Shown: positions 1 to 64,000 of the stretch, piece after piece
Numbering within the stretch: position 1 is the first letter of the stretch
How the letters are laid out: each line of letters begins with the position of its first letter
Assembly (NCBI RefSeq): GCF_003070885.1
Contig: NZ_CP028913.1
Location: 2,988,053 to 3,052,052 of the forward strand
Length of the DNA stretch: 64,000 nt
Direction of reading: 5' to 3'
Origin: Agromyces badenianii
Lineage (GTDB): Bacteria; Actinomycetota; Actinomycetes; Actinomycetales; Microbacteriaceae
The notes under the pieces: model-generated
Seen by the model: only the letters and a program-made list of their open reading frames with translations
Told to the model about the DNA's origin: nothing
Databases searched by the model: none
Position numbers and translations under genes: made by a program

Positions 1-2513
1 TCCACGTCAGCTCGGCCCCGTCGGCGTCGACGCCGGTGGCATCGGCCGTCGGCGACAGGAGGGTGAAGTCACCGGGGTGGGTGACGATCGTGTCGTCGAG
101 CTTGTTGTCGCCGCCACTCGGCGCCACGGTGATCGAACCGCCGACCGGAACGGTGACGGTGACGACGGAGACCGCTTGGCCGTTGACGTGCGTGTACGTC
201 GGCTTCATCGGCTTGCCGTCGACCTTGAGCTTCGTCCATCCGCCGGGGAACTCGACCGTCACGGTGAGCGGCTGCGACCCGGAGTTGTGGTTCACCACGG
301 TCTTGCTCGTGCCGTCGTGACGCACCCCGAAGTCGTGGTCGCCGACCTGGATGTGGTCGAGGTCGAGCCATCCGATCTCGGAGGGCAGGTGCGAGCGCAC
401 CGACACCGCGTGCTCGGGCGCGTTGGGACGCACCCCGGCGAGGCCCTCGACGGTCTGCGACACGAGCGTGTAGCTCAACTCGGGGTAGTCACCGTTGACG
501 CCCTGCGTGCGCACCTCGTGCGGCAGGTGGAGCTTGGAGATGATGTCCTTCATCCACGCCCACGCCTGCTCGTCGTGCCCGTAGTTGAAGAGCGCGTCGG
601 GCACGTAGGTCGTCGCCTCGATGTTCGGCGGCCGGTCCTCCTTGTACATGCGGTCGAGGTAGTCAATGTAGTCCCACGTGCGCTTGTCGTCGGGGTCGAG
701 GATCTCCTTCAGTGCGAAGAAGACGGAGTTCTCGCGGCCGAATCCGGCGTAGGGCTCGTTCGACGGACCGCGTCCGCGGACGAACTCCCACGCATCGCGC
801 GTGATGCCCCAGTCTTCGGTGAAGAACTGCTGCAGCTCCTCGGCCTTCGCGCGGAAAGCCTCAGCGGTCGCGGTGTCGCCCTTCGCCTCGGCGAGGTCGG
901 CGTACGCGACGTAGCCGCGGTACTGCGAGGCGAGACCGTCACCGGCCTCGATGACGGCGTGGTCGCTGCGCTCGTTGTAGCTCGCGGCGCCCTGGAAGAT
1001 GCCCCGTCCGGTTCCCTCGGCGACGCCGTTCGGGATCTGGGTGTCGTGCAGCGCGACGAAGTCGGTGACCGCCTTCGTGTAGTACTGCCAGAGCACCGGG
1101 TCGTTCAGGTAGTCGGCGTCGCCGGTCCAGCGGTACTGGTCGTCGGCCTCCTGCACGAGCTCGAAGACGGCCGGCACCTCGCGCACGAAGTTCGTGTCGC
1201 TCTTGTAGTCGATCGTGTAGGGGCTGCCGTCGAAGTTCAGGGCCCACAGCGGGTACCACTTGCGCGACTGGTTCGCGGTGCCCGCGAACGCCTTCAGCAT
1301 CGACTTGTTCTCGGCCTCGAGGCCGAGCAGGTGTCCGCCGGCGGCCTGGTGCACGAAGTCGCGCGAGTAGAACGCGGTGCGGTGCGCGTAGCCGGCCCAG
1401 TACGAGGGCAGGTAGTCGACGATCTTCGGCCCGGGGGTGCCGCCGTTGACGTTGACAGGGCCGCTCTTGCCGGTCTGCACGTGCAGACGTGCGCGCCACT
1501 TGGCCCAGTTCACGGCGTCCACGAGCTCTTGCGAGGAGCTCGCGATGGTGACGGTCTCGGCTTCCTCGGTCACGGTGACGGTCCATTCCGTCTCAGTGCC
1601 GGATGCTTCGGTGACGGTGAACGCGACGGGCTGCGTGTAGTTCTGCACCGCCGCCGGGTCGGGTGAGATCGTGGCGCCGCGGGGGATGCCGGCCGCGCCG
1701 GTGAGCGCCGAGACATCCGTCTCGAACGGCACCTGGAGCGTGACGGTCTTCGCCGTCTGGTCGATCTTGGCCGGGCCCTGCTGACCGGAGAGGTCGAAGC
1801 CGAAGAGGGAGCGGGTGTCGAGGGGCAGCGCGACGTCGTCGAGGTTGGTCCACCCGGTGCCGCCCGTGAAGAAGACCTCGACCACATCGCCGGCGTCGAG
1901 GCCGACTGGCGCGAGGGTGTACAGGCGGTAGGCGGTCTGCTGCGGCAGCGGCACCGAGGCGAGCACCTCGCCGCCGACCGTGCGGAGCCCGAACACTCCC
2001 CCGGTGCGCTGCGAGGCGACCCACGCCTCACCGGTGTAGGTGCCCGTCTGTGCGACCGTCACGCGCTGCGAGAGCGTGTTCGCGGCGCCGGCGTTCACGA
2101 AGGCGAGGCGCGTGCCCGACTTCGGGTTGTTCGTGGCGATGCCGGTGCCTGCGCCGAACTGCCACCCCTCCGTGCCGGACTCGAAGCCGCCGTTCACGAC
2201 GAGCGGCCCGGCAGCGGCAGCCTGCAGCGTGGCGGGTTCGGGCGTCTCGGTGACGTCATCGCCCGTGGATGTCGGCGCCTCGGGAGCCGGCGACTTGGAA
2301 GCCGGCGCCTCGGGGGCCGGTGTCCCGGTGGCCGGCGGCGTCGTCGGCTCGGTGGTCGGCGCCGCGGGCTGCACGGTCGGCTCGGGACTCGGTTCGACGG
2401 CGTTGGCCGCGGGGGCGGTGACCGTTGCGACGGCGAGCGACGCCAGCAGGGCGATCGCAATGCCGGCGGTGGGACGTCGCCGCCTGAATCGTAGGTGGGG
2501 TGTGGTGCGCATG
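1..2513 (-). CDS. Secreted multidomain six-hairpin-type glycoside hydrolase (3' end beyond window)
   Basis: The reading frame stays open to the left edge, so the C-terminus is missing; at least 837 residues are present. A Sec signal peptide (Arg-rich start, hydrophobic core about 17-34, cleavage near ANA at 38) is followed by a Pro/Thr/Ala linker to about 90. Next come a carbohydrate-binding-like jelly-roll (NGGFESG...W) at about 95-225 and an Ig-like segment at about 225-300. The remainder, with many Trp/Tyr and DYLDRMY- and NYGHDEQAW-type helices, resembles an alpha/alpha six-hairpin glycosidase. The start is ATG with a strong GAGGAGGAG ribosome site. It lies downstream of LacI and Gfo/Idh genes and faces a sugar importer, so it probably releases sugars outside the cell. 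The substrate cannot be read from sequence; rhamnosidase-like families are candidates. Confidence 0.72.
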
Positions 2514-2595
2514 GCTCTCCTCCTCGAGAACTCGGCGAGCGCGGACTCCCCCACCGCTCACTCGGTCGACGGAGAAGCCGGCACGAAAACGTGCC

Positions 2596-2622
2596 TTGCA
2601 AGAGATTATTGCAAATTTACAA
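2596..2622. promoter_or_regulatory. Candidate LacI-family operator upstream of the glycosidase gene
   Basis: Two palindromic TTGCAA hexamers lie 13 bp apart (2596-2601 and 2609-2614). The second is part of a 14-bp near-palindrome, TTGCAAATTTACAA (2609-2622, one mismatch), and this AT-rich patch stands out in GC-rich DNA. It overlaps the last codons of the lacI gene and precedes the glycosidase gene. A further GGCACG-AAAA-CGTGCC inverted repeat lies at 2580-2595. LacI-family operators are usually such palindromes, but the assignment to the neighbouring regulator is inference. Confidence 0.4.
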
Positions 2623-3681
2623 CGAGAGGTCGAGATGTGACGTCGAATCGACCTCGACCAGGCCCGCGCCGACACCGGAGACCCCGGCGGCGCACCCGCA
2701 CGACTCCCGCACGACGAGCTCGGTCGGGAAGGTCGTGAGCCCCGGCGTGAGCACGCCGGTCACCAGTTGGCGGATCGCCTCGTCGGCCATCGCCGCGATC
2801 GGCTGGGCGACCGTGGTCAGCGGCGGCCAGGTGTAGGCGGACTCCATCGTGCCGTCGAAGGAGACCACCGCGATGTCGTCGGGCACGCGCAAGCCGGCCC
2901 GGTGCAGCGCGGCGAGCAGGCCGACCGCGATCTGATCGGATGCCGCGAACACGGCCCGCGGCCGGCGCTCCGACTCGGCGAGCGCGAGGCCCGCCTCGTA
3001 CCCGCCGGCGTACGAGAACGGCGCGTGCAGGCGCGGTCCGAGCGGCAGCCCGGCCTCGCTGAGCGCGTCGGACCAGCCGCGTTCGCGTCGATCGATCGCG
3101 AGCGCACTGCCGACGAACGCGATGTCGCGATAGCCGTGCTCGATGAGGTGCTCCACCGCCGACTTCGCTCCGGCGCGGAAGTCCACGCCGATCGCCGGGG
3201 TCTTGCTCGCCCCCGTGTACTGGTTGATGAGCACCACCGGGATGTCGAGCGATTCGATGATCGCCTGCTCCACCGCGGTGAGCACGTCGGCGATGATGAG
3301 CCCGCCGATCTGGCGTGCCGCGAGATCGTGGATCTGATCGGCCGCAGCGACGTGCTCACGATCGGAGTTGGCGATGAGCAACGAGCGATCGCGCCGCACG
3401 GTCGCACGGTCGAGCGCGTGGCAGAGCTGCGCGAAGAACGGGTTGCGGCTGTCGACCACGATCATGCCGATCATGTCGGCCGACCCCGTCGACAGGGCCC
3501 GCGCCGCGGCGTTCGGCCGGTAGCCGAGCACGCGCACCGCCTCGAGCACCCGTTCACGAGTGAGCGGGGCGACCGGCTTCGGCCCGTTGTTGAGCACGTA
3601 GCTCACGACCGCGGTGCTCACGCCGCTGTAGCGGGCCACGTCGGCTCGCGTGACCTTCCTGTTCTTGGGCAGCTCGCTCAT
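2617..3681 (-). CDS. LacI family transcriptional regulator
   Basis: 354 residues, normal for the family. The N-terminal helix-turn-helix (about 12-55: TRADVARYSGVSTAVVSYVL, then the hinge-helix segment YRPNAAARAL) precedes a periplasmic-binding-protein-like effector domain that contains GMIVVDSRNPFF and the typical PDDIAVVSFDG near the end. It should bind DNA as a dimer and release it on binding a sugar. It sits between the Gfo/Idh oxidoreductase and the glycosidase on one strand, 64 bp after the first, so it is probably the local repressor of this sugar locus. The effector is unknown. Confidence 0.9.
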   Translation of the reverse strand: MSELPKNRKVTRADVARYSGVSTAVVSYVLNNGPKPVAPLTRERVLEAVRVLGYRPNAAARALSTGSADMIGMIVVDSRNPFFAQLCHALDRATVRRDRSLLIANSDREHVAAADQIHDLAARQIGGLIIADVLTAVEQAIIESLDIPVVLINQYTGASKTPAIGVDFRAGAKSAVEHLIEHGYRDIAFVGSALAIDRRERGWSDALSEAGLPLGPRLHAPFSYAGGYEAGLALAESERRPRAVFAASDQIAVGLLAALHRAGLRVPDDIAVVSFDGTMESAYTWPPLTTVAQPIAAMADEAIRQLVTGVLTPGLTTFPTELVVRESCGCAAGVSGVGAGLVEVDSTSHLDLSL

Positions 3682-3745
3682 CTCAGATCCCCTCGTTCAG
3701 CGGCGGACCGGGCGCAGGAGCTGCCGGGGTCGCGCGAGTGCAAGG

Positions 3746-4978
3746 CTAGCGACTGAGTGCCGCCGTCGGCGTCAGGCGAGCGGATGCCTCGGGCTCGCCC
3801 ATGTCGGGAATGACGAGGCGTTCGCCGCCGCGGCGGGCCGATTCGTGTGCGATCACGCCCGGAAGCGTGAACCGTGCCGCCGTCCAGGCGTTCACCGGCG
3901 GCAGCGTGCCGTGTTCGACGGCATGCACGAAGTCGTCGACGAGGAAGTGGTGGCTGCCCTCGTGCCCGTTGTGGAGCCCCCGCAGTTCTTCGGGGATGCG
4001 CGACCGGTCGTGGATCGGGGCGTAGCCCGACACGAACGCGTCGCGCAGCGCCGGCGCGACGTGCGCGAGCGACGGGTCGTCGGCATCGAGCGACGGGTGG
4101 GTGTCGATGAGCTCGGAGACATCCTCGACCCCCTCTCTCGTCTGCCAGTACGAGGCGGTAGTGACCTGCTCGAAGGTGCCGTCGGTGCCGAACCACCGGA
4201 ATCGCGACTCCCGGCGGTGCGAGGGGAACCCGACGCGGCGGAACTCGTTGATGCGCATGGAGCCGCCCGCGGCGAGCTCGAAGAGCGCGGTGACGTTGGA
4301 GAAGTCGTTGTCGAACTGGCTGACCTCGCGGTCGAACACGCCGTCGCCGCGGTCGTCGACGACACCGACCGCCGAGACGGCCGTCGCGAAGGTCGGCCAG
4401 GCCCCGAGCACACCGCCGATGGAGTGCGTGGGATAGAGCATGGGCGGGTAGCTCGCCGTGGCCTTCCAGTTCTCGCCGCCGCTGTAGCGGTAGGCGTCGT
4501 AGAAGCCGAGGTCCATGTCGTGCACGTAGTCGCCCTCGGCGTAGAAGAGGCGGCCGAATGCACCGGCTGCGAGCTTCTCACGGGCGAAGACCGTCGCGGG
4601 GTTGTAGAAGCTCGTCTCGCCCATCATGTAGGTGAGCCCGGTCTCGCGCACGGCCTCGATGATCGCAGCGATCTCGTCGACGGTGATCGCCATCGGCACG
4701 GCGGAGTACACGTGCTTGCCGGCCCGGAGCGCGCGCACGACGAGCGGGCCGTGGGTCCACCGCTGGGTGAAGATCGCGATGGCGTCGACCGGGGAGGCGA
4801 GCATCTCGTCGAAGCTCGCCATCGTGCCCGCGAGCCCTGCTGCCGCGACGAGCTCGTCGGCCCGCTCGGGGATCGTGTCGGTCACGTACACCTCGGAGAC
4901 GCCCGGGTGGTGGTGGAAGAGAGTCGCGAACTGGCCCGAGAATTGGCCAGCGCCGACGATGCCCAACGAGAACGCCAT
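3746..4978 (-). CDS. Gfo/Idh/MocA family NAD(P)-dependent oxidoreductase
   Basis: 410 residues. The Rossmann fold begins at residue 5 with the dinucleotide motif GIVGAGQFSG, and the C-terminal Gfo/Idh/MocA alpha/beta domain follows. At the place where the family normally has the EKP catalytic-site lysine (after AGKHV), this protein reads YSAVPMA (residues 91-97), so the usual lysine is absent. That suggests a divergent subfamily rather than a standard inositol- or glucose-dehydrogenase. The start is ATG behind GAAGGAAA. It is first in a minus-strand unit with lacI and the glycosidase and is divergent from the sugar importer, so it likely converts the imported sugar or a derivative. Confidence 0.85.
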   Translation of the reverse strand: MAFSLGIVGAGQFSGQFATLFHHHPGVSEVYVTDTIPERADELVAAAGLAGTMASFDEMLASPVDAIAIFTQRWTHGPLVVRALRAGKHVYSAVPMAITVDEIAAIIEAVRETGLTYMMGETSFYNPATVFAREKLAAGAFGRLFYAEGDYVHDMDLGFYDAYRYSGGENWKATASYPPMLYPTHSIGGVLGAWPTFATAVSAVGVVDDRGDGVFDREVSQFDNDFSNVTALFELAAGGSMRINEFRRVGFPSHRRESRFRWFGTDGTFEQVTTASYWQTREGVEDVSELIDTHPSLDADDPSLAHVAPALRDAFVSGYAPIHDRSRIPEELRGLHNGHEGSHHFLVDDFVHAVEHGTLPPVNAWTAARFTLPGVIAHESARRGGERLVIPDMGEPEASARLTPTAALSR

Positions 4979-5029
4979 GGTGTTTCCTTCGCCTTTGCAC
5001 GCGTCGCCGAATTGCTCGCGTGTGAAGGC

Positions 5030-5058
5030 AGTCTCGCACTGCGTTCTACGCGTGTCAA
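5030..5058 (-). promoter_or_regulatory. Sigma-A-type promoter for the oxidoreductase/lacI/glycosidase unit
   Basis: On the minus strand a perfect -35 TTGACA (5053-5058) is followed 17 bp later by GAGACT (5030-5035). It points at the oxidoreductase ATG about 50 bp downstream. The palindrome at 5060-5083 abuts the -35 box. Confidence 0.5.
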
Positions 5059-5059
5059 C

Positions 5060-5083
5060 AAGGATTCCTTCCTTGGAATCCTT
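5060..5083. promoter_or_regulatory. Perfect 9-6-9 inverted repeat, candidate operator in divergent promoter region
   Basis: AAGGATTCC at 5060-5068 and GGAATCCTT at 5075-5083 flank TTCCTT. It lies between the divergent oxidoreductase and solute-binding-protein genes, immediately upstream of the leftward -35 box. A repressor or activator bound here could control both directions; the local LacI protein is the obvious candidate, by inference only. Confidence 0.5.
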
Positions 5084-5201
5084 TGATTCACTGGGACGAA
5101 CTCACTCTTGCGATTAATTATCTACGCGGGTAACCTCTGAGCAACCCGCCCCGGCGACGTCGAAGTCCGGAGCGGATGTCCCCAAGTGTTAGGAACAGAC
5201 G

Positions 5202-6443
5202 ATGAAGTCCACTCTTCCCGGTCTCGCCGCCGTTGCGGTGCTCGCCGTCGCGCTGACGGGTTGCTCCGCCGGCGACGACGGCGGCACGACGATCGAGGTG
5301 CAGACCAACCTCGGCGCGACCGACCCGATCCTCGAAGTGCTCGCCGAAGTCACCGAGGCGTACACCGACGACCACCCCGACATCGAGATCGATCTCGTGC
5401 CGGCCACCGACACGTACGAGGCCGACATGAAGGTCCGCCTCGCCTCGGGCGACGTGCCCGACATCTGGGCGACGCACGGCTGGTCGCTGCTGCGCTACAG
5501 CGAGTTCCTCGAGCCCCTGAACGACCAGCCCTGGGCGAAGAACTTCAACCCCGCGCTCGCTCCCGCGATGGAGAACGCCGAAGGCGAGTTCTTCGCGCTC
5601 CCGCTCGACACCGACGTCGCCGGCATCGTCTACAACCGGGCCGTGCTCGACGCCGCGGGCATCGACCCGGCGAGCCTCACCGACTGGGCGAAGTTCGACG
5701 CGGCGTTGAAGACCCTCGCCGACGCCGGCGTCACGCCGATCGCCTCGTCGGGCAAAGACAGCTGGTTCGCCGGCAACATCCCCGACTTCATGGGTTCGGG
5801 CGGGTTCACCGACGAGGAGTTCCAGGGCTTCCTCGACGGCGAGTTCCAGGCCGACGGCTACGCGTCGCTCCTCGACGAGGTCGCGAAGTGGCAGGCCGCG
5901 GGGTACTTCAACCCCGACTACTCCTCGGCCACGACCGACGACCTCGGGCGGGCCCTCGCCGAGGGCAAGACCGGGTTCATCATGGTGCAGAACTACATCG
6001 TCGGCACCGCACTCGGCTTCGACCCCGACGCCGAGCTCGGCTACTTCCCGATCCCGTCCGACGCCGGCTCGCCGTTCCTCGTCGGCGGCGAGGGTCGCGC
6101 CTACGGCGTGTCCCGCACCTCCGAGCACAAGCAGGAGGCCCTCGACTACCTCGCGTTCCTCGCCGAGCCCGAGAACCTCTCCCAGCTCGCGAGCGCGATC
6201 GGCGGCATCCCCGGCCTCACCGACGCCACGAGCGACCTCGGCGTGCTGCAGGCCAGCTACGACGAGTTCGTTGCGCCAGGTGACGTTCCGTTGCTGCCCT
6301 ACTTCGACCGGGTTTACCTGCCGAACGGCATCTGGGACACCATGGTCTCGACGACCGACAGCATCATCACCGGCCAAGCGGATGTCCCGACCGCCGTCGA
6401 CCAGATGACGACGAGCTTCGACAGCCTCCACGGCCAGGAGTGA
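5202..6443 (+). CDS. Sugar ABC transporter substrate-binding lipoprotein
   Basis: 413 residues. The lipoprotein signal peptide has lipobox LTGC with the modified Cys at 21, so the protein is tethered to the outer face of the membrane. The rest is a family-1 extracellular solute-binding protein (ASGDVPDIWATHGW, FALPLDTDVAGIVYNRAVLDAAGI, and EGRAYGVSRTSEHKQEALDYLAFL near the C-terminus). It has an ATG start with AGGAA upstream. It is the first gene of a three-gene importer unit followed by two permeases. No ATPase gene is present here, so a shared MsiK-type ATPase elsewhere probably powers it, as is usual in actinobacteria. The ligand is unknown but probably matches the adjacent glycosidase. 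Confidence 0.92.
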   Translation: MKSTLPGLAAVAVLAVALTGCSAGDDGGTTIEVQTNLGATDPILEVLAEVTEAYTDDHPDIEIDLVPATDTYEADMKVRLASGDVPDIWATHGWSLLRYSEFLEPLNDQPWAKNFNPALAPAMENAEGEFFALPLDTDVAGIVYNRAVLDAAGIDPASLTDWAKFDAALKTLADAGVTPIASSGKDSWFAGNIPDFMGSGGFTDEEFQGFLDGEFQADGYASLLDEVAKWQAAGYFNPDYSSATTDDLGRALAEGKTGFIMVQNYIVGTALGFDPDAELGYFPIPSDAGSPFLVGGEGRAYGVSRTSEHKQEALDYLAFLAEPENLSQLASAIGGIPGLTDATSDLGVLQASYDEFVAPGDVPLLPYFDRVYLPNGIWDTMVSTTDSIITGQADVPTAVDQMTTSFDSLHGQE

Positions 6444-6448
6444 CCCCC

Positions 6449-6479
6449 GATGGTGGGGCGGCCCTGCCGCCCCACCATC
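6449..6479 (+). promoter_or_regulatory. Strong intercistronic hairpin after the binding-protein gene
   Basis: Perfect 14-bp arms (6449-6462 and 6466-6479, beginning GATGGTGGGGCGGC) surround a 3-nt loop, with no following T-run. Placed between the binding-protein and permease genes, it probably stabilises or partly terminates the mRNA so that more binding protein than permease is made, as known for other importers. Confidence 0.6.
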
Positions 6480-6520
6480 CACTCCCCCGGTTCCACCGCA
6501 CCTCCCGAAAGGCCACTGCG

Positions 6521-7456
6521 TTGACAGCGACGTCATCCCTCACCCTCCCGCAGCGTCGACGCGGTTCCCGCTCATCCGCGAGCCCTCGATTCGCGCGCCG
6601 CAGCCTCAACCTCTTCTACGTGCCGGCCCTCGCCGTGCTCGCGCTGTTCACGATCTGGCCGCTCCTCAACGGCATCGTGCTCTCGTTCACGAACTGGAAC
6701 GGCTACAGCCCGGGCCGCAGCTTCATCGGCCTCGAGAACTACGGCCGACTGTTCGCCGACCCGATCTTCCACACGGCCCTCTTCAACACCTTCATCTACG
6801 GGTTCGGTTCCACGCTCATCCAGCAGGTCGTCGGCCTGGCCCTCGCGCTCGCGCTCGACCGTGCGATGCGCGGCCGCAACGTCGCCCGCGCGATCATCTA
6901 CCTTCCCGTGCTCGTCTCCCCCGTCGTCATGGGCACGATGTACTACCTCTTCTTCTCCTACAACTCGGGCGGGTTGAACGATCTCGTCGTCGCCCTCGGC
7001 GGCGAGCGCACGGCCTGGCTCAGCGACTCGAACACGGCCATCGCGCTCATCGTGCTCGTCAACTCCCTGCAGTTCGTCGGCATCTCGATGGTCATCTACC
7101 TCGCCGGACTCCAATCGATCCCGGTCATGTACTACGAGGCCGCCCGACTCGACGGCGCCGGCGCGTTGCAGCAGTTCATGAACGTCACCGTGCCGCTGCT
7201 GCAGCCCGCCTTCGCCACGAGCATCGTGTTGAACCTCATCGGCGGGCTCAAGCTCTTCGACGTCATCCAGGTGCTCACCGGCGGCGGGCCCGGCTACTCC
7301 ACCAACTCGGTCTCGACCCTCATCAGCACGGCGTACTTCGACAACCAGACCGCCGGATACGCCTCCGCGATGGGCGTCGCCCTCTTCATCCTCATCGCCG
7401 TGTTCACCCTCTTCGCGAACACGATGCTGAACCGCAAGCGTCTGGAGCTGCAGTGA
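6521..7456 (+). CDS. Carbohydrate ABC transporter permease (MalF/UgpA type)
   Basis: 311 residues from the TTG at 6521, which has GAAAGG upstream. An in-frame GTG at 6440 would force translation through the 14-bp hairpin and is less likely. A basic N-terminus precedes six membrane segments, and the permease EAA loop is visible as YYEAARLDGAGALQQFMNVTVPLL. It forms the membrane channel with the next gene, which overlaps it by 4 bp (GTGA). Confidence 0.88.
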   Translation: MTATSSLTLPQRRRGSRSSASPRFARRSLNLFYVPALAVLALFTIWPLLNGIVLSFTNWNGYSPGRSFIGLENYGRLFADPIFHTALFNTFIYGFGSTLIQQVVGLALALALDRAMRGRNVARAIIYLPVLVSPVVMGTMYYLFFSYNSGGLNDLVVALGGERTAWLSDSNTAIALIVLVNSLQFVGISMVIYLAGLQSIPVMYYEAARLDGAGALQQFMNVTVPLLQPAFATSIVLNLIGGLKLFDVIQVLTGGGPGYSTNSVSTLISTAYFDNQTAGYASAMGVALFILIAVFTLFANTMLNRKRLELQ

Positions 7457-8373
7457 CCACGACGATCACCGAACCCGCCGGAGCGACGGCCGAACGCGGC
7501 ATCCGCTTCACCGACGACCGACGCCCCCCTGCCCGCCCGCGTGCCGGTCGTGCCGGTCGTGCCGTCGGGAGCATCGCGATCGGCTTCGGGCTGCTCGTCG
7601 CGATCGTGCTGCAGCTGCTGCCCTTCTACATCACCGTCACCACGGCGCTGAAGCCGCGCAGCGACCTCTCCTCGCAGTGGGTGCTCCCGGGCGACGAGTG
7701 GTATTGGCAGAACTTCACCACGGCCGTCGACCGCGGCCACATCCTCGGCGCGATCGGCAACAGCGCGCTCGTCACCCTCGTGAGCACGCTGCTCGTGTGC
7801 GCGCTCGGCGCCCTCGCCGCCTACCCGCTCGCTCGCCGCACGAGCGTGACGAACCGGCTCGTGATGGTCGGCATCGTGGGCCTCATCATGGTTCCGCCGC
7901 TGTCGATCCTCGTGCCGCTCTACACGATGATGAACCAACTGCAGGCGGTCAACACCTACTGGGGCACCATCCTCGTCATGGTCGCCACGCAATTGCCACT
8001 CGCGATCTTCCTCTACGCCTCCTTCATGCGCGGGCTGCCGCTCTCCATCGAGGAGGCCGCAGCGGTCGACGGCGCGAGCCCCGTGCAAATCCTCTTCCGG
8101 GTGGTCTTCCCGATGCTGAAGCCGGTCACCGCGACCGTCGTCATCCTCACGAGCGTCGCGGTGTGGAACGAGTACGCGCTGAGCGTCTACCTCATGCGCA
8201 GCCCCGACATGCGCACGATCGCCCCGGCGATCGGCACGTTCTTCGCCAGTTCGGGCAGCGACCTCGGTGCGGCAGCGGCCGCGTCGCTCATGTCGGTCGT
8301 GCCGGTGCTCGCGGTCTACCTCGTGCTGCAGCGCTACTTCATCAAGGGCATGGTGGCCGGCGCCGAGAAGTAG
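7453..8373 (+). CDS. Carbohydrate ABC transporter permease (MalG type)
   Basis: 306 residues with six membrane segments and the EAA loop IEEAAAVDGASPVQILFRVV, where the coupling ATPase docks. The GTG start overlaps the stop of the preceding permease (GTGA), so translation is coupled. It is the second subunit of the heterodimeric sugar channel. Its 3' end overlaps the convergent YrhK-protein gene by 32 bp. Confidence 0.9.
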   Translation: MTTTITEPAGATAERGIRFTDDRRPPARPRAGRAGRAVGSIAIGFGLLVAIVLQLLPFYITVTTALKPRSDLSSQWVLPGDEWYWQNFTTAVDRGHILGAIGNSALVTLVSTLLVCALGALAAYPLARRTSVTNRLVMVGIVGLIMVPPLSILVPLYTMMNQLQAVNTYWGTILVMVATQLPLAIFLYASFMRGLPLSIEEAAAVDGASPVQILFRVVFPMLKPVTATVVILTSVAVWNEYALSVYLMRSPDMRTIAPAIGTFFASSGSDLGAAAAASLMSVVPVLAVYLVLQRYFIKGMVAGAEK

Positions 8374-9196
8374 GGCCGGTGCCCGACTCAGGTTCGGGCT
8401 CGGCGTCGGATTCGGGTCCGGCGCCGGGCTCGACGCCGGGTCCGGGCTCGGCGTCGGGTTCGGGTCCGGCGCCGGGTTCGGGCTCGGGGTCGGCGTCGGG
8501 TTCGGGTTCGGCCTCAGGGCCGGGCCCGGGCCCGGCGTCGATCGTTCGCCGCGAGAGCAGCGCGGCCACGAGAAAGCACGCCGCCCCGATCAGGGTGCCG
8601 AGGTTCGCCCAGAACTCGCTCACGAGCGAGCCGGTCTCGGGCACGACGTAGGCGCCGAACGCCGAGGCGCCGAACGCGATCGACCCGACGAGGTTCAACC
8701 AGGTGCCGTGCCACGAGCGGGCGTCCGCGTCCCAGAGCTCGCCCCGGCGCTTCGTCGCGACCACCGCGAGCCCACTCGAGACGAGGAACGCCGCCGAACC
8801 CCACGCGTCTGGTCGCCAGCCCGCCCCGAGGCGGGTGGGGTCGGCGATCGCGGCGGCGAGCGCGGCAGCGGTGCTGAGGTTGAAGAACAGCGTGCCGCCG
8901 AACTGGATCGCGGCCGCCCACCAGTCGGCACGGTCTGCCCGGTTCGTGCCGATCCGCGGCGGGCGACGGCCACTGAGGCTCAGCTGGATGAACGCGGCGA
9001 GCGTGAAGAGGATCGAGCCCGCGAAGAAGGTGACGCCCACCCCGACCGGGCCCGCCCACTCGGCGTAGAACGGGATCGCGCCGACGAGGAAGCAGAGCGA
9101 TCCGATCGCGAACCCCCACGACTCACGGCGGAGGCGGCGCCGTCGCCCACCGGCGCCACCGGTCGACGGACTCGGCGTCGCGGCATCCGCTCGCAT
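8342..9196 (-). CDS. YrhK-like domain membrane protein with acidic Pro-rich tail
   Basis: About 284 residues from the ATG at 9196; an alternative in-frame start at 9259 would overlap the decarboxylase gene. Several hydrophobic helices (IGSLCFLVGAIPFYAEW, TFFAGSILFTLAAFIQL, AAFLVSSGLAVVATK, TLIGAACFLVAALL) match the actinobacterial YrhK-like family. The last roughly 70 residues are a low-complexity Pro/Glu/Asp/Gly tail encoded by near-repetitive DNA (about 8385-8540). It follows gadB on the same strand, but a functional link is not established. Confidence 0.7.
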   Translation of the reverse strand: MRADAATPSPSTGGAGGRRRRLRRESWGFAIGSLCFLVGAIPFYAEWAGPVGVGVTFFAGSILFTLAAFIQLSLSGRRPPRIGTNRADRADWWAAAIQFGGTLFFNLSTAAALAAAIADPTRLGAGWRPDAWGSAAFLVSSGLAVVATKRRGELWDADARSWHGTWLNLVGSIAFGASAFGAYVVPETGSLVSEFWANLGTLIGAACFLVAALLSRRTIDAGPGPGPEAEPEPDADPEPEPGAGPEPDAEPGPGVEPGAGPESDAEPEPESGTGPTSRRRPPCP

Positions 9197-9227
9197 TCGG
9201 TCCGTTCCGCTCAAGACCGCGACCCGC

Positions 9228-10598
9228 TCAGTGGTGGAACCCGGGCTTCTGCCCCTCAACGGGCATGGGCGAGGTGAGCGCGTCGAGCCACGCGGTCTCG
9301 ACCCGGATGTCTTCGAGCAGCTCGTCGCCGAGGTCGCGGCTGAGGCCGTTGCGCACGACGATGCGCTGCACCGTGAGGTCGTTCAGGTTGTCGGGCATCG
9401 GGTACGCCGGCACGAGCCACCCCTTCATCCGCAGCCGGTCCGAGAGGTGGTAGAGATTCCACTTGTCGGTGTAGCCGGCCTTCAGCCGCCAGGCGAACAC
9501 CGGGATGTCCGACCCGTCGTTCCAGAGCTCGAAGGCGCCGATGTCCGAGATCCCCTTCGCGAGGTACTTCGCGACGTCCTGGCACTCCTGCTGGATGGCC
9601 GTGTACCCCTCATGCCCGAGGCGGAGGAACTGGTAGTACTGCAGCAGCACCTGGGCGCCCGGCCGCGAGAAGTTCAACGCGAGGGTCGGCATGTCGCCGC
9701 CGAGGTAGCTCACCCGGAAGATCAGCTCCTCGGGCAGCGCGTCGAGCGTGCGCCACACGACCCAGCCGACGCCCGGGTAGACGAGACCGTACTTGTGCCC
9801 CGAGGTGCTGATCGAGTGCACCCGCTCGAGGCGGAAGTCCCACTCGATCGCGGGCTGCAGGAACGGGGCGATCATGGCGCCGGATGCCCCGTCGACATGA
9901 ATGGGCACATCGAGGCCCGTCTTCTCCTGCAGGGCGTCGAGGGCCTCGGCGATCTCCTTCACCGGCTCGTACATGCCGGTGTACGTCACACCCATGATGG
10001 CGACGACGCCGATGGTGTTCTCGTCGACGTACTGCTCGATCTGCGCCCCATCGAGGGTGGGGTGCTCTTCGGTGATGGGCACGAGGCGCATCTCCACCTC
10101 GAAGTAGTTGCAGAACTTCTCCCAGCACACCTGCACGGCCGAGCTCATCACCAGGTTCGGCTTCTCGGTCGACTTGCCGGCCGCACGGCGCGCGATCTGC
10201 CAACGCCGCTTGAACGCGAGGCCGCCGAGCATGCACGCCTCAGAGGAGCCGATCGTCGAGGTGCCGATCGAGTCGGTGACGTCGGGCACGTTCCAGAGCG
10301 ACGCGAGGATGCGCCAGCAGTTCTCCTCGATGGCGGCGGTGCGCGGGTACTCGTCTTTGTCGACCATGTTCTTGTCGAACGACTCCGCGTACAGCCGGTC
10401 GGCTTCGTCGCCCATCCAGGTCGCGACGAAGGTCGCGAGGTTCAAGCGCGCGTTGCCGTCGAGCATCGTCTCGTCGTGCACGATCTGGTACGCCGACGAC
10501 GGGTCCATCTCGCCGTCGGGCATCGTGTTCCGCGGCGCGACTCCGCGCACCGCCGTCCTCGTGAATGTCGGTGCGAGCACACTCGGGTCGTGAGTCAT
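9228..10598 (-). CDS. gadB: Glutamate decarboxylase
   Basis: 456 residues, close to the 466 of Escherichia coli GadB. This PLP enzyme converts glutamate to 4-aminobutyrate and CO2, consuming a proton. Visible landmarks are PLP-contacting segments (TIGSSEACMLGGLAFKRRW; HVDGASGAMIAPF) and the Schiff-base lysine K269 in STSGHKYGLVYPGVGW. The C-terminus ends FHH, and C-terminal histidine is used for pH gating in the E. coli enzyme. No glutamate/GABA antiporter gene is adjacent, so a complete acid-resistance cassette is not present here. The YrhK gene follows directly. Confidence 0.95.
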   Translation of the reverse strand: MTHDPSVLAPTFTRTAVRGVAPRNTMPDGEMDPSSAYQIVHDETMLDGNARLNLATFVATWMGDEADRLYAESFDKNMVDKDEYPRTAAIEENCWRILASLWNVPDVTDSIGTSTIGSSEACMLGGLAFKRRWQIARRAAGKSTEKPNLVMSSAVQVCWEKFCNYFEVEMRLVPITEEHPTLDGAQIEQYVDENTIGVVAIMGVTYTGMYEPVKEIAEALDALQEKTGLDVPIHVDGASGAMIAPFLQPAIEWDFRLERVHSISTSGHKYGLVYPGVGWVVWRTLDALPEELIFRVSYLGGDMPTLALNFSRPGAQVLLQYYQFLRLGHEGYTAIQQECQDVAKYLAKGISDIGAFELWNDGSDIPVFAWRLKAGYTDKWNLYHLSDRLRMKGWLVPAYPMPDNLNDLTVQRIVVRNGLSRDLGDELLEDIRVETAWLDALTSPMPVEGQKPGFHH

Positions 10599-10760
10599 CG
10601 TCGGTCCCTCCAGTCAGGCCGGCCCCCGGGCCGACGCCGTACGCGGGCCCGCCGGAAGGCGGTCGGACTGAAGTGCCGGGCCCCCCGGGCCGGATCACAC
10701 CATCTCCTCGCCGACCCTACGCCAGCGCCGCCCGCGGCGGTACCCCGCACAGATGACGAA

Positions 10761-10796
10761 GGCGGGTGAGGGATGCCGCTGCATCCCTCACCCGCC
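10761..10796 (-). terminator. Rho-independent-type terminator after the betaine transporter operon
   Basis: Perfect 16-bp arms (10761-10776 and 10781-10796) with a 4-nt loop lie just downstream of the binding-protein stop. The minus-strand sequence continues TTCGTC, a weak T-tail typical of high-GC genomes. Confidence 0.75.
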
Positions 10797-10819
10797 CTGG
10801 TCCGTTTCGCGGTGGCGCG

Positions 10820-11707
10820 CTACTTCGTCAGCGTGTCGACGTAGTCGCGGTTGTCGGCGATCCACTGCTCGACGACCGGCGCGTAGTCGTCGGAGCCCGA
10901 CTCGTTGAACATCACGTTCTCGAGCGAGAAGAGCAGCTCGGAGTCCATCGTGAAGCCCTCGAGCCAGCCGGCGAGGGTCGGGTGGGTCGTCGCGAAGTTC
11001 TTGCCGCCGAAGGAGTGGATGCCCTCGGCGTCGCCGAGCGCGCCCTCGGGGTCTTCGAGGTCCTTGAGCGGGAACGCGTCGTAGGCCCAGTGCGGGCGCC
11101 AGAGCGTCACGGCGACGTTCTCGCCGTTCTCGGTCGCGGCGGTCAGCTCGGCGAGCATCGCGGGCGTCGAGCTCGTCAGGTACTCCAGGTCGCCCAGGCC
11201 ATACGTCGGAATGACCTCGTCGGTTGTGACGCGGTTGAGGCCCGATCCGGGCTCGATGCCGATGAGCCGGTCGCCGAAGAGGTCGGCGTTCGCCGCCAGT
11301 TCGGCGAGCGAGTCGACCGGGGCATCCTCGTTCACCGCGATGGTGAGCTTCGCGTCCTCGTTCCAGGCGCCGAGGTCGACGAGGTCGTCGCCGTACTGCT
11401 CGATGTAGTCGGCGTGGGTGATCGGCAGCCAGGTGTCGAGGGTGACGTCGTAGTCGTCGGTCGTCAGGCCCGAGTAGACGGGCGCGGGGTCGGCGTACTC
11501 GAGGGTCACGTCGTAGCCCTGCTCGGTGAGCACGGCCTTCCAGAGCTCGCTCGCGGCGATGCCCTCGTCCCAGCCGTTGAACACGGCGATCGTGACGTTC
11601 TTCTCGTCGCCGTTCTCGAGGGTCTCGGCCTCGGCCTCGGCGGCACAGCCGCTGAGTGCCAGGGCGGCGACCGCCCCGAGGGCCAGTGCTCCAGTGAGGG
11701 TGCGCAT
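10820..11707 (-). CDS. opuAC: Glycine betaine/proline ABC transporter substrate-binding lipoprotein
   Basis: 295 residues from the ATG at 11707 behind GGAAAGGAAAAG; the frame stays open upstream but that part is a shadow of the permease gene. The lipobox is LSGC with Cys at 21. The mature part is an OpuAC-type domain: VTIAVFNGWDEGIAASELW, DYDVTLDTWLPITHADYI and a Trp-rich VTLWRPHWAYDAF that fits an aromatic cage for quaternary amines. It is third in the proV-proW-proX-like operon, after 134 bp, and delivers osmoprotectants to the permease. Confidence 0.92.
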   Translation of the reverse strand: MRTLTGALALGAVAALALSGCAAEAEAETLENGDEKNVTIAVFNGWDEGIAASELWKAVLTEQGYDVTLEYADPAPVYSGLTTDDYDVTLDTWLPITHADYIEQYGDDLVDLGAWNEDAKLTIAVNEDAPVDSLAELAANADLFGDRLIGIEPGSGLNRVTTDEVIPTYGLGDLEYLTSSTPAMLAELTAATENGENVAVTLWRPHWAYDAFPLKDLEDPEGALGDAEGIHSFGGKNFATTHPTLAGWLEGFTMDSELLFSLENVMFNESGSDDYAPVVEQWIADNRDYVDTLTK

Positions 11708-11841
11708 GTTCTTCTTTTCCTTTCCTCCCGTGTGCTGTGTCACGGGTGCTGGGGAGGGCGCCGCGCGATTCCGCGCGGCGAGTGCGTGCGCCGGTCGGCT
11801 CAGGGCCGGTCGGCTCGGCGGGTCGCGTCGAGTGGGCCGGC

Positions 11842-12765
11842 TCAGGCGGTGGCGGATGCCGCGGGGATGCGTTCGGCCTCGGGGCCGAGCGGCTCCGGGG
11901 CATCCGTCGCCGGCGCAGCCTTCCTGCGACTGCTCCGCGTGCGCGGAACGCCGAGCGCCCCGGTGACCCGGTCGAGGATGATCGCGAGGATCACGACCGA
12001 GAGCCCGGCCTCGAAACCGAGGCCGACGTCGATGCGGGTGAGCGACTGCACGACCTCGCCGCCGAGCCCGCCGGCGCCGACCATGCCGGCGATGACGACC
12101 ATCGAGAGCGAGAGCATGATGACCTGGTTGACCCCGGCCATGATGCTCGGCATCGCGAGCGGCAACTGGATCTGGCGGAGGATGCGCCACGGCGAGGCGC
12201 CGAAGGCCTGGCCGGCCTCGACGACCTCCGTGTCGACGCCGCGGATGCCGAGCTCGGTGAGCCTGACGCCGGGAGCCATCGCGAAGATGATCGTCGCGAC
12301 GATGCCCGGCACGACGCCGACCCGAAAGAGGATGAGTGCCGGGATCAGGTAGACCATCGCGGGCATCGTCTGCATGAAGTCGAGGACCGGCCGGATCACC
12401 TTCGACGCCACGTCGGAGCGGGCGGCGAGCACGCCGAGCGGCACCGCGATCGCGACCGCGATGAGCGAGGCGACCAGCACGAGGGCGAGCGTCGACATGG
12501 CGTTGTCCCACTGGTCGACGCCCACGATCACGAGGAGGCCGAGCGCGGTGCCGAGCGCGAGCTTCCAACCCTTCGCGAGCCAGGCGACGGCCGCGAGCAC
12601 GATCACGACGATCCAGAACGGCGGGGACTGCAGCACGAGGTCGACGAGGTCGTAGAAGCCGGCGAAGACGTTGCGCACGACGGTGAAGAAGCCGCCGAAC
12701 ACGTCGGTGATGAAGGCGATGAACGCGGCGGCCCAGTCGCCGAGCGGAAGTCGGATGTCGGTCAT
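11842..12765 (-). CDS. proW: Glycine betaine/proline ABC transporter permease
   Basis: 307 residues. An N-terminal amphipathic segment (residues 1-45) precedes membrane helices and the ABC permease core with EAA loop EVVEAGQAFGASPWRILRQIQLPLAMPSIMAG, typical of ProW/OpuAB. The hydrophilic C-terminal tail of about 35 residues is rich in Arg/Ala/Pro. The ATG overlaps the stop of the ATPase gene by 4 bp, so the two are translationally coupled. Confidence 0.92.
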   Translation of the reverse strand: MTDIRLPLGDWAAAFIAFITDVFGGFFTVVRNVFAGFYDLVDLVLQSPPFWIVVIVLAAVAWLAKGWKLALGTALGLLVIVGVDQWDNAMSTLALVLVASLIAVAIAVPLGVLAARSDVASKVIRPVLDFMQTMPAMVYLIPALILFRVGVVPGIVATIIFAMAPGVRLTELGIRGVDTEVVEAGQAFGASPWRILRQIQLPLAMPSIMAGVNQVIMLSLSMVVIAGMVGAGGLGGEVVQSLTRIDVGLGFEAGLSVVILAIILDRVTGALGVPRTRSSRRKAAPATDAPEPLGPEAERIPAASATA

Positions 12766-14237
12766 GCCGGGCTCCTCTCCCCCGCGGCATCCGCTCGCGT
12801 CGCGTCGGTCTCCTGGCTGAGCGCTTCGGCGTCGCGGCTGAGCGCCTCGGCGTCGCGGCTGAATGCTTCGGTCTCCTTGCTGAGCGCTTCGGCACGGATG
12901 TCGGCGGCCTCCGCGGCCGCGGCGGCGACGGCGGATGCGTCGGCGGCATCGGCGAGCGCGGTGTCGGGTCGCGCGGTGCGATGCAGGGTGGCGGTGATCA
13001 CGTCGACCGGGATCGTCGCGGGCGTCTCGATGATCGCCTGCTCTGCGGTGTTCGCCGAGACGTTGCCGAGGGCGGCGAGCAGGGTCACGCGCGGCACGGC
13101 GCCGAGCAGGCGACCCTGCTCGTCGACGACGGCGAGCGGGAGCTGGCTCTCGACGGCGCTCTCGAAGAGCTCAGAGAGGTGCTCGTCGGCACCGACCACG
13201 GGGTGATCGTCGCTGATCGCCGACTCGAGGGAACGCTCGCCTCGCTGCACGAGTCGCAGCACGTCACGATCGTGTGCAACGCCGAGCAGTCGCCGCCCGC
13301 TGCCGACCACGAAGACCATCGAGGTCTGCAGGTCGCGCATCGAGCGCAGCGCGGCCCGAGGGCCCGCCGAGGCGGTGACCACGGCGCGGGGCGCCTCCAT
13401 CACGTTGCCCGCGGTGAGCACCCGGGAGCGGTCGACGTCTTGCACGAACTGGGCGACGTAGCCGTCGGCGGGGTCGGTGAGGATCTCCTCGGCGGTGCCG
13501 AGCTGCACGATGCGCCCGTCGCGCATCACGGCGATGCGATCGCCGAGGAACATCGCCTCGTTCAGATCGTGCGTGATGAAGACGATGGTCTTGCCGAGCT
13601 CGTGCTGCAGCTCGACGAGCTGCTCCTGCATCTCCTTGCGGATCAGGGGGTCGAGGGCCGAGAAGGCTTCGTCCATGAGGAGGATGTCGGTGTCCGACGC
13701 CAGCGCCCGGGCGAGACCCACGCGCTGCTGCATGCCGCCCGAGAGCTCAGCCGGCATCTTGTCGCCCCATCCGCCGAGACCGACCCGCTCGAGGATGTGC
13801 TCTGCGCGGGCCCGGCGCTCGGCCGGCGACACGCCCTGGATCTCGAGACCGTACGCGGCGTTCTCGAGCACGGTGCGGTGCGGCAGCAGCGCGAAGTGCT
13901 GGAACACCATCGAGACGTGACGCCGGCGCACCTCGCGCAGCCGCTTCCGCGACATGCCCGTGATGGTCTCCCCCATCACCGTCACGGTTCCGTCGCTCGG
14001 CTCGAGCAGGCCGTTCAGGGTGCGGATCAGCGTCGACTTCCCGGATCCCGACAGCCCCATCACGACGAAGATCTCGCCGCGGTGCACCTCGAAGTCGGCG
14101 TCGATGACGGCGGCCGTGCCGAGCGGTGCGAGTTCGGTGCGGCTCGCGCCGGCGCGCAGGCGCTCGATCGCCTCTCGCGGCTTGCGGCCGAAGAACTTCG
14201 TGAGGCGGCGCACCTCGAGTGCTGGCGTTTCGGTCAT
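12762..14237 (-). CDS. proV: Glycine betaine/proline ABC transporter ATP-binding protein with CBS domains
   Basis: 491 residues, long for ProV/OpuAA (about 400). Walker [10 protein letters not shown] is at 61-69, signature LSGGMQQR at 165-172, Walker B ILLMDE at 185-190 and the H-loop in [10 protein letters not shown]. Two CBS motifs lie at about 275-395; in OpuA they sense ionic strength or nucleotides. Beyond the normal end comes an Ala-rich stretch and then about five 7-residue repeats ([35 protein letters not shown]; residues 449-483), a likely short coiled coil. It is first in the three-gene osmoprotectant import operon. Confidence 0.93.
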
Positions 14238-14435
14238 CTACGGGCTCCCGGAGCGCACGCCGAAGACCGCGCACGAAGGGCGCGCGGTCGCAGCTCGGTG
14301 CTGGCTCGTGGGTCACGGCCGGGTTGACGGCGACTCGGAGCAAACGAACTCGAGCCTGCGACCTGTGGTGCGCGGGCGAATCGGGTCTCCGTCGCATTCG
14401 GCCATGGGGGCCGGATGCCACGCCGCCGAACCGTA

Positions 14436-14469
14436 CGCTTCTGCATGCCGATTTCGGAATGCAGAAGCG
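14436..14469. other. Compound inverted repeat in the proV-zur intergenic region
   Basis: CGCTTCTGCAT (14436-14446) pairs with ATGCAGAAGCG (14459-14469), and CCGATTTCGG (14448-14457) between them is itself palindromic. It lies in the 336-bp gap (14238-14573) between zur and proV, about 200 bp upstream of proV. It may be the zur-operon terminator or a regulatory element for proV; no T-run follows on the minus strand. Nothing else clear was seen in this gap. Confidence 0.45.
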
Positions 14470-14573
14470 CGGACTGGGCGATCGGTCTTTCAGACCGCTG
14501 TCCACCGTATCGAGGTCAGTGGCACATCCCAAATCGAATCGAATGAATTTGGTTCTGACCTGGGAGTTTCAGT

Positions 14574-14990
14574 CTAAGAGTGTTCGCGCTGCTCCCCTGC
14601 GGACTGCAGCCTGGTGCAGTTCTCGCACAGCCCGAAGACGTCGACGACGTGCGCGGCACCGGTGAATCCGTGTTCGGCTGCGACGCTCTTGGCCCACGCC
14701 TCGACCTCGTCGGCGGCGATCTCGACCGTCAGACCGCAGTTGCGGCAGATCAGGTGATGGTGGTGGCCGGTCGTGCTGCAGGCACGGTACAGCGCCTCGC
14801 CGTCGGGCGACTGGAGCGAGTCGGCGTCGCCGCTCGAGGCGAGATCGCCGAGCGCGCGGTACACGGTGGCGAGGCCGATCGGCGAGCCGCTCGCGTGCAG
14901 CGTCGAGTGCAGTGCCTGCGCACTGATGAACCCCTCGGTGTCGTCGAGGGCTTCGCGAACGGCTTCTCGCTGCCAGGTGTTGCGCTTCAT
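14574..14990 (-). CDS. zur: Fur-family zinc uptake regulator (Zur-type)
   Basis: 138 residues. The N-terminal winged helix (about 1-75: SAQALHSTLHASGSPIGLATVYRAL) precedes a dimerisation/metal domain with the HHHHLICRNCG segment and the C-terminal CENC pair, that is, the two CxxC zinc-site motifs plus His ligands typical of Zur. With zinc bound it should repress uptake genes. It is last in the five-gene znu-type operon, its ATG overlapping the preceding permease stop (ATGA), and a Zur-like box lies at the operon promoter, so autoregulation is likely. A Fur/PerR role cannot be wholly excluded. Confidence 0.88.
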   Translation of the reverse strand: MKRNTWQREAVREALDDTEGFISAQALHSTLHASGSPIGLATVYRALGDLASSGDADSLQSPDGEALYRACSTTGHHHHLICRNCGLTVEIAADEVEAWAKSVAAEHGFTGAAHVVDVFGLCENCTRLQSAGEQREHS

Positions 14991-15829
14991 GCGATGCGTG
15001 CATCCTCTGCGGTCTCGACGGGTGTCGCGACCCGGTTCAACGGTACCGCCCGCAGCTTCGAGACGCCGAGTGCGAGCAGGAAGAATCCGGTCGCCGCGAG
15101 GGCGATGGCCGGGCCCGCCGCGACGGCGAATCCACGTGACGCGATGACGCCCAGCACCCCCGATGCCGCTCCGATCACGGGTGCGACGACCAGCAGCGCG
15201 CGGAACGAGCGCACCACGAGCCGTGCCGCAGCGGCAGGGGCCGCGATGAGCGCGATCGCGAGGATCGCACCGACGGCGGGCAGCGAGCTGACGACGGAGG
15301 CCGCCGTCAGACCCAGCACGAGCAGCTCAACCGGCCACTCGCGGTAGCCGGCCGCTCGAAAACCCTGCGGGTCGAAGGTCGAGAACGCGATCTCCTTGCC
15401 GAACAGCACGACGCACACGACGGCGAGCAGCGCAACGGATGCCGCGAGCAGTATATCTCCGTCGCTCACCGTGAGGATCGAGCCGACGAGCAGTGATTCG
15501 GCGCGCACTGGAAGCCCGGGGATCGCCGCCTGCAGCAGCGCCCCCGCCGCGAAGCCGCCGGTGAGCACGATGCCGGCCGCGACCTGCGCACCTTGCCGAC
15601 GTACCCGGGCGATGCCCGCCATCACCGCGACGAGAACCACGGATGCCACGGCCGCTCCGGCCGGCACGCTCACGCCGAGCGCCGCGGCGGCGACCGCCCC
15701 GGGGTAGGTGCCGTGCGTGAGCGCCTGCGCGAAGAAGGTGCGCCGCCGCACGACGATGAGCGAGCCGACGAATCCGGCCCCGGCACCGATGACGATCGCC
15801 GCGACGAGGGCGCGCTCGAAGTAGCCCAT
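14987..15829 (-). CDS. znuB: Zinc/manganese ABC transporter permease (second permease, ABC-3 family)
   Basis: 280 residues from the ATG at 15829; a longer open frame upstream is a shadow of the first permease. Eight or so hydrophobic helices and family segments such as RRRTFFAQALTHGTYPG, GKEIAFSTFDPQGFRAAGY and ALIAAPAAAARLVVRSF mark an ABC-3 (ZnuB/TroC/MntB) permease. The start and the upstream stop share one base (TGATG). Two different permeases suggest a heterodimeric channel as in TroABCD-type systems. Confidence 0.85.
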   Translation of the reverse strand: MGYFERALVAAIVIGAGAGFVGSLIVVRRRTFFAQALTHGTYPGAVAAAALGVSVPAGAAVASVVLVAVMAGIARVRRQGAQVAAGIVLTGGFAAGALLQAAIPGLPVRAESLLVGSILTVSDGDILLAASVALLAVVCVVLFGKEIAFSTFDPQGFRAAGYREWPVELLVLGLTAASVVSSLPAVGAILAIALIAAPAAAARLVVRSFRALLVVAPVIGAASGVLGVIASRGFAVAAGPAIALAATGFFLLALGVSKLRAVPLNRVATPVETAEDARIA

Positions 15830-16725
15830 CAGCGCCGCTCCCCCGTGCGGCCCCGCCCGAACGTGCGGTACACGAGGAGCACCAGTGCGTACCCCACCAC
15901 GAAGACCGCCACGACCGTGCTGCCCGCCGGCAGGTCGACCCCTGCGCCTACGGAGGCCGCGAAGCCGAGTGCCAGGCCGAGCCAGGCCGCGATGGCGGCG
16001 AACGCCGCCGCGACCGGGAAGAGCCACCAGAGCCGAGCCGTCACGAGCCGGGCCACCGCCCCCGGCACGATCAGCAGTGCCAGCACGAGCAGTGTGCCGA
16101 TGGTGCTCGCCGCCGCGACGACGACCAGGGCGATCGCCGAGTTCAGCACGAGGTCGAGGGTGAGGGGAGAGTCGCCGGCCGCGCGACTGCCCTTCGCGTC
16201 GAATGCGCGATAGAGCTGTTGCTTCAACGTGAGCAGCACCATGCCGAGGGCGATGAGGGCGACCACGATGAGCGGCAGCACCTCGGCGGGCGGGATGGTC
16301 AGCACCCGGCCGAACAGGAGCGCCTCGAGTTCGCCCGCGTAGTTCTCACTCCGCGACACGACGATGACGCCGACGCTGAACGTCGCCGTCAGCACGATCG
16401 CGATCGCGGCGTCGGCGGTGACACCCGCTCGGTCGAGCCAGGTGAGCGCGAGGGCGCCCGCGAGGGCGGCGATGGCGGCGCCCGGCAGGAGTCCGGCACT
16501 GCCGCCGACGGCGAGTCCGATCGCGAGGCCGGGGAAGACCGCGTGGGTCAGCCCGTCGCTGATGAACTCGAGGCTGCGGAGGTTGACGAGCACGCCGACG
16601 AAGCCGGCGACCACGGCCAGCACGAGCATGACGAGCAGCGCCCGCCCCATGAAGGGGATGGCGAACGCCCCGAAGAGCGCATCAGTCAGCGACACGGGCC
16701 GCCGCCTGCTCGCCGGGTCTCGCAT
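15829..16725 (-). CDS. znuB: Zinc/manganese ABC transporter permease (first permease, ABC-3 family)
   Basis: 298 residues with multiple membrane segments and the ABC-3 hallmarks [21 protein letters not shown] and [17 protein letters not shown]. It shares only the family fold with the following permease, so the pair is not a recent duplication. It lies 16 bp after the ATPase gene in the znu-type operon. Confidence 0.87.
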
Positions 16726-16741
16726 ATGTCGGTCGAGGCAT

Positions 16742-17542
16742 TCAGTGGCCCTCGTGACCGGGCACGACGAGGGTGTGCTCGTCGATCTCGACGCCGACTC
16801 CGTCGAAGCACTCCTGCACGTTGCGCAACGTGAGCACCTCGTCGACGGGACCGCTCGCGAGTTGCGTGCCGTTCACGAGCACCACGGAGTCGCAGACGAG
16901 GCGTGCCAGTTCGAGGTCATGGGTCGAGACGAGCACCGCGACGCCGCTCGCCTTCAGTGAGCGGATGGTCTCGACGAGTGCATCGCGGTTGGCCTGATCG
17001 AGACCGTTGAACGGCTCGTCGAGCAAGAGCAGAGCGGGGTCGGAGGCGAGGGCACGAGCGAGCAGGCCCCGTTGACGCTGCCCGCCCGAGAGCGCCCCGA
17101 ACGGGCGCTTGGCGAGCTCGGCGAGCCCCACCGTCTCGAGTGCTCGGCGCACTGCGGCGCGATCGGCACGGCCCGGCCAGCGGAAGAGCCCGAGCCCGCG
17201 GTAGCGCCCCTGCATCACGACCTGCTCGAGGCTGATCGGAAAATCGGGATCGAGCTCGGCGGATTGCGGAAGGAAGGCGACCATTCCGTTTGCGGCATGC
17301 GAGGTGCGAGCTGCCTCGCCAGACGTTGCTGCTGAGCGGAGCTCGATGGTTCCCGCAGTGCGCGGCACGAGTCCGAGGATCCCCTTCAGCAGCGTCGACT
17401 TGCCGGCGCCGTTCGGCCCGATGAGCGCGACGGCCTCACCCTGCAGGATGTCGAGATCGAGTTCGCCGACGCCGCCGCCGCCGGGGTGCGTGAACGCGGC
17501 GCCGCGGAGGCGCAGCACGGGGGAGTCGGTCATGATCGTCAT
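16742..17542 (-). CDS. znuC: Zinc/manganese ABC transporter ATP-binding protein
   Basis: 266 residues from the ATG at 17542, which overlaps the binding-protein stop by 4 bp (ATGA). Walker A is GPNGAGKST, signature LSGGQRQR, Walker B LLLLDEP, and the H-loop lies in VSTHDLELA. The C-terminus is His-rich ([13 protein letters not shown]). It drives the two permeases encoded downstream. Confidence 0.9.
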
Positions 17543-18579
17543 CCTTGCAGTGCCGCCGGCACCTCGGTCGGAGTCACGCCCCACGACTCGAGGATCAGTC
17601 GGGCGTTGTGCAACTGGCTGCCGAGGTAGGTCTGGCCCTCGCTGCCTTCGACGCCGAGCGAGTCGCCGTAGAGCGCGTCGGGCCCGGAGTACACGGTCGC
17701 CCCGGCCTCCGAACCGATGGTCTCGGCGGCCTTCGCTGAGATCGATGCCTCGGAGAAGACCGCCTCGACACCGGTCGCGCGGATCCGCTCGACGAGGGCG
17801 TCGATCTCGGCCGCACTCGGCTCGGCGTTGTCGTCGAAGCTCGGAATGATGCTGCCGACGAAGGTGAGTTCGTAGGCGTCGATGAAGTACGTGAAGGCGT
17901 CGTGGTTCGTCACGAGCAGCCGATCGGCCACCGGAACCGCCGCGATGTTCTGCTCGATCCACTGGTCGAGCGCGTCGAGCTTCGCCACGTAGTCGGCCTC
18001 GTTCTGCTCGAGCACGACTGCGTCGACGCCCGGCACCTCGGAGAGCCCGGCCGCGATGTTCTCGACCATGCGCTCGGCGAGCTCGGGATCGGTCCAGATG
18101 TGGGGGTTGCCGGCGTCGTGATCGTGCGCGCCGCCGGTCGCCTCAGCTTCGACCCCGTGACCGTGGTCGTCGGTGCCGTAGAGCTCGATGCCGGTGCTCG
18201 CGTCGATCAACTCGCCGTCGAAGCCGGATGCCTGCACCGCGTCGTCGATCCAGCTCTCGAGCCCGCCGCCGTTGACGACGAGCGCGTCGGCGTTCGACAG
18301 GGCGAGCAGCTGCGCGGCAGAGGGGTCGAAGCTGTGGGCGCTCTGGCCGGGGGGGAGCAGCTGGGTGATCTCGGCGGTGTCGCCGAGGAGCTCGCGGGTG
18401 AAGTCGCCCACCTGGGTCGTCGTCGCGACGATCGCGGGGCCGCCCGCAGCATCGTCGGATGCCGCGGGTGACGCGCATGCCGTGAGCGCGAGCGCCGACG
18501 CGGCGAGCATCGCCCCGGCGGCGACGACCGGCAGCCGACGCGTGGCCCGCGCGGCGTGGGCGTCGGAACGAGTGGGCAT
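17539..18579 (-). CDS. znuA: Zinc/manganese ABC transporter substrate-binding lipoprotein
   Basis: 346 residues. The lipoprotein signal has lipobox LTAC with Cys at 35. This is a cluster A-I metal-binding protein with His ligands visible in LPPGQSAHSFDPSAAQL, NPHIWTDPELAERM and LLVTNHDAFTYF, a C-terminal Asp-containing FSEASISAKAAETI, and a short His/Asp loop (DDHGHG...GGAHDHDAGNPH) typical of zinc binders. It is first in the operon; upstream lie a good promoter and a Zur-like box. The mRNA appears leaderless. Confidence 0.9.
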   Translation of the reverse strand: MPTRSDAHAARATRRLPVVAAGAMLAASALALTACASPAASDDAAGGPAIVATTTQVGDFTRELLGDTAEITQLLPPGQSAHSFDPSAAQLLALSNADALVVNGGGLESWIDDAVQASGFDGELIDASTGIELYGTDDHGHGVEAEATGGAHDHDAGNPHIWTDPELAERMVENIAAGLSEVPGVDAVVLEQNEADYVAKLDALDQWIEQNIAAVPVADRLLVTNHDAFTYFIDAYELTFVGSIIPSFDDNAEPSAAEIDALVERIRATGVEAVFSEASISAKAAETIGSEAGATVYSGPDALYGDSLGVEGSEGQTYLGSQLHNARLILESWGVTPTEVPAALQG

Positions 18580-18585
18580 GCGTCA

Positions 18586-18614
18586 ACCGTAGGCTTATTG
18601 ATAATGATTGTCAA
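18586..18614 (-). promoter_or_regulatory. znuA promoter with overlapping Zur-type box
   Basis: On the minus strand TTGACA (18609-18614), a 17-bp spacer and TACGGT (18586-18591) place transcription start at about the znuA ATG (18579), giving a leaderless mRNA. TGATAATGATTGTCA (18599-18613) is a 7-1-7 inverted repeat with one mismatch, close to the TGAAAATNATTTTCA Zur/Fur boxes known in actinobacteria. It covers the -35 box and spacer, where bound repressor would block RNA polymerase. Confidence 0.72.
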
Positions 18615-18732
18615 AACCATGAGGCGCCGTGAACGCCCCTTCGGTGAACATCCGGATGCGGGCGGCGCATTCCCGGAGGAGAACTGTGGACAGATCTGGC
18701 GAGTGTCGCTTCGACATGGGAGAGTGAATCAC

Positions 18733-19218
18733 GTGGATACGACGACGACCCCCCTCACGTTGCATCCGTTCACCGTCGCCGATGCCGAGCGCCTGCTCTC
18801 CGGCGAGGTCGACCCGCACGACGGATGGGAAGGCGCGTACGCCTTCACCGACGAACCCGAACTGCTCTCCGAGTACCTGCTCGCGGTGCAAGAGAACGGC
18901 GACCCCAGGCCCTTCGGCCCCTACCTCGTGCGCCGCGGCGAAGACGGGCCGGCCATCGGGGGAGTGAATCTGTTCGGCCCGCCCGACGACGACGGCGCGG
19001 TCGACTTCGTGTTCGGCCTCGTGCCGGCGGTGCGCGGGCACGGCCTGGCAGCTCACACGGTCACGGCCGTCGTCGAGCTCTCGCGGGCCGCCGGGGTCTC
19101 GGTGCTGCGCGCCGAGGCCGAGGTCGGCAACCTGCCCGCGCGGCAGACGCTCGAGAAGATCGGATTCGCGCAGGTCGCCCGCACGCCTGAAGAGATCATC
19201 TACGAACTGCGCCTGTAA
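18733..19218 (+). CDS. GNAT family N-acetyltransferase
   Basis: 161 residues from the GTG at 18733, with GGGAGAG upstream; the frame is open further upstream but crosses the Zur box region. The GNAT core is visible: VDFVFGLVPAVRGHGLAAHTVTAVVELSRAAG (acetyl-CoA loop RGHGLA) followed by VLRAEAEVGNLPARQTLEKIGFAQVA. It resembles ribosomal-protein (RimJ-like) acetyltransferases, but the substrate cannot be assigned. It is divergent from znuA. A small CCCGC-AA-GCGGG hairpin follows its stop. Confidence 0.82.
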   Translation: MDTTTTPLTLHPFTVADAERLLSGEVDPHDGWEGAYAFTDEPELLSEYLLAVQENGDPRPFGPYLVRRGEDGPAIGGVNLFGPPDDDGAVDFVFGLVPAVRGHGLAAHTVTAVVELSRAAGVSVLRAEAEVGNLPARQTLEKIGFAQVARTPEEIIYELRL

Positions 19219-19273
19219 CCCCGCAAGCGGGTTATCGGGCGCAGCGTACGCGGCGCGCGAGCCTCGAGGTCGG

Positions 19274-20752
19274 CTACTCCAGCAGCAGTGCGGGTTCCTC
19301 GATGATCGAGGCGACGTCGGCGAGGAACCTCGACGCCACGTCGCCGTCGACCACGCGGTGATCGAACGAGGCCCCGATCGTCGTCACGAAGCGCGGGCGC
19401 ACCTCACCGTCGACGACCCATGGCTTCTGCTTGATCGTGCCGAGGGCGACGATGGCGACCTCGCCCGGATTCAAGATCGGCGTTCCGGTGTCCATGCCGA
19501 ACACGCCGATGTTCGTGATCGTGATCGTGCCGCCCTGCATCTCCGCCGGCTGGGTCTTGCCCTCGCGCGCCGTCAGGGTGAGCTGCTCGAGCGCCGTCGC
19601 GAGCTCGACCATCGTCATCGCCTGCGCCTCTTTGACGTTCGGCACGATGAGGCCCCGCGGCGTCGCCGCGGCGATGCCGAGATTCACGTAGTGCTTGACG
19701 ACGATCTCGGAATCGGTCCACTGGGCGTTCACCGTGGGGTTGCGGCGCACCGCCCAGATCATCGCCTTCGCCATGATCAGCAGCGGCGAGATGCGCACGC
19801 CCGCGTAGTCGGGTGAGGCCTTCAGCCGCTTCAGGTACTCCATCGTGCGAGTGGCGTCGACGTCGACGAACACGCTCACGTGCGGAGCCTGGAACGCGCT
19901 CTGCACCATGGCGTTCGCGATGACCTTGCGCACGCCCTTGACGGGGATGCGCTCCTCGCGACCCTCGGGCCGCTCGGGCGTCTGGATGTTGCGGAAGACG
20001 CTCGCCTGGCTCGCCTCGCGGATCACGTCGTCGCGAGTGATGTCGCCGATCGGCCCGGTCGGCGCGACGCGGGAGAGATCGACGCCCAGGTCTTTCGCGA
20101 GCTTGCGAATCGGTGGCTTCGCGATCACCGGCACGCGCGCGGCCGGGCGCGTCGTCACGGCGGCGGCAGCGGATGTCGCGGCCGACCCGGTCGCCGGGCC
20201 CGACGAGCGCGTCGGCGCGGGCGGAGCCGGCGGGGTGGGAGCCGGGGCCGCGAGGTGGCCGTGTGCACCATCGGGCGTGGGGTGACGTCGGCGACGGGTC
20301 GCCGCCGGTCCGGAGCTGCCGTGCCCGACGAGCACCGCGCCGCCTCCTTCATCGGCCGACGCCGCAACCGTGGGCGCGGCAACGGCCGCTGAAGCCTGCA
20401 CCGGCGTCGAGACCGGGGGAGCGGTGGAGGCCGGAGGAGCGGGCTGGGCCGGGGCCGCCACGGCGCCCGCGCCGGCACCGCCGCCCGGCGTCCCGGAGGC
20501 GAGCCCCGCGGCATCCGTCTGGATCACCAGGATCGGGGTGCCGACGTCGACGGTGGCGCCCTCGGCGACGAGCAGTTCGGCGACGACGCCCTCGAACGCG
20601 CTGGGCAGCTCGACGAGCGACTTCGCCGTCTCGATCTCGACGAAGACCTGGTCGAGGCTGATGCGATCACCGGGCGCGACATGCCACTGCACGATCTCGG
20701 CCTCGGTGAGCCCCTCGCCCACGTCGGGGAGGGGGAATCGGATCTCGCTCAT
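19274..20752 (-). CDS. 2-oxoacid dehydrogenase complex E2, dihydrolipoamide acyltransferase
   Basis: 492 residues. A lipoyl domain (1-78) with the lipoylated K44 in EIETAKSL, a long Ala/Pro linker (about 85-210), a peripheral-subunit-binding domain ([28 protein letters not shown]) and the catalytic acyltransferase domain ending with [17 protein letters not shown] (active-site DHRxxDG) are all present. It transfers acyl groups to CoA in a pyruvate- or branched-chain-type complex. It follows the E1 genes by 63 bp on the same strand. No E3 gene is seen nearby. Confidence 0.93.
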
Positions 20753-20815
20753 GTTCTTACCCTCGCAGTCGATCTATGCCTTGGTCGTCATGTCAGCGCG
20801 CGTGGCGCGCCGTCG

Positions 20816-21877
20816 TCAGTACGCCAGGGCGCGATCGACGGCTTCGAGCACTCGGTCGGGGCTCGGCAGGTACTCGGTCTCGAGCGCCGCGGGCGGGAAT
20901 GGCGTGTCGAAGCCCGACACCCGCAGCACCGGGGCCTCGAGCGAGTAGAAGGCCCGCTCGGCGACGGTCGCGGCGATCTCCGAGCCGACCGAGACGTTGC
21001 CGTAGGCCTCTTGCGCGACGACGAGCCGCCCGGTGCGATGCACGGAGTCGAGCAGCGGCCCGTAGTCGATCGGGGAGAGCGAGCGGAGGTCGACGACCTC
21101 GAGGCTGCGCCCCTCGTTGGCCGCGATGTCTGCGGCCTGCAGCAGCGTCGCGACCATCGCGCCGTGGCCGACGACCGTGACGTCGGTGCCCGGCCGCATG
21201 ACGCGGCTCGCGTGCAGCGGCAGCCCGGCGTGGTCGAGGTCGACCGGTCCCTTCGGCCAGTACCGGCTCTTCGGCTCGAAGAACAGCACGGGGTCGTCGG
21301 ACTGGATCGCCTCCTGGATCATCCAGTAGGCGTCGTGCGGGTTCGACGGGCTCACGACGCGCAGGCCCGGCGTGTGCGCGAAGTACGCCTCGGGGCTCTC
21401 TTGATGGTGCTCGATCGAGCCGATGTGCCCGCCATAGGGCACGCGGATCACGATCGGCATCGAGACCGTGCCGTCGTGGCGCACCGTCTGGCGCGCGAGC
21501 TGGGTGGTGATCTGGTCGAACGCGGGGAAGATGAAGCCGTCGAACTGGATCTCGATGACCGCCCGGTACCCGCGCATCGCGAGACCGATCGCCGTGCCGA
21601 CGATGCCGGACTCGGCGAGCGGGGTGTCGAGCACTCGCTTGTCGCCGAACTCCGCCGAGAGTCCCTCGGTCACGCGGAAGACGCCGCCGAGGGGGCCGAT
21701 GTCCTCACCCATGAGCAGCACCTTCTCGTCGGCGCGCAGGGCTTCGCGGAGGCCCGCGGTGATGGCCTTCGCCATCGAGAGCGTCTGCACGCCGCGCACA
21801 CCCGACGTCTCGGCGGCCGACACCGCATCGATCGCGACATCCGTCACGTGGGTCTCCTCTTCGGTGCGGGCGCTCAT
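20816..21877 (-). CDS. 2-oxoacid dehydrogenase E1 component, beta subunit
   Basis: 353 residues from the ATG at 21877, overlapping the alpha-subunit stop (ATGA). A GTG at 21847 with a stronger AGAGGAG site is a possible alternative start. Transketolase-type pyrimidine-binding domain (MGEDIGPLGGVFRVTEGLSAEFG, DTPLAESGIVGTAIG) and C-terminal domain (LFFEPKSRYW, DLRSLSPIDYGPLLDSV) are typical of branched-chain or pyruvate E1 beta. It pairs with the alpha subunit to decarboxylate 2-oxoacids using thiamine diphosphate. Confidence 0.93.
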   Translation of the reverse strand: MSARTEEETHVTDVAIDAVSAAETSGVRGVQTLSMAKAITAGLREALRADEKVLLMGEDIGPLGGVFRVTEGLSAEFGDKRVLDTPLAESGIVGTAIGLAMRGYRAVIEIQFDGFIFPAFDQITTQLARQTVRHDGTVSMPIVIRVPYGGHIGSIEHHQESPEAYFAHTPGLRVVSPSNPHDAYWMIQEAIQSDDPVLFFEPKSRYWPKGPVDLDHAGLPLHASRVMRPGTDVTVVGHGAMVATLLQAADIAANEGRSLEVVDLRSLSPIDYGPLLDSVHRTGRLVVAQEAYGNVSVGSEIAATVAERAFYSLEAPVLRVSGFDTPFPPAALETEYLPSPDRVLEAVDRALAY

Positions 21878-23019
21878 GCGGCGCCCTCGTCGGCCGAGTT
21901 GTCGAACGAGGTCTCGAAGGTCTCGAGCCACTCGGCCTGCTCGACCATGAGCGGGTGCGGCTCGCTGTAGACGTGCTCGAAGATGACCTCGCGAGTGGGT
22001 GCCGTGAGCTCGAGCGCGCGGTGACGAAGGTCGGCGGCGATGTCGTTCGCCTCGGCGTCGACACCGGCGAAGAAGGCAGCGGATGCCCCGCGGCCCTCGA
22101 GCCACGTGCGGTACCTCGTGATCGGGTCGCGCGCCCCCCAGTACGCCACCTCGTCGTCGCTGCGGTACTTCGTGGGGTCGTCGGCGGTGGTGTGCGCCCC
22201 CATGCGGTACGTCAGGGCTTCGATGAGGCTGGGGCCGTCGCCGGCGCGAGCCTCTTCGAGCGACTGCCGGGTGACGGCGTAGCTCGCGAGCACGTCGTTG
22301 CCGTCGACGCGCACGCCCGGCATGCCGAAGCCGCCGCCGCGCAGCGACAGCGGGCTGCGCGACTGCCGCTCGACGGGCACCGAGATCGCCCACTGGTTGT
22401 TCTGGATGAAGAAGACCTGCGGCGTCTGGTAGCTCGACGCGAACACGAGCGCCTCGCTCGCATCGCCCTGCGAGGTGGAGCCGTCGCCGTAGTACACGAG
22501 CACCGCGGCATCCGTCTCGGGGTCGCCCGTCGCGGTCGCGCCGTCGAACTGGAGGCCCATCGCGTACCCCGTCGCGTGCAGCGTCTGCGAGGCGAGCACG
22601 AGCGTGTAGAGGTGGAAGTTGCCGTTCTCCTCGGGATTCCAGCCGCCGAGCGTCGCGCCGCGCAGCAGCGCGAGGATGCGCACCGGGTCGAGACCGCGGA
22701 TGATGCCGACGATGTGCTCGCGGTAGGAGGGGAACAGGTGGTCTTGCGGGCGCGCCGCGTGCGCGGAGCCGACCTGCGCGGCCTCCTGCCCGTGACTCGG
22801 CACCCACAGCGCGAGCTGGCCCTGCCGCTGCAGGTTCGCGCCGGCGACGTCGATGCGGCGGGAAACCGCCATGTCGCGGTAGAAGCGCTCGAGCTCGCCA
22901 TCGGTCAACGCCTCGACGAGCGGAAGGTAGGCCTCGGCCTCGGGGGAGGGACGAAGATCGCCCTCGGGGGTCAGGAGCTGGACCGTCGGCGCGGTGAACT
23001 CTCTTTCGCGGGCTGCCAC
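21874..23019 (-). CDS. 2-oxoacid dehydrogenase E1 component, alpha subunit
   Basis: 381 residues with a GTG start. The thiamine-diphosphate motif GDGSTSQGDASEALVFASSYQTPQVFFIQNN is present, along with the active-site region RMGAHTTADDPTKYR, which carries the phosphorylation-loop-like HTTADDPT seen in branched-chain E1 alpha. The HxTxDDPxxYR pattern favours branched-chain or broad-range substrates over strict pyruvate specificity, though annotation as pyruvate dehydrogenase is common for these. It lies 16 bp after the aminotransferase gene and overlaps the beta-subunit gene. Confidence 0.92.
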   Translation of the reverse strand: MAAREREFTAPTVQLLTPEGDLRPSPEAEAYLPLVEALTDGELERFYRDMAVSRRIDVAGANLQRQGQLALWVPSHGQEAAQVGSAHAARPQDHLFPSYREHIVGIIRGLDPVRILALLRGATLGGWNPEENGNFHLYTLVLASQTLHATGYAMGLQFDGATATGDPETDAAVLVYYGDGSTSQGDASEALVFASSYQTPQVFFIQNNQWAISVPVERQSRSPLSLRGGGFGMPGVRVDGNDVLASYAVTRQSLEEARAGDGPSLIEALTYRMGAHTTADDPTKYRSDDEVAYWGARDPITRYRTWLEGRGASAAFFAGVDAEANDIAADLRHRALELTAPTREVIFEHVYSEPHPLMVEQAEWLETFETSFDNSADEGAA

Positions 23020-23035
23020 CGTTCCACGCTACCCG

Positions 23036-24166
23036 CTACGCGGGACGCCCTTCTTGTGAGCCCGGCACAAGCTCACTGAGAATCCTGAGGAGGGTGTCCA
23101 CAGATTCCTCTTCGCCGATCGACACCCGGATGCCCTCTGGAGGGAACGCGCGCGTCACGAGCCCGGCCTCGAAGAGGCGGTCGGCGACCGCGGTTGTCGC
23201 GTCGCGGGTCGGCAGCCAGACGAAGTTGCCCATGGCGGCCGGCACCGGCCAGCCCTGATCGATGAGCGCGGTGCGCAGGCGATCGCGCCGCTCGGCGATC
23301 ACGGCGACGCGATCGAGCAGTTCGGCCTCGGCGGCCGGCTCGAGCGAGGCGAGGGCGGCGGATGCCGCGGCAGCCGTGACCCCGAGCGGAATCGCCGTCG
23401 CGCGCGCCGCTTCGAGCAGTTCGACGGGCCCGACGGCGTAGCCCACTCGGAGACCGGCGAGCCCGTAGGCCTTTGAGAAGGTGCGCAGCACGACGAGGTT
23501 CGGGTGGCGCCCGACGAGCGTGCGGCCGTCGACCGCGCCGCCCGCTGCCCCCTCGCCCTGCACGAACTCGATGTAGGCCTCGTCGAGCAGCACGAGACGG
23601 TCGGCGGGCACCTTCGCCATGAACGCGTCGAACTCGGCCGCGGTCACGACGACGCCCGTGGGGTTGTTGGGCGAGCACACGATGACGACGCGGGTGCGGT
23701 CAGTGATCGCCTCGGCCATCGCGTCGAGGTCGTGGCCGTGGTCGGCCCGGTTCGGCACGGCGACGCTCGTCGCACCGGCGACGGTGACGAGGCCGGGGTA
23801 GGCCTCGAACGAGCGCCAGGAGTAGACGACCTCGTCGCCGGGGGCGGCGGCCGCGAGGATGAACTGGGCGAGGAGCGAGACCGAGCCGGCGCCGATGAGC
23901 ACCTCGTCGGCCGAGACCCCGAACCGTTCGGCGAGCCGCTCGCGAAGGGCGAGTGCCGTGGCGTCGGGATAGCGGTTGATGTGGTGCGCCGTCGCAGCGA
24001 CGACCTCGACGACCGACGGCAGCGGGCCCGACGGGTTCTCGTTGCTCGAGAGCTTGAACCCGTCGGCGGGCGCAGGGCGCCCCTGACGGTACGGCGGAAG
24101 GGCGGCGATCTCAGGGCGCAGGCGTACGCGCGCCCCTGCGGGCTCCGGTGCGGTCACGATTTCCAC
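23036..24166 (-). CDS. hisC: Histidinol-phosphate/aromatic aminotransferase (HisC family)
   Basis: 376 residues from GTG at 24166 behind AGGAG; a second GTG three codons later is possible. This is a fold-type I PLP enzyme: SSNENPSGP and NPTGVVV near the active site, LDEAYIEF (Asp for PLP N1), the PLP lysine in [16 protein letters not shown], and the C-terminal Arg in GIRVSIG. HisC relatives in actinobacteria also act on aromatic amino acids (Pat). Placement 16 bp before E1 alpha suggests it could supply or remove a 2-oxoacid for the dehydrogenase; that is inference. Confidence 0.85.
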
Positions 24167-24209
24167 CGTACTCCTTCGTCCGTCGTGCACCGTCTGCCAG
24201 AGTGGAGCA

Positions 24210-24596
24210 ATGCGGTTCATCGTCAAGGTCATCGTCGTCGCATTCGCCCTCTGGCTGACGACTCTCATCGTCGCCGGTGTGAACGTGGTGCCATTTGCAG
24301 ACACCGAGATCGCCACGGTGCTCACCTACCTCCTCGTAGCGCTCATCTTCGGGCTCGTGAACGCCGTCATCGGCAATCTGATCAGGATCGTCGCCTTTCC
24401 GCTCTACGTGCTGACGCTCGGGCTCATCTCGTTCATCGTCAACGGCCTGCTGCTGCTGCTCGTCGACTGGATCAGCGAGCTCATGGGCTTCGGCCTCGTG
24501 GTCGACAGCTTCTGGTGGGGCGTGCTCGGCGCACTCGTGCTCGGACTCATCAGCTGGCTCATCGGCCTCGTGGTTCGTCCGTCGTCGAACGACTGA
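24210..24596 (+). CDS. Phage-holin-family (4-TMS) small membrane protein
   Basis: 128 residues, nearly all in four hydrophobic helices, with the conserved pattern [41 protein letters not shown] that marks the mycobacterial 4-TMS holin superfamily IV. Despite the name there is no phage context; such genes are ordinary chromosomal genes of unknown role. It is divergent from hisC, and its last 38 bp overlap the convergent hydrolase-like gene. Confidence 0.82.
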
Positions 24597-26100
24597 CCTC
24601 GCGGAGCCCGATCCATCGGGTCATCTCACCGGTTCCATCGCCGGCTCCATCGCCGGTGAAGTCCGCGACCCGCTCGCGGAACGCGACGAGCCGTTCCTCC
24701 TCTGCCGAGTCGATCAGCTTCGCGGTCTCCCGGTAGCGCACGAGTTCGTGCGCGGGCAGGGCCGAGGCGTAATCCTCACCTGACTCGAGCACGCTTCGCG
24801 AGACGGTGAGGCGGTCGGCCGACGGATGCCCCCAGCCACCGGTCGCCGGCACGAGGTCCTCCTCGTGCTCGACCGAGAGCAGGGGCACTCCCTCGCGGAG
24901 TTCCGCCGAGGCGACCGGGCCGCCCACGCTCACGGCCGCGACCACGTTGAGCGCGGGATCCCCGGCGAGCCCGGCAGCGACGATGCCGCCGCCGGAGTGC
25001 CCGACCGGGATGATCGGGTCGCCGGGGCGCGCCCCCGCCTCGGCGAGGGCGAGCCGCACGGCCCGCTCGCCGGCGCCCGATTCCGCGCCGGTGATGCGCA
25101 GCTCGTCGAGCGCCGAGTCATCCGCGATGCCGTGCAGGTTGTTGGTCATGTCGTTGGTCTCGACACCCGCCGTGAGGCCGAGATCGACCGTGCCGCCGAT
25201 GTAGACGATCCACCTGGGGTCGGCGGCGTCGCCGTAGCGCTCCACGCGGATCTGCGCTCCGGCGTCGGCGGTGGGGATGCGCTCGACCAGTTCGCCGATG
25301 CCGCGCGGCGCGGTGACCGGGCCCTCGACCGGATGCTCCGGGGCGCGGGCCGACCTCGGGCCGACGCTCTGGTCGCTGCGACCGTCGGGAATCGAGCGCA
25401 CCACCCGCACCGGGCCGTCGACGAGCACCCGGCTGTCGGTGACGGCGCCGAGCGCCCCGGCGGCGCCGAGCACCGCCGTGGCGGCCGCGGGAGCGCCGAT
25501 CGACGGGCCGAATGCGGCCCCGATCGCCGGCGCGCCGGGGATGCGCAACAGCCCGGCGAGCGCCTCATCGGCGGAGTCGGCCGCGGTGCGCACGGCGCGC
25601 ACGAAGCCCGGGTCGGACAGGAGCCGCCGCTCGTCGCCGAGCCAGCCGCTGAGCGGGGTGCGCCAGCCGATCGCCCGGGCCCCGACCTCCGCCGCGCCGG
25701 CGAGCACGACGCCGCCCACCCAGATCGGCGCAGCGGCTCCGATGAGCCACGCCAGGTGCGAACCTCCGACACGCCACAGGGCATCGACCGCGCGTTCCGT
25801 GGCGCCGTAGCGCTCTGCGCTCTCGATGAGCGAGCGACGCAGCCACCCGGCGCTGCCCTCGGCCTCGCGGAGTCGTGTCCGCGCCGCGGCGACTCCCCAG
25901 TCGACCGAGAACACCCCCGACGGACCGGCCGCCGGTTCGCTCAGTGCGAGCACGCGGAGGCCGTCGCCGATCACCCGGGCACGTTCGCTCCAGTCGGCCA
26001 CGATCGCCTCGGTGCCGCCCAGTCGGGCGGCGTCGGCGTACAGCGCGTCGGTCGCCACCGCGGTCGAGCCGCCCCCGCTGACGGTCAGCGAATCGTCCAC
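24559..26100 (-). CDS. Large alpha/beta-hydrolase-like protein paired with a WXG-like protein
   Basis: 513 residues, GTG start. The first roughly 110 residues are helical (RARVIGDGLRVLAL, LREAEGSAGWLRRSLIESAERYGATERAVDALWRVGG), followed by hydrophobic Ala/Gly-rich helices (about 115-145 and 200-245). The C-terminal part carries a lipase-like core: IVYIGGTVDL, the nucleophile elbow PVGHSGGG (GxSxG), an Asp in SVEHEEDLVP and a late His in ALPAHELVRY. It overlaps by 16 bp the upstream gene for a 121-residue helical WXG-like protein. The layout recalls type VII-secreted or surface hydrolases in actinobacteria, but no secretion genes are nearby. Confidence 0.65.
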   Translation of the reverse strand: MDDSLTVSGGGSTAVATDALYADAARLGGTEAIVADWSERARVIGDGLRVLALSEPAAGPSGVFSVDWGVAAARTRLREAEGSAGWLRRSLIESAERYGATERAVDALWRVGGSHLAWLIGAAAPIWVGGVVLAGAAEVGARAIGWRTPLSGWLGDERRLLSDPGFVRAVRTAADSADEALAGLLRIPGAPAIGAAFGPSIGAPAAATAVLGAAGALGAVTDSRVLVDGPVRVVRSIPDGRSDQSVGPRSARAPEHPVEGPVTAPRGIGELVERIPTADAGAQIRVERYGDAADPRWIVYIGGTVDLGLTAGVETNDMTNNLHGIADDSALDELRITGAESGAGERAVRLALAEAGARPGDPIIPVGHSGGGIVAAGLAGDPALNVVAAVSVGGPVASAELREGVPLLSVEHEEDLVPATGGWGHPSADRLTVSRSVLESGEDYASALPAHELVRYRETAKLIDSAEEERLVAFRERVADFTGDGAGDGTGEMTRWIGLREVSRSTTDEPRGR

Positions 26101-26450
26101 GAGGCATCCGTTCGCGCGACCGGCGATTGCGGCTCGCCGAGAGTCGCTCGCTGCACCTCGTACTCCGCCTCCATGCGCCGGATGCGGTCGCAGAGCGCCG
26201 CCTCGGCGTGGTCGAGTGCGTCACGGGCGCCGAGCACGCGACTGCGCAGCTCATCGAGCCCCTTCGCGTAGCCGCCTGCGGCAGCGGACCGCCACGCGCC
26301 GGTCGACGGCGGCACGAGCCGATGGACCGACTCGTTCATCTCGGCCAGCAGCGAGCCGAGCTTGAGCAGGTACGCCCTGGCGTCGTCGATGCGCTCGGCG
26401 GTGACGGCGGTGCCGTTCAGGGCGAACAGAAAGGGGTCGGGGTCGGGCAT
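26085..26450 (-). CDS. Small helical WXG100-like protein
   Basis: 121 residues from the ATG at 26450. Two long helices are predicted by eye, joined at STGAWRSAAAGGYAKGLDELRSRV, where W-x-S-x-A...Y...L resembles the helix-turn-helix centre of WXG100 proteins although the exact WxG is WRS here. It is charged and amphipathic with no signal or membrane segment. Its end overlaps the hydrolase-like gene by 16 bp, so the two are co-translated and probably act together. Function is unknown. Confidence 0.6.
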   Translation of the reverse strand: MPDPDPFLFALNGTAVTAERIDDARAYLLKLGSLLAEMNESVHRLVPPSTGAWRSAAAGGYAKGLDELRSRVLGARDALDHAEAALCDRIRRMEAEYEVQRATLGEPQSPVARTDASWTIR

Positions 26451-26676
26451 GCGCCGAGTCTGTCGGCGCGGACGGCTCAGCGTGGCCGGCGGCATCCACC
26501 CTGTGCAGAGCCGGCGAAGCGAACGTCTTGTGGAGGACGGGACCTGAGTCGGATGTCGGGCGCAGCGGCATCCGTGATCGCCGTCTCGTCGCCGTCTCGG
26601 TCGTGCTCGACCGCCCAGCGAACCGCCCCCGAATTGGATGCTGTGCGATCGGCCGATGTCGTCCACAATGGAACCC

Positions 26677-27204
26677 ATGACGCGAGCGGATCCTACGGGG
26701 GACGCCGCGCAGCCCTTCCGGGTGTCCTTCGTGTGCACGGGCAATATCTGCCGTTCGCCGATGGCCGAGGTCGTGCTGCGTGCCCACGCCGAACGTGCAG
26801 GGCTCGGCGCCCGGCTGGCGATCGAGTCCGCCGCGACCGGGGACTGGCACGTGGGCGAACCCGCCGACCAGCGCACGATCGACGCGCTCGACCGTGCCGG
26901 CTACGACGGGCGGCACCACCGGGCGCGCCAGTTCGACGCGGTCGACTTTCCCCGGCTCGACCTCGTGGTCGCGTTCGACCGCGGTCAGGCGCGCATCCTC
27001 CGCAACTGGGCGGGCGCACCCGCCGAGCAGGAGAAGGTGCGACTGCTGCTCGAATTCGAGCCCGAGTCGGCCGCGCTGCAAGACGTGCCCGACCCCTACT
27101 ACTCCGACGACGCGATGTTCGACCGAGTACTTGAGATGATTGAACGGTCGACCTCGGCGCTCTTCCGGCAACTCGCACCAGCACTCAGACAAGGAATCCG
27201 ATGA
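26677..27204 (+). CDS. Low-molecular-weight protein-tyrosine phosphatase
   Basis: 175 residues from the ATG at 26677; an ATG nine bases earlier is equally usable. The phosphate-binding loop CTGNICRS (C20-x5-R26) starts the domain, and the general-acid Asp lies in VPDPYYSDD near the C-terminus. It removes phosphate from tyrosine (or arginine) residues, often opposing a BY-kinase in capsule regulation; no such kinase is nearby. Its stop overlaps the purB start (ATGA). Confidence 0.9.
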   Translation: MTRADPTGDAAQPFRVSFVCTGNICRSPMAEVVLRAHAERAGLGARLAIESAATGDWHVGEPADQRTIDALDRAGYDGRHHRARQFDAVDFPRLDLVVAFDRGQARILRNWAGAPAEQEKVRLLLEFEPESAALQDVPDPYYSDDAMFDRVLEMIERSTSALFRQLAPALRQGIR

Positions 27205-28583
27205 CTTCGCTGCCTCCCCAGCCGCTCAGCCCCCTCGACGGTCGATACCGCTCGGCGGTCGGCGAGCTCGGCGAGCACCTCTCCGAGGCGGGGCTCAACC
27301 GGGCGCGCGTGCACGTCGAGGTCGAGTGGCTGATCGCGCAGACCGACCGCGGGTTCTTCGGCTCCTCGCCGCTCTCCGACCACCAGAAGGCCGCCCTGCG
27401 GCAGGTCGTCGCCGACTTCGGCCAGCCCGACATCGACGAGCTCGCCGGCCTCGAGGCCACCACCCGCCACGACGTCAAGGCGGTCGAGTACTACGTGCGG
27501 CGCCGGCTCTCCGACCTCGGGCTCGACGCCATCTCGGAGCTCACCCACTTCGCGTGCACGAGCGAAGACATCAACAACCTCTCGTACGCGATCACCGTGC
27601 GCGACGCGGTGCGCGACGTCTGGCTGCCCAAGTACCGCGGCGTCACCGAGACGCTCGAGGCGCTCGCCCGCGAGCACCGCGACGCGTCGATGCTCTCGCG
27701 CACGCACGGCCAGCCGGCGACGCCCTCGACCATGGGCAAGGAGCTCGCGGTCTTCGCCTACCGCCTGCGCCGCATCGAGCGTCAGATCGAGGCGACCGAG
27801 TACCTCGGCAAGTTCTCGGGTGCCACCGGCACGTTCTCGGCGCACGTCGTCGCGGCTCCGGATGTCTCGTGGCCCGAGGTCTCGCGCGAGTTCGTCGAGT
27901 CGCTCGGCCTCACGTGGAACCCGCTCACCACCCAGATCGAGTCGCACGACTGGCAGGCCGAGCTCTACGGCAAGGTCTCCCACGCCAACCGCGTGCTGCA
28001 CAACCTCGCGACCGACATCTGGACCTACATCTCCCTCGGCGTCTTCCGCCAGATCCCCGCGCCCGGCGCGACCGGCTCGTCGACGATGCCGCACAAGGTC
28101 AACCCGATCCGCTTCGAGAACGCCGAGGCGAACCTCGAGCTCTCTTCGGCGGTGCTGGATTCGCTCGCCGCGACGCTCGTGACCTCGCGCATGCAGCGCG
28201 ACCTCACCGACTCGAGCGCGCAGCGCAACATCGGGGTCGGCTTCGGCCACTCGATGCTCGCGCTCGACAACATCCAGCGCGGACTCGGCGAGATCGACCT
28301 CGACCTCGCGGTGCTCGCGGCCGACCTCGACGGCAACTGGGAGGTGCTCGGCGAGGCGATCCAGACGGTGATCCGCGCCGAGGTCGTCGCCGGCCGCTCG
28401 ACGATCGCCGACCCCTACGCGATGCTCAAGGAACTCACCCGCGGCAAGCGGGTCGGCGCCGCCGAGCTGGCCGAGTTCGTGAACGGGCTCGAGATCGGCG
28501 ACGACGCGAAGCAGCGGCTGCTCGCGCTGACGCCCGCGACGTACACGGGCATCGCGTCGGAGCTCGTCGACCGGCTCGGCTGA
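27201..28583 (+). CDS. purB: Adenylosuccinate lyase
   Basis: 460 residues, E. coli-type length. It catalyses two beta-eliminations in purine synthesis (SAICAR to AICAR and adenylosuccinate to AMP). Recognisable parts are SPLDGRYRSAV at the start, the catalytic-His segment SRTHGQPATPSTMGKE and the superfamily signature GSSTMPHKVNPIRFENAE. The ATG is behind AAGGAA and is coupled to the upstream phosphatase gene. Confidence 0.96.
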   Translation: MTSLPPQPLSPLDGRYRSAVGELGEHLSEAGLNRARVHVEVEWLIAQTDRGFFGSSPLSDHQKAALRQVVADFGQPDIDELAGLEATTRHDVKAVEYYVRRRLSDLGLDAISELTHFACTSEDINNLSYAITVRDAVRDVWLPKYRGVTETLEALAREHRDASMLSRTHGQPATPSTMGKELAVFAYRLRRIERQIEATEYLGKFSGATGTFSAHVVAAPDVSWPEVSREFVESLGLTWNPLTTQIESHDWQAELYGKVSHANRVLHNLATDIWTYISLGVFRQIPAPGATGSSTMPHKVNPIRFENAEANLELSSAVLDSLAATLVTSRMQRDLTDSSAQRNIGVGFGHSMLALDNIQRGLGEIDLDLAVLAADLDGNWEVLGEAIQTVIRAEVVAGRSTIADPYAMLKELTRGKRVGAAELAEFVNGLEIGDDAKQRLLALTPATYTGIASELVDRLG

Positions 28584-28591
28584 GCCGCGCG

Positions 28592-28900
28592 TCAGTGCCC
28601 GGGCGTGTTCGGTGCGGCGGGCCCGCCGTCGCCGGGTGCGTCACCCGGGTTCGGCTCGTCGCCGTTGATCTCGGCGACCTCGTCGGCGTTCGGCTTGATC
28701 GCCATCGACAGCAGCGCGAGCACCACGAGCACGACGATGAACACGATGCCGGCCACGATCAGGGCGAGCGTCAGCTCACGCGCCGTGACGAGCACGACGA
28801 CGCCCGTGAAGATCGCGGCGATCGCCGCGCCGCCGACGAACTCGGCGGGGCGCAGCATGTCGCGCCGGCTCGGCTTGAACTCACCGGGGTTCTGGGTCAC
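28592..28900 (-). CDS. Hypothetical small membrane protein
   Basis: 102 residues. Two hydrophobic helices (about 21-43 and 46-68) sit between a basic N-terminus (KPSRRDMLRPAEF) and an acidic Pro/Gly/Asp tail, so the tail is probably exposed. It overlaps the upstream HdeD-like gene by 4 bp (ATGA) and converges on purB. The family is not known to me; it resembles small amino-acid-transporter-like membrane proteins of Microbacteriaceae. Confidence 0.72.
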   Translation of the reverse strand: MTQNPGEFKPSRRDMLRPAEFVGGAAIAAIFTGVVVLVTARELTLALIVAGIVFIVVLVVLALLSMAIKPNADEVAEINGDEPNPGDAPGDGGPAAPNTPGH

Positions 28901-29499
28901 GAGAGCTGCTCCGTTCCGGGCGCGTCAGGCGCGGCATCCGCTGGGCCGGTGGCCCATTTCAGCGAGAAACCGCCGATCACGAGGTAGACGCCGAGGATGA
29001 CGAGGTAGCCGCCGAGCAGGCCGACCGCGGTGACGGCGTCGAGCGGGAGCACGAGGAAGACGATCGCGAGCAACGCGGTGAAGGCGCCGGCGGCGACCCA
29101 GTCGCGCGCAGCCGAAGTGCGGCCTCGCGCGCGCAGACCCGCGAACAGCTCGACGACACCCGTGATCGCCGCCCACACGCTCACGAGGTAGAGCAGGAAC
29201 GGCAGGCCGCCCGGCACGCTCACGGCGAGCAGGCCGGCGGCGACGGTGACCACCGCGGCGATGACGAAGAGCGAGCGGATGCCGCGCTCCTCGGTGAATC
29301 GCAGCGACAGCGCCCCCGTGAGGAGACCCGACACGATCGCCCAGACGCCGAAGACCAGCAGCCCGAAATCGGGGGAGTGGTTCTGCGAGAAGGTGATGAC
29401 GGCGGCGGGCACGAGTGCCAGGATGCCGCGGACGACCGGGACGACCCAGTACCGGGCGCGCTCGGGAGCGGCGGCGATGGCCACGACGACCTCTTTCAC
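28897..29499 (-). CDS. HdeD/DUF308-family membrane protein
   Basis: 200 residues, GTG start. Six membrane helices arranged as repeated pairs (RGILALVPAAVITF, FGLLVFGVWAIVSGLLTGAL, VIAAVVTVAAGLLAV, LLYLVSVWAAITGVVELF, and so on) with the W-A-I-x-x-G-x-x-E-L pattern identify the DUF308/HdeD family, linked in E. coli to acid resistance. It forms a two-gene unit with the downstream small membrane protein. Confidence 0.8.
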   Translation of the reverse strand: MKEVVVAIAAAPERARYWVVPVVRGILALVPAAVITFSQNHSPDFGLLVFGVWAIVSGLLTGALSLRFTEERGIRSLFVIAAVVTVAAGLLAVSVPGGLPFLLYLVSVWAAITGVVELFAGLRARGRTSAARDWVAAGAFTALLAIVFLVLPLDAVTAVGLLGGYLVILGVYLVIGGFSLKWATGPADAAPDAPGTEQLS

Positions 29500-29649
29500 A
29501 TCGATTGGGGTACCGATCCATCCTACGTGCGAGGCGCCTGTGCGGAGTCCGTGGGCGTGACGCCGTCGCCGCGGGTCGCAGCGCGACGATGATCGAGCCC
29601 GGCCTCCCCGTGCCGCTGAGTTCCGCCCGTCAGCGCGCAGCGTCTGGGC

Positions 29650-31071
29650 CTAGAGCGCCCGCAGGATGTCCTCCACGCGCTGCTTGGCGTCGCCGAAGAG
29701 CATCTGGGCGTTCTCGCGGTGGAAGAGCGGGTTCGCCACCCCGGCGTAGCCGGCCGACATCGAGCGCTTGAACACGATGACGTTCGACGCCTCCCACACC
29801 CGCAGCACCGGCATGCCGGCGATCGGACTTCCCGGGTCCTCGGCGGCCGACGGGTTCACCGTGTCGTTCGCACCGATCACGAGCACGACCGACGTCTCGG
29901 CGAAGTCGTCGTTGATCTCGTCCATCTCCTCGACGATGTCGTACGGCACCTTCGCCTCGGCGAGCAGCACGTTCATGTGCCCCGGCAGCCGGCCCGCGAC
30001 CGGGTGGATGCCGAAGCGCACGTCGATCCCGCGCTCGCGCAGGCGGCTCGTGAGTTCGGCGACGGGGTACTGCGCCTGCGCGACGGCCATGCCGTAGCCC
30101 GGCGTGATGATGACCGACCCGGCGTCGCGCAGCAGCCCCGCGGCATCCTCTGCCGTGACCTCGCGCGTCTCGCCCTCGACCTCGCCCGAGGAGGTGGGAG
30201 CCGCGATGCCGAACCCGCCCGCGATCACCGAGATGAACGACCGGTTCATCGCCTTGCACATGATGTACGACAGGTACGCACCCGAGGAGCCGACGAGCGC
30301 ACCGGTGACGATGAGCAGGTCGTTGTTCAGCAGGAAGCCCGCCGCGGCGGCGGCCCAGCCCGAGTAGCTGTTGAGCATCGAGATGACGACCGGCATGTCA
30401 CCGCCGCCGATGGATGCCACGAGGTGCCAGCCGAGCGCGAGGGCGAGGGCCGTGACGGCGACGAGGAGCCAGAGTTCGGGCGAGATCACGTACCACACGG
30501 TGAGCACGACGAAGGCGACGAGGGCGCCGAGGTTGAGCACGTTCTTGCCCGGCAGCATGAGCGGCGCCGACGACATGCGCGCCGAGAGCTTCAGGAACGC
30601 CACGATCGAACCCGTGAAGGTGACGCCGCCGATGAAGACGCCGATGAAGACCTCTGCATGGTGGATGTCGAGCAGCGCACCATGCATGCCGGTCACCTCG
30701 AGCGCACCGTTCCAGCCGACGAGCACCGCGGCGAGGCCGACGAAGCTGTGCAGCAGGGCGATGAGCTCGGGCATGCCGGTCATCGCGACGACGCGAGCCC
30801 GCCAGAGGCCGATCGCACCGCCGATGAGCACGGCCACGACGAGCAGGATGAGCCCGGTGGTCGCCGCAGGCGAACCCCAGGCGCCGGCGAAGGTCGCGTA
30901 CACGGTGGCGACGAGTGCGATCGTCATGCCCGCGATGCCGTAGCCGACACCGGCCTTGGCGGTGTCGTGCTTGCTGAGCCCGGCGAGGCTCATGATGAAG
31001 AGCAGCGCCGCGACGATGTAGGCGGCTCCGGCGATCGACGCCGGGGTCAGCAGGGTCGAGGCGTCAGGCAC
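29650..31071 (-). CDS. pntB: NAD(P) transhydrogenase subunit beta
   Basis: 473 residues. An N-terminal block of about nine membrane helices (residues 1-280) is followed by the NADP(H)-binding domain with [45 protein letters not shown] and the C-terminal [29 protein letters not shown]. It couples proton flow to hydride transfer from NADH to NADP. The start overlaps the end of pntA by 8 bp. Confidence 0.95.
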
Positions 31072-32638
31072 GGTCGGCTCCAGTCTTGCCCGCCGAGAAC
31101 ATCGCGAGCATGCGGCGGGTCACGGCGAAACCGCCGAAGATGTTGATGCTGGCGAGCAGCACGGCGACGGCGGCGAGGATCTGCACGACGAGCACGTCGC
31201 TCGTGATCTGCACCATCGCGCCGACCACGATGATGCCCGAGATCGCGTTCGTCACGCTCATGAGCGGCGTGTGCAGCGCGTGCGCCACCTTGCCGATCAC
31301 GTAGAACCCGACGACGACCGCGAGCACGAGCACCGTGAAGTGCTGCGGCAAGGGCGGTGGCGCGACCGCGTTCACGGCGAACAGCGCGGCGATGCCGACG
31401 GCGACGAGCGCGGCCTTCTTCGCGGGCGACATCGGCCGCTTCTTCTCCGGAACCGCGGCGGCGTGCTTGGCACCGCCGGCTCCAGGGGCGGATGCCGCCG
31501 CCACGGCGGCCGCGGAGACCTGCACGGGCGGGGGCGGCCAGGTGACCGCGCCGTCTTTCGCGACGGTGACCGATCGCTGCACGACGTCGTCGAAGTCGAG
31601 CGCGAGCACGCCGTCTTTGCCGGGGGTGAGCAGTTTGATGAGGTTCACGACGTTGGTGCCGTAGAGCTGCGACGCCTGAGTGGGCAAGCGCGAGGCGAGG
31701 TCGGTGTAGCCGAGGATCACGACGCCGTTCGGGGTGACGATGCGCTCGCCCGCGACGGAGCCCTCGACGTTGCCGCCCATGCCGGCGGCCATGTCGACGA
31801 TGACGCTGCCCGACTTCATGCTCGCGACATCGGCCGCGGTGATGAGGCGCGGTGCGGCGCGACCCGGGATGAGCGCGGTCGTGATGATGATGTCGACATC
31901 GGCGGCCTGCTCGGAGTAGACCTCGGCAGCGCGCCGGTCGTAGGCCTCGCTCGTCGCCTTCGCGTACCCGTCGGTCGACTGCTCGACCTCGACCTCGACC
32001 TTCAGGTACTCGCCGCCGATCGACTTCACCTGGTCGGCGACCTCCGGCCGCGGGTCGGTGGCCCGCACGATGGCGCCGAGGCTCGATGCCGCGCCGATGG
32101 CCGCGAGGCCGGCCACGCCGGCACCGGCGACGAGCACCTTGGCGGGCGGCACCTTGCCGGCCGCGGTCACCTGCCCCGTGAAGAACCGGCCGAATTCGTG
32201 CGCCGCCTCGACCACCGCGCGATACCCGGCGATGTTCGCCATCGAGCTCAGCACGTCCATCGACTGGGCGCGCGAGATGCGCGGCACCGCGTCCATCGCG
32301 AGCGCCGTGACGCCGCGGGCGGCGAGCGCCTGGAGCAGCTCGGGCTTGAACGCCGGGGCCAGCAGGCCGATCAACGTGGCGCCGGGAGTCAGCTGTGCGA
32401 TCTCGGCCTCGGTCGGCGCGTTCACCTTCAGCACCAGGTCGCTCGCGAGCGCCGTGGCTCCGTCGACGATCTCGGCGCCCGCCTCGCGGTAGGCGTCGTC
32501 GGGGAACGCCGACGCCGCCCCCGCCCCGGCTTGCACAGCGACCTCGTGGCCGAGGGCGATCAGCTGCTTCACGGTCGCGGGTGTTGCGGCGACTCGGGTC
32601 TCGGGACTCTGCTCGGCGATGACCCCGATGCGCGTCAT
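31064..32638 (-). CDS. pntA: NAD(P) transhydrogenase subunit alpha
   Basis: 524 residues, the fused E. coli-type alpha subunit. The NAD-binding part (1-370) shows [46 protein letters not shown] and the alanine-dehydrogenase-like [18 protein letters not shown]. After an Ala-rich linker (about 385-410) four membrane helices form the C-terminal domain. With PntB it makes NADPH for biosynthesis and redox defence. Confidence 0.95.
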
Positions 32639-32874
32639 GCGGTGTTCCTCATACGTCTTCTCCGTCGAAGCGGTCGCCCGGTCGCGACGCGCTCGCTCAG
32701 CGTAGAACGCGCATGACGAGATCTGCGCCGAAATCGCACGAATCGAGGCGAAGGAATTGCAGATCTTTCACGTCGGGAAACCCAGGAGCCGACGATGCCC
32801 GCCCGCCGAGCTCGCACACGCCCCGCACGCGCCCTCCCTCCGTCCGGCGCCGCGTCCGATGATCGAGCAGAGCG

Positions 32875-32885
32875 TTCTAGTATCG
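32875..32885 (+). promoter_or_regulatory. Promoter/operator motif of the IclR gene, shared with the flavin monooxygenase promoter
   Basis: TTCTAGTATCG followed by GACGAACAC lies about 43 bp before the iclR ATG; TAGTAT could serve as the -10 hexamer. The same motif, TTCTAATATCGAACAC, precedes the monooxygenase gene (minus strand, 35685-35695). Confidence 0.45.
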
Positions 32886-32927
32886 GACGAACACGAACGG
32901 AAGATCGACACGAGGAGAGGCCGGCCA

Positions 32928-33641
32928 ATGGTCGCAGACGACGCCGGTCGCACCGGTTCGCAGACGCTCAGCCGCGGCATCCGCGTGCTCGAGATTCTCG
33001 CCGACGCCGATCGCAACCTCACGATCGACGAACTGGCGAGCGAACTGGGGGTGCACCGCTCGGTCGCCTATCGGCTGCTGCGCACCCTCGAAGACCACGG
33101 CCTCGTCACGCGAGACGCTGCCGGCCGGCTCGCTCTCGGCACCGGGCTCGCCGCCCTCGCCTCGGGGGTCGCCCGCGACCTGCAGCACCTCGCCCTGCCC
33201 GAGCTCAACGCGGTCGCGAACGAACTCGGCATGACGTGCCTGCTCGCAGTGCTCGTCGACGCAGACGAGGCGGTCACGCTCGTGAGCGCCTCGCCGCGCC
33301 AGTCGGTCGCGGTGGTGTCGTACCGCCCGGGCCACCGGCATCCGATCACTCGCGGCGGGCCCGGAAAGGCGATCCTCACGAGCCTGCCCGACAGCGCCTG
33401 GCCGGCGGGCGTGCCCGACGAGCTGCGCGACGAGATCGCCGAGAGCCGGCGCCGCGGGTACGCCCTGAGCCACGACGAGGTCGTGCCGTCCCTCGCGTCG
33501 GTCGCGGTGCCCCTCATGCTGCCGGGGCAGCCGCCGGCGTCGATCGCGGTGATCCACGTCTCGTTCTCCCGGCCCGAGGCCGAGATCGCCGAGCGCCTGC
33601 AGCTCGCCGCCGAAGCGGTGACGCGCGCCTACGGCGCCTGA
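32928..33641 (+). CDS. IclR family transcriptional regulator
   Basis: 237 residues from the ATG at 32928, behind GAGGAGAGG; the longer open frame upstream is non-coding. A winged helix (SRGIRVLEILADADRNLTIDELASELGVHRSVAYRLLRTLEDHGLV) and the IclR effector domain (HRHPITRGGPGKAILTSLP, SLASVAVPLM) are clear. IclR proteins commonly control aromatic-acid catabolism. It converges with the 3-hydroxybenzoate hydroxylase-like gene 23 bp away and shares an upstream motif with it, so it probably regulates that gene. Confidence 0.9.
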   Translation: MVADDAGRTGSQTLSRGIRVLEILADADRNLTIDELASELGVHRSVAYRLLRTLEDHGLVTRDAAGRLALGTGLAALASGVARDLQHLALPELNAVANELGMTCLLAVLVDADEAVTLVSASPRQSVAVVSYRPGHRHPITRGGPGKAILTSLPDSAWPAGVPDELRDEIAESRRRGYALSHDEVVPSLASVAVPLMLPGQPPASIAVIHVSFSRPEAEIAERLQLAAEAVTRAYGA

Positions 33642-33664
33642 CCGCTCAGCATGGGTCGTACCGC

Positions 33665-35620
33665 TCAGCGGGGGAGCACGACCCCGCGGAAGAAGCCGGC
33701 GAGTTCGTCGACGGCGCCGAGCGGCAGCACGTTCGCGACGTACTGATCGGGCCGCACGACCACGACGGCGCCGCTGCGGTCGATGCCGCGCAGCTCGAAG
33801 ATGTCGTGCTGCGGATCGATCGCGTAGACCTTCTCGTAGTCGGTCAGCCCGAAGGGGCCGTTCTTCGGCAGGAAGGTCGTCGGCACGCGGCCGAGGTCGA
33901 CTGCCGCGTGCGGCTGCTGGAAGACGACCTTCACGTCGAAGACGCTGTCGATGTCGGCGCCGTCGGGCGTGAAGGCGACGAGTGGTGAGTCGGATGCCTC
34001 GCGCAGCCAGTTCGCCCAGTCGGCCAGCGCCGTGCCGTGCGCTGCGGGAGCCGCGGCATCCGCGAATGCATAGATGCGCCAGCGTCCGTCGGCCCGATGA
34101 TGATGACCGAGCTGCACCGGGTTGCCGTCGCAGACCCGCTCGACCGGCGCCGACTTGAAGCGCTTGCCGATCGGGAACCCGGTCGCGAGGCCCTGGTGAC
34201 CGGCCCCGCCGACGATCATCGAGGCCTCGTACTGCGTCATGAATCCCGCGGGGAACTCGAACGTGCGCATGTAGAACTCCTCGAGCTCGGTCGGGTCGCC
34301 GAGGTCTTCGGGCTTCGTCGCCATGAGCTTCGACCACTCGCGGTCGAACTCGATGAGGTCCTTCGCGACGACGTGGCGTTCGGCGTGGTAGGTCTCGAGC
34401 AGTGCGGGGTCGGCACGGCCGTCGAGCACATGGCCGAGCTTCCAGCCGATGTTCCAGCCGTCTTGCATCGAGACGTTCATGCCCTGGCCGGCCTTCGCAC
34501 TGTGCGTGTGGCAGGCGTCGCCGGTGATGAACACGCGCGGGGTGCGAGAGCCCTGTTCATCGAGAGGCACGTCGTCGAAGCGGTCGGTCACGCGGTGGCC
34601 GACCTCGTAGACCGAGTGCCACGGCACGTTCCGCACATCGAGCGTGTAGGGGTGCAGGATGTCGTTCGCCTTCGCGATGATCTCGTCGAGCGTCGTCCGC
34701 CGCACTGCACCGTGATCGTCTTCGGGAACCTCGCCGAGATCGACGTACATGCGGAACAGGTGCCCTCCCTCACGCGGGATGAGCAGGATGTTGCCCGCCT
34801 CGGACTGGATCGAGCACTTCGTGCGGATGTCGGGGAAGTCGGTCACGGCGAGCGTGTCCATCACGCCCCAGGCGTGGAACGACTGCGCGCCGACATGGCT
34901 GGCGCCGATCGATTCGCGCACTCGGCTGCGTGCACCGTCGGCGCCGACGACGTACTTGGCACGCAGCGTGCGGCGCTCGCCCGTGCGCGCGCCCTCAAGG
35001 GGGGCGGCGTGCGACGCGTCGCCGGCACCGACGCCGACCCCGGTGACCCGCTCGAGCGTGACCGTCACCGGGTACTCAGGAACGGTTCCGTCGGCGCTCG
35101 GCTGGGCGATGTCGAGTCCGTCGAACTCCCAGCCGTAGTCCGGCGTGATGCGCCCGGGGGAGTTGTGCGCGTACTCGGCGAAGTAGTCGAGCACACGCGC
35201 CTGGTTCACGATGAGGTGCGGGAACTCGCTGATTCCGCTCGGGTCGTCGGGCGTGACGGCGGCGCGGTGGATGTTCCGGGGGTTCTCGGGATCGGGCTTC
35301 CAGAACGCCATCTCGGTGATGCGGTACGCCTCGGCGATGATGCGCTCGGCGAAGCCGAATGCCTGGAACGTCTCGACGCTCCGGGCCTGGATGCCGTCGG
35401 CCTGCCCGATCTCGAGGCGGCCGGGTCGTCGCTCGACGATCCGGGTCACGATGCCGGGGAACTGCGCCAACTGGGCGGCTGCGACCATGCCGGCCGGGCC
35501 CGAACCGACGATGAGCACGTCGACCTCGTCGGGCAGCTCCTCGGCTCGGTCGATGCCGACGCCTGCGGCGGGCTGCACTCGCGGGTCACCGGACACGTAG
35601 CCGTAGTGGTGGAACTGCAC
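33665..35620 (-). CDS. mobA: FAD-dependent aromatic monooxygenase, 3-hydroxybenzoate 4-monooxygenase-like
   Basis: 651 residues. The FAD fold has VGSGPAGM (39-45), the second FAD motif GDACHTHSAKAGQGMNVSMQD, and a C-terminal thioredoxin-like domain ending DIFELRGIDRSGAVVVVRPDQYVANVLPLG. Overall pattern and length match the phenol 2-monooxygenase/3-hydroxybenzoate 4-hydroxylase group; the MQFHHYG start, GQADGIQARSVETFQAFGFAE and SEFPHLIVNQARV segments recall Comamonas MobA. It would convert 3-hydroxybenzoate to protocatechuate with NADPH and O2. No ring-cleavage genes lie beside it. Confidence 0.87.
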   Translation of the reverse strand: MQFHHYGYVSGDPRVQPAAGVGIDRAEELPDEVDVLIVGSGPAGMVAAAQLAQFPGIVTRIVERRPGRLEIGQADGIQARSVETFQAFGFAERIIAEAYRITEMAFWKPDPENPRNIHRAAVTPDDPSGISEFPHLIVNQARVLDYFAEYAHNSPGRITPDYGWEFDGLDIAQPSADGTVPEYPVTVTLERVTGVGVGAGDASHAAPLEGARTGERRTLRAKYVVGADGARSRVRESIGASHVGAQSFHAWGVMDTLAVTDFPDIRTKCSIQSEAGNILLIPREGGHLFRMYVDLGEVPEDDHGAVRRTTLDEIIAKANDILHPYTLDVRNVPWHSVYEVGHRVTDRFDDVPLDEQGSRTPRVFITGDACHTHSAKAGQGMNVSMQDGWNIGWKLGHVLDGRADPALLETYHAERHVVAKDLIEFDREWSKLMATKPEDLGDPTELEEFYMRTFEFPAGFMTQYEASMIVGGAGHQGLATGFPIGKRFKSAPVERVCDGNPVQLGHHHRADGRWRIYAFADAAAPAAHGTALADWANWLREASDSPLVAFTPDGADIDSVFDVKVVFQQPHAAVDLGRVPTTFLPKNGPFGLTDYEKVYAIDPQHDIFELRGIDRSGAVVVVRPDQYVANVLPLGAVDELAGFFRGVVLPR

Positions 35621-35684
35621 GGCTTCTCCTCACTGCTCTGTGGGTTCGTCGCGGTGACCGGCATCCGCCATTCTGCACCGTGTT

Positions 35685-35695
35685 CGATATTAGAA
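35685..35695 (-). promoter_or_regulatory. Promoter/operator motif of the monooxygenase gene
   Basis: On the minus strand TTCTAATATCGAACAC lies about 65 bp before the monooxygenase ATG, in an AT-rich patch, with TAATAT a plausible -10 box. It matches the iclR upstream motif (32875-32885) at 10 of 11 core positions. It is flanked by GAACA/TGTTC-type half-sites (35681-35702). Confidence 0.45.
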
Positions 35696-35796
35696 TTGTT
35701 CATTCTTATATCGCGCACTCATCATAGGTCGGCGCCCTGACCCCGGCAAGCTCGCCGACGGGCCGCAAGCTCTCCCGGGTGCGCACCGCACACGAA

Positions 35797-35834
35797 GATG
35801 ACGCCCGCCTTCCGAGAGGGAAGCGGGCGTCATC
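35797..35834 (-). terminator. Terminator hairpin after the PadR/ABC exporter operon
   Basis: Arms GATGACGCCCGC (35797-35808) and GCGGGCGTCATC (35823-35834) pair perfectly, and TTCC/GGAA extends the stem across a one-base bulge. It lies 38 bp downstream of the permease stop and is followed on the minus strand by TTCGTG. Confidence 0.72.
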
Positions 35835-35871
35835 GTCACGCGGTCGAGCGGTCGGCACGCGGCGCTCGGTT

Positions 35872-36636
35872 TCAGCTGAACTTGCGACGGTAGATGGAGA
35901 CCGCCCAGATGTAGGCGATGACGAGGATGCCGACGAGCCAGGTGAGGGCGATCCAGATGTCGCTGCCGACGGGTTCTCCGGCGAACAGGGCACGCGTGGT
36001 GTCCACGATCGAGGTCACGGGCTGGTTCTCGGCGAACCAGGCCACCGGGGCGGGCATCGACTCGGTCGGCACGAACGCCGAGCTGATGAAGGGCAGGAAG
36101 ATCAGCGGGTAGCTGAACGCGCTCGCGCCGTCGACGGTCTTCGCCGAGAGCCCGGCGACCACGGCGAGCCAGGTCAGGGCGAGGGTGAACAGCACCAGGA
36201 TGCCGGCGACCGCGAGCCAGGCGCCCACGGACGCCCCGGTACGGAACCCCATGATGAGCGCCACGCCGATCACGATCACGATCGAGATGACGTTCGCCAC
36301 CAACGAGGTGAGCACGTGCGCCCAGAGCACGCTCGATCTCGCGATCGGCATGGACTGGAAGCGCTCGAAGATGCCGCCCTGCAGGTCGAGGAACAGCCGG
36401 TACGAGGTGTACGCGACGCCCGACGCGATGGTGATGAGCAGGATGCCGGGGAGCATGTAGTTGATGTACGACTCGTCGGATCCGGTGTTGATCGCGCCGC
36501 CGAGCACGTACACGAACAACAGCATCAGCGCGATCGGTGTGACCGCGGTCGTGATGATCGTGTCGGGACTGCGGAGGATGTGGCGAAGCGAGCGGCCCGT
36601 CAGCACGCCGGTGTCGCCGAGGACGTGGGTGGTCAT
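35872..36636 (-). CDS. ABC-2 type permease, drug-exporter (DrrB) type
   Basis: 254 residues, six membrane helices. Family marks are DTIITTAVTPIALMLLFVYVLGG, ERFQSMPIARSSVLWAHVLTSL and FSYPLIFLPFISSAFVPTESMPAPVAWFAENQPVT, characteristic of DrrB-like exporters of daunorubicin-type or lipid substrates. The start overlaps the ATPase stop by 4 bp. The real substrate is unknown. Confidence 0.9.
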   Translation of the reverse strand: MTTHVLGDTGVLTGRSLRHILRSPDTIITTAVTPIALMLLFVYVLGGAINTGSDESYINYMLPGILLITIASGVAYTSYRLFLDLQGGIFERFQSMPIARSSVLWAHVLTSLVANVISIVIVIGVALIMGFRTGASVGAWLAVAGILVLFTLALTWLAVVAGLSAKTVDGASAFSYPLIFLPFISSAFVPTESMPAPVAWFAENQPVTSIVDTTRALFAGEPVGSDIWIALTWLVGILVIAYIWAVSIYRRKFS

Positions 36637-37466
36637 CGGGATTCCTTTCCTGCAGCGGCGATGTCGTCGGAACGGTCGCCGTCGGCGGTGTCGGTCTCGC
36701 CGGTGTCACCGACGAGGGCGAGGAAGACTTCCTCGAGCGAAGGCTGCTTCTCGACGTACTCGGCCTTCGCGGCCGGGAGCAGCTGCTTGAGCTCGCCGAG
36801 GGTGCCGTTCTGGATGATCGTGCCCTTGTGCAGGATCGCGATGCGATCGGCGAGCTGTTCGGCCTCGTCGAGGTACTGGGTGGTCAGCAGTACGGTCGTG
36901 CCGCCCTTGGCGAGCTGTTTGACGGTCTGCCACACCTCGATGCGCGCCTGCGGGTCGAGGCCGGTCGTCGGCTCGTCGAGGAAGATGATCGGCGGGTCGC
37001 CGATCAGGCTCATGGCGATGTCGAGTCGGCGGCGCATGCCGCCCGAGTACGTTCCCGCCCTCCGCCCGCCCGCCTCGGTGAGCGAGAACCGTGCGAGCAG
37101 CTCGTCGGCGATCGCGGCCGAGTTCGTCAGGTGGCGGAGCTTCGCGACCAGCACCAGGTTCTCCCGGCCGGTGAGCACCTCATCGACCGCGGCGAACTGA
37201 CCGGTCAGGCTGATCGACTCGCGTACGTCGCCGGCCTTCGCGGCGACGTCGAAGCCGTGCACCGTGGCGGTGCCCGCGTCGGCCTTGAGCAGCGTCGACA
37301 GGATCCGCACGAGCGTGGTCTTGCCCGCACCGTTCGAGCCGAGGAGCGCGAAGATGCTCCCCGCCGTCACGTCGAAGTCGACGCCCCGCAGCACGTGCAG
37401 GTCCTTGAACGATTTCTCGATGCCTTGCACCCGGATGGCGGGTGCCTGGGCCTGTGGGGTGGTCAT
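36633..37466 (-). CDS. ABC transporter ATP-binding protein, drug-exporter (DrrA) type
   Basis: 277 residues. Walker A is GSNGAGKTT, signature YSGGMRRR, Walker B IIFLDEP and the H-loop region LLTTQYLDEAEQ, the Gln-in-place-of-His variant typical of DrrA. A C-terminal regulatory extension follows. It overlaps the DUF1048 gene and the permease gene by 4 bp each in a tight PadR-led operon. Confidence 0.92.
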   Translation of the reverse strand: MTTPQAQAPAIRVQGIEKSFKDLHVLRGVDFDVTAGSIFALLGSNGAGKTTLVRILSTLLKADAGTATVHGFDVAAKAGDVRESISLTGQFAAVDEVLTGRENLVLVAKLRHLTNSAAIADELLARFSLTEAGGRRAGTYSGGMRRRLDIAMSLIGDPPIIFLDEPTTGLDPQARIEVWQTVKQLAKGGTTVLLTTQYLDEAEQLADRIAILHKGTIIQNGTLGELKQLLPAAKAEYVEKQPSLEEVFLALVGDTGETDTADGDRSDDIAAAGKESR

Positions 37467-37831
37467 TTCCGCTCCTCTCGCTCAGCGTCCTCGATCGCCT
37501 TCGTCAGGCGAGCGCGCTCCTTGTCGATCCACTGCTTGCCCGTGTAGGCCTGCGCGAACGTCTCGGCGAACTCGACGGGGTCGTCGCCGACGATGTCGCG
37601 GATCGGGGTTCCGTCGACAGCGGCCCGCTCCCAGAGGTCGGCCAGGTCGCCGAACATCGTCATGAGGGTGTCGCCGTCGGTGATGCCTCCGAAGTACATG
37701 AAGTACCGGTGCATCGCCTTCGCCGCGGTGGCGTACGGCTCGGGGAGGCCATCGATGCGGGCCTTGTCCTGCTTGTACTGCTTCTTCTGCTCGAGCGACC
37801 CGGTGAGGGTCTCGATCCACTTGGCGACCAT
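37463..37831 (-). CDS. DUF1048 family protein
   Basis: 122 residues from the ATG at 37831, which has AAGGAG 9 bp upstream; an ATG at 37849 would overlap padR by 17 bp. It is soluble, helical and charged (KWIETLTGSLEQKKQYKQDKARIDGLPEPYATAAKAMHRYFMYFG) with a Lys/Arg-rich end. DUF1048 proteins commonly accompany PadR regulators and DrrAB-type exporters; their job is unknown. Confidence 0.82.
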   Translation of the reverse strand: MVAKWIETLTGSLEQKKQYKQDKARIDGLPEPYATAAKAMHRYFMYFGGITDGDTLMTMFGDLADLWERAAVDGTPIRDIVGDDPVEFAETFAQAYTGKQWIDKERARLTKAIEDAEREERK

Positions 37832-37832
37832 G

Positions 37833-38186
37833 TCAGTTCTCTCCTTCATCGTGCGGGTGTTCGATGTCGTGGTGGAGCTGTTCGATCCGTTCCGCGAGGA
37901 AGCTCCAGGTTCCCCAGAACTCTTCGAGGTACTCGCTGCCCAGTGCGTTCAGCGAGTACACCTTGCGCGGCGGCCCCTTCTCGGACGGGACCTTCGCCAC
38001 GTCGACGAGGCCGCGCTGCTCGATCCTGACGAGCAGTGCGTAGACGGTGCCCTCGACGATGTCGGAGAAGCCCTGCTCGCGCAGCCGCGCCGTGATCTCG
38101 TAGCCGTATGCCGGCCGCGACGCCAGGATCGCGAGGACGATGCCCTCGAGCGTGCCCTTGAGCATCTCGGTCATCTGCTTGCCCAT
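37833..38186 (-). CDS. PadR family transcriptional regulator
   Basis: 117 residues from the ATG at 38186 behind GAAGGAGG. The PadR winged helix (LKGTLEGIVLAILASRPAYGYEITARLREQGFSDIVEGTVYALLVRIEQRGLVD, with the wing VPSEKGPPRKVYSLNALG) and a C-terminal dimerisation helix are present. It is the first gene of the DUF1048/DrrA/DrrB operon and very likely represses it through the palindromes at 38216-38286. Confidence 0.9.
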   Translation of the reverse strand: MGKQMTEMLKGTLEGIVLAILASRPAYGYEITARLREQGFSDIVEGTVYALLVRIEQRGLVDVAKVPSEKGPPRKVYSLNALGSEYLEEFWGTWSFLAERIEQLHHDIEHPHDEGEN

Positions 38187-38215
38187 GGGGCCCTCCTTCA
38201 CTACTTGGTGGTGAT

Positions 38216-38286
38216 GAGTACTAGTACTCAGTGTTGCTGACTACCGGTACATAGTAAGCACGAGTACCGGTAGATAGCAACACTGA
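38216..38286 (-). promoter_or_regulatory. padR operon promoter with nested palindromic operators
   Basis: On the minus strand TTGCTA (38275-38280), an 18-bp spacer and TACTAT (38251-38256) form a promoter. Around it a long imperfect inverted repeat (arms 38228-38250 and 38264-38286, 21 of 23 positions paired, each containing CTACCGGTAC) flanks the -35 and start regions. Just downstream GAGTACTAGTACTC (38216-38229) is a perfect 14-bp palindrome. PadR proteins bind such sites, so autoregulation is likely. Confidence 0.65.
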
Positions 38287-38470
38287 ATAGTGAAGCCATG
38301 CGAGGGAGTGCCTGCTGGGGAACATTTCAAAGGGGCGAGGCGAGCGCGGCCGGCCTCGGGCAGGGTCTGTCGTATCCCGCGACGTCGGAGGATGACGTTC
38401 CCTTTGCGTTCGCGGTATTCGGCTTCGACCGGTTTCGCAGTGTGGCCTCGAGGGCCTGAAGTGCGGGGTC

Positions 38471-38980
38471 TTATCCCTGGGCCGCTGGATAGGTGTCCAT
38501 GGTGACGCTCCCGAAGGGGAAGGGGAACCAGAGCGTGCCGGAGCCGTTCCAGTCAGCGATCGGGATCAGCCAGAACCACACATGGCTGATCAGAATCGAC
38601 CCGGTCACGACCGCGATGATGACAATCCCCGCGCGGTCGATGATGCGGAACGCGTCGGCCTCCGTGCCGGCCCGCTTGAGAACCCGTGTGATAGCGGCGA
38701 GCACGACGATCACGATTGCCGCGGCGACGAAGACGCTCGGCTGAAGCGTCAAGCTGATGCACTGCGGCGCCAGGACGGTCGGTTGACCATCGGCATCCAC
38801 GTAACCGCCATCTGAGCCGTACCCACCCGGGCACGCGCTCCTCGAGGCGTTGGTGATGAAGCCGTAGGCGAGCGCGTAGCCGAGCGCGGACCAGATGAGC
38901 CCCCGCACCCGGGCGAGGATCGAGGCACCCGGCAGACTCGAAGAGTCTGCTTCCGGGAGATGGTCAAGGGTGTTGGTCAT
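38471..38980 (-). CDS. Hypothetical membrane protein
   Basis: 169 residues from the ATG at 38980 with GGGGAT upstream; an ATG at 39010 would add ten residues. Three membrane helices are separated by a Cys-containing extracellular-looking loop (RSACPGGYGSDGGYVDADGQPTVLAPQCISL), and a short periplasmic tail follows. Two loop cysteines could form a disulfide. No family is recognised. The 38287-38470 gap upstream of the padR promoter holds nothing evident. Confidence 0.62.
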   Translation of the reverse strand: MTNTLDHLPEADSSSLPGASILARVRGLIWSALGYALAYGFITNASRSACPGGYGSDGGYVDADGQPTVLAPQCISLTLQPSVFVAAAIVIVVLAAITRVLKRAGTEADAFRIIDRAGIVIIAVVTGSILISHVWFWLIPIADWNGSGTLWFPFPFGSVTMDTYPAAQG

Positions 38981-39131
38981 CGGATCCCCACGCTCGTCGG
39001 TATTCGCCATGCTGGCAGCTGCGGCCTAGCGGGTGCAACAGGAGCCTGATGGTCGAGCGACGTCGTGCGTTGCGCAAGGAATGGATCAGTTCATTCGAAG
39101 GAGAGCTGATGAACCTCGTGTGCGGACTCCA

Positions 39132-39368
39132 CTACGAAATTCCAGCTCGGGCTCGGCGACAGGCAATGCCATCTCCATCAGCACCAGCCAGGACCGCAGC
39201 AACGAGGTCAGCCGGCGCAAGCGCATCGCAAGTGATCGGTGTGTCGATCGCCTTGGGCGAAAGACTGCTCAGCGCGGTGGCGGGCGAGGGGTCCGTCTCG
39301 GGCGATAGCAGGGTTGCACATCCGACGAATACAAGGGCAATGACGGCTGCTGCTGGCGCGGTGACCAC
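39132..39368 (-). pseudogene. Lipoprotein gene remnant
   Basis: From a GTG at 39368 the frame encodes a lipoprotein-like signal (VVTAPAAAVIALVFVGC, lipobox FVGC), then ATALSSLSPKAIDTPITCDALAPADLVAAVLAGADGDGIA and stops at 79 residues. The CDALAPADLVAAVL segment is the usual N-terminal motif of longer secreted actinobacterial proteins, so the gene appears truncated by a frameshift or deletion. Uncertain: it could be a very short genuine lipoprotein. Confidence 0.35.
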
Positions 39369-39511
39369 ACCGCGAGTTTGTACGCACGACCCCGAACCTA
39401 GCGGGCGGCACGACCCCGCCACGGGCCCCAGCGAGGTCACCCTTCGGCGACCTGGCCCGAGCCGCCCATTAAGGATCCGCCAGCGGACGGCTGCCGCTCA
39501 CTGCATACCGT

Positions 39512-39919
39512 CTAGCGGGCGTTGCCGAGACCCGCGCGGAGCGCGGCGAGTGCGCGGTCGATGTCGTCGTCGTCGTTGAATCCGTGGACGCCGACGCGGA
39601 GCCGGTCCTCAATGAATCGGGCCTTGATCTGTGCAACGTCGAAAGCCGCCGCGACTCGCGCCGTGTCGTCGATGCGGATGACCCGGATGTGCGAGCCACG
39701 ACCCGCTCGCACAACGCTCGCCCCGAGCTCGAGTGCTCCGGCTTCGAAACGTTCGGCGAGCCGCAGGACTCGTTGCTCGACGTGTTCGGCGTCGAGTTCA
39801 GCGATGACGCTGAGAGCGGCTTCTGCGCCGATCCATGACGCGCGAAGGCGTTCGAGGCGCTCGGCGGCGCTCGTGCGGAAGTTACCTTCCGCGTCGCTAT
39901 CGGCAAGGTGGAAGTTCAT
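39512..39919 (-). pseudogene. C-terminal fragment of a PLP aminotransferase class V-like gene
   Basis: About 136 residues: RLERLRASWIGAEAALSVIAELDAEHVEQRVLRLAERFEAGALELGASVV then SHIRVIRIDD, FIEDRLRVGVHGFNDDDDIDRALAALRAGL. This matches the small C-terminal domain of class V aminotransferases (RVGVH...FN...DIDR), but the roughly 230-residue PLP-binding domain is missing. The upstream part runs into a different gene remnant, so this is a 5'-truncated pseudogene. Confidence 0.5.
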
Positions 39920-40100
39920 CGCCAGTGCGGTCGACGGAATTGCCAACGCTGCTCCCGATGAAGGTGCCGGTGTCATCACGCTCGACCCAGAGTCGAACGG
40001 TCGGCGTGTCGAGCCCGGCAAGAGTCGGGACCACTTCAGTCAGGAACCCGCGCAGGGAGTCGAGGTCAGAGGGCAACACGGGTTCGAAAGACACAGTCAC
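39897..40100 (-). pseudogene. N-terminal fragment of a GNAT acetyltransferase-like gene
   Basis: From GTG at 40100: VTVSFEPVLPSDLDSLRGFLTEVVPTLAGLDTPTVRLWVERDDTGTFIGSS. This looks like the beginning of a GNAT enzyme (first two strands ending at IGSS), after which similarity is lost and the frame stops. It overlaps the start of the aminotransferase fragment, implying a deletion fused two decayed genes. Confidence 0.45.
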
Positions 40101-40429
40101 GATTATCGAGCCCGGAACAGAGTCCGGTTCGCGATGGCTTCCCGGACGCAGGCACCTGGATCGAACCCGATGCCATCGCGCTCGTCCTGCTGCACATAAT
40201 GCTCCCTGGCGCACATTCGTGGTCGTACGTATGGTGATCGAGCGCCGCGGCCCTGCTCAGCGCTGCTTGTTCGAGAGCACCATGAGAATCCGATGCTTCC
40301 AGTTTCAGCCGAATGACCTCCCGCTGACGCAGATGCGATCGTCAACAGGGGCGTCCCGGTTGCGACCACAATCACGGCGAGTGACACGAGGTACTAGACA
40401 GATGGTCTGAGTAGGTGCACTATCTACTT

Positions 40430-40807
40430 ATGACCAACGAACCGACTCCGAGCGAATGGCTGCGAGGAGTCCTCGAGCTGTGCGTTCTCCGGGTCATGGT
40501 CGACGGCCCAACATACGGGTACGCGATCGCCGCCGATCTGGCAACCGCCGGCTTCGGGGACATCAAGGGCGGCACTCTCTACCCGCTGCTCGCCCGGCTG
40601 GAGAAGAACGCCCTGGTCAGCGTCGAGTGGCGCACCGGTGAAGGCGGGCCAGGGCGCAAGTACTTCGTCCTCACCGACGCCGGCCGCGCCCAGGTGGACG
40701 AGGGGCTCGCCCAGTGGCAGGTGTTCTCCACCAGGGTCACCGGCCACCTCTTCCCCAGCAGCACCCTTCCATCATCCGAATTTCGACCTTCCTTGAGGAG
40801 CACATGA
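40430..40807 (+). CDS. PadR family transcriptional regulator (second)
   Basis: 125 residues from the ATG at 40430. The PadR winged helix is GVLELCVLRVMVDGPTYGYAIAADLATAGFGDIKGGTLYPLLARLEKNALVSVEWRTGEGGPGRKYFVLTDAG. No ribosome site precedes the ATG, so the message may be leaderless. Upstream AGTAG...CTACT (40409-40429) and AGAC-N5-GTCT (40396-40408) are palindromic operator candidates. Its stop overlaps the next gene (ATGA). PadR-HAAS pairs are known; their signal is usually membrane related. Confidence 0.87.
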   Translation: MTNEPTPSEWLRGVLELCVLRVMVDGPTYGYAIAADLATAGFGDIKGGTLYPLLARLEKNALVSVEWRTGEGGPGRKYFVLTDAGRAQVDEGLAQWQVFSTRVTGHLFPSSTLPSSEFRPSLRST

Positions 40808-41568
40808 ACCGCTCACCTTCTTCCCAGGAAATCTGGGGACGACCGTTCGTGAAGGCGCACGAGGAATGGTGCGGCGACTTCGTGCTCGAGCTCCGGCTCC
40901 GGGACGTCCCTGGTCCGGTGATCGGGGAGCGCCTGGCAGAGGTCGAGGGGCACTGCGCCGAAACGGGCGAGTCACCGTCGGAAGCGTTCGGGAACCCGAC
41001 CGAGTACGCGGCACGCCTCGACCAGGACAGCGACCCTGACCGCATCTCGGGAGTCTGGGTGGTCGCCACCGCGGGGGCCGCTCAGGTGCTGGCCATGCTC
41101 ATCGGCACCTCGGCGGTCCCCGCCTGGGTCCATGACGAGCCGCTCACCTACAACCTGGGTCAGATCCTGTGCTTCGGACTGGTTTCCCTCCTCCTGCTGA
41201 GCCTGCCCCTGCTGCTGCGACCGATGCTTCGCCACCCCTTCGTCCTCGGCGGCTCCCTGGTCACGGTGGTCCTCCTCGGAGCCGGCGGCGCAGCCCTGTC
41301 CGACCGTTCCGATCTGCCCACCATCGCCCAACTACCCGCACCCCTCGTCGCAGTCGGACTGTTCCTCACGGTGCTGGCCCTGGCGTGGGTCGAGTACCGC
41401 GAGCTGACCCGTAACCCCGGGGGCGACCTCGTCACCTCTCCGCTTGATGCGCGCCCCGGGCAGTCGACAACCCCTGACCGCCGCGGACGACGAGCCGCCC
41501 TCCTGCCCTCCTGCCTGATCCCCGCCGCCTACCTCGCCTTCGCCACCCTCGGCTGGCTGCTCGCCTAA
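40804..41568 (+). CDS. HAAS-domain (DUF1700-like) multi-pass membrane protein
   Basis: 254 residues, ATG behind GAGGAG. The cytoplasmic N-terminal part (VKAHEEWCGDFVLELRLRDVPGPVIGERLAEVEGHCAETGESPSEAFGNPTEYAARL) fits the HAAS signalling domain, and four to six membrane helices follow (about 80-235). Such proteins are co-encoded with PadR regulators and thought to work in the same switch. It is translationally coupled to the upstream padR gene. The surrounding DNA holds gene remnants, consistent with an accessory locus. Confidence 0.8.
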   Translation: MNRSPSSQEIWGRPFVKAHEEWCGDFVLELRLRDVPGPVIGERLAEVEGHCAETGESPSEAFGNPTEYAARLDQDSDPDRISGVWVVATAGAAQVLAMLIGTSAVPAWVHDEPLTYNLGQILCFGLVSLLLLSLPLLLRPMLRHPFVLGGSLVTVVLLGAGGAALSDRSDLPTIAQLPAPLVAVGLFLTVLALAWVEYRELTRNPGGDLVTSPLDARPGQSTTPDRRGRRAALLPSCLIPAAYLAFATLGWLLA

Positions 41569-41760
41569 CCCACAGACGGCCGCAGCGCCGTCATCCTCGT
41601 GCCAGACATGGCGCCCCACCGCTTGGCCCTAGCGGTGCTGACCGGTGTCGGAGCAGCGTGTCGGTCATGGACTTCCTCCTGAGTTGCCTGCGGCTGTACG
41701 GCACTTGTGGTTTGGGAATCCGACAAGTTCAGCGGAACATCTGCACGCAACTCCGCCACC

Positions 41761-41812
41761 TAGATTGTCCGAGAGGTCGGATCGGACAATCTAAGCGGCG
41801 TCGGACAATCTA
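41761..41812. repeat. Three-copy 12-bp repeat block (inverted plus direct)
   Basis: TAGATTGTCCGA (41761-41772) is inverted relative to TCGGACAATCTA at 41782-41793, and the latter recurs as a direct copy at 41801-41812, 19 bp on. A degenerate related segment (ATCCGACAAGTTCAGCGG) lies at 41718-41735. The block sits between the accessory stretch and the 3' end of dnaB, in an otherwise featureless 269-bp gap (41569-41837). It could be a recombinase core site or an operator array. Confidence 0.75.
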
Positions 41813-41837
41813 GCTGGGTGACCGACATTCACAACGA

Positions 41838-43211
41838 CTACGCCTGCACCATGTCGGCGAAGCGCGAGAAGTGCCCGTGGAACGCGACGGTGATCGTGCG
41901 GGTCGGGCCGTTGCGGTGCTTGGCGACGATGAGGTCGGCCTCGCCCGCACGCGGACTGTCGCGCTCGTAGGCGCTCTCGCGGTGCAGCAGGATCACCATG
42001 TCGGCGTCTTGCTCGATCGAGCCCGACTCGCGAAGGTCGCTGAGCGCGGGCATCTTGTCGGCGCGCTGCTCAGGGCCACGGTTCAGCTGCGAGAGGGCGA
42101 TCACCGGCACCTGCAGTTCTTTGGCGAGCAGCTTCAGCGCACGCGAGAACTCCGACACCTCTTGCTGGCGGCTCTCGACGCGCTTGCCGCTCGTCATGAG
42201 CTGCAGGTAGTCGATGACGACCATCTTGAGCCCGACGCGCTGCTTGAGACGGCGGCACTTGGCGCGGATCTCGACGAGCGTCATGTTGGGGGAGTCGTCG
42301 AGGTACAGGGGCGCGTCGTTGATGCGGCCGCGGGTCGCGGCGATCGTCGTCCAGTCGCGGGAGTCGACCGTGCCCTTTCGCATCATCTGCAGGGGCACGG
42401 ATGCCTCGGCGGAGAGCAATCGCATGGCGATCTCGCTCTTGCCCATCTCGAGGGAGAAGAAGACGGAGGGCAGGTCGTTCGTGATCGAGGCGGCGCGGGC
42501 GAAGTCGAGCGCGAGCGTCGACTTTCCCATGGCCGGTCGCGCCGCGACGATGATCATCTGGCCAGGGTGGAAGCCGTTGGTGAGGTCGTCGAGGTCGGCG
42601 AACCCGGTGGGCACGCCGGTGAACTTGCCGTCGGTGTGCTTGGCGGCCTCGATCTCGTCGATCGCCACGGTGACCGCTTCTGACAGCGGCACGTAGTCTT
42701 CGGTCTCGACCGAACCCGTGACCGAGTAGATCTCGGCCTGGGCGTTGTTGACGAGGTCGGTGACCTCGCCCTCGCCCTGGTAGCCCATCTGCACGATGCG
42801 GGTGCCCGCCTCGACGAGGCGGCGCAGCAGCGCGCGCTCGGCCACGATCGAGGAGTAGAAGCCGGCGTTCGCCGCCGTCGGCACGATGCTCGTGAGCGTG
42901 TGCAGGTATTCGACCCCGCCGGCGCGCTGGAGGTCGCCGGTCTTCGTGAGCTCGTCGGTGACGGCGATGACGTCGGTGGGCTCGCCGTGCGAGTAGAGCG
43001 TGAGGATCGCGTTGAACACGACCTCGTGCTTGGGCACGTAGAAGTCGACACCGCGCACGGTCTCGATGACGTCGGCGACGGCGTCTTTCGAGAGCATCAT
43101 GCCGCCGAGTGCGCTCTGCTCGGCCAGGAGGTCGTGCGGAGGAACGCGTTCGCCCCGTCGGGACTCACCGTCGTCAGCCGGTTCTGCGAGCCCGATGTGC
43201 GCGATCGACAA
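41838..43211 (-). CDS. dnaB: Replicative DNA helicase
   Basis: 457 residues, TTG start with a strong GGAGG site 8-9 bp upstream. An N-terminal DnaG-interaction domain (HDLLAEQSALGGMMLSKDAVADVIE) precedes the RecA-like helicase domain with Walker A ARPAMGKST, Walker B VVIDYLQLM, and motif 4 SQLNRGPEQR. It is intein-free. It unwinds DNA at the replication fork. In many bacteria it follows rplI; here a terminator and a 460-bp regulatory region with DnaA-box-like sites separate them. Confidence 0.96.
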   Translation of the reverse strand: MSIAHIGLAEPADDGESRRGERVPPHDLLAEQSALGGMMLSKDAVADVIETVRGVDFYVPKHEVVFNAILTLYSHGEPTDVIAVTDELTKTGDLQRAGGVEYLHTLTSIVPTAANAGFYSSIVAERALLRRLVEAGTRIVQMGYQGEGEVTDLVNNAQAEIYSVTGSVETEDYVPLSEAVTVAIDEIEAAKHTDGKFTGVPTGFADLDDLTNGFHPGQMIIVAARPAMGKSTLALDFARAASITNDLPSVFFSLEMGKSEIAMRLLSAEASVPLQMMRKGTVDSRDWTTIAATRGRINDAPLYLDDSPNMTLVEIRAKCRRLKQRVGLKMVVIDYLQLMTSGKRVESRQQEVSEFSRALKLLAKELQVPVIALSQLNRGPEQRADKMPALSDLRESGSIEQDADMVILLHRESAYERDSPRAGEADLIVAKHRNGPTRTITVAFHGHFSRFADMVQA

Positions 43212-43333
43212 CTTGATGACCTCCGATTGGGCTCAGACGGGCGAGCGACCCGCGCCCACCACTCAGTCTGCCGGGGGCCTCGGACATGACTGGCCGATCG
43301 GATTCTTGCGCGGGGTGGATGGGACGCTGCTTC

Positions 43334-43362
43334 ACGATAGGCAAGCCCTGTGCACAGCACAA
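43334..43362 (-). promoter_or_regulatory. Putative dnaB promoter
   Basis: On the minus strand TTGTGC (43357-43362), a 17-bp spacer and TATCGT (43334-43339) lie about 120 bp upstream of dnaB. A perfect DnaA box (43370-43378) is directly upstream of the -35. Confidence 0.35.
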
Positions 43363-43369
43363 CCTGGCC

Positions 43370-43557
43370 TGTGGATAACTCTGGGGACAATCTGGGCGAA
43401 ACGCCGTGGAAGGTGTGCACTCAGCCTGTGGACAACTGTGGAAATGGTGTGAATTACACGGGTTGAATTTCAATTTGACCGGGCATTTTTTCTATCCACA
43501 CCTGTGGGGGAAAACTTCTTCGCAACTCCGCTCCACATGTGGGTCGACCTGTGTACA
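43370..43557. promoter_or_regulatory. Cluster of DnaA-box-like sequences between rplI and dnaB
   Basis: A perfect box TTATCCACA (minus strand, 43370-43378), TTGTCCACA (minus strand, 43427-43435), CTATCCACA (plus strand, 43492-43500) and TTGTACACA (minus strand, 43549-43557) occur within 190 bp, beside an AT-rich stretch at about 43440-43500 that is exceptional for this genome. The main origin is expected near dnaA beyond 64000, so this cluster may control dnaB expression or titrate DnaA. It occupies most of the 462-bp gene-free gap 43212-43673. Confidence 0.65.
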
Positions 43558-43621
43558 ACCATCTCAGGAAACTCCGATTTCGACTTGCGTGAAACCGCTT
43601 CGCGGGTGTACGGAAACGACG

Positions 43622-43656
43622 AAGCGGCGGCCGGGCCGAAGCCCGAACCGCCGCTT
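43622..43656 (-). terminator. Terminator hairpin after the rpsF-ssb-rpsR-rplI operon
   Basis: AAGCGGCGG (43622-43630) pairs with CCGCCGCTT (43648-43656), with an inner GGGC/GCCC stem. It lies 17 bp past the rplI stop, and the minus strand continues CGTCGTTTCC. Confidence 0.7.
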
Positions 43657-43673
43657 GCGCGTTGCGCCGCGAA

Positions 43674-44126
43674 TTACTTCGCAGCGACCACCTGAAGAGT
43701 GATCGTCGCCGAGAGCTCGTCGTGCAGACGAACCGTCGCCTCGTGCTCGCCGACCGCCTTGATGGGGGCCGTGATCTCGATCTTGCGCTTGTCGAGCTCG
43801 CCGAGACCTGCGGTCGCGACGGCAGCCGCGACATCCGCGGTCTTGACGGAGCCGAAGAGGCGACCGCCCTGGCCGGCTTTGACGGCCAGCTTGACCTTGG
43901 TCGACTCGAGCTTGGCCTTGAGGGCCTGCGCGTCTTCGAGCGAGTGCAGAGCACGAGCGGTGCGAGCCGCCTTGATCTGCTCGACCTGCTTCTCGCCACC
44001 GCGCGACCACGCCACAGCGAAGCCCTGGGGAACGAGGTAGTTGCGGGCGTAGCCGCTCTTGACCTCGACGACGTCGCCGGCCGTGCCGAGGCCGGTGACC
44101 TCGTGCGTGAGAATTACCTTTGCCAT
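43674..44126 (-). CDS. rplI: 50S ribosomal protein L9
   Basis: 150 residues from the ATG at 44126 behind TAAGGAG. The N-terminal rRNA-binding domain shows [37 protein letters not shown], followed by the long connecting helix and the C-terminal domain [16 protein letters not shown]. It is last in the ribosomal/ssb operon, 11 bp after rpsR. Confidence 0.97.
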
Positions 44127-44137
44127 TGTCGTGCTCC

Positions 44138-44398
44138 TTAGCGGCCGGAGCCCGAGTAGGGCAGGAGGGCCATCTCGCGCGCGTTCTTCACGGCGCGGGC
44201 GATGAGGCGCTGCTCCTGCACGGAGACACCGGTGATGCGGCGGGCGCGGATCTTTCCACGCTCCGAGATGAACTTGCGAAGGGTCGCGACGTCCTTGTAG
44301 TCGATGATTCCGACCTTGATGGACTTCGCCGGGGCGGCGTTCTTCGCGCCCTTCCCGCGGGTCGGCTTGCGGCGATCGCCGCTCGACTTTCCAGCCAT
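44138..44398 (-). CDS. rpsR: 30S ribosomal protein S18
   Basis: 86 residues. The core [54 protein letters not shown] is standard; there is no CxxC zinc motif, so it is the zinc-independent form. A basic N-terminal extension precedes it. It pairs with S6, encoded two genes upstream. Confidence 0.97.
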
Positions 44399-44489
44399 TG
44401 TCTTTCCTGTCTGATTGAAAACGATTCGAGCGAGCGGATGCCTCGTGGCATCCGCTCACCGGCCTCTGCGCCTGTTGAGAAGGCTGGGC

Positions 44490-45011
44490 CTAGAAGGGGG
44501 TCTCGTCGCCGTAGCTCGTACCGGGGGTGTTCCAGACGTCGCCGCCACCGCCCTGGGGCGCTGCTGCGGGGGTGCTGGGTGCCCACGGCTCGTCGGCACC
44601 GGCGCCGCCCCCGAAGGAGCCGCTCCCGCCGCCGACGCCACGGTTGGACTGGGCGCGCGTCACGGACGCGGTGGCGTAGCGCAGGCTCGGGCCGATCTCG
44701 TCGACCTCGAGCTCGATGGTGGTGCGCTTCTCGCCTTCCTTCGTCTCGTAGGAACGCTGCTTGAGACGCCCGGAAGCGATGACCCGGGAACCCTTGGTGA
44801 GTGAACCGGCGACGTGCTCGGCGAATTCACGCCAGACGCTCGCGCGCAGGAACAGCGCTTCACCGTCCTTCCACTCGTTCGCCTGACGGTCGAACGTGCG
44901 GGGAGTGGACGCGATGGTGAAGTTGGCAACCGCGAGGCCGTTCTGCGTGTAACGCAGCTCGGGATCTGCAGTGAGGTTGCCCACCACGGTGATGATGGTC
45001 TCGCCGGCCAT
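44490..45011 (-). CDS. ssb: Single-stranded DNA-binding protein
   Basis: 173 residues. The N-terminal OB fold ([61 protein letters not shown]) precedes a Gly/Pro/Ala-rich flexible linker, and the protein ends with the acidic tip DETPF that recruits replication and repair partners. It starts 5 bp after rpsF and lies 91 bp before rpsR. Confidence 0.96.
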
Positions 45012-45016
45012 GAGGA

Positions 45017-45463
45017 CTAGGCGTCCTTCTTGGCCGAAGCCGGAGCAGCAGCGGCCACGGCAGCAGCAGGAGCGGCGGCAGCAGCAGCGGCCTTCGCTCC
45101 GGCCTTCGCCGAAGCGGCGGCCTTCTTCGCGGCCTTCGCCTCCTGGGCCTTCGCGTGAGCGGCGACCTGTGCGATCGCCTCCTCGGCGCGGAGGACCTTG
45201 GTGCGCATGACGGCCTCGCTGAGGTTCAGCTGGCGGTCGAGCTCATCGGTGGTCTTGGACTCGGCGGTGAAGTCGACGACGGCGTAGATGCCCTCGTTCT
45301 TCTTGTTGATCTCGTACGCCAGACGACGACGTCCCCAGATGTCGACCTTGTCGACGGTGCCGCCATCATTACGGATGACGTTGAGGAACTTGTCAAGGCT
45401 GGGAGCAACGGTGCGCTCATCGATCTCGGGATCGAGGATAACCATCAGCTCGTATTGGTGCAT
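45017..45463 (-). CDS. rpsF: 30S ribosomal protein S6
   Basis: 148 residues, longer than the usual 95-100. The S6 core ([30 protein letters not shown] ... [32 protein letters not shown]) fills the first 98 residues, and a roughly 50-residue Ala/Lys-rich low-complexity tail follows. First gene of the operon; ATG behind AAGGAGG. A likely -10 box TATGCT lies at 45576-45581, leaving a leader of about 105 nt in which S6:S18 autoregulation could operate. Confidence 0.96.
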
Positions 45464-45684
45464 GACTAACCCACCTCCTTCGGACTCAAACGGCTACAGG
45501 ATCTCTGCAGCAGGAGGGTTGTGCATACGTCGCTTCGTGGAGGCCGCACAATCGCGGCACACGGGCAACCTAGACAGCATAGCGGATGCCACGCGCCCGC
45601 GCGATTCGCCCTTCGCGCCGGCCCCGCCGCATCCCCTGCACTCGCAGGCGAGCAGTGCGAGCTGGGGCGAGCTGGGGCGAGCGG

Positions 45685-47127
45685 TCAGGCGTCGGTCGGT
45701 GCCGTGCGGGCCGCCCACCAGGCGAGCAGGCGCTCGGTCGCGGCATCCTCACCGATGGGGCCTTCGTCGAGGCGCACCTCGAGCAGGTGCTTGTAGGCCT
45801 CGCCCACGACCGGGCCCGGCGAGACGCCCAGGATCGCCATGATCTGCTGCCCGTCGAGTTCGGGTCGCACCGCGGCGAGCTCCTCCTCTTCGGCGAGCAC
45901 GGCGATGCGCTCCTCGAGGTCGTCGTAGGCGAAGGCGAGCTGGTCGGCCTTGCGGCGGTTGCGCGTCGTGACGTCGGCACGGGCGAGGATGTGCAGCCGC
46001 TCGAGCTGGTCGCCCGCATCTCGCACGTAGCGGCGCACGGCCGAGTCGGTCCAGGCGCCATCGGTGTACCCGAAGAAGCGCAGGTGCAGTTCGATGAGCC
46101 GCGAGACGGCGTCGACCGTGTCGTTGTCGAACCGGAGCGCACGCAGTCGCTTCCGGGCGAGCTTCGCGCCGACGACGTCGTGGTGGTGGAAGCTCACCGC
46201 CCCGCCCGGTTCGAAGCGCCGGGTGGGGGGCTTGCCGATGTCGTGCAGCAGTGCCGCGAGCCGAACGATGAGGTCGGGGGAGTCGAGCACCCCGCGCTCG
46301 ATCTCGTACTCGATGGCCTGCTCGAGCACCGTGAGGCTGTGCTCGTAGACGTCTTTGTGGCGGTGATGCTCGTCGCGTTCGAGCGACAGGGCCGGGAGTT
46401 CGGGCAGCACGCGCTCGGCGAGCCCCGAGTCGACGAGCAGCCGGATGCCGCCGCGAGGCGCCCTCGTCAGCAGCAGCTTCGACAGCTCGTCGCGCACCCG
46501 CTCGGCCGAGATGCGGTCGATCTCGGCCGAGAGCTCGGTCATCGCCTGCGCGGTCGCCGGTTCGACCGAGAAGTCGAGCTGGGCCGAGAATCGCGCGGCC
46601 CGGAGCATCCGCAGCGGGTCGTCGCCGAATGACTGCTCGGGTGCCGCCGGCGTGCGCAGCACGCGCGCCACGAGGTCTTCGACGCCGCCTGACGGGTCGA
46701 CGAGTTCGAGTTTCGGCAGCCGCAGTGCGAGCGCGTTGACGGTGAAGTCCCGCCGGGTGAGATCGTCTTCGAGGCTCGAGCCGAAGACGACCTCGGGCTT
46801 GCGCGATGCGCCGTCGTACGCGTCGGCACGGTAGGTGGTGATCTCGACCGTCTCGCCGGCGATCTTCGCGCCGATGGTTCCGAACGCCCGGCCGATGTCC
46901 CAGTGCGCCTCGGCGATGGGCTTCACGATCGCGAGGATCTCGTCTGGCGTGGCATCCGTCGTGAAGTCGAGGTCGTTGACCGGCCGGCCGAGGAACGCGT
47001 CGCGCACGGGACCGCCGACGAGAGCGAGCTCATGGCCCGCCGCCTCGAACGCGGATGCAAGGCGTGAAACGGTCGGCGAAGCCGCCAGCTCGCCAAGCCG
47101 GTCGAGGGCCGCCGCGACACTCTGCAT
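45685..47127 (-). CDS. pcnA: CCA tRNA nucleotidyltransferase
   Basis: 480 residues. Class II nucleotidyltransferase motifs are LVGGPVRDAFLGRPVNDLDFTTDA (with DxD), RRDFTVNAL and DPLRMLRAARFSAQLDF, followed by an HD phosphohydrolase domain (HKDVYEHSLTVL, LAALLHDIGKPPTR, HHHDVVGAKLA). It adds or repairs the 3' CCA of tRNAs. It is divergent from the DUF6049/murJ genes, an arrangement common near the actinobacterial origin. Confidence 0.95.
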   Translation of the reverse strand: MQSVAAALDRLGELAASPTVSRLASAFEAAGHELALVGGPVRDAFLGRPVNDLDFTTDATPDEILAIVKPIAEAHWDIGRAFGTIGAKIAGETVEITTYRADAYDGASRKPEVVFGSSLEDDLTRRDFTVNALALRLPKLELVDPSGGVEDLVARVLRTPAAPEQSFGDDPLRMLRAARFSAQLDFSVEPATAQAMTELSAEIDRISAERVRDELSKLLLTRAPRGGIRLLVDSGLAERVLPELPALSLERDEHHRHKDVYEHSLTVLEQAIEYEIERGVLDSPDLIVRLAALLHDIGKPPTRRFEPGGAVSFHHHDVVGAKLARKRLRALRFDNDTVDAVSRLIELHLRFFGYTDGAWTDSAVRRYVRDAGDQLERLHILARADVTTRNRRKADQLAFAYDDLEERIAVLAEEEELAAVRPELDGQQIMAILGVSPGPVVGEAYKHLLEVRLDEGPIGEDAATERLLAWWAARTAPTDA

Positions 47128-47204
47128 CCGTCCATGTTAATCGGCAGGAGGCGGTTCGCCGGGCGCGCCCGTGGATGCCGAGCGGATGCCCGGCGTCCAC
47201 GCCG

Positions 47205-47210
47205 TAGAAT
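47205..47210 (+). promoter_or_regulatory. -10 element of the DUF6049/murJ unit, leaderless
   Basis: TAGAAT ends 7 bp before the ATG at 47218, so transcription probably begins at or within two bases of the start codon. No ribosome site is present, consistent with a leaderless mRNA. No strong -35 was seen. Confidence 0.45.
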
Positions 47211-47217
47211 CGCCACC

Positions 47218-49695
47218 ATGGTGCCCGAGTCGAACCCTGCGCGCCGCCGGTGCTCACGGGTCGAATCGACGGATGGCGCCCAGCGCTCCCCCCGAGGCAG
47301 TGTGCGAGCGATCGCACGGCGCCGAGCGATCGCCGGTTTCAGTGCCGCCGTCGCCGCGATCGCCGCACTGACGGCGGTGCCTTTGGCCGTGAGCGCCTCG
47401 GCGATCGCAGTGGGGGATGCCGCGGCGAACCCCGTCTCCTCCGCGCACGCCGCTCCTCCCGTGCGCACGTCGGCGCTCTCGACCAGCGGCGTGCACCTGC
47501 GGGTCGCACCGACCGTGTCGACGACGATCGATCCCGCCGCCCCCCTCACGCTCGAGGTCGAGGTCGAGAACGCCACTGCCGAGTCGATCTCTGCGGGCGG
47601 CCTTCGCGTGGTGCGTTCCGCAGAGGCGATCGACGACGCCGCCGAGCTCGACGCCTGGCTCGCACAGGCGCCCCGATCGACACCCGATGCGAACGGCACG
47701 ACCGAGACGACCGAGGCCGAACCGCATGAGCTCGAGGGCATCGAGGTCGCGGCGGTCGCGTCCGACGCGCTCGCGCCAGGTGCCGTCGACGTCGTCTCGA
47801 TCACCGTTCCGGCCGAGACGATCGCGGATCTCGCCGGCGCCCCGGTGCTCGGGCTCGGCGTCGAGTTGCTCGTCGGCGACACGCTCGTCGCGTCGGCGAC
47901 CGACGCCTACGCCAGCCGCGCCGCGCCGGCGACCGAGTCGCTGTCGGTCGCGCTCACCTACCCGCTCACCGTGCCCGCGTCGGCCGCCGGCCTGCTCACC
48001 GCTGAAGACCTCGCGACCTGGACCTCTCCGTTCGGGCTGCTCACGCGCCAGCTCGACGCCGTGGCCGGCCGACAGGTCGCCGTCGCCGTCGATCCGCGCA
48101 TCATCGCGTCGATCCGGGTGCTCGGCTCGGCGGCGCCGGGTACGGCCGTTGCATGGCTCGGTCGCCTCGCCGACCTTCCCAACGAGATATTCCCGCTCGC
48201 GTATGCAGACGCGGATGTCGCGGCGCAGGCGCAGCTCGGCCTGGCCGGTCTGCTCACGCCGACCGGCTTCTCCGACGCGCTCGACCCCGAGAACTTCACC
48301 GGCGCCGACGGAGCCGCCGAGGTGTCGCCAGAGGATGCCGGCGGTGCCACGTCGACACCGAGCCCGACCCCGACGCCGACGCCGACCGCACCGGTGCCTG
48401 GAGAACTGCCCACGACCGACGCGCTGCTCTCGTGGCCGTACACGCGCTCCGACATCGCCTGGCCGGCCGACGACACGATCGCCGCCGGCAACCTCGGCTT
48501 CCTCGGTGCCGCGGGCCTGACGACCGCGATCCTCGCCCCCGGCAACGTCGCACCGGTCGAGCAGTGGTCGAACGCCGCCTCGAACATCGACGGCTCGACG
48601 GCTGTCGTCGCCGATTCACGAATCACCGCGCCGCTGCGCGAGGCCTCGGCCGCACTGACCGAGACGGCGTGGCGGGCCGCCGCCGGTCTGCTCGGGGCAG
48701 AGCTCGCGATCGGGGGAGCGGAGAACGTGGGCGCGCCACTCACCCTGCTCGCCACGTTCGACCGCGGCGCGGGCGCGCAGTCCTCCAGGGTCGCCGCCAC
48801 GCTCGACGAACTGGCCGCCAGCCCGTGGATCGAGCTCGCGCCCCTCTCCGACGCCATCGGCGCACCGCCCTTCGAGCGCGGGCTCATCACTGAGCCCGAG
48901 AGCGACCAACGCCTGGCGAACATCGACCGGATTATCCGCGCCGACGCCGACGTCGCCGCATTCTCGACCGTGCTCGACGACCCTCGAGTGCTCGCAGCCC
49001 CGGTGCGGCGCGAAGCGCTCGCCATGCTCGACGTCGCCTGGCTCGACGATCGCGAAGCGTGGGACACCGCGGTCGGAGAGTGGTTGCTGCGGCAGCGCAA
49101 CACCCTCGGCGCGGTCTCCGTCGTACCCAGCAGCCCGATCAACGTCGTCTCGACCGAGACGGGCGTGCCCACGACGATCCTCAATGGCTTGCCCTACCCC
49201 GTCACCGTCGTCGTCGACGTCGACCCCTCGAACGGCCGACTCATCGTCGAAGACCAGGCCACGGTCACGGTCGACCCCGAATCGCGAAGCACCGTGCGCG
49301 TACCGGTCGCCGCCGGCATCGGCAACGGCGAGGTCACGCTCACGGTCACATTGACCTCGCTCGATGGAGTGCCGGTCGGCAGTCCCGTGATGATCCCCGT
49401 GAACGTGCAGGCCGACTGGGAAGGCTTCGGCGCCGCGATCCTCGGCGTCGTGCTCGTCGTGTTCTTCGGCGTCGGCGTCTGGCGCAACATCCGCCGCCTT
49501 CGCAGGCAGCGCGCGGCCGCGGCCGCGGCCGCGGCCGCCGACGCCGACGCAGCCGCAGCCGCCGACGCAGCTGTCGACGAGCCCGTGACCTCTGATGCAG
49601 AGGTCACGGCGCCCTCCGATGACCAGGTCGCGGCACCTTCCGAACAACAGACGGAGCAACCCGCTGAACCCGGTGATGAGCGCCGCGATGGCTGA
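47218..49695 (+). CDS. DUF6049 family secreted, membrane-anchored protein
   Basis: 825 residues from the ATG at 47218. A long signal peptide (hydrophobic about 41-62), a large extracellular part of Ig-like and mixed domains with a Thr/Pro linker (SPTPTPTPTAP) near the middle, one C-terminal membrane helix (AAILGVVLVVFFGVGVW) and a cytoplasmic Ala/Asp-rich tail are visible. DUF6049 proteins are conserved directly upstream of murJ in actinobacteria and are presumed to work in envelope growth. murJ starts inside its last codons. Confidence 0.87.
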   Translation: MVPESNPARRRCSRVESTDGAQRSPRGSVRAIARRRAIAGFSAAVAAIAALTAVPLAVSASAIAVGDAAANPVSSAHAAPPVRTSALSTSGVHLRVAPTVSTTIDPAAPLTLEVEVENATAESISAGGLRVVRSAEAIDDAAELDAWLAQAPRSTPDANGTTETTEAEPHELEGIEVAAVASDALAPGAVDVVSITVPAETIADLAGAPVLGLGVELLVGDTLVASATDAYASRAAPATESLSVALTYPLTVPASAAGLLTAEDLATWTSPFGLLTRQLDAVAGRQVAVAVDPRIIASIRVLGSAAPGTAVAWLGRLADLPNEIFPLAYADADVAAQAQLGLAGLLTPTGFSDALDPENFTGADGAAEVSPEDAGGATSTPSPTPTPTPTAPVPGELPTTDALLSWPYTRSDIAWPADDTIAAGNLGFLGAAGLTTAILAPGNVAPVEQWSNAASNIDGSTAVVADSRITAPLREASAALTETAWRAAAGLLGAELAIGGAENVGAPLTLLATFDRGAGAQSSRVAATLDELAASPWIELAPLSDAIGAPPFERGLITEPESDQRLANIDRIIRADADVAAFSTVLDDPRVLAAPVRREALAMLDVAWLDDREAWDTAVGEWLLRQRNTLGAVSVVPSSPINVVSTETGVPTTILNGLPYPVTVVVDVDPSNGRLIVEDQATVTVDPESRSTVRVPVAAGIGNGEVTLTVTLTSLDGVPVGSPVMIPVNVQADWEGFGAAILGVVLVVFFGVGVWRNIRRLRRQRAAAAAAAAADADAAAAADAAVDEPVTSDAEVTAPSDDQVAAPSEQQTEQPAEPGDERRDG

Positions 49696-51310
49696 CGATC
49701 GCATCGGACGCGCCAGCGTCTTCCTCGCCTCCGGAACGATCGTCTCGCGCATCCTCGGGTTCGTGAAAACGGCGTTGCTCGCCGCGGTCATCGGTGCGAG
49801 CGGTGCCGGCGCGAACGCGTTCGCCGCAGCCAACCAGCTGCCGAACACGATCTACGCCGTGGTCGCGGGCGGAGTGCTGAGCGCCGTGCTCGTACCGCTG
49901 ATCGTCCGGTCCGCGGCACATCGCGACGGCGGTGTCGCCTACATCAACAAGATCATGACCCTCGGGTTCGTGATCCTCGCGGGCGCGGCCCTGATCGCCA
50001 CATTGCTCACGCCCCTGCTGACCCTCCTGGTCGGAAGCCGCCTGCGCGACGGCGTGTTCGCCCTCGCAGTCGCATTCGGCTACTGGTGCCTGCCGCAGAT
50101 CTTCTTCTACGGCATGTATTCCCTGCTCGGCGAGGTACTGAACGCCAAGCGCGTGTTCGGGCCGTTCACCTGGGTGCCTGTGCTGAACAATGTGGTCGCA
50201 CTTGCCGGGATCGGGGTCTTCGCCCTGATCTTCGGTACCGATGCAGAGGGAACGCGCCCCGCCAGCGAGTGGGATTCCGGGATGATCGCGCTCCTCGCCG
50301 GGAGTGCGACCCTCGGGGTCGCCGTACAAGCACTCGTGCTCTTCTGGTTCTGGCGCCGAGCCGGTCTGCGATACCGGCCCGATTTCGGATGGCGCGGTGT
50401 CGGGCTCCGCTCCACGGCCGGCCTCGCGGGCTGGACCTTCGGCATGCTGCTCCTCACGACGATCGCCGGCTTCGTCGAGACCTCCGTGGTCGGCGTCTCC
50501 GCAGCGTCTCCCGACGAGCCATCCGTCGCCATGCAGCAGAACGCCTGGCTGATCTTCATGCTGCCGCACTCCGTGATCACGGTCTCGATCGCCACCGCCT
50601 ACTTCACGAGGATGAGCGAACACGCCGCCGTCGGTGACCTTCGAAAGGTCCGAGACGATCTCTCCAGCGCAGTGCGCGGTGTGGGCGTGATCCTCATGGT
50701 CGCCACTGCGGTGCTCATGGTGTGCGCGGTGCTTTTCGCTCGAGTCTTCTCACCCGTCGAGCCCTTGGTGTGGTCGACCGGCGCCGTGATCCTGGCCTAC
50801 CTCGTCGGCCTCATCCCGTTCAGCGTGCTGTTCATCGTGCAGCGCACCTTCTACTCGCTCGGCGACACGAAGACTCCGTTCTTCATCACCCTCGTGCAGG
50901 TCGTGCTCACCATCGCCGGCAGCCTGGCCTGCATCGCCCTCCCCAGCGCATGGGTGGCGTTCGGCATCGCGGTCGTGATCAGCTTCGCCGGCACGGTTCA
51001 GGCGGTCGTCGCCATCGTGTTGCTGCGACGCCGAATCGGCCCCCTCGACGGCCGACGCATCCTCGTAGCCTTCGGCCGGTCGGCTGCGGCGCTCGTGTTG
51101 CCGGTGCTCGTCGGTCTCGCCTTGCTCTGGGCACTCGGTGGCACATCCTTCGACGGGTTCGCACTCTCGAGCGTGTTCGGCGCGATCGTGTCGATGGCGA
51201 TCATCGGGGCGGTGATGAGCGCGGTGTACTTCGCGGTGCTCTGGATGCTGCGTTCACCCGAGCTGCGCAGTTTCGCCGAGCCTCTAGTCGCGCGCCTCCG
51301 CCGCAGCTGA
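49676..51310 (+). CDS. murJ: Lipid II flippase MurJ
   Basis: 544 residues from the ATG at 49676 (ATG at 49688 is an alternative); the start overlaps the DUF6049 gene by 20 bp. About 14 membrane helices show the MVF pattern: ASGTIVSRILGFVKTALLAAVIG, GANAFAAANQLPNTIYAVVAGGVLSAVLVPLIVR, MLPHSVITVSIATAYFTRMSEHA. It moves lipid II across the membrane for peptidoglycan synthesis. No C-terminal kinase-like domain is present, unlike mycobacterial MviN. Confidence 0.92.
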   Translation: MSAAMADDRIGRASVFLASGTIVSRILGFVKTALLAAVIGASGAGANAFAAANQLPNTIYAVVAGGVLSAVLVPLIVRSAAHRDGGVAYINKIMTLGFVILAGAALIATLLTPLLTLLVGSRLRDGVFALAVAFGYWCLPQIFFYGMYSLLGEVLNAKRVFGPFTWVPVLNNVVALAGIGVFALIFGTDAEGTRPASEWDSGMIALLAGSATLGVAVQALVLFWFWRRAGLRYRPDFGWRGVGLRSTAGLAGWTFGMLLLTTIAGFVETSVVGVSAASPDEPSVAMQQNAWLIFMLPHSVITVSIATAYFTRMSEHAAVGDLRKVRDDLSSAVRGVGVILMVATAVLMVCAVLFARVFSPVEPLVWSTGAVILAYLVGLIPFSVLFIVQRTFYSLGDTKTPFFITLVQVVLTIAGSLACIALPSAWVAFGIAVVISFAGTVQAVVAIVLLRRRIGPLDGRRILVAFGRSAAALVLPVLVGLALLWALGGTSFDGFALSSVFGAIVSMAIIGAVMSAVYFAVLWMLRSPELRSFAEPLVARLRRS

Positions 51311-51383
51311 GTTGCGCGGCCCCACCCATCGCGCAGCGGCGACCATGCGACATCCGTCATACACGGGCACGCCGGCCGCCCCC

Positions 51384-51409
51384 GGAATACTCGCCGCCTA
51401 GACTGTGTT
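51384..51409 (+). promoter_or_regulatory. SigR/SigH-type promoter of trxB
   Basis: GGAAT (51384-51388), exactly 18 bp, then GTT (51407-51409) matches the thiol-oxidative-stress sigma factor consensus GGAAT-N18-GTT known for the Streptomyces trxBA promoter. It lies about 62 bp upstream of the trxB start. Confidence 0.78.
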
Positions 51410-51471
51410 GTGCATCTCGTGGCATCCGATTCGTTGAATGCTACGAATCACCAGCAACGACAGGAGCGGGT

Positions 51472-52446
51472 TTGCGCGACATCATCATCATCGGTTCGGG
51501 CCCGGCCGGTTTCACGGCAGCGATCTATGCCGCCCGCGCGCAGCTGAAGCCCCTGCTCATCGCGAGCTCGGTCGAGATCGGCGGCGAGCTGATGAACACG
51601 ACCGAGGTCGAGAACTTCCCCGGCTTCCCCGAGGGCATCATGGGCCCCGAGCTCATGACCAAGCTGCAGGCGCAGGCCGAGCGGTTCGGCACCGAGGTCG
51701 TCTACGACGACGTCGTCGAGCTCGAACTCGACGGGCCGGTCAAGCGCGTGAAGCTCGGCAACGGCGACGAGCACGAGGCGGCCGCGATCATCTACGCGAC
51801 CGGTTCCGCCTATCGCAAGCTCGGCCTCGCCGAAGAAGAGGTGCTCTCGGGCCACGGACTCTCGTGGTGCGCGACGTGCGACGGGTTCTTCTTCCGCGAG
51901 AAGACGATCGCCGTTATCGGCGGCGGCGACTCGGCGATGGAGGAGGCGACGTTCCTCACCCGCTTCGCCGACAAGGTCTACGTGATCCACCGTCGCGACA
52001 CCCTCAAGGCGTCGAAGATCATGCAGCAGCGCGCCTTCGACAACGAGAAGATCGAGTTCATCTGGAACGCCGAGATCGCCGCGATTCACGGCACCAGCGC
52101 GGTCACCGGCGTCACCCTGCGCGACACCGTCACCGGTGAGGAGCGCGGGCTCGACCTCGACGGCCTCTTCGTCGCGATCGGCAACGACCCGCGAACCCAC
52201 CTCGTGCACGGCAAGCTCGACCTCACCCCCGAAGGCACGATCGCCGTCGAGGGGCGCAGCTCGAAGACCTCCCTCCCCGGCGTGTTCGCGGCGGGAGACG
52301 TCATCGACCCCCACTACCGCCAGGCGATCACCGCCGCCGGAACCGGTGCGGCCGCCGCACTCGACGCCGAACACTACCTCGCGGCGCTCGGCAACGAGAA
52401 CGCCGCCGAGGCCTTGCTCGAGACGGAGTTCGTCGCCGTCAACTGA
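51472..52446 (+). CDS. trxB: Thioredoxin-disulfide reductase
   Basis: 324 residues from the TTG at 51472, which follows AGGAG by 5 bp; a longer open frame upstream is non-coding. The FAD motif IIGSGPAGFTAAIYAARA, redox-active CATC in WCATCDGFFF, the NADPH motif VIGGGDSAMEEATFLTRFA and C-terminal GVFAAGDVIDPHYRQAITAAGTGAAAALDAE are all typical. It reduces thioredoxin with NADPH and is transcribed with trxA from a SigR-type promoter. Confidence 0.96.
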   Translation: MRDIIIIGSGPAGFTAAIYAARAQLKPLLIASSVEIGGELMNTTEVENFPGFPEGIMGPELMTKLQAQAERFGTEVVYDDVVELELDGPVKRVKLGNGDEHEAAAIIYATGSAYRKLGLAEEEVLSGHGLSWCATCDGFFFREKTIAVIGGGDSAMEEATFLTRFADKVYVIHRRDTLKASKIMQQRAFDNEKIEFIWNAEIAAIHGTSAVTGVTLRDTVTGEERGLDLDGLFVAIGNDPRTHLVHGKLDLTPEGTIAVEGRSSKTSLPGVFAAGDVIDPHYRQAITAAGTGAAAALDAEHYLAALGNENAAEALLETEFVAVN

Positions 52447-52538
52447 CCAGGTGTCGCCCGACGCTTCGGGAACACCAACACCGCCGCGCGCATACCGCGC
52501 GGCATCCGATCACGAAGGCTTCACCAAAGGAGAACGCA

Positions 52539-52862
52539 ATGACTGCACGTGCAGTGACCGAGGCCACCTTCGAGCAGGAGGTCCTCAACAATGAGAAGGC
52601 CGTGCTCGTGGACTTCTGGGCCGAGTGGTGCGGCCCGTGTCGCGCCGTCAGCCCGATCCTCGACCAGATCGCGACGGAGCACGCCGAAAAGCTCGACATC
52701 GTCAAGATCAACGTCGATGAGAACCCCGGTCTCGCGATGAAATACCAGATCACCGCGATTCCCGCGTTCAAGGTCTTCGAGAAGGGCGAGGTCGTCAAGA
52801 CCGTCATCGGCGCCAAGCCGAAGCCCGCGCTCGAGGCCGACCTCGCCGCCTACATCTCGTAG
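52539..52862 (+). CDS. trxA: Thioredoxin
   Basis: 107 residues. The active site is WCGPC in VDFWAEWCGPCRAVSPIL, and the cis-Pro lies in ITAIPAFKVF. ATG behind AAAGGAG. It reduces cytoplasmic disulfides and is recycled by the adjacent TrxB. A strong terminator follows. Confidence 0.96.
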   Translation: MTARAVTEATFEQEVLNNEKAVLVDFWAEWCGPCRAVSPILDQIATEHAEKLDIVKINVDENPGLAMKYQITAIPAFKVFEKGEVVKTVIGAKPKPALEADLAAYIS

Positions 52863-52878
52863 TCGGCGGTCGATCTTC

Positions 52879-52912
52879 AGACCCGTCCGGCGAAAGCCGG
52901 GCGGGTCTTTCG
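52879..52912 (+). terminator. Rho-independent terminator after trxA
   Basis: AGACCCG-T-CCGGC (52879-52891), loop GAAA, GCCGG-G-CGGGTCT (52896-52908), then TTTCG. Stem of 12 pairs with one mismatch; placed 16 bp past the trxA stop. Confidence 0.85.
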
Positions 52913-53036
52913 CGTCTCCGGCCCCAACCATCCGTTTCAACGCAGAGCGGCGGATGTCGCGGCGCGACCATCCCGAGACAACGACCCCGATACCCAGCAA
53001 CTACCATGGAAACCCTGAGCAGAACGGAACAGTGCA

Positions 53037-54359
53037 GTGGCATCTGACGGCGTCCCCCAGCGGACCGGCAACAATCTCGACCCTTGGTACGCGAATTACG
53101 CCGAACGAGCCGCCGGGCTGGCCGCCTCCGAAGTCCGAGCCCTCTTCGCCGTCGCCTCACGACCCGAAGTGGTGTCACTGGCCGGCGGCATGCCGTTCGT
53201 CTCAGCACTCCCGCATGAGCTCATCGTCTCCTCGATGGAGAAGGTCATGCGCGAGCGCGGCGCGGTAGCGCTGCAATATGGCTCTGGTCAGGGAATTCCC
53301 GAGCTGCGCGAGCAGATCCTCGAGGTCATGGCGATCGAGGGCATCCACGGATCAGTCGACAACGTCGTGACAGCGACGGGCTCGCAGCAGGCCCTCGATC
53401 TCGTTGCGAAGCTCTTCATCGATCCCGGAGACGTGATCCTCGCCGAATCGCCGAGTTATGTCGGCGCCCTCGGCATCTTCCGCTCCTACCAGGCGAACGT
53501 CGCCCACGTCGCGACCGACGAGCACGGGCTCATCCCTGAGGCACTTCGCCAGACGATCGCCGCGCTGCGTGGCCAGGGCAGACGCATCAAGTTCCTGTAC
53601 ACGATCCCGAACTTCCACAACCCTGCCGGTGTCACGCTCTCGGCCGAGCGCCGTCCCGAGATCCTCGAGATCTGCCGCTCGAACGAGATCCTCGTGCTCG
53701 AAGACAATCCGTACGGGCTTCTGCACTTCGACGAGCCCGCACCCGATGCGCTTCGCTCGCTCGATCCAGAGGGCGTCATCTATCTCGGATCCTTCTCGAA
53801 GACCCTCGCCCCCGGGTTCCGGGTCGGGTGGGCGCTCGCGCCCCATGCGATTCGCGAGAAGCTCATCCTCGCGGCCGAGTCCGCCATCCTCTCGCCGAGC
53901 TCGTTCAGCCAGCTCGTCGTCTCCGAATATCTGGCCACGGCCGACTGGCGCGGCCAGATCGATACGTTCCGCGGGGTCTATCGCGAGCGCAAAGACGCGA
54001 TGGTCGAGGCGCTGGGGGAGTACCTGCCTCAGCTCAACTGGACCAACCCGAACGGCGGCTTCTACGTCTGGGTCACCATGCCCGACATGCTCGACTCGAA
54101 GCAGATGCTGCCGCGGGCGGTGAAGGAGCTGGTCGCCTACACGCCCGGCACCGCGTTCTTCGCCGATGGACGTGGCAGGCATGCCATGCGGTTGTCGTAC
54201 TGCTATCCGACCCCAGAGGCCATTCGCGTCGGAATTCGTCGCCTCGCGACCGTGATCAACGGTGAACTCGATCTGCTCGACACCTTCGCCGGCACGGGTC
54301 CATTGCAGCTGCCACCAAGTGCGGGCTACGATTCCGCACCGCCATCCGACCTGAAGTAG
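53037..54359 (+). CDS. PLP-dependent aminotransferase, MocR/2-aminoadipate type
   Basis: 440 residues, GTG start without a clear ribosome site. Fold-type I aminotransferase of the ARO8/2-aminoadipate group: VSLAGGMPFVSALP, LQYGSGQGIPELREQI, TIPNFHNPAGVTLS, LEDNPYGLLHFDEP, the PLP lysine in YLGSFSKTLAPGFRVGW, and C-terminal MRLSYCYP. There is no N-terminal DNA-binding domain, so it is an enzyme, not a MocR regulator. Its stop overlaps or abuts the ddl gene. Substrate is not determinable here. Confidence 0.88.
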   Translation: MASDGVPQRTGNNLDPWYANYAERAAGLAASEVRALFAVASRPEVVSLAGGMPFVSALPHELIVSSMEKVMRERGAVALQYGSGQGIPELREQILEVMAIEGIHGSVDNVVTATGSQQALDLVAKLFIDPGDVILAESPSYVGALGIFRSYQANVAHVATDEHGLIPEALRQTIAALRGQGRRIKFLYTIPNFHNPAGVTLSAERRPEILEICRSNEILVLEDNPYGLLHFDEPAPDALRSLDPEGVIYLGSFSKTLAPGFRVGWALAPHAIREKLILAAESAILSPSSFSQLVVSEYLATADWRGQIDTFRGVYRERKDAMVEALGEYLPQLNWTNPNGGFYVWVTMPDMLDSKQMLPRAVKELVAYTPGTAFFADGRGRHAMRLSYCYPTPEAIRVGIRRLATVINGELDLLDTFAGTGPLQLPPSAGYDSAPPSDLK

Positions 54360-54376
54360 TGGAGAAAGACCTGATC

Positions 54377-55336
54377 ATGAGCGATTCTTCTGGCCTTTAC
54401 GTCGTCGTGCTCGCGGGTGGCATCTCTCACGAACGCGATGTCTCGTTGCGCTCGGGTCGCCGTGTCGCCGACGCCCTCACCGGCGCTGGCCACCGAGTGG
54501 TGCTCCGTGACCCCGACGCCGGACTGTTGCCGTTCCTTGCGAGTGAACGCCCTGACGTCGTGTTTCCCGCGCTGCATGGGTCGAGCGGGGAAGACGGATC
54601 ACTGCTCGAGCTGCTCGCTGCGATCGACGTTCCCGCGGTGGGTTCGAGCGGCGCGGCGGCGCGGCGTGCGTGGTCCAAGCCGGTGGCGAGTTCATTGCTC
54701 GCCGCAGCGGGAGTGGCGGTGCCCGAGTCGATCGTGCTGTCGCACGAGTCGTTCCGCGAGCTCGGCGCTTCCAGCGTGCTGCGAGTTGTTCGCTCCGCCA
54801 TCGAGGGCGACCTCGTCGTGAAGCCGGCGTCGGGCGGCTCGGCCCAGGGTGTCACCATCGTCGAAGACCCGAACGACCTGCCCCGCGCGATGGTCGAAGC
54901 ATTCACCTATGCCGAGGTTGCGGTGGTCGAACGCCGCATCTTCGGAACGGAGATCGCGATCGCCGTCGTCGATACCGGCGACGGTCCTCGTGCACTTCCG
55001 GCCGTCGAGATCGAACCGACAGCCGGCGTCTACAGTTTCCAGGCCAGGTACAACGCCGGGGAGACCACGTTCTACACGCCGTCGCGTCTGGCTGATGCGA
55101 CGGTCGCAGCAGTCTCGGATGCCGCGGTGTTGGCGCACCGCACGCTCGGACTTCGCGATCTCTCCCGCGTCGACTTCATTGTGGATGCCGAGGGGACGCC
55201 CTGGTTCCTCGAGGCGAACGTGATTCCTGGACTCACCGAGACCTCACTGGTGCCGCTTGCCATCGAGGCATCGGGCACGAGCGCTTCGGCGCTCTATGGT
55301 TCCCTCGTCGAAGCCGCACGGGATCGCACGAACTGA
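54377..55336 (+). CDS. ddl: D-alanine--D-alanine ligase family ATP-grasp protein
   Basis: 319 residues from the ATG at 54377; a GTG at 54359 overlapping the upstream stop is possible. ATP-grasp pattern: LAGGISHERDVSLRSGRRV, FPALHGSSGEDGSLLELL, VKPASGGSAQGVTIV, and the C-terminal RVDFIVDAEGTPWFLEANVIPGLTETSLVPLA with the metal-binding E-x-N. At 319 residues it is shorter than the approximately 360 of actinobacterial Ddl, so it may be a second, divergent Ddl. It joins the aminotransferase in a two-gene unit next to parB. Confidence 0.82.
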   Translation: MSDSSGLYVVVLAGGISHERDVSLRSGRRVADALTGAGHRVVLRDPDAGLLPFLASERPDVVFPALHGSSGEDGSLLELLAAIDVPAVGSSGAAARRAWSKPVASSLLAAAGVAVPESIVLSHESFRELGASSVLRVVRSAIEGDLVVKPASGGSAQGVTIVEDPNDLPRAMVEAFTYAEVAVVERRIFGTEIAIAVVDTGDGPRALPAVEIEPTAGVYSFQARYNAGETTFYTPSRLADATVAAVSDAAVLAHRTLGLRDLSRVDFIVDAEGTPWFLEANVIPGLTETSLVPLAIEASGTSASALYGSLVEAARDRTN

Positions 55337-55353
55337 TCTCGTCGAAGCATGGA

Positions 55354-55388
55354 GCGAGGGGGTCGGCCTGACGGGCCGACCCCCTCGC
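55354..55388. terminator. Bidirectional terminator between ddl and parB
   Basis: Perfect 15-bp arms (55354-55368 and 55374-55388, starting GCGAGGGGGTCGGCC) with a 5-nt loop lie between the convergent ddl and parB genes. The rest of the 143-bp gap shows nothing clear. Confidence 0.78.
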
Positions 55389-55479
55389 TGTACATACTCG
55401 AGCGCGTATAACACGGCGACGGCCGTGAGAAACCGGCTGCTTTCAGTTCGTCAGGAGCGATTCTCCGGCCGATTCACGA

Positions 55480-56460
55480 TCAGACGCCGTCGAGATTCTC
55501 GCCGAGCTCCGTCAGGATCCTCCGAAGATCTTGGACTGTCGCGAAATCAACCGTGATCTGGCCTTTTCTTGCTCCGAGTGCGATCTTCACCCGAGTGTTG
55601 AGGCGGTCGCCGAGCCGGCTTGCGAGGTCTTCGAGGAAGTCCTGTCGTTTTCCGGCCGCCGGCTTCTGTCGAGACGATTTCGGCTCGTTCGTCGCAACCG
55701 CCTCGGCGGCACGCACCGAAAGCTCCTCGTTGACGATCTTGTCGGCGAAGCGCTGCATCTCGGTCGCATCGTCACCGATCGACAGGATGGCGCGTGCGTG
55801 CCCCGCCGTCAGCACACCGGCGGCGACACGGAGCTGCACCGGCTCGGGCAGCTTGAGGAGCCGCAGCGTGTTCGAGATCTGCGGTCTGGAACGCCCGATG
55901 CGAGAGGCGAGTTCCTCCTGCGTGATGCCGAAGTCGGCGAGCAGCTGCTGGTAGGCCGACGCCTCTTCGAGCGGGTTGAGCTGTGAGCGGTGCAGGTTCT
56001 CGAGCAGCGCGTCGCGAAGCATGTCTTCGTTCGCGGTGTCCTTGACCACCGCAGGGATCGAATCGAGGCCGGCCGCCTTCGTCGCCCGAAGACGACGCTC
56101 GCCCATGACCAACTCGTACTTGCCGGGCAGATCGGGGTGACGGCGAACGACGATCGGCTGCAGCACGCCGAATTCGCGAACGCTGTGCACGAGCTCCGCG
56201 AGGTCATCGGGATCGAAGACGCTCCGCGGCTGCTGGGCGTTCGGAACGATGTCGTTCGGATCGAGGTGGGCAAGGTGGGCGCCCGGTACCGTGATGAGGC
56301 CCTCGCTCGCGACCGCCTCTTCGACGACGGCGATGGCCGCGGTGGGCTGCGCGTCGGAGTCGGGGAAGAACACGTCGACGGGTCGCGATCGCGTGGCGTC
56401 GTCGCCACTCGGGATCAGTGCGCCGATTCCACGGCCAAGTCCGGTCCGTTTGGTTGCCAT
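55480..56460 (-). CDS. parB: Chromosome-partitioning protein ParB
   Basis: 326 residues. The N-terminal CTPase/clamp domain has LDPNDIVPNAQQPRSVFDPDDLAELVHSVREFGVLQPIVVRR and GERRLRATKAAG (the GxRR box); the central helix-turn-helix FGITQEELASRIGRSRPQISNTLRLLKLP binds parS; the C-terminal dimerisation domain includes VDFATVQDLRRILTELG. Its start shares one base with the parA stop. It loads on the parS sites at 57-61 kb and is positioned by ParA. Confidence 0.96.
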   Translation of the reverse strand: MATKRTGLGRGIGALIPSGDDATRSRPVDVFFPDSDAQPTAAIAVVEEAVASEGLITVPGAHLAHLDPNDIVPNAQQPRSVFDPDDLAELVHSVREFGVLQPIVVRRHPDLPGKYELVMGERRLRATKAAGLDSIPAVVKDTANEDMLRDALLENLHRSQLNPLEEASAYQQLLADFGITQEELASRIGRSRPQISNTLRLLKLPEPVQLRVAAGVLTAGHARAILSIGDDATEMQRFADKIVNEELSVRAAEAVATNEPKSSRQKPAAGKRQDFLEDLASRLGDRLNTRVKIALGARKGQITVDFATVQDLRRILTELGENLDGV

Positions 56461-58373
56461 CAGTTCGACTCCTCGGGTTTCGCAGCGCCACGACGGGCGA
56501 TCTCGGCGGCTGCTTCTCGATACGACAGGGATCCACTCGACGCGAAGTCGTAGCTGATCACGCTCTGCCCATAACTCGGAGCCTCAGACACCCGCACTGA
56601 ACGGGGAATGATCGTTTCGAGGGTCTGAGCGGGGAAGTGGTCGCGAACCTCCTGCGCCACCTGCTGGGCCAGGTTCGTGCGGGAGTCGTACATGGTCAAG
56701 AGGATCGTCGACAGCCGGAGTTCGGGGTTCAGGTGCTTCTCGATCAGCTCGATGTTGCTCAGCAACTGCGAGAGTCCTTCGAGCGCGTAGTACTCGCACT
56801 GGATGGGGATCAAGACCTCACGTGCCGCGACGAATGCGTTGATGGTCAGCAATCCGAGCGACGGCGGGCAGTCGATGAAGACGTAGTCGTAAGGCCGCTC
56901 CATCGATGCGAGGTGGGTATCCAATGCACGTCGCAGTCGCTGCTCGCGGGCGACGAGCGAGACGAGCTCGATCTCCGCGCCGGCGAGGTGGATCGTGGCG
57001 GGCACGCAATCGAGCAGCTCGTGTTCCGTGGAAGGCTGCACCACCTCCGCGAGCGCGACGTCGGAGACGAGCACCTCGTAGACGCTCTTGCGTTCGGAAC
57101 GGTGATCGACACCCAGTGCGGTTGACGCGTTGCCTTGAGGGTCCAGGTCGATCACGAGCACGCGGGCACCGGATCGAGCGAGACCGGCGGCCAAGTTCAC
57201 GGCTGTCGTGGTCTTGCCGACGCCGCCCTTCTGATTCGAGATCGTCAGTACTCGTGTCGAAGGCGGCAGTGGGAGGACTGCCTCATCGAGTGCGATGCGA
57301 CGACGCGTCTCGTCGGCGAGTTCGTAGGCCAGGGGAGTTCCTCCGTGATCAGTAGACGTTTCACGTGAAACATCGGGGGCTTCGGTTTGGATCTGGGGCG
57401 CGAGCGACGACTGAGCTCCAGCGGGCTGCGGCGCGGGAGGTGGCAGAGGCGACGGCGGGACAACGAGCATTGGCGCGACGGGTGGTGCGGATTGCATCGC
57501 GGATTTGTCGACCGATGGTGCCCACGAAGAATGTGCGTGCTGCTGAGACTGGGCGTCGATCGGCAGTTCGAACGTTGCGCGCTCCGAGGGATGCGATTCG
57601 GCGGGCTCGCTCGGGGAATCCGAAGGAACGGCGTCGGGAGAGGGACTGATGTCTACGCTCTCTACGCTCGCAGGGACAGCGAGCGGCGTCACATCGAGTG
57701 ACGACGCAGCACTTGGGTCTGCGGTTTGACTGCTTGAGAGTCGTTCGTCAGTGCCTTCGTGTGGCGCGGCACCCCTGTCGACAGGCATGCGGGTCGGGTG
57801 CAATGCCGACGCGGTTTCAGCCGTAGCGTCACCGACGATCTCTCGAATCAGATCTTCGAGGAGTCGATCAGGGCCAGCAGCCGGATGCCGGCTCGCTTCA
57901 GAAGGCTGCGGCTCGACCTCGTCAGCCAAGGCCGCGGCGGTGGCTGCATCCCAATCAATCCCGCCGCTGGGTGTGTCTCCCTTTGGAGTGCCTGTCTTCT
58001 CGCCCTCTAGCGGTGGCGACGTCCACACTGGGGTTGCGCCGGAGGCAGCAGGGGAGGGGAGTGGGTCCAGCGACGGCGGAACTGCGACATCACCGTGCCG
58101 GTGCTCGTTCGATGTCGACGGTGCCGGTGCCGGTGCCGGTGCCGATTTGAATACTCCGCTGGGCCGCGAATCGCGACTCTCGGAGCTGGTGGTCGGAGAC
58201 GTCTGTTCCTGACCTGGTTCAACAAATCCCGCCGGCCGCAGCGGCTCACTCACAGCATCGGGCTGATGATCTGGCGGCGCCGACTGCGAGGGCGCCGTGC
58301 CGTTCGTCATCTCGTCTGGGCTGGGGCGAGGGCGCTTGCGGTGAAACCAGCCACGTCCTCCGCCCTGTGCCAT
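56460..58373 (-). CDS. parA: Chromosome-partitioning ATPase ParA with long disordered N-terminal extension
   Basis: 637 residues from the ATG at 58373, which has GGAG 8 bp upstream; usual chromosomal ParA is 260-330. The ATPase begins near residue 370: VLTISNQKGGVGKTTTAVNLAAGLA (deviant Walker A), DLDPQGNASTAL, YVFIDCPPSLGLLTINAF. Residues 1-370 are Pro/Ser/Ala/Glu-rich and low complexity, with a basic start (GWFHRKRPRPSP) and two short helical islands (about 139-153, GIDWDAATAAALADEV; and 168-181, PDRLLEDLIREIVG). A parS site lies inside the gene, coding for DVSRET. An internal start cannot be excluded, but no good one was found. Confidence 0.88.
   Translation of the reverse strand: MAQGGGRGWFHRKRPRPSPDEMTNGTAPSQSAPPDHQPDAVSEPLRPAGFVEPGQEQTSPTTSSESRDSRPSGVFKSAPAPAPAPSTSNEHRHGDVAVPPSLDPLPSPAASGATPVWTSPPLEGEKTGTPKGDTPSGGIDWDAATAAALADEVEPQPSEASRHPAAGPDRLLEDLIREIVGDATAETASALHPTRMPVDRGAAPHEGTDERLSSSQTADPSAASSLDVTPLAVPASVESVDISPSPDAVPSDSPSEPAESHPSERATFELPIDAQSQQHAHSSWAPSVDKSAMQSAPPVAPMLVVPPSPLPPPAPQPAGAQSSLAPQIQTEAPDVSRETSTDHGGTPLAYELADETRRRIALDEAVLPLPPSTRVLTISNQKGGVGKTTTAVNLAAGLARSGARVLVIDLDPQGNASTALGVDHRSERKSVYEVLVSDVALAEVVQPSTEHELLDCVPATIHLAGAEIELVSLVAREQRLRRALDTHLASMERPYDYVFIDCPPSLGLLTINAFVAAREVLIPIQCEYYALEGLSQLLSNIELIEKHLNPELRLSTILLTMYDSRTNLAQQVAQEVRDHFPAQTLETIIPRSVRVSEAPSYGQSVISYDFASSGSLSYREAAAEIARRGAAKPEESN
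57357..57372. other. parS: parS site 1, inside parA
   Basis: CGTTTCACGTGAAACA matches the conserved parS palindrome (TGTTTCACGTGAAACA) at 15 of 16 positions. It lies in the parA coding region at codons for residues 334-339. Confidence 0.93.
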
Positions 58374-58727
58374 GCCGACTACTCCAACCCGTTGGTGTGT
58401 GGCCAAGACCGCCGCTCTGCGGCAGTCTCGGTCCGAGAGTCAAGCCTAACCGCCGCAACCCACTCTCAAGTTGACGACGAGCGAACTCGACGAGATCCGA
58501 GCCGATCGTCCCTGTGGAGGAGTGCTCCGTCGCGGATCGAGTTCGCCAGTGCCGGCTTCGGGCCCGTGCGCACACGAAGCATGGACTCTCCGAAGGGCGC
58601 CAGAAGGCACCGCCGCATGGACGCCGGGCAACGGCATGACCTCTCGCGGGCCTGCAGGTGTCCCTCGATCGTCTGACGGCAACCTTATGGCGCCTGGTTC
58701 CCCCGGCCGTCCGGTGCTGATGGCCAG

Positions 58728-58897
58728 GTGAGGTGCTGGGCCAAGTGAGGTGCTGGGCGGGGTGAGGTGGTGGTCCAGGCGAGATGGTGGGCCACGTGAG
58801 GTGGTGGTCCAGGCGAGATGGTGGGCCACGTGAGGTGGTGGTCCAGGCGAGATGGTGGGCCACGTGAGGTGGTGGTCCAGGCGAGATGGTGGGGTGG
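58728..58897. repeat. Ten-copy 17-bp tandem repeat beside parS
   Basis: Ten consecutive 17-bp units run from 58728 to 58897. The first two read GTGAGGTGCTGGGCCAA and GTGAGGTGCTGGGCGGG. The others alternate between GTGAGGTGGTGGTCCAG and GCGAGATGGTGGGCCAC, giving a 34-bp higher-order unit that is almost identical over three to four copies. CACGTG, the parS core hexamer, is formed at three 34-bp boundaries (58793, 58827, 58861). The plus strand is strongly G-rich. A full parS follows 22 bp later. Confidence 0.92.
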
Positions 58898-58918
58898 TGG
58901 GGTGTTCGCGGGCGACCG

Positions 58919-58934
58919 TGTTTCACGTGAAACA
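58919..58934. other. parS: parS site 2
   Basis: Perfect TGTTTCACGTGAAACA, in the gene-free parA-rsmG interval, 22 bp after the tandem repeat array. Confidence 0.96.
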
Positions 58935-59186
58935 CTGAGGCGCGAGCGGCGCCGGCGGCGCAGACGGTTCGGGCGCCGGCGGACGGTGCATCCACACCGA
59001 GCGAGGCGGATAGTGCAGAAGATCGCATTGGTACGGCCACTCTCGGGCGGTGCAGCTATTGAGAGTCGCTCGGTGCGTCAGGGAGCCAGGGGTAGTCCTC
59101 ACCTGACCCCGCACATCGTCAGGCGTGCGTGTCAGAGGTATGTGATCGATCGCCTCAGTGCTCGTGCACACCCTGAATCCTCGTTG

Positions 59187-59202
59187 CGTTTCACGTGAAA
59201 CG
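59187..59202. other. parS: parS site 3
   Basis: CGTTTCACGTGAAACG, a perfect palindrome with both outer bases changed from the consensus. Confidence 0.9.
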
Positions 59203-59614
59203 GCTGATCGCTCGCGCGCATCCGAGGCGACCGAGACAAAGCTTGCCTGGCGCCAAGTGCATTGCGGCACGGAGGAAACAGAAGGGCTCGGGTGGGAGTG
59301 GAAGCGACCCACACGGCGCTACGTGCTCCCCTCCTCGCGATGTCGAGCAATCGCGCGTCGCGATAGGCCAAGGGCTTGGCTCCTCGAGAACTCCGATGCC
59401 AGAGAAGGCGCCGGATCGCCCTGACGTGACGCAATCCCGAGTTGCAGCGGCCGCACCGGCTCTCAACAACAGCCAGGTGGAGGGCGCTCGAACGCGGCCG
59501 AACCAGCCGAGTCCCCACCAAGAACCGGCGCAAGGCGCGCTTGGTTGGGCCGCGCTGTGCCCAGCCGGGTTGTGGGGCGTTCGGTAGTCTGACTCCACCG
59601 TCACGGACCTGCCA

Positions 59615-59630
59615 TGTTTCACGTGAAACT
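59615..59630. other. parS: parS site 4
   Basis: TGTTTCACGTGAAACT, 15 of 16 consensus positions. Confidence 0.92.
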
Positions 59631-60141
59631 GCCGCGCGAGCCTGGCATCCACCAGAGACCCGGCCGCGACCGACGACGACATGTGCTCAGCCCGTCACCC
59701 GGTACAACACGACCGCCTGGCACACCGCGCTCGGTGACGACCTCCATCGAAGAAACCCACAGCCACCCACTTCAGTCGACCGCCCACCGTGCCCACCAAC
59801 CGCAAGCCCGCCCATATCGACCGCGTCATCGACGTCTTTGACAAGTCGAGGTCACGGCCGTCTCATTGGCACGTTCACCAGTTCGTGCCTGATCCATGCA
59901 GACACCAGCCGGCGGGGTGTGTGGTGACGCGACGCCAGCGTCCGATCGCTGATGAGGGTTCATCGACGCTGCGCGGGTGCCTCCGTGTTTTCACTACGGG
60001 TGTTCCCGATCACCGGTGCCGAACGGGCGTTGCCGACCTTCGGTGCTGAGACGGTCGCGTTCGCAAAGCCCTGACCCGCCGGCGGGATACGGCGATTCTC
60101 TCTGAGGCGACCGCCCCGCCAGCAGACCGCAGCCGCACCTT

Positions 60142-60179
60142 TATAGGGAGGTGAAAGGACTATAGAGAGGTGAAAGGAC
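60142..60179. repeat. 19-bp tandem duplication
   Basis: TATAGGGAGGTGAAAGGAC (60142-60160) is directly followed by TATAGAGAGGTGAAAGGAC (60161-60179), one base different. Confidence 0.85.
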
Positions 60180-60234
60180 GCGACAGTGAAGGTGAAGGAG
60201 GCGACAGTGGAGTTGGAAAGAGAGGAGGAAGTGG

Positions 60235-60274
60235 CAGTAGCAGTAGCAGTAGCAGTGACAACGACAACGACAAC
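60235..60274. repeat. Microsatellite-like hexamer runs
   Basis: CAGTAG repeated three times plus CAGT (60235-60256) is followed by GACAAC repeated three times (60257-60274). Simple repeats of this kind are rare in bacterial chromosomes. Confidence 0.85.
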
Positions 60275-60400
60275 CGAGTGAGCTGCACTCACCAGCCCAA
60301 ACGCGTCGACCCGATGAGCTCAAGCACGGAACCAGAGCGCGCAGTGCGATTCGAAACACGGCGCTGCCCAGAACTCTGCCCCTGTAGTCGCCGTCCCCAG

Positions 60401-60416
60401 CGTTTCACGTGAAACA
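60401..60416. other. parS: parS site 5
   Basis: CGTTTCACGTGAAACA, 15 of 16 consensus positions. Confidence 0.92.
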
Positions 60417-60493
60417 CGAGGGGGGAGCCGTTACGCAGGATGCACGGCGGATGCAGATTCCGCCCTTCTCACTTAGCAGGACGGCCGAATGCC

Positions 60494-60541
60494 CGAAGGC
60501 TCGAAGGCTCGAAAGCACGAAGGCCTGAAGGCCTGAAGGCC
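60494..60541. repeat. Short 9-bp tandem repeats
   Basis: Five near-copies of a 9-bp unit of the form CGAAGGCTC, CGAAAGCAC, TGAAGGCC run head to tail just before the rsmG 3' end. Confidence 0.75.
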
Positions 60542-60608
60542 ACCGTCCTACTCGTAGCACTCGGGCCGAAGCCACGTGCGTACGACCGGCGCGAGATCGA
60601 CCCGGGCG

Positions 60609-61241
60609 TCAGCCCGCGGTGGCGCGGAATACCCGAGTCACCTCGGAGACCACGCCTTCGCCGAGCACGAGCACCTCGACGTCATGCAGGTGATGCCTGC
60701 GAATGACCTTCTCGGCCGCGGCGATCTCGCCGTCGACGCCGGCGCCCTTCATGAGCACGAGTTCGCCGCCGGGCTTCAGCAGGGGAGCGGTGACGGGGAT
60801 CAGGGTGCGAAGTGCGCTCACCGCACGAGCGGTGACCTGATCGAGGGAATCGAACAACTTCGACTCTTCCGCGCGGGCGCGGACGACCGTGACGTTCTCG
60901 AGCTCGAGCTCCGCCGCTTGCCGTTCCAGCCAGGCGACCCGTCGCTCCATCGGCTCGATCAGTGTGAAAGAGGCATCCGGGCGCAGAATCGCGAGGACCA
61001 GACCGGGAAGCCCGGCGCCCGAACCGACGTCGCCGACGCGACCCGGGCGGAGGAGCGGCGCGACGAGCGCACTGTTCAACACGTGCCGCGTCCACAGGCG
61101 AGGCAGTTCCAACGGACCGATGAGTCCGAGTTCTTCGCCGTGGCGTGCGAGCGCGGTGGTGAAGGCGCGGCCCTTTTCGATGTGGTCGCCGAAGAGCTCT
61201 GCCGCGGCGGCCGGCTCGGGCTCGAGTCCGTCGAGTTTCAC
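60609..61241 (-). CDS. rsmG: 16S rRNA (guanine-527 N7)-methyltransferase
   Basis: 210 residues. The SAM-binding fold shows GDVGSGAGLPGLVLAIL, LIEPMERRVAWLERQAAEL, VVRARAEE and TARAVSALRTLIPVTAPLLKPGG. It methylates G527 of 16S rRNA. The GTG start (61239-61241) lies inside a parS palindrome, so ParB bound there could affect the gene. It follows jag by 8 bp. Confidence 0.95.
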   Translation of the reverse strand: MKLDGLEPEPAAAAELFGDHIEKGRAFTTALARHGEELGLIGPLELPRLWTRHVLNSALVAPLLRPGRVGDVGSGAGLPGLVLAILRPDASFTLIEPMERRVAWLERQAAELELENVTVVRARAEESKLFDSLDQVTARAVSALRTLIPVTAPLLKPGGELVLMKGAGVDGEIAAAEKVIRRHHLHDVEVLVLGEGVVSEVTRVFRATAG

Positions 61242-61249
61242 GTGAAACG
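61234..61249. other. parS: parS site 6, across the rsmG start codon
   Basis: AGTTTCACGTGAAACG spans the jag-rsmG junction and contains the rsmG GTG start. It matches 14 of 16 consensus positions. Confidence 0.9.
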
Positions 61250-61747
61250 TCAGCCGATGCGAGTGATGACCGTGTGCCGGTCAGCACCCTCGCCACGCGA
61301 CTCCGAGTGCAGTCCGCGCTCGGCGACGAGATCGTGCACGAGTTTGCGCTCGTAGGACGACATCGGGGGGAGCGAGGCCTCGGAGGCGCCACCATCGATG
61401 CGTTCGGCGGCCCGAGCCACGAGGCTCGCCAGCTCGTCGCGGCGCGCGTCGCGTGAACCGCCGATGTCGAGGATCAGGCGGGAGAACGCACCGGTCTTCG
61501 TCTGCACGGCAAGTCGGGTGAGCTCCTGGAACGCGCTCACCGTTTCGGGCTTCGAAAGCAGGTTGAGGTTCGCTCCCTCACCCGCGTTGACCGACACGTA
61601 TGCGCGACCGTTGCGCGCGTCGATGTCGATATCGCCATCGAGATCCATGATGTCGAGGAGCTCTTCGATGTAATCGGCCGCGATATCGCCCTCTTCTTCG
61701 AGCTGCACGGTCGAGCGGTCTGCGGTGTCGTGATGCACGTCGGTCAT
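61250..61747 (-). CDS. jag: Jag/KhpB RNA-binding protein (KH-R3H)
   Basis: 165 residues from the ATG at 61747; the longer open frame is a shadow of yidC. A KH-type domain (AADYIEELLDIMDLDGDIDIDARNGRAYVSVNAG) and C-terminal R3H motif (MSSYERKLVHDLVAERGLHSESRGEGADRHTVI) are present; the N-terminal jag-N domain is replaced by a short acidic segment. It binds RNA and affects division and envelope genes in Gram-positives. It begins 4 bp after yidC. Confidence 0.93.
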   Translation of the reverse strand: MTDVHHDTADRSTVQLEEEGDIAADYIEELLDIMDLDGDIDIDARNGRAYVSVNAGEGANLNLLSKPETVSAFQELTRLAVQTKTGAFSRLILDIGGSRDARRDELASLVARAAERIDGGASEASLPPMSSYERKLVHDLVAERGLHSESRGEGADRHTVITRIG

Positions 61748-61751
61748 GGGT

Positions 61752-62696
61752 CTACTTCCCCTGCTTCTTCGCGCGAGCCTTGCTGACAGGCTGCTGGCGC
61801 TGCGTCTTCTTCGGTTCCTGCGACTCGATCTCGGTCTTCTCCTCGATGACGAGCTTGCCCTTGCGGGCGAGTCGCTCCTCGCGGGCCTTCGCGGCCTCGC
61901 TGCCGGGCGTCGGCATGTTGCGGATGACCACGAACTGCTGACCCATCGTCCAGAAGTTCGAGACCAGCCAGTAGAACATGACGCCGATGGGGAAGGCCAC
62001 ACCGGAGAACGCGAACACGAGGGGGAGCAGGTAGAGCAGGATGCGCTGCTGGCGGAACATCGGGCTCGCCTTGGTCTCGGGCGACATGTTCTTCGAGACG
62101 ATCTGCAGCTGGGTGATGAACTGCGAGGCGGTCATCAGCACGATCATCACCGCGGCGATGACCATGACCTGCCACGGGTACTCGCCGTTCATGGCGCCGA
62201 TGAACGTGCCCTTCAGCGGGGCGCCGAGGAACTCGGAGTTGGCGAAGGAGTTCGCAAGATCTTGCGTGAACACGCCGACGCCGGCCTTGTCGTGCTGAGC
62301 GTCGTTGAGCACCGAGAACAGGCCGAAGAAGATCGGCATCTGGAGCAGCAGGGGCAGACAGGAGGAGAGCGGGTTGGTGCCCGTCTTCTTGTACAGCTCC
62401 ATGGTCTCGCGCGACATCGCCTCGCGAGAGAACTGGTCCTTCTTGCCCTTGTACTTGTCTTGGATCTTCTTCAGCTGCGGCGCGACTTCGAGCATGCGGC
62501 GCTGGCTCTTGATCTGGCGGACGAAGATCGGGATCAGCGCGGCTCGCACGACGATGACGAGACCCACGATCGACAGCACCCACGTGACGCCGGCGTCGGG
62601 GTTGAGCCCGAAAAACGTCCACATCGAGTGGAACGCGACGAGGATCAGCTCGATGACCCATTTGATGGGCCAGAGGATCAGGCTGATGAAGTCCAT
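61752..62696 (-). CDS. yidC: Membrane protein insertase YidC
   Basis: 314 residues. Five-helix insertase core: VTWVLSIVGLVIVVRAALIPIFVRQIKSQRRMLEVAPQLKKIQDKYKGKK (with the conserved hydrophilic-groove Arg), TGTNPLSSCLPLLLQMPIFFGLFSVL, and FPIGVMFYWLVSNFWTMGQQFVV, followed by a basic C-terminal tail. It inserts and folds membrane proteins with or without SecYEG. Confidence 0.96.
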   Translation of the reverse strand: MDFISLILWPIKWVIELILVAFHSMWTFFGLNPDAGVTWVLSIVGLVIVVRAALIPIFVRQIKSQRRMLEVAPQLKKIQDKYKGKKDQFSREAMSRETMELYKKTGTNPLSSCLPLLLQMPIFFGLFSVLNDAQHDKAGVGVFTQDLANSFANSEFLGAPLKGTFIGAMNGEYPWQVMVIAAVMIVLMTASQFITQLQIVSKNMSPETKASPMFRQQRILLYLLPLVFAFSGVAFPIGVMFYWLVSNFWTMGQQFVVIRNMPTPGSEAAKAREERLARKGKLVIEEKTEIESQEPKKTQRQQPVSKARAKKQGK

Positions 62697-62704
62697 TGGG
62701 CGAG

Positions 62705-63208
62705 TCAGTCCTTTCGGGACGATGAGGGGGAGGAGAGCAAGAGCTCCGCGTCATCGCGGGGCGCGTCGGCTGCGGCCGAGTCACTGAGTGCACCGGTCAC
62801 GAGTCGATCGCTGTCGACGGATGCCTCGTGGCCGGTGAAGCCGGTGGCGTGGTGGTGAGCACCGTGGTCGGTGTCGGCGAAAGACGGGAATGCGACATCC
62901 GTCTGCCCGAAGCCGGTGGGAACGACCCACCCGAACCTGGTGATCCGGTAGCGGGAGTGACTCGCGGCCTTGACGTCGTCGATGCCGCCGGAGGTCCACG
63001 GATTGCAGCGCAGGATGCGCCAAGCCGTGAGAACCGAGCCCGCGATGAGGCCGCGCTGCTGCACCGAGCCCAGGCCGTACGCCGAACATGACGGGTAGTA
63101 GCGGCAGACATCGCCGTAGAGCGGGGAGATGACCGCGCGGTACCCGCGGATGAGCAGCACCCCGATGTTGCGGGGGATGAGCACCACGAACAGGGCGGCG
63201 TTCTTCAC
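62705..63208 (-). CDS. yidD: Membrane protein insertion efficiency factor YidD
   Basis: 167 residues from GTG at 63208 with GAAGGG upstream, starting one base past the rnpA stop. The YidD core is IRGYRAVISPLYGDVCRYYPSCSAYGLGSVQQRGLIAGSVLTAWRILRCNPWTSGGIDDV, with the three conserved Cys. An unusual roughly 80-residue His/Asp/Ser-rich C-terminal extension follows; typical YidD is 75-110 residues. Confidence 0.93.
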   Translation of the reverse strand: MKNAALFVVLIPRNIGVLLIRGYRAVISPLYGDVCRYYPSCSAYGLGSVQQRGLIAGSVLTAWRILRCNPWTSGGIDDVKAASHSRYRITRFGWVVPTGFGQTDVAFPSFADTDHGAHHHATGFTGHEASVDSDRLVTGALSDSAAADAPRDDAELLLSSPSSSRKD

Positions 63209-63209
63209 G

Positions 63210-63581
63210 CTATTCGCCCTTCTGCGATGCGGCATCGATCGACGCTCGAGCGCGCCGGCGCTCGAGAGCGTTCAGCACCTCGGCGCGAATCTCATTCCAG
63301 TCGGCGGCGGACGCCGACGGCAGTGCACGAACCACCACGTCGACGTCGCAGACGCCGTCGCCGAGCGCTTCGTGGCAGACGGCCTTCAGTCGCCGCCGCA
63401 CCAGATTGCGGCGAACGGCGGTGCCGACCTTCTTCGAGACGATGAAGCCGAAGCGTGCGTCGGTGCCCGACTCCCGTGAGCGCAGATAGCTCACGGTGTG
63501 GGCACCGGCGACCTTCGCACCTCGGCGCACGATGACTCGATAGTCGTCGGCGCTCGTGATGCGATTGGCTTTGGCGAGCAC
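63210..63581 (-). CDS. rnpA: Ribonuclease P protein component
   Basis: 123 residues from GTG at 63581. The core ANRITSADDYRVIVRRGAKV, RFGFIVSKKVGTAVRRNLVRRRLKAVCHEAL (the RNR motif) and VDVVVRALPSASAADWNEIRAEVLNAL is standard. It helps the catalytic RNA mature tRNA 5' ends. It starts 7 bp after rpmH. Confidence 0.95.
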   Translation of the reverse strand: MLAKANRITSADDYRVIVRRGAKVAGAHTVSYLRSRESGTDARFGFIVSKKVGTAVRRNLVRRRLKAVCHEALGDGVCDVDVVVRALPSASAADWNEIRAEVLNALERRRARASIDAASQKGE

Positions 63582-63588
63582 CGAGGAA

Positions 63589-63726
63589 CTACGCGGAGAG
63601 CTCGGTGCGACCCTTGCCGCGTCGCGCCGAAAGGATGGCACGGCCGGCGCGGGTGCGCATGCGAAGGCGGAAGCCGTGCTTCTTGGCACGACGACGGTTG
63701 TTCGGCTGGAAAGTACGCTTGCTCAT
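63589..63726 (-). CDS. rpmH: 50S ribosomal protein L34
   Basis: 45 residues: [18 protein letters not shown] then [27 protein letters not shown] behind GGAGAAGAA. First gene of the rpmH-rnpA-yidD-yidC-jag-rsmG unit, placed back-to-back with dnaA, which must begin beyond the window. Confidence 0.97.
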
Positions 63727-63820
63727 TCTTCTTCTCCGGCGTTCGGATCTCCTCGCCGGAATCGCAATTGCGTGAAGGCGGGAAAACTGGGTGCCCTGAC
63801 GGGCTGGGGTCAACTGATTA

Positions 63821-63849
63821 AAACTACGGCCTCGAGGCCGTGGGGTCAA
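63821..63849 (-). promoter_or_regulatory. rpmH promoter with palindromic spacer
   Basis: On the minus strand TTGACC (63844-63849), 17 bp, TAGTTT (63821-63826). ACGGCCTCGAGGCCGT (63826-63841), a perfect 16-bp palindrome, fills the spacer, so a bound protein or a cruciform could affect the promoter. The leader would be roughly 88 nt. Confidence 0.5.
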
Positions 63850-63985
63850 ACCGAAACACGTTCGACCCGACGCAGTTCAAAAGAGACAGTATCGCGCGAA
63901 GCTCAGGATCGCCTGTGGAACGACACGCCCGCGAAGTCGAATCCCCCAATCGGCATTTGTCGGGAGCGAGTTCCTCGGATAGCGT

Positions 63986-64000
63986 TTGACACCAGTTATC
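63986..64000 (+). promoter_or_regulatory. Likely -35 of the dnaA promoter and cut DnaA box at window edge
   Basis: TTGACA (63986-63991) points out of the window towards the expected dnaA gene. The final bases TTATC begin a possible TTATCCACA box that the edge cuts off. The rest of 63850-63985 shows nothing clear. Confidence 0.35.

Follow-up and report, generated by a model that had tools for sequence, protein, structure and literature searches.

In the established ParB-CTP mechanism, ParB loads at parS and slides off as a clamp. The accessible text of PMC7053999 describes ParB-CTP clamps that load at parS and slide and that can be blocked by DNA-bound proteins and RNA polymerase, and bypass of roadblocks by ParB was reported in an in vitro study (PMC9242446, in its accessible part). 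For C. glutamicum, the available part of PMC7083940 describes ten parS sites within a 35-kb region that lies 73 kb from oriC, nine of them intergenic. ChIP-seq showed ParB binding there and Hi-C showed that the chromosome arms are aligned in an SMC-dependent way; a single parS was enough for wild-type-like growth. The available part of PMC5815017 describes a native parS cluster with a permissive zone in Caulobacter crescentus, and raises the question of how centromere regions expand. We analyzed a window of 64,000 nucleotides (the whole stretch of DNA examined) from Agromyces badenianii. The window carries an origin-proximal parS cluster like that of C. glutamicum, but here six parS sites lie within 3.9 kb and four of them are in a spacer next to parA. 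The clustering of several parS sites near the origin is also like that in C. crescentus, whereas a hypervariable, gene-free spacer of the present kind is not described for that species in the same part of PMC5815017. No description of a hypervariable parS-spacer arrangement was found in searches of the open-licence PMC literature, a scope in which subscription journals are mostly not included.

The genes of the region were found on the minus strand in the order yidC, jag, rsmG, spacer, parA and parB (Table 1). The genome is a single contig of 3.05 Mb, and the window lies at its end. ParA had the deviant Walker A motif KGGVGKTT and matched AAA_31 with 209 bits (cut-off 27), while its score for the NCBIfam equivalog ParA_partition was below the cut-off (115.5 of 180). 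As in a ParABS system, a ParB/Spo0J family protein (TIGR00180) is encoded directly beside parA and the parS palindromes lie near the replication origin; the latter assumes circular closure of the contig, in which case the cluster is about 3-7 kb from the dnaA domain found at 544-1029 of the same contig. An SMC gene was also found in the genome. The ParA start was placed at 58373, at an M-x-x-GGGRGWFHRKR-type motif that was present in 49 of the 57 loci of the genus. The N-terminal part of parA (57360-58373) consists of the GGGRGWFHRKR-like start and, ahead of the ATPase core, a long linker that is variable and has only a weak codon bias. The GWF-type motif with its extension was also seen in a few sister lineages, and many ParA proteins of the family have only about 35-60 residues before the core.

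Table 1. Features of the rsmG-parA-parB region (positions are those of the window).
Feature	Position	Strand	Basis
parB	55480..56460	-	TIGR00180, 196.6 bits, cut-off 58.45
parA, conserved N-terminal motif and long variable linker	56460..58373	-	motif, Pfam and NCBIfam matches
parS inside parA, encodes VSRET	57357..57372	.	consensus scan
Upstream region of parA, conserved; probably promoter and leader	58374..58521	-	78-81% alignment, six close relatives
Hypervariable spacer without recognisable gene, four parS	58522..60608	.	no blastn similarity, no coding signal
Species-specific tandem array, 34-bp unit x5 (17-bp x10)	58722..58893	.	
parS, perfect 16-mer	58919..58934	.	consensus scan
parS	59187..59202	.	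consensus scan
parS	59615..59630	.	consensus scan
27-bp imperfect repeat x2	59996..60054	.	repeat search
Short tandem repeats (units of 19, 21 and 6 bp)	60142..60256 (60142-60209, 60230-60256)	.	repeat search
parS	60401..60416	.	consensus scan
8-bp repeat x7 near rsmG stop	60485..60541	.	repeat search
rsmG	60609..61241	-	TIGR00138, 128.1 bits, cut-off 99.5
parS overlapping rsmG start codon, jag-rsmG junction	61234..61249	.	consensus scan

The parS sites were located by a 16-mer scan of the window with the 16-bp consensus, which we take to be TGTTTCACGTGAAACA. Six matches with 0-2 mismatches each were found within 3.9 kb (57357-61249), all six with the exact 12-bp core; the chance expectation was 0.07, and none of 100 shuffles reached six. 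A search of the whole 3.05 Mb genome found the core TTTCACGTGAAA at these six positions only. The six sites confirmed the first-pass annotation, in which four sites in the interval and two flanking ones had been counted. The site within parA lies exactly 110 bp ahead of the ParA core in 51 of the 57 Agromyces loci, and a site just upstream of the RsmG match was present in 42 of 57. Between the rsmG stop and the parA start lie 2,235 bp, which contain four of the parS sites. This whole interval had been taken as spacer, and 58522-60608 stood up to that description, but the last 150 bp or so (58374-58521) proved to be a conserved parA upstream region. No sigma-70-like promoter match was found in the region that includes 58374-58521.

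We examined the width of the rsmG-parA gap in the genus, the family and the class. The distance from the rsmG stop to the ParA core, which includes the long N-terminal part of ParA itself (about 1.1 kb in the window), was 1063-7129 bp in all 57 measurable Agromyces loci (median 3781); in the A. badenianii window it was 3348 bp, which is below the median. These loci came from 60 genomes, two of which had no usable rsmG match while one had rsmG and parA on different contigs. The spacer proper was measured in 49 loci, after the eight without the ParA start motif were dropped, and was 334-4995 bp long (median 2508), with at least 1000 bp in 47 of the 49 and the present spacer 21st from the shortest; rsmG appears to be frameshifted in the assembly of locus L085 (G029), so the spacer of that locus includes a piece of rsmG. 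In comparison, the rsmG-ParA core distance had a median of 247 bp in 60 family genomes of 54 other genera, hand-picked from 145 matching non-Agromyces genomes and mainly from the upper part of the list (at least 1500 bp in 11, below 500 bp in 37), and a median of 345 bp in 40 of 74 class genomes (four above 1000 bp). The interval is therefore expanded, as had been proposed, with respect to family and class, but within the genus a wide gap is normal. Microbacterium and some Leifsonia also had a wide gap. On a FastTree tree with many weakly supported forks (129 rows, of which 127 were different, so that two genomes were counted twice), the wide state needed at least 14 changes, compared with at least 34 in 200 shuffles. 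It thus arose or was lost repeatedly.

The sequence of the spacer was compared among relatives. In a blastn search of the present spacer against 57 other Agromyces loci, nothing was found beyond the parA upstream region, a 23-bp match centred on parS and a few bases past rsmG. The spacers of Agromyces pairs with 86-90% parB identity (n = 12) aligned over 0-3%, those of four pairs with 92-96% identity over 35-62%, and those of four pairs with 83-84% identity over 16-18%, the last being consistent with a shared phosphatase gene. By contrast, coding-free control regions with aligned flanks, which at 123-548 bp are shorter than the spacer, aligned over 98% and 100%, respectively, in two pairs with 86-90% identity, for which 10 of 24 and 9 of 29 regions qualified. 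The controls of the present window aligned over 92%, 81% and 85% with three relatives (6 of 21 regions qualified each), one control region reaching only 35-39%; the alignment of the spacer ends on average within 25-50 bp of the rsmG stop. The spacer between the parS sites turns over far faster than the other intergenic regions tested. Microbacterium spacers behaved alike, with 4-14% aligned at 87-93% identity, and the Cryobacterium regions behind parB were mostly lost too, although single pairs aligned at 25% and 79%. The first-pass annotation had named a conserved protein encoded in the interval as the finding that would speak against it; such a protein was not found.

The parS sites themselves were kept. 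The 117 kb of spacer from the 49 Agromyces loci contained 157 perfect, 18 one-mismatch and 10 two-mismatch sites, whereas 0.1 one-mismatch and 0.9 two-mismatch sites were expected by chance. Neutral copies would leave decayed sites common, and perfect sites far outnumbered decayed ones. parS was the outstanding shared word of the spacers, and no second motif was comparable. Doublets of parS less than 70 bp apart were slightly more frequent than expected (18 observed, 9.9 expected; P = 0.011). The data also showed that the parS layout was kept in 16 pairs with 85-92% parB identity, with none of 1000 permutations as close, in a test made on 16 overlapping pairs of 16 species with one distance measure of our own. 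Spacer length was shared in the 16 pairs of the same range (P = 0.001). However, the four closest pairs (at least 92% identity) were not the most alike in layout (0.106, compared with 0.075-0.082 for 85-92%). A layout that is kept while the sequence is lost points to change in place and not to block replacement. With parS masked, CAGTAC (28 of 49 spacers, 8.4 expected) and ACGTAC (32 of 49, 14.2 expected) were in mild excess.

A mirrored arrangement was found in Cryobacterium and several other genera, which have the parS cluster behind parB and only a short distance between rsmG and parA. The median gap behind parB was 980 bp where at least three parS sites were present there (34 rows, two genomes counted twice) and 67 bp where there were none (57 rows), and 136 of the 144 parS sites of the rows with at least three fell inside the gap. 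Among 128 rows, a count that leaves out a row without a located parB, 54 had a wide rsmG-parA gap, 35 had a cluster behind parB, and none had both. The result was the same in the 125 rows for which at least 2.4 kb of sequence behind parB was covered, and in the 27 of the wide-gap rows for which this was 5 kb or more. When the named Agromyces loci with at least 6.7 kb behind parB were considered (27 of 29), 26 had no parS there and one had a single site. Among four rows of other families, one had a cluster behind parB, with a short rsmG-parA gap. The wide gap thus goes with the cluster and not with one locus. An independent-contrast test of the either-side rule had too few pairs to prove exclusion (9 supported pairs, median P = 0.5).

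Our preferred reading, to which we give a probability of about 0.6, is that this region is an ordinary, origin-proximal chromosomal ParABS centromere in an unusual form, in which fixed parS sites are carried on a track whose own sequence is irrelevant. The unusual part is the wide, hypervariable spacer with a shared layout. ParB is predicted to bind the six parS sites, from which the clamp would slide onto the adjacent DNA and recruit ParA and SMC, if the ParB-CTP mechanism applies here. Selection would act on the parS sites, on how many there are and on roughly how they are laid out next to parAB, and would also keep most of the track between them gene-free. A gene-free stretch could act as an open track for sliding ParB. 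The bases of the track would hardly matter and would turn over by slippage, tandem duplication, indels and substitution. What we infer is that ParB and SMC are loaded here and that an open track is useful; since one parS is enough in C. glutamicum, the same applies to any use of the track or of more than one site. The wide range of spacer lengths and the genes present in 17 of the 49 spacers count against the track.

Neutral expansion around selected parS sites is a serious rival, which we regard as possible though on the unlikely side. According to this explanation, only parS is selected, and the surrounding non-coding DNA accumulates without use as a mutational by-product, with ParB/SMC traffic, fork stalling or repeat slippage favouring duplication and insertion near the sites. 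In its favour, tandem repeats made up 6.4% of the Agromyces spacers; the figure was 0.93% for 400 kb of chromosome in the vicinity, most of which is coding, and 0.2% for the flanking genes. In the Agromyces spacer L059, a 222-bp unit with parS inside it was repeated 3.4 times (positions 1031-1789), and behind parB of Cryobacterium sp. Y11 (L126) seven consecutive parS sites lay at exact 130-bp steps, which suggests that parS was multiplied there by tandem duplication. The varying length of the spacers, and the genes and transposons tolerated in them, also fit a by-product. However, close relatives share spacer length and parS layout despite the lost sequence, and parS sites alone do not widen a gap, because 33 of the 51 gaps below 300 bp in the family and class sets contain one or two of them.

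We also analyzed the coding content of the interval, which had been described as 2.2 kb without a credible gene; this description was borne out. With a codon model trained on 13 genes of the window, the best-frame scores of 14 windows across the interval were at the shuffled null (one above the 95% point, none above the 99% point), while parB, the parA core, rsmG, jag and yidC scored +0.3 to +0.7 bits per codon. Nine interval ORFs of at least 110 aa were without a Pfam match at E 0.1; two further ORFs, which overrun parA or rsmG, were outside that scan. In Rfam nothing reached the gathering score in the interval, the single match being at chance level (E 0.78), and terminator-like sites in the region were at chance level as well (3 against 1.7 expected). 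A gene or known RNA in the interval was rejected on the codon, Pfam and Rfam results. That undetected genes, an RNA gene or gene remnants occupy the interval is highly improbable. Long ORFs do occur in this GC-rich DNA, genes for an S66 peptidase, AraC/glyoxalase, a tyrosine phosphatase or a transposase lie at the same place in relatives, and an odd gene could escape the codon test, in which the true, coding parA linker also scored low (-0.26); but, besides the codon, Pfam and Rfam results, no DNA similarity was found in relatives, the family, plasmids or phages.

In the other species the spacer is not always free of genes. No gene was predicted in 32 of the 49 spacers and at least one in 17, and by a looser count over all 57 loci 24 had at least one; the calls were made with our own codon score, and the Pfam scan covered 10 of the 34 predicted genes. 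Nine of the ten passed the Pfam cut-off (Peptidase_S66, glyoxalase (two), AraC-type HTH, Y_phosphatase3, DUF1214/DUF1254, YecM and two transposases). In two Agromyces species (L067 and L075), Mutator family and rve/IS481-like transposases were inserted in the parS spacer, one of the two in a locus outside the 49-spacer set. The parS sites of the spacers avoided predicted genes (1 of 166 inside, about 18 expected), to which coding constraint alone could contribute. Gene-freeness is thus a tendency and not a rule, and the genes in some relatives' spacers mean that it is not strictly required. The first-pass annotation had proposed a specialised parS region rather than scattered sites. A dedicated, clustered and largely gene-free region is supported by the avoidance of genes, the excess of perfect over decayed sites and the wide gap behind parB where the cluster sits there, but gene-freeness as a requirement was not upheld.

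That an island or a degraded element of foreign origin was recently inserted between parA and rsmG is very improbable, for although the interval is unlike that of relatives and transposases were found in the spacers of two other species, its GC content is the same as that of the flanks, the gap is wide throughout the measured Agromyces loci, close species share the parS layout, and no match was found elsewhere in the genome, the family, plasmids or phages. The spacer is single-copy in its own genome, and against 199 family genomes, with two candidates scored per genome, only the self match was obtained. A mobile, plasmid or phage origin of the spacer was rejected.

Eukaryotic regional and satellite centromeres combine a conserved function with fast sequence turnover and species-specific tandem arrays. 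In the respects compared, the preferred reading of a parS-bearing track is like them, since fast turnover between close species and species-specific arrays were both found here, together with what would be a conserved function. Unlike eukaryotic centromeres, whose identity is not fixed by DNA sequence, the position is set here by a strict DNA sequence and not by histone-based specification. Because parS is strictly kept, the locus resembles a satellite-like centromere but is not a member of that class. It is a tentative and somewhat doubtful extension to see in it a bacterial 'regional' centromere, with heritable parS spacing, a free track that mutates faster than the remaining chromosome through the centromere's own protein traffic, and evolutionary switching between the two sides of parAB. 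The dozens of species form a natural series for testing what a bacterial centromere needs, as the number of parS sites, their spacing, the length of open track and the side of parAB on which it lies all vary across it while parS itself is constant. A further question is whether the zones where ParB and SMC load act as mutational hotspots.

Finally, the repeats of the interval were analyzed. The array in the spacer had been described as ten copies of a 17-bp unit; the array exists, but 5.1 copies of a 34-bp unit (92%) fit better than 10.1 copies of a 17-bp unit (77%). It was seen in one of 60 Agromyces genomes, that of its own species, so it did not hold up as part of a conserved device. The possibility that the array is a set of weak parS sites was rejected, since allowing up to 3 mismatches to the 16-mer gave no additional site and the array is private to the species. 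Smaller repeats were also found in the interval (Table 1). Repeat units differed among the Agromyces spacers, and the present spacer, with 16.6% tandem repeat, ranked fourth of 49. Of the 59 other Agromyces genomes listed, 56 were larger than the present one (3.05 Mb), and the three smaller ones include two that are poorly assembled.
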